From positions 1-27,676 of the forward strand of contig PEWQ01000067.1 of the NCBI GenBank assembly GCA_002780065.1: DNA of 27,676 bases. Reading direction: 5' to 3'. This stretch comes from Candidatus Hydrogenedentes bacterium CG07_land_8_20_14_0_80_42_17. Lineage in GTDB: Bacteria; UBA8481. Under the pieces are notes generated by a model, which worked only from the letters and a program-made list of their open reading frames with translations, did no database searches and had not been told where the DNA came from. Both the position numbers and the translations under genes were made by a program. This document shows positions 1 through 27,676 of the stretch, in pieces; the stretch's first letter is position 1, and each line of letters opens with the position of its first letter.

Positions 1-81
1 CGTGCCTCCAGATGAAAAGTAATATTCCCGCTTTCAAAGAACGTGTAAAATAATTGAAAAATGAAAATTGGAAAAATAAAA

Positions 82-108
82 TTTTCAATTTGCACTTTTC
101 AATTTGCA
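82..108. repeat. Two direct copies of a 13-base AT-rich word
   Basis: The word ttttcaatttgca occurs at 82-94 and again at 96-108, followed by the partial variant aatttc. It lies just after an A-rich stretch with complementary character (gaaaattggaaaa, about 63-75). It is intergenic and looks like a simple word repeat rather than a coding or CRISPR repeat. Confidence 0.6.
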
Positions 109-136
109 ATTTCAAATATTATAACTCGTTATGGAG

Positions 137-175
137 GCACAGGCGCTACGCGTCAATGGACGCCCCCGCCTGTGC
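137..175. repeat. Nested inverted repeat (stem inside stem)
   Basis: Outer arms GCACAGGCG (137-145) and CGCCTGTGC (167-175) are perfect complements. Inside them GCGTC (150-154) pairs with GACGC (159-163) around the loop AATG. It is GC-rich against an AT-rich background and has no T-run after it, so it is not a typical intrinsic terminator. It may be a REP-like element or a transcript structure. Confidence 0.6.
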
Positions 176-181
176 TAGCAA

Positions 182-205
182 CTGGAGTTGTAAGGTAAAC
201 TCCAG
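182..205. repeat. Hairpin CTGGAGTT / AACTCCAG
   Basis: Perfect 8-base arms, CTGGAGTT (182-189) and AACTCCAG (198-205), flank the loop gtaaggta. It follows the nested inverted repeat after only a few bases, so both may belong to one structured element. No downstream T-run is present. Confidence 0.55.
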
Positions 206-376
206 AAACGCATTTCAAATTGACTTAACCAGTTATATGAGATAAAAAATCTAGATATTATCACGGGTGTTATTTATTGAGATTGTCTTTTATCGACAGA
301 ACTAAAAGAATCGAGTCGACTAAATAATATTATTCAGCACCCTAATGAACGTAGCTATTGATTTGGAGGATAGAGC

Positions 377-2149
377 ATGAAATCTGGAAATATGAGAATA
401 TGGGTTATTCTCGCAGTTATTGCGGCGGCGGGATTTGGCATTTACCCTACTATTGTATGGTCGCGAATGTCGCCTGAAGCGATTGCAAAAGACCCGCCCC
501 GAGCCGAATATTTTCGCTCAAAATCAATTAATCTCGGATTGGATCTTCAAGGCGGAATTCATCTCGTTCTCGGAATAAAAACCGATAAGCTCATGCAAAA
601 TATACTTGTGACGGTCAACAGGAGAATTCCAAAGATCTTTAAAGAACGCGGCATATCTGTCACAGAGAACAAAATTGTCGGAGACGGAATCGAATTTGAA
701 GTTAATCCAAGCGCGCAAACTGAGCGCTCCAAAGATATTGAAGAAGCTCTCTCGATTGTAGGTTACTTGAAGTCTCCTGATTATCGAGTCGATCCGGCAA
801 AGCCTAACCGCGTAATCGTCCGCGCAATAATCGACCGCGAAGCTTTCGATCGCGAAGTGAAAGAAGCAACAGGGAGAGCTCTTGAGATCATCCGAAACCG
901 CATTGACGCGTTTGGAGTATCGGAGCCGAGCATTCAGCAATCCGGCAACAATAAAATAGTTGTGGAATTGCCCGGCGCGGCAGATCCTGAAAGAGCTAGA
1001 AGCCTCATAGGCAGAACCGCTCAGCTTGAATTTCATCGAGTCAAAGAAGATGCAGACCTGAATAAAATTCTTACAGATATCGATGGAACAACCGGCGGCG
1101 AGCTTCTCAAAATCGTAAAAGTTAATCAGTTGAAAGAAGGTTACTTCGATATTCATATTCTACCTGAGAATAAAGAACGCTTTATCGAATTAATTTCATC
1201 TCCTCTTGCTCAGCAAAAAGTTCCTGATGGTTCAAGAATATACATCGGCTCTGTAAATGAACGCAGAACCGGAGAAAAAATTATTCCAATCTATATGCTT
1301 GAAGCTGAACCTGCAATGACAGGAGAGCATCTTGAAATGGCACGAATAAGTATGGATGAAAAGAATAAGCCTATAGTCGCATTCGAATTTGGAAGCGAAG
1401 GCGCCGAGCAATTTGGGCAGTTGACCGCAGAACTTATGCGAGGCCAGAAGCGTCTCGCAATAGTGCTTGACGATGTGGTGCAGTCCGCTCCGACAGTCAG
1501 AAGTCAAATAAGAGCACGCGGACAGATTGAAGGAGATTTTACTCATGAAGAAGCAAGAGACCTCGCAGTTGTTTTGAGAAGCGGCGCTCTGCCTGCTCCG
1601 GTCGAAATCCTCGAGGACCGAACAGTAGGACCTTCTCTAGGCAAAGACTCAATTCAGAAAGGCGTATTAGCGTCTGGAATCGGACTTGTTCTCATAATTT
1701 TATTTATGCCGCTCTGGTACAAAGTCGCAGGAACAATCGCGGATATCTGTCTGTTTCTAACCATATTGTTCATGCTTGCAACGCTTGCGCTTTTTGGAGC
1801 CACATTGACTTTGCCAGGTATAGCAGGAATTGCTCTTACACTCGGCATGGCAGTTGACGCCAACATTCTTATCTTCGAGCGCATAAAAGAAGAACTGCGA
1901 AACGGAAAAGGAATTTTCACGGCAGTGAACGCCGGATATGAAAAAGCTTTCACGACAATTCTCGATTCAAATCTCACTACACTGATTACAGCCGGAGCGC
2001 TCTATGAATATGGAACAGGCCCTATCCGAGGCTTTGCCGTCACTCTTTCAATAGGCATTGTCGCCTCGATGTTCACTGCAATTTACGTATCAAAAACAAT
2101 TATGAATAAATTTGTGCTTGCCGCAAAAGAACCGAGGTTATCAATATGA
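377..2149 (+). CDS. secD: Protein translocase subunit SecD
   Basis: SecD is an inner-membrane partner of SecYEG that uses the proton-motive force to help pull exported proteins into the periplasm. The 590-residue protein has an N-terminal membrane helix (about 7-29), the SecD signature LGLDLQGG at 53-60, a large periplasmic region, then a C-terminal bundle of about five helices starting near residue 430. GMAVDANILIFERIKEE at 490-506 is the conserved RND-type motif of SecD/SecF. The length is ordinary for stand-alone SecD. The ATG at 377 is preceded by TGGAGGA at 364-370. Its stop overlaps the secF start by four bases, so the two are translationally coupled. No yajC lies directly upstream in what can be seen. 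Confidence 0.97.
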   Translation: MKSGNMRIWVILAVIAAAGFGIYPTIVWSRMSPEAIAKDPPRAEYFRSKSINLGLDLQGGIHLVLGIKTDKLMQNILVTVNRRIPKIFKERGISVTENKIVGDGIEFEVNPSAQTERSKDIEEALSIVGYLKSPDYRVDPAKPNRVIVRAIIDREAFDREVKEATGRALEIIRNRIDAFGVSEPSIQQSGNNKIVVELPGAADPERARSLIGRTAQLEFHRVKEDADLNKILTDIDGTTGGELLKIVKVNQLKEGYFDIHILPENKERFIELISSPLAQQKVPDGSRIYIGSVNERRTGEKIIPIYMLEAEPAMTGEHLEMARISMDEKNKPIVAFEFGSEGAEQFGQLTAELMRGQKRLAIVLDDVVQSAPTVRSQIRARGQIEGDFTHEEARDLAVVLRSGALPAPVEILEDRTVGPSLGKDSIQKGVLASGIGLVLIILFMPLWYKVAGTIADICLFLTILFMLATLALFGATLTLPGIAGIALTLGMAVDANILIFERIKEELRNGKGIFTAVNAGYEKAFTTILDSNLTTLITAGALYEYGTGPIRGFAVTLSIGIVASMFTAIYVSKTIMNKFVLAAKEPRLSI

Positions 2150-3726
2150 ATCGAGTATTTTCATTCATCGAAGTTAGAAACCGGGCTTATCTCTTTTCAC
2201 TCACTCTTCTTATTATCTTCATTGTCGGTACGGCTATACATGGTGGATTTAATTTTGGAATAGATTTTGTCGGAGGCACTTCGGTAATAGTTAAATTTGA
2301 CAAGTCAATCGATGCAAAACGTCTTTCCGAACTTAGAAGTTTTCTCGAACCTGTCGGGCTCTCTCAGAATATTCGCACAATCGGAGGTTCAGGCGAAGAA
2401 GCTCGGGAAATTTCAATTGACGTTCGAGGCACAGACTGGGTTGATAGAATGACAGCTCGTTTTTTTGAAGCGAAGAAGAATCGTAAATTAACTCCTGAAG
2501 ACCTCGATTCGATTCTCGGAAGTTTTCTCGAGCCTAAAGCTCTGACAGGATTAAAAGCATACTTCATGCCTCCAGCCGGCGATACTGCCGCGCCGCCGTT
2601 ATTCGATATTAATAACGTCACAACCGGAGATATGACCGGAATATTTCAGACAATTTTCAATGAAAATATCGCTCTGTCAGTGCATAAAGTTTTATCGAAG
2701 GCAATGCTGCCCGAAGGCGGAATAAAAGATATCGATATTAACAATATCGGAAACGCTCAAAATCTTTCCGAAGCGCTGGCGGAAGTAAAACGCAAGAAAA
2801 TTGAAATAACAATTGCAGAAAAAATTGATACAGTCTCTCAAGCTCGACCATGGACAAATGTCGATGAATTTTTAAAGTCAACCGGTCTTGAACTTTTTGA
2901 CGGGCCGGTTCTTCGCCGAATACTAACTGCCGACACTCAAATACAATCAAAGAGAGTTATTTCGATATTAACAGCTACTCCTGAAGAACTTTCTAAAGCA
3001 TTTATTCCGTCTCTAACCGAACGGTTTCTGCAAAATTCAAAAATAGTTGTTGAACATCGAGACCGCGACTTTGGCGGTTTATTTCTATCTTCAAAACAAG
3101 CCGCAGATATCGTTCCAGAGTCCGACCGCGAGATGCGCGAAATGATTGCGAATTATGCTCACGCCGGCAGATTTATTATTGCTTCGTCAGAAACGGTAGG
3201 AGCTTCAGTCGGAAAGGATCTCAAGTGGGCCGCATTATGGGCTATTTTTTATTCCCTGCTCGGACTTCTTGCCTACATCTGGTTTAGATTCGAACTGAGA
3301 TATGCAGTTGGAGCAATAATTGCGACCATTCACGACACGATTCTTACTCTGGGATTAATTGGCTTTGCCGGAATCGAATTCAACATTCCAATTGTCGCGG
3401 CGGTATTAACTGTCATGGGATATTCAGTCAACGATACGATCGTAGTTTATGACAGAATCAGAGAAAAACTTGGAAAGTTAAAAGCTGCGCCGGATCCGGC
3501 AATCATCGATCTTGCGATTCAGCAAACACTTTCACGAACGATTCTGACTGCCGGAACTACGATAGTCACAATTTTAGTCTTTTTGATATTCGGACCTGCA
3601 GTGACGAGAGAATTGTCGTTTACTCTGACCTTCGGTATCTTTATCGGAACGTTCTCTTCAATATTCGTCGCGGCACCGGTGCTCGTCGAATGGGAACGGT
3701 TATCAGGCTTTCGCAAGAAGCGGTGA
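2146..3726 (+). CDS. secF: Protein translocase subunit SecF, with extended periplasmic region
   Basis: Partner of SecD in the SecDF complex. The N-terminal helix (about 13-31) and the SecF motif GIDFVGGT at 38-45 are followed much later by SETVGASVGKDL and a five-helix C-terminal bundle containing the VMGYSVNDTIVVYDRIREK motif. At 526 residues it is far longer than the roughly 300 residues usual for SecF. The extra material, about 200 residues, lies in the periplasmic region between the first and second membrane helices, roughly residues 90-340, and I do not recognise a domain in it. The start overlaps the secD stop (ATGA). A relA/spoT homologue begins 9 bases after the stop. Confidence 0.95.
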   Translation: MNRVFSFIEVRNRAYLFSLTLLIIFIVGTAIHGGFNFGIDFVGGTSVIVKFDKSIDAKRLSELRSFLEPVGLSQNIRTIGGSGEEAREISIDVRGTDWVDRMTARFFEAKKNRKLTPEDLDSILGSFLEPKALTGLKAYFMPPAGDTAAPPLFDINNVTTGDMTGIFQTIFNENIALSVHKVLSKAMLPEGGIKDIDINNIGNAQNLSEALAEVKRKKIEITIAEKIDTVSQARPWTNVDEFLKSTGLELFDGPVLRRILTADTQIQSKRVISILTATPEELSKAFIPSLTERFLQNSKIVVEHRDRDFGGLFLSSKQAADIVPESDREMREMIANYAHAGRFIIASSETVGASVGKDLKWAALWAIFYSLLGLLAYIWFRFELRYAVGAIIATIHDTILTLGLIGFAGIEFNIPIVAAVLTVMGYSVNDTIVVYDRIREKLGKLKAAPDPAIIDLAIQQTLSRTILTAGTTIVTILVFLIFGPAVTRELSFTLTFGIFIGTFSSIFVAAPVLVEWERLSGFRKKR

Positions 3727-3735
3727 TAGAAAAGA

Positions 3736-5883
3736 GTGGCAGAAGAGGATTCTCAAAATAATCTCAATTTAAGTTTTTTAAGAACTCTCTTCTTATCCTA
3801 TAGCTCGATAAAAGAATTCGAAATTATCGGCCGAGCTTACAAATATGCTTCAGAAGCACATGAAGGTCAAAAAAGAGAAGACGGTAAACCGTACATCACT
3901 CATCCTTTGGAAGTGGCTTCTATCCTTGCAGAGCACAGATTCGATGCTATCACCCTCTCTGCCGCTCTGCTGCATGACGTAATCGAAGACTGCGGAAAAA
4001 CCAAAGAAGATATCGAAGAAAAATTTGGAGCAGAGGTTGCCGAATTAATCGAAGGCGTCACAAAAATCTCAACAATTTCGGCAAATACCAGGCAGGAGCA
4101 GGAAGCCGAAAATCTTAGAAGAATGCTCGTTGCGGTTGCGCGTGATATCAGAGTTCTGCTAATTAAACTTGCGGACAGGCTTCACAACATGCGCACAATA
4201 TCGGCGCTCGATAAAAATCGAGTTGAACGCATAAGCAGAGAAACTCTTGAAATTTACGCGCCTCTCGCAAATCGAATGGGAATGTCCACAATAAAATCCG
4301 AACTTGAGGATTTAAGTTTTAAGCATCTAATGCCTGACAAATACAGAGAGGTCTCTGAAGCTATTAACGCAAATGTAGGCAAACGGGCGCATCTCCTAAC
4401 AGATGCAGTCGAACAGATGCAAAAGCAAGTTAGAGACTCGGGAATATCTGCTCAGATTGCCAGCCGCTCAAAAGAGATCTACAGCGTTTACAAAAAGATG
4501 CTCAGACAGAAGAGGCCGATCGAAGAAATATTCGACCTTTTAGCGATGAGAGTTCTCGTCTCTTCTGTCAAAGAATGTTATACCGTGCTCGGAATTGCTC
4601 ACAATCTTTGGACTCCAATTCCAGGCAGGTTCAAGGATTACATCGGAACACCGAAACCAAATATGTATCAAGCTATTCACACAACTGTTATAGGGCCCGG
4701 CGACGGCCCCATCGAGATTCAAATCAAGACCCACGAAATGCATAATACTGCTGAAGAAGGAATTGCGGCTCACTGGAAATACAAATCTGAAGGCGCCATA
4801 GACGAGCGACTGGGCTGGCTGAGAAGAATACTTGATTGGCAAAGAGAATCGCTTTCGGCTCAGGAATTTATGGATTCGCTCAGAATCGATCTGTATGACG
4901 ATCAAGTCTTTGTTCTCACTCCGAAAGGAGATATCTTCGAACTTCCAAAGGGCGCTACTCCGATAGATATGGCTTATGCGGTGCATTCGGATATTGGGAA
5001 GCACTTATCAGGAGCCAAAGTAAACGGAAGAATGGTGCCTATCACAACAAGGCTTACTTCAGGCGCGGTCGTTGAGATAATAACTTTAAATTCAGCGAAA
5101 CCGTCGAGAGATTGGCTGAATTTTGTAAGGACACCAAGAGCTCGGCAAAAAATAAGACACCATCTGAAAGAGAATGAGTCCGAAGAATTAAAGAAACGAG
5201 GCTCCGAACTTTTGCAGGCTGCTTTGAATAATTTTAAACTCAATCTTTCAGTTGCAAAGAAGAGTTCAGAAATTATAGATGCAATAAAAGCGGCGGGGTT
5301 CAAGGAGCTCGAATCTGCGCTGGAAGCAATAGGATTCGGAAATGAATCAGCGGAAGCGATTGCGCGCAAAATTGCAGAAAGAAAAAATCCAACTGTAATC
5401 GCACAGAAGCCTATTTCCAGGCAAGAGCAAAAAAGCAGTGCCGGAAGTAATGTAATAGTCGACGGATTTGACGGGCTTTTTGTGAGATTCAGCAAATGTT
5501 GCAATCCTGTTCCCGGAGACAAAATAATAGCGTATCTTTCTAGAGGGCGCGGAGTGGCAATTCACAAGAACGATTGCCCGAACATAACAGATCTTTCGAA
5601 TGAGCCTGCTCGAATCAGAAAAGCTGAATGGTCCGGCAAAACCGGAAAATTTTCAGCCGCGGTATTGATTGAAGGTTCGGACAGAATAGGTCTTCTGGCC
5701 GATATCACTCAAGCTATTGCAAAAGAAGGCGGCAATATCTTGAGCGCAGACATAAAGACAAAAGAAAAAGGAAAGGATAATTTTGTGATTGAAGTAAATG
5801 ATGCAGAACATCTTTCAAGATTGATAGAAGCTTTGAAAGATGTCGAAGGTGTATGCTTCGTGGCAAGAGCAGGTTCGAAATGA
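3736..5883 (+). CDS. Bifunctional (p)ppGpp synthetase/hydrolase (RelA/SpoT family)
   Basis: Makes and degrades the stringent-response alarmone (p)ppGpp. The 715-residue protein has the full long-RSH order. The HD hydrolase domain has HPLE at 56-59 and HDVIED at 80-85. The synthetase has GRFKDYIGTPKPN near 297-309 and EIQIKT near 327-332. A TGS domain spans about 390-450, a Cys-rich stretch follows (CCNPVPGD, then KNDCPN), and a C-terminal ACT domain covers about the last 75 residues. An intact HD motif plus an RxKD-type motif (RFKD) in the synthetase marks the bifunctional Rel/SpoT type rather than monofunctional RelA. The start is a GTG at 3736, just after secF; no in-frame ATG fits the family start better. 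It overlaps rlmN by four bases. Confidence 0.96.
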   Translation: MAEEDSQNNLNLSFLRTLFLSYSSIKEFEIIGRAYKYASEAHEGQKREDGKPYITHPLEVASILAEHRFDAITLSAALLHDVIEDCGKTKEDIEEKFGAEVAELIEGVTKISTISANTRQEQEAENLRRMLVAVARDIRVLLIKLADRLHNMRTISALDKNRVERISRETLEIYAPLANRMGMSTIKSELEDLSFKHLMPDKYREVSEAINANVGKRAHLLTDAVEQMQKQVRDSGISAQIASRSKEIYSVYKKMLRQKRPIEEIFDLLAMRVLVSSVKECYTVLGIAHNLWTPIPGRFKDYIGTPKPNMYQAIHTTVIGPGDGPIEIQIKTHEMHNTAEEGIAAHWKYKSEGAIDERLGWLRRILDWQRESLSAQEFMDSLRIDLYDDQVFVLTPKGDIFELPKGATPIDMAYAVHSDIGKHLSGAKVNGRMVPITTRLTSGAVVEIITLNSAKPSRDWLNFVRTPRARQKIRHHLKENESEELKKRGSELLQAALNNFKLNLSVAKKSSEIIDAIKAAGFKELESALEAIGFGNESAEAIARKIAERKNPTVIAQKPISRQEQKSSAGSNVIVDGFDGLFVRFSKCCNPVPGDKIIAYLSRGRGVAIHKNDCPNITDLSNEPARIRKAEWSGKTGKFSAAVLIEGSDRIGLLADITQAIAKEGGNILSADIKTKEKGKDNFVIEVNDAEHLSRLIEALKDVEGVCFVARAGSK

Positions 5884-6893
5884 ACGAAAAGCCGCTTATA
5901 CGTTCTCTTAATCACCGGTTGTTTGTCAAGGCTGTAAGAGAAGCAGATCTCGAAAAATACTCTGTCGACGTATTAAAAAAATTTCTCTTCAAAATTGGAA
6001 TTACAAATTTTGATGAAGTCACAACTTTTTCGAAAAATGCCAGAGAATGGCTGAATTCTCATTTTGACGCGGGTTTGCCGAAAGTTCTTGAGAGGCTTCG
6101 TTCCAAAGACGAGACAATAAAATTGCTTCTGGATTGTAACGGCGCAAAATCCGAATCGGTCCTTATGAATTCCAGAGGAAAGCGCACAGCCTGCATCTCT
6201 GTGCAGTCCGGCTGTAAACTTAACTGCGTCTTCTGTGCAACTGGAAAACTAGGTTTCTTCAGAAATTTATCGTTTGGAGAAATTCTCGATCAAGTTTTAA
6301 TATTAAGAGGCGACGCTTCCATAGACCGCATCGTTGTAATGGGTATGGGTGAACCTATGGATAATCTTGATGAAGTTATTCCTGCTCTACATTTCTTGAC
6401 TTCTAAAGATGGCTACGGTTATTCGAGAAAAAGGATTACGCTTTCGACTGTAGGTATTGTCCCCGGTATAGAGCGACTTGCTGATTCAGGAGTTGGAGTC
6501 GAGCTGGCTATATCTCTTCATGCAGTCGATGACAATGTCCGCTCAGCTATAATTCCAATGAACAGTAAATATAATATCGAAGATGTTTTAAAAGCATCAA
6601 AACTTTATGCCTCAAAAGCTAACTCTAAAGTGACAATCGAATACCTCCTTCTTCAAGATATAAACAATTCAGAAGATGATGCTGTGAAATTGGGCAGAAT
6701 TTCCCGAAAATACCTGATGCCTATTAACTTGATTGTTTTTAATCCTACTGAAGGAATCGAATTTGAACCTGCGGACAATTTAGAGCGTTTTACAAAAATT
6801 GTCAGTGACAATGCAATTGCTGTGACAGTAAGAAGGTCGAAAGGAAAGGAAATATCTGCGGCGTGCGGTCAACTCGTAATGCGTGGTGCGTAA
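5880..6893 (+). CDS. rlmN: Dual-specificity RNA methyltransferase RlmN (radical SAM)
   Basis: Methylates C2 of an adenine in 23S rRNA (A2503 in E. coli) and in some tRNAs, using radical SAM chemistry. Residues C112, C116 and C119 form the CxxxCxxC iron-sulfur motif (CKLNCVFC). C105, and C329 in SAACGQL near the end, match the two catalytic cysteines of the family. I chose the ATG at 5880, which overlaps the preceding stop as ATGA and gives 337 residues starting MNEKPL. An in-frame ATG at 5853 would lie inside the (p)ppGpp gene and add nine residues with no family match. Last gene of the secDF-rel-rlmN run. Confidence 0.95.
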   Translation: MNEKPLIRSLNHRLFVKAVREADLEKYSVDVLKKFLFKIGITNFDEVTTFSKNAREWLNSHFDAGLPKVLERLRSKDETIKLLLDCNGAKSESVLMNSRGKRTACISVQSGCKLNCVFCATGKLGFFRNLSFGEILDQVLILRGDASIDRIVVMGMGEPMDNLDEVIPALHFLTSKDGYGYSRKRITLSTVGIVPGIERLADSGVGVELAISLHAVDDNVRSAIIPMNSKYNIEDVLKASKLYASKANSKVTIEYLLLQDINNSEDDAVKLGRISRKYLMPINLIVFNPTEGIEFEPADNLERFTKIVSDNAIAVTVRRSKGKEISAACGQLVMRGA

Positions 6894-7110
6894 TTAGTCT
6901 TATTCATAATTCTCAATAAATCTTTGAGCCGCTGATGACTACGAATAAATATTAAAAAATCGAACCACGAATGAATAAAAATATATTCGAACCACGAATG
7001 AACACTAATAAACACAAATTATTAAATAAGTTATTAATATTTATTTTTTTATTCTTATTAGTGAAGATTCGTGTCCATTAGTGGTTCATAATTCCGTGTC
7101 CATTAGTGGT
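6894..7110. other. Convergent intergenic stretch with repeats
   Basis: This region lies between the converging rlmN and cstA. It is strongly AT-rich and holds two copies of CGAACCACGAATGAA (6961-6975 and 6988-7002), an AT-rich centre, and the start of a 25-base tandem repeat that runs into cstA. No intrinsic terminator with a clear stem plus T-run was found for either gene. No small gene is supported. Confidence 0.6.
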
Positions 7111-7136
7111 TCATAATTCCGTGTCCATTAGTGGTT
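6961..7136. repeat. Inverted repeat family GAACCAC...GTGGTTC with 25-base tandem units
   Basis: The left arm holds CGAACCACGAATGAA twice (6961-6975, 6988-7002), the second followed by cactaataaac. The right arm holds reverse-complement words ending in gtgtccattagtggttc. The unit cataattccgtgtccattagtggtt is exactly repeated at 7087-7111 and 7112-7136, and a diverged copy sits just before (7062-7086, matching in its last 17 bases). The arrangement is a loose palindrome around an AT-rich centre. The last cstA codons fall inside the right arm. Confidence 0.7.
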
Positions 7137-8844
7137 CAATTTTTTCTATCGGTTTTTTCCATATCACAAAAGCCTCTGCAGCAAGCCACACTGCAAGCAC
7201 CATCAAAATCGCTGCTACTCCGGCTTCAACAGAATACAAAGCCGCAACTGATCCGGATGAAACTTTTTTGTAATAATCGAAACCCGTCAGAATTAAACTC
7301 CACAATGTCATTACACACATAAAAAAGAATCCAAAGAGCGGCAAGGCATAATGCTTTCCAATATGCCTCAGCCACACAGCCACAGCTAACAAAGCTAATG
7401 CGGCCAGAAGCTGATTCGAACTTCCAAAAAGATTCCAAAAAACCCGCCACAGCGGCATCTCCTTGCCGTTCAAAGTCGCAGACGGCAGAGAGACTACTAA
7501 AACAGGAAGAACTAAAGTAATTACGGTAGCCCAAATAATTCCTCTTCGTCCTGTCCAACCTGTAAGCTCCATCAAAATATAGCGCGCTAATCTTGTGCAC
7601 GCATCCAATGTATCGAATATAAAAGTTGCAAAACAGAGAAGAGCAAATTGATAAAGCGTCTGAGTAGGAACAGTTTTCAAAAATGCAAAATTAAGAAAAT
7701 TGGAAATTCCATTTGCGTAGATAACATCAGGTTTGCCTTTCGGCTCAACAAGAATCATGACAGCGGCAAGTGAGAGACATGCGAAAAGGCCTTCAAGAAG
7801 CATGCCTCCGTAAGCGACAGGACGGGCGTCACTTTCGCGCGAGAGCTGTTTCGATGTCGTGCCTGATGAAACGACAGAATGAAATCCCGAGCATGCGCCG
7901 CACGCTACGGTAATAAATAAAATGGGAAAGATAGGTCTTACGCCTTCAGTCCCGAAAAAAAGAGGTGCATTCGAAAATGCCGGCGCATTGATCGCAATCC
8001 CTCCTGAGAGGCCTCCGATCAAAATGCCGGCAAATCCTAATATCATGATGAAATAAAGAAAATAGCCTCCTAGCTCACCCCGCGGCTGAAGCAGGAGCCA
8101 AACAGGAGTTATCGACGCGATGAAGCAGTAAGCGAGCAACAAATAATTCCATAACTTCTGACCATGCCCCGGAAATATTTTTTCGAGATCGAGCGACATA
8201 AAAGGTCCTGCAAGAATTGCCACGAGCACAAGCGGAAGAAATATCGCTTTAGCCGGGCCCGACTTCAAGCCTGAGCGCATCGACAAGCCCATGAAGGCTG
8301 CAAGAAGAAGATAAAGAATCGATGATGTTGCCACTGCAGGGCCGGGAGCCGTTGCGTCTTCCGTAGATGCAGTCTGAACAAATGCTCCGGCAGTCACATC
8401 AGCAAAAGCTATGATCACATAAATTAATGTCAGCCAGATAAATATCAAAAAAAGTTTGTAAGCCCTCTGATTTATATACTGCTTGACGATCTCGGCAACT
8501 GACCTTGCAGAGTGCCTGACCGATGCAACAAGAGTTGTGAAATCATGAATTCCTCCGATAAATATCGAACCGAAAATTATCCATAACCACGTAGGTCCCC
8601 AGCCAAAAAGAGTTCCGGCGAGAATTGGCCCTACTATCGGTCCTGCGGCAGAAATTGCGGAGAAATGCTGAGGCAGTAAAGCTTTCCATCCAATCGGTTC
8701 AAAATCCAATCCGTCTCTTCTGGTAAAAGCCGGAGTTGTATTGTCGTCTTTCAATCCCATCCATTTTGTTATCCACGCGCCCATAAAAATGTATGCAGAA
8801 AAAAAGATAAGAGCCGAAATTACGACAAATATGATTAGTGACAT
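7111..8844 (-). CDS. cstA: CstA-family transporter (carbon starvation protein A type)
   Basis: CstA-family proteins are inner-membrane transporters linked to uptake of peptides or pyruvate during carbon limitation. The 577-residue protein is hydrophobic throughout, with well over a dozen membrane segments. It carries family motifs such as GPIVGPILAG near 68-77 and FGSIFIGGIHDF near 91-102. It is shorter than E. coli CstA (about 700 residues), so it belongs to a short subgroup. The ATG at 8844 is preceded by GAGAGGG (8856-8850). The final residues, EPLMDTEL, are encoded by an intergenic-type repeat, so the native end may have been longer or different. The substrate cannot be told from sequence. 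Confidence 0.92.
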   Translation of the reverse strand: MSLIIFVVISALIFFSAYIFMGAWITKWMGLKDDNTTPAFTRRDGLDFEPIGWKALLPQHFSAISAAGPIVGPILAGTLFGWGPTWLWIIFGSIFIGGIHDFTTLVASVRHSARSVAEIVKQYINQRAYKLFLIFIWLTLIYVIIAFADVTAGAFVQTASTEDATAPGPAVATSSILYLLLAAFMGLSMRSGLKSGPAKAIFLPLVLVAILAGPFMSLDLEKIFPGHGQKLWNYLLLAYCFIASITPVWLLLQPRGELGGYFLYFIMILGFAGILIGGLSGGIAINAPAFSNAPLFFGTEGVRPIFPILFITVACGACSGFHSVVSSGTTSKQLSRESDARPVAYGGMLLEGLFACLSLAAVMILVEPKGKPDVIYANGISNFLNFAFLKTVPTQTLYQFALLCFATFIFDTLDACTRLARYILMELTGWTGRRGIIWATVITLVLPVLVVSLPSATLNGKEMPLWRVFWNLFGSSNQLLAALALLAVAVWLRHIGKHYALPLFGFFFMCVMTLWSLILTGFDYYKKVSSGSVAALYSVEAGVAAILMVLAVWLAAEAFVIWKKPIEKIEPLMDTEL

Positions 8845-8875
8845 TTAAACCCTCTCTGGAAAATCTTCTCAATAT

Positions 8876-8904
8876 ATTATTCCCCTTCGCTCTCTTTTTT
8901 GCAA
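8876..8904 (-). promoter_or_regulatory. Possible sigma-70 type promoter for cstA
   Basis: Read on the minus strand, TTGCAA (8904-8899) and AATAAT (8881-8876) are separated by exactly 17 bases. The -10 word matches TATAAT at five of six positions; the -35 word matches TTGACA at four. The site lies 32 bases before the cstA ATG, inside the 70-base divergent gap shared with the moaB-like gene. This is pattern matching only. Confidence 0.35.
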
Positions 8905-8914
8905 TAATATTTAC

Positions 8915-9430
8915 ATGAAAGAATCAGATTCAACTCGAAAGCATAAAAGCTCAGCCTCAAAAAAAATTGTGTTTCAAATCATTGTAGTCTCGACAGGAGT
9001 TTCTAAAGGAGAGAGAGAAGATAGATCAGGGCCACTCATTAAAAAAATTATTGAAGAAGCTGGATACGAAGTTTCAGGAATCAACATTATTCCGGATGAT
9101 TCAAAAGCTATAGCGTCAAGCGTTCGCACCGCCGAAGAAATCGCAGACGCAATAATTCTAACAGGAGGAACCGGGCTGACTTCAACTGACATCACGATAG
9201 AAACAATTCGTCCTCTTTTGCGAAAAGAAATTTCTGCCTTTCAAACTCTTTTCACAACATATTCTAACAACGAAGTTGGACCATCCTGCATGCTCTCACG
9301 GGCTATGGCCGGATTAATAAACCGAAGCATAATATTTGCTATACCGGGAAGTCCACAAGCATGCGAACTAGCTTTGAAGCAAATCATTATTCCTGAAGTT
9401 GCCCATATTAGTAAGCACGCTAAAGAATGA
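8915..9430 (+). CDS. MoaB/Mog-fold molybdopterin-binding domain protein
   Basis: Members of this fold (MoaB, MogA, and the MoeA and CinA domains) bind or adenylate molybdopterin during molybdenum cofactor synthesis. In the 171-residue protein, DRSGP (36-40) corresponds to the family's D-x-SGP turn, ILTGGTGLTSTD (81-92) is the GGTG loop with the following Asp, and AIPGSPQ near the C-terminus is the conserved PGSP motif. The first 17 or so residues are charged and probably disordered. No other cofactor genes are in the window, so the molybdenum role is by family only. The start has no clear Shine-Dalgarno. The stop overlaps the next gene as ATGA. Confidence 0.85.
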   Translation: MKESDSTRKHKSSASKKIVFQIIVVSTGVSKGEREDRSGPLIKKIIEEAGYEVSGINIIPDDSKAIASSVRTAEEIADAIILTGGTGLTSTDITIETIRPLLRKEISAFQTLFTTYSNNEVGPSCMLSRAMAGLINRSIIFAIPGSPQACELALKQIIIPEVAHISKHAKE

Positions 9431-10173
9431 GTAAGAGCGAAAAGAAACAAAGAGTCAGACTCGATCAGCTTCTGTTTGAAAAAGGGCTTGCAAAATCTAG
9501 GAGCAATGCGAGTGCTTTAATAATGGCAGGAAAGGTTATAGTAAAAGGAAAATCAAATCTAAAACCGGGTATGTTTTTAAGTGAAGATGCAGAAGTGGAA
9601 GTTATGCCCGGCAAAAAATGGGTAGGGCGCGGCGGAGAAAAACTTGAAGGAGCTCTGAAAGATTTTGGAATAGATAATACAAAAGGAATCTGGCTTGATT
9701 GCGGAGCATCAACCGGCGGATTTACTCATGTTCTTCTTTCGAACGGAGCAAATAAAGTTTATGCAATGGATGTAGGGTACGGTCAGCTCGATTCCTTGGT
9801 ACGAAATGACAATAGAGCCGTTGTTATCGACCGCTTCAACATCAGGAATATCTCGAAAGCAGTCGTACCCGAGCTTCTAGACGGTGTCACGCTTGATCTA
9901 TCATTCATATCTTCCAGACTTATTCTGCCTTTGTTGCCTCCATTTCTGAATAGCAATGCTATAGTAATTCTGCTCTTTAAGCCTCAATTCGAGGCTGGAA
10001 AAGGCGAAGTCGGAAAGGGTGGAGTAATAAGAAAAAAGGAAATTCTGGAAACTACTTTAGATAATTTCAGAAAATGGTGTGCAGAAAAAAATTACATTAT
10101 AGAAAATGAAGCGACTTCGCAAATCAAAGGGCAAAAAGGCAATACTGAGTATTTTTTTAAATTGAAATTGTAA
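9427..10173 (+). CDS. tlyA: TlyA-type rRNA 2'-O-methyltransferase (S4 plus FtsJ-like fold)
   Basis: TlyA-family proteins methylate the 2'-OH of cytidines in rRNA and are often annotated as hemolysin. Residues about 9-67 form an S4 RNA-binding domain (RLDQLLFEKGLAKSRSNA). A Rossmann methyltransferase domain follows, with the SAM loop DCGASTGGFT at 91-100. The candidate catalytic K-D-K-E set is K72 in GRGGEKL, D157 in TLDLSF, K185 in LFKPQFEAGK and the Glu in GNTEYF near the end. At 248 residues it is close to the family length. It overlaps the MoaB-like gene by four bases, so the pair is probably co-translated. Confidence 0.93.
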   Translation: MSKSEKKQRVRLDQLLFEKGLAKSRSNASALIMAGKVIVKGKSNLKPGMFLSEDAEVEVMPGKKWVGRGGEKLEGALKDFGIDNTKGIWLDCGASTGGFTHVLLSNGANKVYAMDVGYGQLDSLVRNDNRAVVIDRFNIRNISKAVVPELLDGVTLDLSFISSRLILPLLPPFLNSNAIVILLFKPQFEAGKGEVGKGGVIRKKEILETTLDNFRKWCAEKNYIIENEATSQIKGQKGNTEYFFKLKL

Positions 10174-10233
10174 TTACTGAAATGAGGAAAAAGACTTTAG
10201 CTAATGTAGAAAAGTAGAAGAATGACACCATTC

Positions 10234-11268
10234 TCAGACTCTGCCGTAAATTGCAAGAACTGCCCGCAACGCCTCCCTGCCGTCCTCGCCGCTCGAAATG
10301 CTTCTTCTACCAGTTCTATGCGCAGACATCAGTTCATCTACAATAAAAGGAAAATATTGAGGCTCATCAAGCATTGGAAACTGTCGCTCGGTAAACTCTG
10401 TGAAATTTTCATAGCGCTGACTCGGTCCAACTCCAAAATATCTCATTACTGCATTTCCGATAATAATACGTCCTAGCGTTCCCTGTATATCGAGCTCAAA
10501 ATCAAAATACTTTCTTCGGCCGCCGCACTCGATATAAGCCACAGCTCCATTCTCAAAACGCATAACTGCTCGAGCTGTGTCTTCAACTTTTAATTCAGAA
10601 TCATGGCGCTCAGTCTCGCCCTTCACCTCAACAACCTTCCCGCATAAATATCTCATCACATCGAAAAGGTGCGTTCCGTCATGAAGCGCCGGGCCGCCTC
10701 CAGATAGTTGCGGAATGGAATGCCAATCCTTCTTAGGAGTTCCGGTAAGCACGTGCCCGATGATAGTTCTAATTTCGCCAAGTCCGCCTTTTTCTATAAA
10801 ACTTTTCACCGAGCGGTAAGACAACTCCCATCTTCTTTCGTGATGAATCGCTAAAGTCACTCCAAGTGAATCGCAAACTTCGACCATTCGATCAGCTTCG
10901 TCAATAGAAATTGCCATCGGTTTTTCGCAAAGAATTATTTTGGCTCCGCTCCTTGCCGCCTCGATCACAATCTCCGCATGGCTCTCTGTCCATGTTGCTA
11001 CCGAAACAATATCTGCTTTGACTTTCGAAAGCATTTCTCTGTAATCCTCAAATACCATCGAGGCAGGAATTCCCCAATCTCTTGAAAATGCTGCACGGCG
11101 CGATGCGTCGATGTCGCACCCTGCAATTAATTCAGTCAGGGAATGCTTTGCAAATAGTCCCGCATGTGTGCACGGTTTTCTGCGAAGTCTGTCATGTTCC
11201 AAAATGCTCCCAATTCTTCCGCAACCGATTATTGCCGCCTGCCTACACAAATCTTGAGAAATAGTCAT
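10234..11268 (-). CDS. Gfo/Idh/MocA-family NAD(P)-dependent oxidoreductase
   Basis: The family oxidises or reduces sugars and related polyols with NAD(P). The N-terminal Rossmann fold has AAIIGCGRIG near 11-20 and the characteristic CEKPMAI motif holding the family lysine. The C-terminal domain has GGPALHDGTHLFDVMRYL, in which the His-Asp-xx-His pattern fits the substrate site. I chose the ATG at 11268, overlapping the stop of the Yip1-type gene as ATGA, which gives 344 residues. The open frame extends 54 codons upstream but that part overlaps the neighbouring gene and has no family match. It is the last gene of the heptose/Kdo run, so a surface-sugar substrate is possible but unproven. Confidence 0.9.
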   Translation of the reverse strand: MTISQDLCRQAAIIGCGRIGSILEHDRLRRKPCTHAGLFAKHSLTELIAGCDIDASRRAAFSRDWGIPASMVFEDYREMLSKVKADIVSVATWTESHAEIVIEAARSGAKIILCEKPMAISIDEADRMVEVCDSLGVTLAIHHERRWELSYRSVKSFIEKGGLGEIRTIIGHVLTGTPKKDWHSIPQLSGGGPALHDGTHLFDVMRYLCGKVVEVKGETERHDSELKVEDTARAVMRFENGAVAYIECGGRRKYFDFELDIQGTLGRIIIGNAVMRYFGVGPSQRYENFTEFTERQFPMLDEPQYFPFIVDELMSAHRTGRRSISSGEDGREALRAVLAIYGRV

Positions 11269-11891
11269 CAGAAGCCGATCTGAGGTCTGAACTCTAACTC
11301 CCACCACATTATCGCAAAGCCTAATATCAAAGGAAGCGCCGCTATTCCCATGTATGCTATCGCGCGAGGCGCAACGGTGCGGTGAACTTTTACTGTAGCC
11401 ACATAAATCAATGCAACTGTATAAATCCACGGTCCAATTGTAATCAAACTTTCTGAAACTCTGTTGGCCGGATCGGAAAAATCAACCAGCTTTATCACAG
11501 CAACAAAAGGAGCGGCAATCGCCATTGCAATGGAAGCAAAAATTGCAAATGAAAGCATGGTTTCGATAAATCTTGGTTTTGAGCCTAACAAGGACGCAGT
11601 CACTGATATTGAAATTCCATAAATCAGTACTAAAGTTAAGGCTGAAATGTGCCCTAATGAAGATACAAACAGAGTTTCAATTATTTTATTATTATCATAA
11701 TTGCCATCCACTAAGTCGTGTCCAATATTCGCAATAGAAAATAAATTTATGATTAGAAAAGATAATGCAACAATAACAATAGCATCAATGAACGGCCGAT
11801 AGTCTGAAACAACCGTCACAACACGTTCAGGTCTCATGACAGTTCTAGTGATGATGTATTTCAATCTCAATAAAATGTTAGACTGTTTCAT
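11268..11891 (-). CDS. Yip1-domain-like integral membrane protein
   Basis: This 207-residue protein has about five hydrophobic segments (around 34-55, 78-100, 112-135, 148-168 and 178-195) separated by short charged loops. The opening, with a basic stretch ending MRPERVV followed by the first helix, and the overall layout resemble bacterial proteins assigned to the Yip1 family; their function is not established. It starts 56 bases after panC and overlaps the oxidoreductase by four bases, placing it at the end of the operon. The family assignment comes from general resemblance, not from a catalytic motif. Confidence 0.65.
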   Translation of the reverse strand: MKQSNILLRLKYIITRTVMRPERVVTVVSDYRPFIDAIVIVALSFLIINLFSIANIGHDLVDGNYDNNKIIETLFVSSLGHISALTLVLIYGISISVTASLLGSKPRFIETMLSFAIFASIAMAIAAPFVAVIKLVDFSDPANRVSESLITIGPWIYTVALIYVATVKVHRTVAPRAIAYMGIAALPLILGFAIMWWELEFRPQIGF

Positions 11892-11947
11892 TTACTCGAA
11901 TTCCCCGAAAAAATCGATAAGAGGCAGCTGCAAGCTTTGGCCTGCGT

Positions 11948-12772
11948 TTAAAATATTTTAACATTGTCTATGAGCCTAACCGATCCGCAAAAAACTGCAG
12001 AGGCAAGTAGATATTGTTCTTTAGCGTCCAATTTTTTTTGATAATCAACAGCCGATAAATCAGAAATTCTTCTCAAATCTACATAATCTATCATAAGCCC
12101 GCTCGATTCGATATATTGTCTCGCAGTTTCAATCACTACTCCTGCAGTTGAATTCTGTGCGGCGGCTTCACCGAGCTTCAAACCCTTGTAGAGATTTGGA
12201 GCTGTCTTTCTCTCAGCATCTGAAAGATAAAGATTCCTTGAAGATAGCGCAAGTCCGTCAGCTTCTCTGACCGTCTCTATTCCATGAATTTTAATTCCTA
12301 ACGCAAGGTCGTCAACCATCCGTTTTATTATTATTAATTGCTGAGCATCCTTCCATCCAAAAAAAGCTTCCGCAGGTTTTACTATTCCAAAAAGTCTTGC
12401 AACAACCGTCGCCACACCGTCAAAATGGCCTTTTCTAGATAAGCCGCAAAGACAATTCGACAGAGTTGGAATTGAAACAACAGTCTTGAACTCGGGAGGA
12501 TACATAATTTTTTCATCAGGCATAAAAACAGCGGAGACTCCAAGCTGACGGCAAATTGCAAGATCGCTATCGGGCATTCTCGGATATTTTGAATAATCTT
12601 CTTTCGGTCCAAATTGCTTTGGATTAACAAAAATCGAAACTACACACGGACGATCTGTTTTCAATGCCGCTTCAATTAAAGTTATATGCCCTTTATGAAG
12701 TGCGCCCATAGTCGGAACAAAAGAGCATCCGTAAGATTCAGAACACTCCTCTACTTTTTGCAAAATTTTCAT
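11948..12772 (-). CDS. panC: Pantothenate synthetase (pantoate--beta-alanine ligase)
   Basis: Joins pantoate and beta-alanine with ATP to make pantothenate, the coenzyme A precursor, in the cytosol. PTMGALHKGH at 20-29 is the HxGH nucleotide-binding motif. FVNPKQFGPKED, the region around FGWKDAQQL and SSRNLYLS are the other family motifs; the first position after FG is Trp where many homologues have Glu. I chose the ATG at 12772, giving 274 residues. It lies one base after the rlmB stop and has AGAAGG just upstream. The longer open frame (from 12844) lies inside rlmB. panB and panD are not in the window. Confidence 0.95.
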   Translation of the reverse strand: MKILQKVEECSESYGCSFVPTMGALHKGHITLIEAALKTDRPCVVSIFVNPKQFGPKEDYSKYPRMPDSDLAICRQLGVSAVFMPDEKIMYPPEFKTVVSIPTLSNCLCGLSRKGHFDGVATVVARLFGIVKPAEAFFGWKDAQQLIIIKRMVDDLALGIKIHGIETVREADGLALSSRNLYLSDAERKTAPNLYKGLKLGEAAAQNSTAGVVIETARQYIESSGLMIDYVDLRRISDLSAVDYQKKLDAKEQYLLASAVFCGSVRLIDNVKIF

Positions 12773-12773
12773 G

Positions 12774-13532
12774 TTACCTTCTGCCAATAGAATGTCTCTG
12801 CCTGACAACCTCGAACATTGCAATCGCGCCGGCCGCAGACGCATTCAAACTCTTAACCTTTCCTTTCATCGGAATTCTAAAACTGCCGCTGCATTTATTC
12901 TGAACTCGATTAGAAACACCTTTGTCTTCTGCTCCAACAACTATCGCAATCCCTCCGGTCATATCGATATCATATATGAGCGGCGCAGTCACAGAAAGAA
13001 GAGCCGAATAAACTTTTACTCCTTGATCCTTTAGATGCAGTATTGCCTGTCCCAGATTGCCTGAAGTGCAGACGGAGATATATTCCACCGCGCCGGCCGA
13101 CGCTTTTGCTGTTGCTCTATCAAGCGGTGCCACGCTCTCTTCAGGCAGTATTACTCCGTGCGCGCCGGCAACTTCCGCAGACCGTATCAATGCTCCGAGA
13201 TTCTGCGGATCGGTTATTCCATCAACTATCAGAATAAACGGATCTTCTCCTTTTTCGTAAGCCTTCCACAAAATAGTTGCAACGTCTTCACTTTCGATCG
13301 GCGACGAAACCGCAACAACTCCCTGATGAAATTCAGTGCCGGAAATTGAGTTCAATCTTTTTCGTTCAAGTTCTTCTATGCGTATTCCCTTTTTCTCCGC
13401 CTCGGCGATGATTTCTCGAAATGTCTCACCCTTCAATCCACGCGCAAGGACTATTCTCTCTATATTCCTTTTGCCTGCAAGTAGCGCTTCAAGCACCGCC
13501 CTGCGTCCGAATAAACATGTATTATTCTTCAT
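12774..13532 (-). CDS. rlmB: TrmH/RlmB-family SPOUT rRNA 2'-O-methyltransferase
   Basis: RlmB methylates the ribose of a guanosine in 23S rRNA (G2251 in E. coli). The N-terminal substrate-binding domain starts CLFGRRAVLEAL. The SPOUT knot follows with motif 1 DGITDPQNLGALIRSAE, motif 2 AIVVGAEDKGVS and motif 3 IPMKGKVKSLNASAAGA, in the right order. At 252 residues the length is normal. The RlmB versus other TrmH-type substrate is inferred from best overall resemblance. The ATG overlaps the pyrG stop as ATGA, and panC starts one base after its stop. Confidence 0.9.
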   Translation of the reverse strand: MKNNTCLFGRRAVLEALLAGKRNIERIVLARGLKGETFREIIAEAEKKGIRIEELERKRLNSISGTEFHQGVVAVSSPIESEDVATILWKAYEKGEDPFILIVDGITDPQNLGALIRSAEVAGAHGVILPEESVAPLDRATAKASAGAVEYISVCTSGNLGQAILHLKDQGVKVYSALLSVTAPLIYDIDMTGGIAIVVGAEDKGVSNRVQNKCSGSFRIPMKGKVKSLNASAAGAIAMFEVVRQRHSIGRR

Positions 13533-15166
13533 TTTTTTATTGCCGCCTCGATAAGCCCCAAAAACAAAGGATGCGGGGAAGTGGGTCTGGAACGGAATTC
13601 AGGATGAAATTGCGTTGCTACAAAATATTTATGTTTCGGCAATTCTATGATCTCGACCAAAAGACCATCCGGCGAAAGACCTGAAAAGATCATACCGTTC
13701 TCGGCGAGTCTGTCACGATAGGCGTTATTAACTTCATAACGATGACGATGCCTCTCAAAAACTTCTTCCTCTGAATAATCCGCCTTCAAATATGCCATCG
13801 ACGCAATTGTGTTTTTTCTCAATCTGCAAGGATATACGCCAAGTCTCATAGTGCCGCCCTTCTGCTTCAATCCCTTCTGAGCATCCATTATGTGAATAAC
13901 AGGGTATTTGGTTTCTTCATCAAATTCAACTGAATGGGCTCCGGGAAGCATGCAGACATTTCTGGCAAATTCTGTAATTGCGCACTGAAGCCCCAAGCAG
14001 ATGCCAAGAAATGGCAGTGAATTTTCCCGAGCATATTTTATTGCTGTAATTTTTCCTTCAACTCCACGCTCGCCAAATCCGCCTGGAACAATCATAGCGT
14101 CCAACTGAGCTAAATCGGCTATGCCGCGTTCAACTGCTTCGGAATCAATCCACACCAATTCACTACTGACATTTTTTTTCGCTGATGCATGAACTACTGC
14201 TTCCGCTACTGATTTGTAAGCATCATGAAGTCCGACATATTTTCCGACGATTCCTACTCGTATTTTTTCTTCATGCGGCAAAAGACTTGAGGCAAACTTA
14301 TCCCATTCCTTTCCAAATTTTTCCGCCGACTCATTCGTCTTTTCAAGAGGAAGAGAAAGCAGTTCCAAAACTCTTATATCAAAACCTGATTCTTTAAGAA
14401 TATTCGGAACATTGTAAATGCTCGATACATCAGGAACCGAGACGACCGATTCCAATTCAACATCTCCAAATAACGAAATCTTCTCTCTGACTTCTTCATC
14501 CAAGTTTTTCTTTGATCGGCAAAGCACTACATCAGGATGAATGCCTATCTCTCTCAATGAGGCCACCGAATGCTGAGTAGGCTTAGTCTTGAATTCTCCG
14601 GTGGTTTCAAGAAACGGCACTAGAGTGAGATGAAGATATGCAATGTTCTTCTGTCCAATTTCGCGCTTCAACTGGCGTATTGCTTCGAGAAACGGCAATG
14701 ACTCGATATCACCAACGGTTCCTCCGATTTCAACAATCAAAAGGTCGAAGTTCTTCGCAACAGATAATATTCTCGATTTGATTTCATCAGTGATATGAGG
14801 TATCACCTGCACGGTCTTTCCGAGATAATCACCGGCACGCTCGCGTCTGATGACCGAATCATAAATCTGTCCTGCCGTCACATTGTGACTTTTTGTAAAG
14901 TCAGTCTCGAGAAATCTTTCGTAGTGCCCTATATCGAGATCGGTTTCTACTCCGTCTGCAGTGACATAAACCTCACCGTGCTGAAACGGACTCATTGTGC
15001 CCGGATCCAGATTTATGTAAGGATCGAGCTTCATAATTCCAATTGAATAGCCCCGGCGTTTCAATAAATTTCCGAGTGCGGCGGCAGTGATGCCTTTTCC
15101 AAGCGATGAAATAACACCGCCAGTCAAACAAACAATTTTAACTTTCTCAATTTTCCCGGGCATCAT
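13529..15166 (-). CDS. pyrG: CTP synthase
   Basis: Converts UTP to CTP using ATP and glutamine. The 545-residue protein has the amidoligase domain with the P-loop-like TGGVISSLGKGITAA (15-29) and DPYINLDPGTMSPFQHGEV (48-66). A class I glutaminase domain follows with the nucleophile C390 in GICLGLQ and H521/E523 in QFHPEF. It is full length. Two ATG codons are adjacent at 15166 and 15163, both behind GAGGAAA, so either may be used. kdsB ends 52 bases upstream. CTP is the co-substrate of KdsB, which fits the linkage; it also feeds RNA and lipid synthesis. It overlaps rlmB by four bases. Confidence 0.98.
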   Translation of the reverse strand: MMPGKIEKVKIVCLTGGVISSLGKGITAAALGNLLKRRGYSIGIMKLDPYINLDPGTMSPFQHGEVYVTADGVETDLDIGHYERFLETDFTKSHNVTAGQIYDSVIRRERAGDYLGKTVQVIPHITDEIKSRILSVAKNFDLLIVEIGGTVGDIESLPFLEAIRQLKREIGQKNIAYLHLTLVPFLETTGEFKTKPTQHSVASLREIGIHPDVVLCRSKKNLDEEVREKISLFGDVELESVVSVPDVSSIYNVPNILKESGFDIRVLELLSLPLEKTNESAEKFGKEWDKFASSLLPHEEKIRVGIVGKYVGLHDAYKSVAEAVVHASAKKNVSSELVWIDSEAVERGIADLAQLDAMIVPGGFGERGVEGKITAIKYARENSLPFLGICLGLQCAITEFARNVCMLPGAHSVEFDEETKYPVIHIMDAQKGLKQKGGTMRLGVYPCRLRKNTIASMAYLKADYSEEEVFERHRHRYEVNNAYRDRLAENGMIFSGLSPDGLLVEIIELPKHKYFVATQFHPEFRSRPTSPHPLFLGLIEAAIKK

Positions 15167-15218
15167 ATTTTCCTCACTCTGAATTTTAGTGGCTGTTTTC
15201 TAAATTAAATCCCTGAAT

Positions 15219-15998
15219 TCAACCCGGGATAGAATCGTATTCCAGCATCCTCCGTTCTGCAATCTCTAAATCAAGTTGAGTATCCACACTGACGCTTCTT
15301 CCTTCGATCTCGATTACCCGTATCTTTCCACCGGCCTGCAGCCATCTGAGCTGTTCAAGCTTTTCGATCATTTCCAAAGACGAAGGCGCCATCGACGCAA
15401 ACTTCATCAGAGCATCTTTTCGAAATGCATAAAGTCCCAAATGTTTGAGATAGATGATTCCTTTCAAAAGCTTCTCGATATCAATATCGCCGTCAGAGCT
15501 TTCATAACCGCGAGGATACGGAATCAGCGAACGAGAAAAATAAAGTGCGTTGTGATTGTTGTCAGTAATAACTTTTACGACGCTTGAATCGAAAAACTGT
15601 TCTGACTCCGTAATTCGTTCGGCTAAAGTTGCAATCTCTACATCCTGAGTTTCTCGTATTACTTTCACACATTCATCTATTCCTTTTGCATTTAATAAAG
15701 GTTCATCTCCTTGTATGTTCACTACTATTTCATAATCAAGATGTCCAACTGCCTCGAGAACTCGATCTGTTCCTGTCGGTACATCAGGAGAAGTCATTAT
15801 TGCTTCTGCTCCGAACTTCTCCGCAGTCTCCTTTATTTTTATGTTGTCAGTCGCAATTATAAGTCGATCAAGTTCTTTAGCTCGGTGAGCGCGTTCATAA
15901 ACATGCTGAATCATCGGCCTGCCATTGATTAAAGCCAAAGGCTTTCCAGGGAGCCTCTGAGAGCCATATCTCGCAGGTATTACTCCTACTGCTTTCAT
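15219..15998 (-). CDS. kdsB: 3-deoxy-manno-octulosonate cytidylyltransferase (CMP-Kdo synthetase)
   Basis: Activates Kdo with CTP to make CMP-Kdo, the donor for the lipopolysaccharide inner core. The N-terminus has the nucleotidyltransferase signature VIPARYGSQRLPGKPL. VVNIQGDEPL is the metal/substrate motif, KHLGLYAFRKDAL is typical of KdsB, and SVSVDTQLDLEIAE closes the active site. The 259 residues are a normal length. The start overlaps the hldC stop as ATGA. Together with the heptose genes just upstream this indicates a classic Gram-negative outer membrane. kdsA, kdsC and kdsD are not in the window. Confidence 0.96.
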   Translation of the reverse strand: MKAVGVIPARYGSQRLPGKPLALINGRPMIQHVYERAHRAKELDRLIIATDNIKIKETAEKFGAEAIMTSPDVPTGTDRVLEAVGHLDYEIVVNIQGDEPLLNAKGIDECVKVIRETQDVEIATLAERITESEQFFDSSVVKVITDNNHNALYFSRSLIPYPRGYESSDGDIDIEKLLKGIIYLKHLGLYAFRKDALMKFASMAPSSLEMIEKLEQLRWLQAGGKIRVIEIEGRSVSVDTQLDLEIAERRMLEYDSIPG

Positions 15999-16471
15999 AT
16001 TTCCGTAATCCTTTCATCACACTTTATTATCAATGAAGTTGTTGATTCACCTTGAAGCAAATTCACGCGCACAACTTTTCCACCCCAACTTGTCACTTCT
16101 TTTTCTCCTACAATCTCGCCTTTGCCGTAATCGCTTCCTTTTACAAGCACATCCGGTTTTAATGCAAGTATCAGTTCTAACGGAGTGTCCTCTTCGAAAA
16201 TTATCAACTCATCAACATAGCGTATCGCCTCAAGAACATCACGTCTTTTCATTTCGTCATTGATAGGGCGATTCGCCCCCTTCAATCTCTTTACAGAATT
16301 ATCAGAATTCAATCCGACTATTAGAAAATCCCCTAGAGCTCGGGCTTCTTTCAAAAGTTTAATATGTCCTGCATGAATGATATCAAAACAGCCGTTTGTA
16401 AATACGAGCTTCTTGCCGGCTCTTCGGAGTTCTTCCAGTTTTTTTTCAATATTCGAATTAAGTTTGAACAT
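15995..16471 (-). CDS. hldC: D-glycero-beta-D-manno-heptose 1-phosphate adenylyltransferase
   Basis: Transfers AMP from ATP to heptose 1-phosphate, making ADP-heptose for lipopolysaccharide. The 158-residue protein has the cytidylyltransferase-fold signature FTNGCFDIIHAGHIKLL (HxGH type), GLNSDNSVKRLKG and LVKGSDY, matching the C-terminal half of E. coli HldE (RfaE domain II). Here kinase and adenylyltransferase are separate genes, the HldA plus HldC arrangement. The ATG at 16471 overlaps the kinase stop by one base (TAATG), implying coupled translation, and its stop overlaps kdsB. Confidence 0.94.
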   Translation of the reverse strand: MFKLNSNIEKKLEELRRAGKKLVFTNGCFDIIHAGHIKLLKEARALGDFLIVGLNSDNSVKRLKGANRPINDEMKRRDVLEAIRYVDELIIFEEDTPLELILALKPDVLVKGSDYGKGEIVGEKEVTSWGGKVVRVNLLQGESTTSLIIKCDERITEI

Positions 16472-17442
16472 TATTCAATCAGAGACAATTCGCGGAGTTT
16501 AAATTCCAACTCTTCACGCAGAACAATCGCTGTTCCGTGCTTTCCAACAGCAATTCCTGCAGCCGCATTTGCAATGCGTGCAGAAAGTTCGAGACTGTAT
16601 CCTGAACCCAATCCCATTGCTAGAAGCGCTACTACGGTGTCGCCGGCGCCGGTAACGTCATACACTTCACGAGCTACAGTCGCAATCTTCACAATGCCGC
16701 TGTCGCTGAAAAGAGCCATTCCCTCTTCGCCGCGTGTAATTAATAACGCTGTCTCTCCGAGTCGCTTTCTTATCTCAATACCTGTCGAAAAAAGTTCTTT
16801 CTCATCTCGGATTCTCTTTCCCGATACTCTCTCGACTTGAAGATGATTTGGAGTAACAACTGTTGCTCGGCCATACTTGAAAAAATGTAGTACATTCGGA
16901 TCTACAACTATCGGTTTATCTTTGCTTCGAAATGAACTTAACGCTTTGTCTAAAAGAATATCAGTCAATACCCCTTTGTCGTAATCAGAAATAACCAAAA
17001 CATCACATTCTTCAGATGCCGATTCCACTCTAAGCGACAATGCTCTCTCAAGCTCATTATTTATTGATTCAACTTTTTCAGAATCTATTCGCACTATCTG
17101 CTGATTTTGAGCCACGACTCTCTGTTTTAAAGAGGTTATTCTGGTTTTGCTTCTAATGATTCCCGAGGTTTTTATGCAGTTTTCTTTTGCATGAAAAAAA
17201 AATCTGTCCGCAGACGCATCGTCTCCTAATACTGAAAAGAGTTCAACTTTTCCGTCTAGGCTCGATATGTTCCTCGCAACATTCCCAGCACCTCCGATAG
17301 TTTCCATTCGAGATTGAACCTCTAACACGGGAACAGGCGCTTCAGGAGAAATTCTCGATACTCTTCCGTAAATATATTCATCGAGTATTACGTCGCCAAG
17401 AACTGCTACTTTAACTCTTGAAAGTTTATCGAGATCAATCAT
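16471..17442 (-). CDS. hldA: D-glycero-beta-D-manno-heptose-7-phosphate kinase
   Basis: Phosphorylates heptose 7-phosphate at C1. It is a PfkB/ribokinase-family protein: VAVLGDVILDEYIYG with SRISPEAPVPVLEV near the N-terminus, GGAGNVARN for sugar binding, and DVTGAGDTVVALLAMG containing the anion hole and catalytic Asp. These match domain I of E. coli HldE. I chose the ATG at 17442, which overlaps the gmhA stop as ATGA and gives 323 residues starting MIDLDKL. The ten extra upstream codons lie inside gmhA. The distinction from other PfkB sugar kinases rests on the SRISPEAPVPV motif and the gene context. Confidence 0.94.
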   Translation of the reverse strand: MIDLDKLSRVKVAVLGDVILDEYIYGRVSRISPEAPVPVLEVQSRMETIGGAGNVARNISSLDGKVELFSVLGDDASADRFFFHAKENCIKTSGIIRSKTRITSLKQRVVAQNQQIVRIDSEKVESINNELERALSLRVESASEECDVLVISDYDKGVLTDILLDKALSSFRSKDKPIVVDPNVLHFFKYGRATVVTPNHLQVERVSGKRIRDEKELFSTGIEIRKRLGETALLITRGEEGMALFSDSGIVKIATVAREVYDVTGAGDTVVALLAMGLGSGYSLELSARIANAAAGIAVGKHGTAIVLREELEFKLRELSLIE

Positions 17443-18014
17443 TGAATCATCGCCGCTTCTACATAATCGCAAATTGAATGTAAAATTATTTTGTGAAGTT
17501 CCTGAATTTCATAAGTGATTTTCGATGGAACAGATATTATGCAATCGCACTGAATATCTTCTTTAAGCCCCAATTCCCCCGTCAAAGCAACTGCTGCAAG
17601 TCCCTGCTCTTTTGCTTTTTGAAGGGCACGAAGCACATTTTTTGATGAGCCGGAGGTTGTAATTCCAATTGCAATATCACCTTGAATTCCAAATGCTTCT
17701 ATCTGCCGCTCAAATATCTGTTCGAAGCCGAAATCATTTCCGATCGCAGTGACACTTACAGTTTCTGCAGAAAGTGAAATTGCCGGAAGCGCACGGCGGT
17801 CCCTCCGAAACCTTCCCACAAACTCTCCCGCAAAATGTGATGCATCCGCCGCACTGCCTCCGTTGCCGAAAGCAATAACCTTTTTGCCTGAAAGAATAGA
17901 TTGCAAAGTTAACTCAGAAGCTGTTTCAACTCTTCCCACCATCTCGTCCGAAACTCGATCCAAGAGCGCGGAAATTTCTTCAAGATGTTTTTTGAAATTA
18001 CTATTCGCGGTCAA
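17439..18014 (-). CDS. gmhA: Sedoheptulose-7-phosphate isomerase
   Basis: First step of ADP-heptose synthesis, turning sedoheptulose 7-phosphate into heptose 7-phosphate. The 191-residue SIS-domain protein carries GNGGSAADASHFAGEFVGRF, LPAISLSAETVSVTAIGNDF, GITTSGSSKNV and the metal-site region TYEIQELHKIILHSICDYVE, all GmhA hallmarks. The start is a TTG at 18014 with GGAGAG just upstream; the nearby ATG at 18030 is in another frame and stops after five codons. It heads the heptose/Kdo run. The heptose bisphosphate phosphatase (gmhB) and epimerase (hldD) genes are not in the window. Confidence 0.95.
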   Translation of the reverse strand: MTANSNFKKHLEEISALLDRVSDEMVGRVETASELTLQSILSGKKVIAFGNGGSAADASHFAGEFVGRFRRDRRALPAISLSAETVSVTAIGNDFGFEQIFERQIEAFGIQGDIAIGITTSGSSKNVLRALQKAKEQGLAAVALTGELGLKEDIQCDCIISVPSKITYEIQELHKIILHSICDYVEAAMIQ

Positions 18015-18239
18015 TAAACTCTCTCCATCAATGAATTATCTTATTGTAAAGACTTAAAAATTTGCGTCTCTGCAACCTAAACACATTAATAATTTTAGCA
18101 CAGAAGAAGTTCATTACACTAAAAAATATCTGAAGTTTCTTAAACCCATGTCTCCTTTCCTAAAAATTAGAGAGGAATTATTTGTGCAAATCCAACTTTC
18201 AACTTTCATTTTGCACAATAATGATATATTATCTTTATT
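18015..18239. other. Divergent intergenic region between gmhA and the AAA ATPase
   Basis: These 225 AT-rich bases should hold the promoters of both the heptose/Kdo run (leftward) and the ATPase (rightward). Leftward, GATAAT lies just before the gmhA RBS, but no -35 word of good quality sits at 16-18 bases. Rightward, a 9-base inverted repeat precedes the ATPase (listed separately). No small gene is supported. Confidence 0.5.
18182..18218 (+). promoter_or_regulatory. Inverted repeat TTGTGCAAA...TTTGCACAA upstream of the ATPase
   Basis: Perfect 9-base arms at 18182-18190 and 18210-18218 enclose 19 bases. The right arm ends 21 bases before the ATPase ATG, and TATATT at 18225-18230 could be a -10 element (with a weak CTTTCA at -35, spacer 16). 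The position fits an operator for a dimeric regulator, but a simple structural repeat is equally possible. Confidence 0.4.
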
Positions 18240-19421
18240 ATGATTAAGCGAGATATCTCAAAAGAATTAATTCAGTCTGCCGGAGAATATCCTGTGGTAA
18301 CCGTTTTGGGGCCACGACAATCAGGTAAGACTACATTAGTTCGAATGACATTTCCTAATAAAACATATTTTTCGCTGGAGGACCCTGATGTTCGCATGGT
18401 AGCTGAAACTGATCCTCGAGGATTTTTAGGGCAGATAGAAGAAGGTGGCATCTTGGACGAGGTGCAACGGGTACCGGAGTTACTTTCCTATCTTCAAGGC
18501 ATGATTGACAAAAGTAAAAAGCGGGGACGATTTATCTTAACTGGAAGTCATCAGCCGAAATTGCAGGAAGCAATTAACCAGTCGTTAGCAGGGCGGACTG
18601 CTATGTTGACTCTATGGCCTTTTTCGCTTAATGAATTGCGGCATTATAACTCTGCATCGGATCCTTTTGAACTGATTGTTCACGGATGCTTTCCACGACT
18701 CTATGAAGAAAAGCTCAACTCACGTAGATTTTTCAACGGATACCTTCAAACCTATGTCGAACGCGATGTACGAACCCTAATACAATTGCACGACCTTTCA
18801 CAATTTCAAAGGTTCCTTATTTTGTTAGCAGGAAGGGTAGGACAAATTGTTAATCTTTCTTCCCTTTCTAACGATGTAGGTGTATCCAGTACGACCATTC
18901 GAAATTGGATATCTGTATTAAAAGCTTCGTATATCATATTCGAAGTGCCTCCGTTTTTTGAAAACATCCGAAAACGTGTCGTTAAATCTCCAAAGATATT
19001 TTTTACCGATGTAGGGCTTACCTCTTTTTTACTCGGCATTGCCACTGCAGAACAGGCATATCGCGATCCATTGCGCGGAAATCTTTATGAGAATCTTATC
19101 ATCGCAGAGATCGTAAAAGGTGCTTTCATTAATGGATTCAGACCTGAAATCTATTTTTTCCGGGACTCTCATGGTAACGAGGTTGATCTACTCATTAGAG
19201 AAAAGGGAGTGATCATTCCAATAGAGATTAAATCTGCTACAACCTTTACCTCTAATTTTATCAAAGGGTTGAAGCAAATCCAAAAGCTTAGAATAAAAAA
19301 AATCACTCCAGGGTCGATTCTCTATAACGGTGAAAAAAAGTTTAATGTCGAAGGAATTCAGGTTTTTAATCCATTCCATGTAAAAAATATCTGGAAAACG
19401 TTGGTCGCTCCTTTTGAATAA
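18240..19421 (+). CDS. AAA-type ATPase with DUF4143-like C-terminus
   Basis: This 393-residue protein has Walker A GPRQSGKTT at 24-32, Walker B GGILDEVQ near 75-82 and GRFILTGSHQ as sensor strand. A winged-helix-like stretch follows (SNDVGVSSTTIRNWISVL). The C-terminus has NEVDLLI and IPIEIKSAT, an E-xD-ExK pattern resembling the PD-(D/E)xK nuclease fold seen in DUF4143 proteins. Such genes are common, scattered and often exchanged between genomes; their biological role is unknown. The ATG at 18240 has no visible Shine-Dalgarno. The gene stands alone and converges on the DHH gene with 23 bases between stops. Confidence 0.9.
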   Translation: MIKRDISKELIQSAGEYPVVTVLGPRQSGKTTLVRMTFPNKTYFSLEDPDVRMVAETDPRGFLGQIEEGGILDEVQRVPELLSYLQGMIDKSKKRGRFILTGSHQPKLQEAINQSLAGRTAMLTLWPFSLNELRHYNSASDPFELIVHGCFPRLYEEKLNSRRFFNGYLQTYVERDVRTLIQLHDLSQFQRFLILLAGRVGQIVNLSSLSNDVGVSSTTIRNWISVLKASYIIFEVPPFFENIRKRVVKSPKIFFTDVGLTSFLLGIATAEQAYRDPLRGNLYENLIIAEIVKGAFINGFRPEIYFFRDSHGNEVDLLIREKGVIIPIEIKSATTFTSNFIKGLKQIQKLRIKKITPGSILYNGEKKFNVEGIQVFNPFHVKNIWKTLVAPFE

Positions 19422-19444
19422 TAAAAGTCCTGAATTAAAAAATA

Positions 19445-21559
19445 TTACCGACGTTTATTGGAACTGTATCCGATAATGTCACGGTCTTTTATAGTGATGC
19501 TTCTTACTGAAACTATTTCATGTTTCAGGCCTTCCTTTATTCTTCCTGCAATGTAATTTGCATAATCAAGAAAATTATGTCTGTTTAATTTTGAAAATCT
19601 ATGAGCCGGCCACGCCGCATTCGAAGGCGGTTTGCATGTAGCTGCCGACGCATGTCCGCCGTCGCCCGGGCCTCCCATGATAGGCATAAATTCGGATAAA
19701 TTAATCGTTGTGTCTTCATCTTTGAATCTCCGAGTCGTCAGAAGACTCGATCCCCACGCAAAAAAGAAATAATCAAAACTATAATATCTCTTTAAATAAT
19801 TTATTGCCGAAGCAACATTTATTCGATGCTCCTTTCTCGATTGAAACGGAGCAAGCGTAATCAGTATCTTGTGCGTCCTCGACGGCAGTTTGCTTTGGAT
19901 TGCTTTAAGTTCCAAATCCACTTTTCCGAAAGTAATTTTCTTGACTATTGAACCTAGCATCGATGCCGCGCCCATCGAGCCTCTGTACTCCTCAATATCT
20001 TCAGGAACCAAATACTCGATAAGCGCAAGATTCTCTTCCAGCTTTGGGCATGTTCTTTCCAGCTCAACTTCATATTCATCTACAATTTGTCTCCAACCGG
20101 TCGTGTTCATTATCTCTCTGATTGAAACATACGACCTCACAAACATTAATTGCTGAGTCATATCTATTCTCGAATATTTAGAACCAATCAATTTTGAGAG
20201 ATCAACGGCAAGATAATCAGGATGCTCTCTGTCATCGGGATCTTTTATCAAATGCAAATCCTGCTGATGAGCTAATCTTCGTAGCTCATCAAGTCCAGGC
20301 GCATCGAATTCGGTTCCTTCGAGCATTGCTCGATGCACAAGATCGCTTCCGCATGTCCGCTCCTCTTCAGCCTGCTCGCCTTCTCCTTTTATCGGACCTG
20401 ACATCATATATTCGCCGGCTAAGCCTTCGGACTTCAGGCGCTCCAATAATTCTATCTGCTTCGAATCTAATGGATGGTGATCGTCAATTCTTACAAATCT
20501 GCTTCCAACTTCTCTAAGAGCTCTTGACGCATCTTCAAGATCCGGAATTGCCTCCATTGGAAAATCAGGAAGGTAGATATCAGCATTTTTATGCCGAGCG
20601 AGATGTAAAAATGATTGATGATAATTTACAAAATCAAACTCAAAATCCTTTCCGTATCGAGGAGGCACAACATTCTGCTTCTCGAACCATTGCATGAACC
20701 AAGCGCCGTAAAGCGCATTTGAAGCGATAGTATCAAGATCACCGCCTGCGTCGTTCAGCCTCTGAAACTCTAAAAGCAATTCTTGAAACGGCTCGGGATT
20801 TAGACCTCTTTCCGAAAAATAATTTTGTATTGCGATTTTGTATTCTTTTTCCAGATACATGCCTCCATCAGGCGGCATAAGCCTGGAGCGAATTCCTTCT
20901 AAAGTTTCACTCAATGCAGGCTGACTGGTAATTACTTGGCCGAGCATCTTCGAAGCATCCTGCCATATTGCCTGAAAAAATTCGTCACACCATTTTCTTT
21001 TTCCTTCGCCGGCAATTCCTTGTGGAACAGCATAGGTCTCAAGTTTATCTGTCACTTTAAACTCAGAAAGCTTCGTCCATGTAGAATCCGGAATCCAGTT
21101 TTCAGGCGGAGGATAAAATGGACAGAGTGCGATCTTGCCCACGATGATTCGGTCAAACAAAAGTGTGTATGGATTAGAGTGGGTATCGTATAAAAGAAAC
21201 CTAACAAAATTTGAATTCTCGCTGTCCGCAAAAATACCGCCTTGATAAAATCTAATCTTTGTCCTTACAAGCTGAATCAAAAGTCTGAAGGCGTTGTCGA
21301 GCGTATTTCCTCGGCCATGAATTATAAAAATACTTTTTCGATTTGAAGTAGAATCTTGTTTTACATAAGGAGACGGTAAAGAACTGCCTGAATCAGGTTG
21401 AGCCAATAATTCCGGCGCCTGACTCAATAACAGCCATTCCTCAGTTCCCTCAATGCAAACCTGCGTGTCAGCCGCAAGGTTCCATTGAAGAATCTGTTCC
21501 GAAGGATATGGCCCTGCTATTTTACCTTCGTAAAAGATATAATAATTATGAGAACTCAC
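19445..21559 (-). CDS. GYF_2-like / DHH-DHHA1 phosphoesterase domain protein
   Basis: 704 residues. Residues 5-53 (YYIFYEGKIAGPYPSEQILQW, ending in a Trp-rich stretch) look like a GYF_2 domain, usually a protein-binding module. Residues 75-240 are not recognised. Residues about 265-645 carry all DHH-family signatures: motif I GGDLDTIASNALY (D274, D276), motif II YLPDFP (D332), DDHHP (DHH at 360-362), a later Asp in LAHQQDLHL (D434), and the DHHA1 glycine loop GGPGDGGHASAA (629-640). DHH proteins cleave phosphodiester or pyrophosphate bonds (RecJ, NrnA, GdpP types); the substrate here cannot be told. The start is a GTG overlapping the acidic gene's stop (GTGA), so the two are coupled. No membrane segment or signal peptide is apparent. 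Confidence 0.75.
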   Translation of the reverse strand: MSSHNYYIFYEGKIAGPYPSEQILQWNLAADTQVCIEGTEEWLLLSQAPELLAQPDSGSSLPSPYVKQDSTSNRKSIFIIHGRGNTLDNAFRLLIQLVRTKIRFYQGGIFADSENSNFVRFLLYDTHSNPYTLLFDRIIVGKIALCPFYPPPENWIPDSTWTKLSEFKVTDKLETYAVPQGIAGEGKRKWCDEFFQAIWQDASKMLGQVITSQPALSETLEGIRSRLMPPDGGMYLEKEYKIAIQNYFSERGLNPEPFQELLLEFQRLNDAGGDLDTIASNALYGAWFMQWFEKQNVVPPRYGKDFEFDFVNYHQSFLHLARHKNADIYLPDFPMEAIPDLEDASRALREVGSRFVRIDDHHPLDSKQIELLERLKSEGLAGEYMMSGPIKGEGEQAEEERTCGSDLVHRAMLEGTEFDAPGLDELRRLAHQQDLHLIKDPDDREHPDYLAVDLSKLIGSKYSRIDMTQQLMFVRSYVSIREIMNTTGWRQIVDEYEVELERTCPKLEENLALIEYLVPEDIEEYRGSMGAASMLGSIVKKITFGKVDLELKAIQSKLPSRTHKILITLAPFQSRKEHRINVASAINYLKRYYSFDYFFFAWGSSLLTTRRFKDEDTTINLSEFMPIMGGPGDGGHASAATCKPPSNAAWPAHRFSKLNRHNFLDYANYIAGRIKEGLKHEIVSVRSITIKDRDIIGYSSNKRR

Positions 21560-21759
21560 TCGTCTTCTTTATCTTTATCTTCTTTATCGTGATCAGCGCC
21601 ATCTGAATCGGAATCATCCGATTTTTTTTCTGCCTCATCTTTATCGCTGACTTCCGTATACCATTCGCTCAACAATTCGTCATCAGACTCTTCTTCTTCA
21701 TCTTCACGGTCATAAGCATAATTACTCATGTCATCATCAAAACTTTTATTTCGTACCAT
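21556..21759 (-). CDS. Small highly acidic protein, unknown function
   Basis: 67 residues from MVRNKSFDDD to the end, mostly Asp, Glu, Ser and Lys, with runs such as DREDEEEESDDELL and a tail of alternating D/K/E. It is likely disordered and has no recognisable domain. The start is decided by a perfect AGGAGG (21770-21765) five bases before the ATG at 21759; the open frame extends upstream only through a TTG. Its stop overlaps the GTG of the DHH gene, suggesting that it and the DHH protein are made together. It could be a partner, a chaperone-like tail or a translation-coupling leader; there is no evidence to choose. Confidence 0.7.
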   Translation of the reverse strand: MVRNKSFDDDMSNYAYDREDEEEESDDELLSEWYTEVSDKDEAEKKSDDSDSDGADHDKEDKDKEDE

Positions 21760-21776
21760 TTTTTCCTCCTTAACAA

Positions 21777-21805
21777 AATATAGCCGATTCAAAGCATTTT
21801 TTCAA
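21777..21805 (-). promoter_or_regulatory. Candidate sigma-70 promoter for the acidic gene and DHH gene
   Basis: On the minus strand TTGAAA (21805-21800) and TATATT (21782-21777) are separated by exactly 17 bases, with one or two mismatches each to consensus. It lies after the spoIID stop and before the RBS. Transcription starting about 7 bases after the -10 would give a very short leader that begins at the RBS. The two-gene unit may therefore be expressed separately from spoIID. Confidence 0.4.
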
Positions 21806-21819
21806 TCTATGCGAATTTT

Positions 21820-23043
21820 TTATTGTAATTCTATTCCCATTCTTTTAATCTCCGCGCCGGTGTAATAATGAAGAAGTATCTCCTGATATTTCCAACCTGC
21901 TCGAGCTCTTCCTATCGCACCCATTTGGCACATTCCTATGCCGTGTCCCCAACCGCGGCCGAGAAGTCTCAATGCGCCTGTCTCAGGTATTACTTCAAAT
22001 AAAGTCGATCTCAAAAGTCCGCCGTCACTCCGCAATAACTTTCTGCGTATCATGTCCCCTCTAACAATCTCTCTGTTCTCATCTCTGACAATCTCTATCA
22101 CTTTGTTTCTTCCTGAAGCATCACGCTCTAAAATTCCAATACCTATTTTTTTTGCAGAGCCTGCAAATGTCCGTAAAGAAGTATCTGAGTAAATCTCTGT
22201 CCAATGAAAATATTTCGAGTTCGAACATGCCGCCGAGTCGCCAAGCATATCATCAACTCCGACAAGATACGGTTTCTCGCCTGACCATACGTCGCTTAAT
22301 GATGCTGTATGTCCGCCGCATGTCGAATGGTAAAACGCATCAATAACTTCTCCGTTCCAAACTAAAACTTCACCCTCAGTCACTTTTACCGCGCTGTCCG
22401 TAATCAAAGTCTCTGCGCCGGCGCCGCCGTAATTCTGATCCTCACTCGTTGCAAAAAGATCAAATCCTAAATTTTTTCGCTTTCCGATATTTCTTACGGC
22501 GTATGTTCTTGCCGCGACCGCTTGAGCCTTCATTGCCTCAAAGTTTTCGAGCCTGACAAAACCAATTTCTCTCGGCACAACTCCGCGCAAATAATTCTCG
22601 ATGTCGATAATATTTACAACGCTGAAGCAGTACGAATCGCCGTTGTTTTTGTGCTCCAAATAAATCTCGCCTCTGTAAAATTTTCCATCCACTGAGATTG
22701 AATCGCCCGAAAGAGGTTTTATTCTCCAGCTCTTTGAAATGCGTCCGTTCTCTTCAAATGGTAAAATCCGCATTATCCCTTCACTAAGAGCAGTCAGCTG
22801 CAGGGGGCCGGAAGGAAAAAGATATCTCGCTCCGTCAGCGTCAACTGCAGAAATGCCGCCGTTGAAAGGTGAATCGATCTTTATATTGGAAGCGTTTAAC
22901 ATTAACCCTATTGCTATTGTTTCAGGTTCGGTCGCAGGCAGCGGCTGAGTTTCAGGCAATATTTCTATAGTTTGAGCAGACGCGCACGCTGACGAAATAA
23001 AAAAGAGTAAAGACAAAATTGATAATTTACAGATTGGTTTCAT
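21820..23043 (-). CDS. SpoIID/LytB-domain exported protein
   Basis: SpoIID-domain proteins act on peptidoglycan; B. subtilis SpoIID is a lytic transglycosylase acting on glycan strands stripped of peptides, and LytB enhances an amidase. The 407-residue protein starts with a signal peptide (about 1-23, hydrophobic LSILSLLFFIS). The SSAC before position 20 is not a good lipobox. The domain has YLRGVVPREI at 151-160, with E159 at the position of the catalytic Glu, followed by EAMKAQAVAARTYAVRN, then HSTCGGHT at 239-246 and GRGWGHGIGMCQMGA at 362-376. It is therefore probably periplasmic. It is divergent from murQ, 42 bases between starts, which suggests a shared role in wall turnover. Confidence 0.9.
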   Translation of the reverse strand: MKPICKLSILSLLFFISSACASAQTIEILPETQPLPATEPETIAIGLMLNASNIKIDSPFNGGISAVDADGARYLFPSGPLQLTALSEGIMRILPFEENGRISKSWRIKPLSGDSISVDGKFYRGEIYLEHKNNGDSYCFSVVNIIDIENYLRGVVPREIGFVRLENFEAMKAQAVAARTYAVRNIGKRKNLGFDLFATSEDQNYGGAGAETLITDSAVKVTEGEVLVWNGEVIDAFYHSTCGGHTASLSDVWSGEKPYLVGVDDMLGDSAACSNSKYFHWTEIYSDTSLRTFAGSAKKIGIGILERDASGRNKVIEIVRDENREIVRGDMIRRKLLRSDGGLLRSTLFEVIPETGALRLLGRGWGHGIGMCQMGAIGRARAGWKYQEILLHYYTGAEIKRMGIELQ

Positions 23044-23085
23044 AGCAATTTAATGTTATCACTTAGTCGAAAAGAGACAACGAAT

Positions 23086-24009
23086 ATGAAAGCAAAACAA
23101 AATATGGATTTGTGGAAAAATTTGACGACTGAGTCGAGTAATCCACGTTCGATTCATCTTGAACAAATGACGCCGATCGAGGTTATGAAACTTATTCATT
23201 CAGAAGACAAATATGCTCTAAATAGAATTAAAAAAGTTTTGCCTATTATGACGAAGGTTGCTCAAGATTTTTCAAAAGTCATAACCGAAGGCGGCAGAGT
23301 CTTTTACATCGGAGCAGGAACATCGGGAAGAATGGGCGTTATCGATTCTGCCGAGCTTGTGCCCACATTTGGACTTCCTTTTTCCGGCAGAGGAAGTGCA
23401 AAAGGAATTATTGCCGGCGGAAATCTTGCGCTGCGAAAAAGCGTTGAAGGTGCGGAAGACGATGCTTCCGCAGGTCGGAAAGAAATAATAAAAAACAAAA
23501 TCTGCAAAGAAGATCTCGTGATAGGTATTTCAGCGTCTTCACTGGCGCCTTTTGTTCGAGCCGCACTTAAAGAAGCATTCAAGCGTGGAGCAAGAACTGC
23601 GCTTATTACAATGAACAAAATCCCGAAACCAAATTACATTCACAACTTAATAAGTATTGTGGTGGGGCCTGAGGTCATTACCGGTTCAACCAGAATGAAG
23701 GCTGGTTTGATAACTAAGGCTATTCTGCACAATATCTCGACAACTGCTATGGTTCTTTCAAAAAAAATTTACGGAAACAAAATGATAGATTTGAAAACAT
23801 GGTGCTCTAAACTTGAAGCAAGAGGAAGCAGGCTTATTAAAGATCTGACCGGAATTTCCGAAAAAAAAGCGCGGGCTATTTTGGCTCTATCAAAAGGCAG
23901 AGTCAAAACTGCGCTCGTTATGGCAAAATTAAATTGTTCAGTAACTGAAGCGGAAAAAATTATCAAGTCTCAAAACGGCGACTTGAGCAGCATTCTTGGT
24001 AGTAGTTAA
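23086..24009 (+). CDS. murQ: N-acetylmuramic acid 6-phosphate etherase
   Basis: Splits the lactyl ether of MurNAc-6-phosphate to give GlcNAc-6-phosphate and lactate, a cytosolic step of peptidoglycan recycling. It is a SIS-fold protein: IGAGTSGRMGVIDSAELVPTF holds the phosphate loop and the conserved Glu, IIAGG and VEGAEDD follow, then GISASS and VITGSTRMKAG. The C-terminal TGISEKKARAILALS region is also typical. I chose the ATG at 23086, giving 307 residues, close to E. coli MurQ (298). The frame is open back to 23053 but that lies in the promoter gap. The anmK start is 3 bases after the stop. The gap shared with spoIID is too short to separate two promoters cleanly. Confidence 0.96.
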   Translation: MKAKQNMDLWKNLTTESSNPRSIHLEQMTPIEVMKLIHSEDKYALNRIKKVLPIMTKVAQDFSKVITEGGRVFYIGAGTSGRMGVIDSAELVPTFGLPFSGRGSAKGIIAGGNLALRKSVEGAEDDASAGRKEIIKNKICKEDLVIGISASSLAPFVRAALKEAFKRGARTALITMNKIPKPNYIHNLISIVVGPEVITGSTRMKAGLITKAILHNISTTAMVLSKKIYGNKMIDLKTWCSKLEARGSRLIKDLTGISEKKARAILALSKGRVKTALVMAKLNCSVTEAEKIIKSQNGDLSSILGSS

Positions 24010-24012
24010 TCC

Positions 24013-25092
24013 GTGTCTCTCTCGATTGGAATTCTATCAGGAACAAGCTCTGACGGAATAGATGTCGCTGTTGTAAACAGCGCGGCAGTTTCTCCTAAAA
24101 TTATATTTGGTGAAACATTCAAGTATTCCAAACAGATATCTTTACTGCTAAAAAAGATTCCTGATATCGAGCTACCCGAAGTTGCAATTCTCGATAAAAA
24201 AATCGGAGAAGAGTTTGCAAAAGCAGTTAATACTTTGCTGAAACTGTCCGGAATAAACAGAAAAAGAATAAAAGTTATAGGTTCTCACGGGCAAACTCTC
24301 TTTCATATTCCAAAAAAATCTTCTCTTCAAATCGGCTCTCCTGCAGTAATTGCAAAGCTGACTGGAATTCCGGTTGCGGCGCAATTTCGAATGGATGATA
24401 TTGCATTGGGAGGAGAAGGAGCTCCGCTCACGCCGCTTCTTGATCTTTTGATTCTTGGCAAAAGTTCGAGAAAGAAAAAAATTGCAGCTCTTAATCTCGG
24501 AGGAATAGCAAATATCTCCGTCATATCGAATGGAAAAATCGAATCAGCATACGATATCGGGCCGGCAAACAGTCTTATCGATGCGGCATGCAGAAGATTG
24601 CTTGGACAAGCATTCGACAGAAACGGAGTTATTGCAAGCAAAGGAAAGATAGATGAGGCTTGGATTGCTTCAGCTCTTCGTCATCAATATTTCAAAATAA
24701 AGCCTCCAAAATCAACAGGTATAGAATCCTTCGGAGAATGCTGGCTGGAAAATATTGGATTCTTCAAACACAATATACCGCCTGCCGACGCAATCGCAAC
24801 TCTGACTGAATTCACAGCAAGAAGTATTGCGCGTGATATTAGCAGGTATAATCTCCAAAAAGTTTTTGTTTCAGGCGGAGGATTAAAAAATACTTTTTTG
24901 ATGAAGAGATTGGAGACTCTCACAAAAATAAATTTTGTATCGTTCGAAACATTAGGCATTGATCCTGACCTCAAAGAGGCTGTGCTCTTTGCTTATCTCG
25001 GTGAGATGAGGCTTCTAAAAAAAGAACTCAATTTACAAAATATAACAGGCTGTAAACGTAAATGTGTGCTTGGAGGATTATGGCAACCTTGA
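24013..25092 (+). CDS. anmK: Anhydro-N-acetylmuramic acid kinase
   Basis: Opens and phosphorylates 1,6-anhydro-MurNAc to give MurNAc-6-phosphate, the MurQ substrate. ILSGTSSDGIDVAVV near residues 7-21 is the ATPase-fold phosphate loop (GTSxDGID). SHGQTLFHIP, LNLGGIANIS, YDIGPANSLID and VFVSGGGLKNTFLM are family motifs. The 359 residues are a normal length. The start is a GTG at 24013, right after murQ. Codons for residues 320-357 lie in a 115-base segment duplicated at 26983-27097. This copy ends LGGLWQP, whereas the duplicate would end LGGLWLP, so the last two codons and the stop here probably came with the inserted cassette. Confidence 0.95.
   Translation: MSLSIGILSGTSSDGIDVAVVNSAAVSPKIIFGETFKYSKQISLLLKKIPDIELPEVAILDKKIGEEFAKAVNTLLKLSGINRKRIKVIGSHGQTLFHIPKKSSLQIGSPAVIAKLTGIPVAAQFRMDDIALGGEGAPLTPLLDLLILGKSSRKKKIAALNLGGIANISVISNGKIESAYDIGPANSLIDAACRRLLGQAFDRNGVIASKGKIDEAWIASALRHQYFKIKPPKSTGIESFGECWLENIGFFKHNIPPADAIATLTEFTARSIARDISRYNLQKVFVSGGGLKNTFLMKRLETLTKINFVSFETLGIDPDLKEAVLFAYLGEMRLLKKELNLQNITGCKRKCVLGGLWQP
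24969..25083 (+). repeat. Left copy of a perfect 115-base direct repeat (anmK 3' end)
   Basis: Every base from 24969 to 25083 matches 26983-27097; the offset is exactly 2014. The repeat starts one base before codon 320 of anmK and ends after the Trp codon near its stop. Flanks on both sides differ. It forms the left boundary of the accessory cassette. Confidence 0.97.
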
Positions 25093-25194
25093 AATGTAAC
25101 ATCATATCTGAACAGACAGTTCACACTGCGGAGTACATGTCGAAAACTGACTATAATTATAATTTCCTGTCATCGTCATCAAAACTTTAAAAAT

Positions 25195-26715
25195 TTAATT
25201 TCCTGCTGGTGCTTCATGAGCTCTTATTGGATCATGCTTATCAGTTAAATAATAATTATCGTTTCTGACAATAAGGCACTTTGGTAAATGAATCATTAGC
25301 ACCTCATTTGAATCAGGGTTGATTACTACCAGACCTATTTTCATTCGTTGGTAACAATAAATTTCAGGCCAACTTATTTCAACTATTGAAAGCCATTCTA
25401 ATTTATTTTGTTGTTCAATTATTCTCTTCACTGTCGAAAAAAATTCATGGTTAGCATATCGTTTTAACAAATCTGAAGTTTTAATAAATAACGGTCTCAG
25501 TACTAAATTACTGGTATGTTCGCAAAATTGCCGAGCCCATAAAATATCATCACCTTTTATTTCATTTGTATCCAATAAATTTCTGTATAACTTTGCAAAC
25601 TCTTTTAAAGCAATATATGCGATCCTCTCTGATTGCAGCGGAGTAATCTTAATTGAAGAAGATGGAAGTATGACCACATAGGCTACAAGTATTTCTGCAA
25701 ATTTTTCCCATGGAATAAATAGATATGGTCCGAAATTATCATCATGAATTATAAAATTTCTAATCCATGCCATATTTGAATGATATTGTCCGTCTCCAGA
25801 TAACGGACGGTGATAATAACCAATATCTGCCATTGCAAGCCAGTTATTCCTATCAAAAGTATGTCCTATAACAGATATTGCATGAAATTGTTTTCCAGCT
25901 TTTACAATACATAGAATTGGCCAGCCTGATTCAAAAAAACCATAAATATTTGTTTCAGGCCTCGCAGATTTAATCATTTCTTGCGTAAGTGTAAAATAAT
26001 TCTGAGTTTTAAAAGGAATATTCATTTTCTTCAAGCAATTATTTATCTCTTGAATTGTTAAGCCTCTCCTAGAATCAGGTTTAATTTCTTCAGTAAGTAC
26101 TCCTGCCTCTAAACTTATTGCAGAAGCAGTTGTGACAGAAAAAATTTGGCGATTTTCTTTATTATTCCAATAATCAGCGATCGTCGCTAATACAGCTTGA
26201 GCACACATAACAATGCCGTTATCTTTTTCAATATAAGGAAATCCACTCACACTTACACTCAAACCTTTAACTATTTCTGTTTTCGAAGTTATTTTATTTA
26301 CTAAAAATGCATAATGATCCTTTTCACGTATAATGATTTTTTCAGATATTAAAGAATAAGAAATACTCCAGTCTGGTCGAAAAATGCAAAAACCTAAATA
26401 AATTAAAGTATCTTTCTTTTCAATTAGTTCATCAATTGAATCATAACCGCCATCAAAAAAATGGAATATTTTTGCGCTATCAGACGGGTCTGAACCGTAA
26501 TCTTTGCATTCATTAATGTAATGATAAAAAAGTTCATATGTTTTAGAAAAATTAACTTCTAAAATTGTAGTTTCATGGTCCTGCCTTATCAGAGAATGAA
26601 ATATTTTATGAGCAGGAATTCGTTTATTTGAGATATTTCGAGTTTGAAAAAAATTTATTAAATCTTCAGCTTTTTTTATTTTTAAAAGATTTATTTTAAA
26701 TTTTCCGAATGGCAC
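25195..26715 (-). CDS. Putative papain/C39-like cysteine peptidase-fold protein
   Basis: 506 residues, not assignable to a named gene. The middle region has the order of a papain-like or C39-like active site: C171 in GIVMCAQAVLATIADYW, H278 in QFHAISVIGH, and D325/D326 in IIHDDNFGPYLFIP. The spacing and the DD-N-GPY signature resemble bacterial C39-like proteins of unknown role. The N-terminal 150 and C-terminal 150 residues are unrecognised, and there is no signal peptide or membrane helix. The start is a GTG at 26715, only one base past the stop of the small gene (TAATGTG), so translation is probably coupled. Base composition suggests recent acquisition. Whether it cleaves peptides or has another transfer activity is open. 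Confidence 0.6.
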   Translation of the reverse strand: MPFGKFKINLLKIKKAEDLINFFQTRNISNKRIPAHKIFHSLIRQDHETTILEVNFSKTYELFYHYINECKDYGSDPSDSAKIFHFFDGGYDSIDELIEKKDTLIYLGFCIFRPDWSISYSLISEKIIIREKDHYAFLVNKITSKTEIVKGLSVSVSGFPYIEKDNGIVMCAQAVLATIADYWNNKENRQIFSVTTASAISLEAGVLTEEIKPDSRRGLTIQEINNCLKKMNIPFKTQNYFTLTQEMIKSARPETNIYGFFESGWPILCIVKAGKQFHAISVIGHTFDRNNWLAMADIGYYHRPLSGDGQYHSNMAWIRNFIIHDDNFGPYLFIPWEKFAEILVAYVVILPSSSIKITPLQSERIAYIALKEFAKLYRNLLDTNEIKGDDILWARQFCEHTSNLVLRPLFIKTSDLLKRYANHEFFSTVKRIIEQQNKLEWLSIVEISWPEIYCYQRMKIGLVVINPDSNEVLMIHLPKCLIVRNDNYYLTDKHDPIRAHEAPAGN

Positions 26716-26716
26716 A

Positions 26717-26872
26717 TTAAAATCGTATCGATGACAGTTCAGTTGGAATATTTTCTAATATAACTTCCTCATTACGATTAGCATCTATCTCTTTTTTAAC
26801 TGCCTCATCAACCATTGCAAATAATTCTTTAACTAAATCAGAAGAATTTCTACCTTCATCTACCGACTCCAT
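26717..26872 (-). CDS. Small protein upstream of the peptidase-like gene
   Basis: 51 residues, MESVDEGRNSSDL to ELSSIRF, acidic and predicted mostly helical (LVKELFAMVDEAVKKEI). The start is chosen at the ATG at 26872 because GAGGAGGAG lies directly upstream on the minus strand; an earlier in-frame ATG at 26899 lacks such a site. It is tightly coupled to the 506-residue protein. It could be a regulator, inhibitor or leader-like substrate of that protein, by position only. No family was recognised. Confidence 0.6.
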   Translation of the reverse strand: MESVDEGRNSSDLVKELFAMVDEAVKKEIDANRNEEVILENIPTELSSIRF

Positions 26873-26982
26873 ATATCTCTCCTCCTCACGTTGGTGCATT
26901 GAAATAATCCTGGATTTAAAAATTAAAGCAAGAAAATATTTTACTCTGGCCTCGCCTGTATAAACGACGCATGCTTATCCAG

Positions 26983-27097
26983 CCTCAAAGAGGCTGTGCT
27001 CTTTGCTTATCTCGGTGAGATGAGGCTTCTAAAAAAAGAACTCAATTTACAAAATATAACAGGCTGTAAACGTAAATGTGTGCTTGGAGGATTATGG
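26983..27097 (+). repeat. Right copy of the 115-base direct repeat
   Basis: Identical base for base to 24969-25083. The next bases, ttgccgtaa, continue the anmK frame as Leu-Pro-stop instead of the Gln-Pro-stop of the left copy. It lies against the convergent terminator. Confidence 0.97.
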
Positions 27098-27106
27098 TTG
27101 CCGTAA
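26983..27106 (+). pseudogene. 3' fragment of anmK
   Basis: Encodes the last 38 shared residues of AnmK (LKEAVLFAYLGEMRLL to LGGLW) and then LP and TAA at 27104-27106. The frame is open for some codons to the left (ACLSS) but has no start codon or RBS, so it is not expressed as a gene. It is probably the original gene end, left behind when the cassette was inserted. Confidence 0.85.
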
Positions 27107-27135
27107 AAAACAAGAGCCCGGAATATTCCGGGCTC
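27105..27135 (-). terminator. Intrinsic terminator of the rightmost gene
   Basis: GAGCCCGGAAT / ATTCCGGGCTC (27114-27135) is a perfect 11-base-arm palindrome. On the minus strand it is followed by TTGTTTTTT, the expected U-tract, about 50 bases after the stop of the last gene. On the plus strand the following bases are not T-rich, so it serves the leftward gene. Its T-tract overlaps the TAA of the anmK fragment. Confidence 0.88.
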
Positions 27136-27182
27136 AAGTTATGTATGAAGTTATAAATAAGACCTGATGAATTGATTATGAG

Positions 27183-27676
27183 TTACGCGCTCAATTCCTG
27201 CATCAATTCCTCTAAAGGAGTTTGGTCATTAATTTTGTTCTGTAAACTCTTTGAATTTTCTGCCGAATTCAATGCCTTCAATAAGCCGTCGGCATTCTTT
27301 GTTGCATCTCTCTTCGATGCGGCGTCATGAAGAAGAGTCAATAGATCAGTATGGCCGTTAGAATCGAGTTCTTCAGGCAGAGCAAATATTTGATCGAGTT
27401 TTAATTCTGGAAAAACATTCTGCGATGCTGAAGATACCGCTTCAAAAAAACTCGACGCAGTATTCTTCATCTCATTTGCGATTCCATCCAACGCGTTATT
27501 GGAAAGTCCTAACGACTTTTCGACCTCATCGAACAATGCCTCAGTTGCATCAAAAAATTTGGTCAGAGCTTTATCATCCAATCCTGCCAATCCTTTTACT
27601 GCATTAGAAAAAGAATCCAAAACCTTTGGATCTATCTCTTGAGCTAAATCAGCTAGTGAAAAGAACCTTCCGGAAA
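27183..27676 (-). CDS. Unknown protein, C-terminal part only
   Basis: The frame is open to the window edge without a stop or an obvious start, so the gene continues beyond 27676. A TTG at 27620 is unlikely to be the true start. About 164 residues are visible, starting SGRFFSLADLAQEIDPK and ending LEELMQELSA. They are rich in Leu, Ala, Asp, Glu and Asn with few aromatic or Cys residues, and look helical and soluble (repeated patterns such as LDDKALTKFFDATEALFDEVE). No family was recognised. It is followed by the strong terminator at 27105-27135 and originally faced anmK tail to tail. Confidence 0.6.
   Translation of the reverse strand, partial: SGRFFSLADLAQEIDPKVLDSFSNAVKGLAGLDDKALTKFFDATEALFDEVEKSLGLSNNALDGIANEMKNTASSFFEAVSSASQNVFPELKLDQIFALPEELDSNGHTDLLTLLHDAASKRDATKNADGLLKALNSAENSKSLQNKINDQTPLEELMQELSA

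Follow-up and report, generated by a model that had tools for sequence, protein, structure and literature searches.

A two-gene accessory cassette enclosed by a duplicated anmK end, and similar cassettes at duplicated gene junctions, in a Candidatus Hydrogenedentes genome

Integrative elements that rely on a tyrosine recombinase insert at the 3' ends of genes, with icd and tRNA genes as targets, and in the minimal mobile elements of Neisseria a fixed junction between conserved genes houses accessory genes, which move by homologous recombination in the adjoining genes. In E. coli, S. aureus, and S. pyogenes, 10 to 18% of the small variable segments are flanked by direct repeats, 66 to 94% of these flanking repeats are shorter than 30 bp, and homology-assisted illegitimate recombination has been proposed for many of the segments (Touzain et al. 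2010, PMC2884548). Homology-facilitated illegitimate recombination, a process of naturally competent bacteria, is also discussed there (PMC2884548).

In the window analyzed here, a stretch of 27,676 nucleotides from Candidatus Hydrogenedentes bacterium CG07_land_8_20_14_0_80_42_17, the 3' end of anmK is found on either side of two genes. This case is of the same kind as the segments of Touzain et al. (PMC2884548); its duplications are longer and rebuild gene ends, and most of its cargo consists of toxin-antitoxin genes. Both are short accessory segments between backbone genes, but eight of the repeats in this genome measure 59 to 202 bp and duplicate functional gene ends. One homologous anchor and one illegitimate joint would be shared with homology-facilitated illegitimate recombination, as are the lack of a recombinase of their own and the placement of accessory DNA at a conserved gene; however, that process is described in PMC2884548 as a replacement of resident DNA, whereas here we see additions with a duplicated junction at about eleven loci and a cargo of mostly toxin-antitoxin genes. 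As in tyrosine-recombinase elements, the end of the target gene is rebuilt and the displaced fragment is left at the far side, but here there is no integrase, the targets are many, and 5' ends are among them. The minimal mobile elements of Neisseria, as a concept, do without the duplicated junction seen here. In the open-access papers searched, we found no description of longer gene-end-rebuilding duplications combined with toxin-antitoxin cargo.

The two copies (24969-25083 and 26983-27097, both read on the forward strand) are identical over 115 bp and lie in direct orientation at an offset of 2014, exactly as the initial annotation of this DNA had claimed. In 138 contigs or contig pieces, which make up 1.43 of the 2.39 Mb of the assembly, no exact direct repeat within a contig is longer, and the 18-mers of the two copies occur only twice there. 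The left copy lies inside the open reading frame of anmK, which codes for anhydro-N-acetylmuramic acid kinase (24013-25092, forward strand; Pfam PF03702, E = 5.7e-90), and ends in ...GGATTATGG followed by CAA CCT TGA (25084-25092), i.e., W-Q-P-stop, so that the gene is intact with a rebuilt end, as had also been noticed before; these last codons would belong either to the end of a donor gene or to the start of the insert. The right copy ends in ...GGATTATGG followed by TTG CCG TAA (27098-27106, forward strand), i.e., W-L-P-stop, and a terminator stem (27114-27135) separates it from the convergent gene. Since AnmK of the only relative of the same order in the genome collection (G001) ends in GLWLP, as does the right copy, we take the right copy to be the ancestral one, in agreement with the earlier proposal that the original end is the one beside the terminator; on this comparison, the left copy is the rebuilt end, with Q-P-stop as its new last codons. 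That proposal came with the advice to look in relatives for an empty site with LGGLWLP directly before the terminator; AnmK of G001 has the LGGLWLP end, and the gene next to anmK there differs from that of the window. A search of the genome contigs for relatives of anmK gave no match. Across 24800-27300 there were zero Rfam matches, no tRNA was found in the window, and, as first reported, no integrase is evident among its open reading frames. A separate tandem-like exact repeat of 44 bp with an offset of 25 is located at 7070-7138, adjoining and partly inside the end of the gene at 7111-8844.

The insert holds two open reading frames, neither of them integrase-like, and their description as AT-rich holds, with 31.3% G+C against 39 to 40% in the flanks. 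ORF506 (25195-26715, reverse strand) codes for an accessory protein of 506 aa and ORF60 (26717-26899, reverse strand), directly upstream of it, for a protein of 60 aa. ORF506 has no family in Pfam, NCBIfam, or PADLOC, no known toxin or antitoxin family in these three collections matched the pair, and a profile search found no PDB relative of ORF506. Weak relatives of ORF506 were found in three distant genomes (G043, G035, and G080) and on plasmids of Mesorhizobium, Hymenobacter, Shewanella, and Pseudomonas. The residues D164, C170-A171, H277, and D325 are invariant across 8 homologs, with Cys, His, and Asp in papain-like (C39-like) order, which suggests a papain-like fold; a structure model from the single sequence had a pLDDT of 32 and was discarded. 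A protein of 52 to 63 aa adjoins every homolog found and is upstream in 5 of 7, although these small partners align poorly with each other. This pairing of a small with a large protein also occurs on plasmids and in defense-like islands of unrelated bacteria, with neighbors that include multiubiquitin/ThiF operons (on two plasmids), a caspase-family protein, and a TrlF ATPase and, by our own reading of the open reading frames, a methylase/ATPase island at L049. The two plasmids with multiubiquitin/ThiF genes beside the relatives, from Mesorhizobium (L068, 4680-8744) and Pseudomonas aeruginosa (L263, 198-5525), are unrelated to each other. A phage or viral origin of ORF506 was considered and rejected, there being no relatives in viral contigs or phage genomes. 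We read ORF60 and ORF506 as a mobile accessory module, perhaps of the toxin-antitoxin or defense kind, and as such they provide an example of a candidate accessory module without a known family.

The right edge of the insert carries a truncated copy of a dispersed REP-like repeat (26949-26983, forward strand) that ends in TATCCAG(C) and overlaps the anmK sequence by 1 bp. The repeat is about 120 bp long (GGAGGCACAGGC...CGCCTGTGCAAGCGACGCATGCTTATCCAGCACGTGC...GTGCCTCC) and is found in many intergenic regions and at contig ends, with copies such as L003 2521-2640 and C85:5520-5638 and 97 partial matches in the source genome. In the window it breaks off at TATCCAGC (CCAGC) and is joined to the CTCAAAG of anmK, while most of the other copies listed run on as TATCCAGCACG (CACG..). 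What makes this joint readable is that a copy of the genome's own dispersed repeat forms the incoming side, and as read from these bases it is an illegitimate joint with a 1-bp overlap, an overlap compatible with any form of end joining. The left joint, through anmK, is likely the homologous side, which cannot be proved for the window since its two copies are identical. Q-P-stop could be chance insert sequence; from codon counts, we estimate that random insert sequence would give Pro plus a stop in register in about 0.3% of cases. A second high-copy repeat, AT-rich (GAAATAATTGAAAAATGAAAATTGGAAAAATAAAATTTTCAATTTGCAC...), is located at L085 10-80 and on many other contigs of the source genome (G000), frequently at their ends, its 18-mers reaching as many as 116 occurrences in the 1.43 Mb.

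The window is contig 42 of an assembly of 2.39 Mb in 207 contigs that is 87% complete and, judging by its fragmentation, a metagenome bin; the lineage is isolated, with G001 as its single same-order relative in the collection. The initial annotation had advised a search of the genome for other cassettes ending in gene 3' duplications, and we found about ten more, with duplicated ends at 3' ends, 5' ends, and divergent promoters. Scanning 1.43 of the 2.39 Mb for direct repeats within contigs, with high-copy repeats removed and 0.25 to 8 kb between copies, gave 14 direct against 2 inverted unique pairs (binomial for at least 14 of 16, P = 0.002). Eight direct pairs of 59 to 202 bp flank 0.8 to 1.9 kb (the window, L088, L112, L046, L116, L085, L076, and L160) and four are shorter, with 23 to 26 bp (L137, L128, L059, and L029). 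Each of these pairs encloses an accessory cassette, less clearly so at L059, where the left copy is inside a gene. L168 proved to be an ordinary gene duplication and was dropped from the set, and L038 was left out as unclear. Besides the window, the genome thus has about ten cassettes of 0.5 to 2 kb between unique direct repeats of 23 to 202 bp, among them L112 2816-3315, L116 1384-1922, L029 2176-2650, L085 8906-9334, L137 3197-4434, and L160 7088-8137. Toxin-antitoxin or related genes are the cargo of most cassettes; by Pfam, it includes YafQ, Unstab_antitox with ParE, PIN, Fic, HTH with AbiEii, RelB with a HigB-like protein, HicA, PemK, Bro-N, PDDEXK_3, and an aspartyl protease. Even in the source genome there is an exception to this layout, as one toxin-antitoxin pair inside a contig (C92, locus L122) lacks direct repeats at its sides. 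The control set consisted of the surroundings of pyrG at 80 loci in diverse genomes, 1.23 Mb in total with no more than about 20 kb from any one genome; in it, only one pair of at least 50 bp and 94% identity was found at a distance of 0.5 to 3 kb. This pair, at L245 8888-10085 (Omnitrophota MAG JABDFL010000029.1), consists of 52-bp duplicated tRNA 3' ends around an MNT-HEPN-like pair of 1.1 kb, without an integrase between the two copies.

Almost all of the repeats are duplications of a local gene junction that leave both neighbors intact, each using one of the copies. At L085 and L076 the repeat spans the ends of a convergent gene pair where these overlap, at L088 it takes in both starts of a divergent pair, and at L112, L160, and L128 it covers one gene's end plus the start of the next gene; at L046 the repeat is found at the start of proS and at L029 it is the stretch between two convergent stop codons. 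In G001 the junction of L112 is not conserved in readable form. Intact neighbors are the outcome of selection expected for insertions that duplicate a junction.

At one locus, L112, the differences between copies reveal where one of them came from: the 60 bp beside the host gene are identical and the 54 bp beside the cassette differ at 15 sites, a clustering with P = 1e-4 against an even spread. The changes are in phase with the codons, whole codons having been swapped (GTC>AAA, ACT>GTC, TCG>GTT; NFEILRTIDADKIHYVAVALETLLGL versus NFEALRTIDADVIHFTASALETLLGL). Most likely, the cassette-side stretch came with the cassette from a diverged relative and the crossover fell in the identical part. The few mismatches of L085 and L046 are one-sided, lying at that edge of one copy which faces the cassette, whereas L088, L116, and L160 have mismatches on both sides of an identical core of 30 to 53 bp; the clustering is significant only in L112. 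Repeat borders are sharp in the window and at L076.

We put the chances at about even that ORF60 and ORF506 were inserted by homology-assisted recombination, homologous on one side and illegitimate on the other, with no dedicated integrase. On the incoming DNA, both genes would have been linked to a copy of the 3' end of anmK. On the left, homologous recombination within anmK would have given the gene the incoming ending, Q-P-stop; on the right, the incoming REP-like repeat, cut off at TATCCAGC, would have been joined illegitimately, with the 1-bp overlap, to a point in the resident anmK that precedes the end of the stop codon by 124 bp, and the resident stretch from the joint to the stop would thus be present twice. 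Insertions that broke a neighbor would have been lost, leaving as survivors the duplications that keep both adjacent genes whole, and the same process, or the swapping of already duplicated units among relatives, may have produced the about ten other cassettes. The duplication with its direction, the recurrence, the lack of common ends, and the truncated repeat at one joint are observed; the donor molecule, a role for RecA, and the order of events we infer. ComEC is present in the genome, which by itself carries little weight. Homology-assisted insertion is supported by L112, since one of its copies is most likely in part a diverged donor homolog next to the crossover. Among the explanations offered by the initial annotation, a recombination product fits best.

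The swapping of finished units could also account for the whole pattern, although we consider this unlikely: repeat, cassette, and repeat would have come together from relatives and entered an empty site either through homologous recombination within the repeat and the flanking DNA or, as a circle, through one crossover (Campbell type); the first duplication would then be older. The identical cores with edges diverged on both sides at L088, L116, and L160 fit such an exchange as well or better, and the diverged donor junction of L112 agrees with it. So does the truncated repeat at the edge of the window cassette; since this repeat belongs to the lineage's own family, the unit of ORF60 and ORF506 was probably once in a related genome. 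However, differences cluster significantly in L112 only, the first duplication is left without an explanation, and the mismatches of L112, L046, and L085 are one-sided, for which reason insertion through a single illegitimate joint predicts them better than the exchange of ready-made units.

Target duplications of variable length are known in plants from the capture of DNA at staggered breaks. Applied to this genome, opposite-strand nicks tens to two hundred bases apart would have been filled in with a foreign fragment joined between them, and the copies would have come to differ by later mutation. The variable repeat length (23 to 202 bp), the sharp borders in the window and at L076, and the absence of shared ends would suit this process, but it is improbable, as Ku was not found in the 87% complete assembly and the codon-phased multi-base changes of L112, beside 60 identical bases, are unlike decay. 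No shared end sequence was seen among the cassettes, there is almost no repeated DNA inside them, and the duplications vary from 23 to 202 bp, unlike a transposon or insertion sequence with its common ends and target duplication of fixed length. A rebuilt 3' end with the duplicate at the far end, as in the window, is typical of tyrosine-recombinase elements, and the cassettes might then be satellites, each with the end of its target gene as attP and with an integrase encoded elsewhere, a satellite mobilized in trans having been among the first suggestions; the MNT-HEPN pair between duplicated tRNA ends in the Omnitrophota MAG resembles what would be expected. Against this, every cassette has a different target, 5' ends and divergent promoters included, with neither common ends nor a common attachment site among these unrelated genes; none of the cassettes examined has an integrase, and the only two PF00589 tyrosine recombinases of the assembly are Xer-sized (open frames of 331 and 296 aa) and lie outside the insert, which makes satellites very improbable. 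The least probable reading is that the second copy was made by the assembler or by the mixing of strains, an artifact to which the initial annotation had drawn attention: the 115 bp are below the usual read length and this is a metagenome assembly in 207 contigs, but the pattern recurs at many independent loci with repeats of different lengths, some of them with diverged copies, the overlaps at contig ends have no preferred length of 115, and even a mixed path needs DNA that links the cassette to anmK on either side.

Toxin-antitoxin genes are known to pass from one chromosome to another, although how single pairs without a recombinase enter is mostly unclear, and about ten cassettes with duplicated junctions in one genome offer joints that lend themselves to reading, dating, and testing. 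They also give a search rule for any genome, namely, a gene junction found as unique direct repeats at a distance of about 1 kb. Whether these cassettes reveal a systematic route of gene gain not described before, in which small toxin-antitoxin or defense-like cassettes without a recombinase owe their spread to a short copy of a chromosomal junction that they carry, is doubtful on present evidence. If it were so, the junction copy would steer the cassette to the matching site through the homologous recombination of the host, keeping both neighbors whole, and the cassettes could leave again by recombination between the copies.
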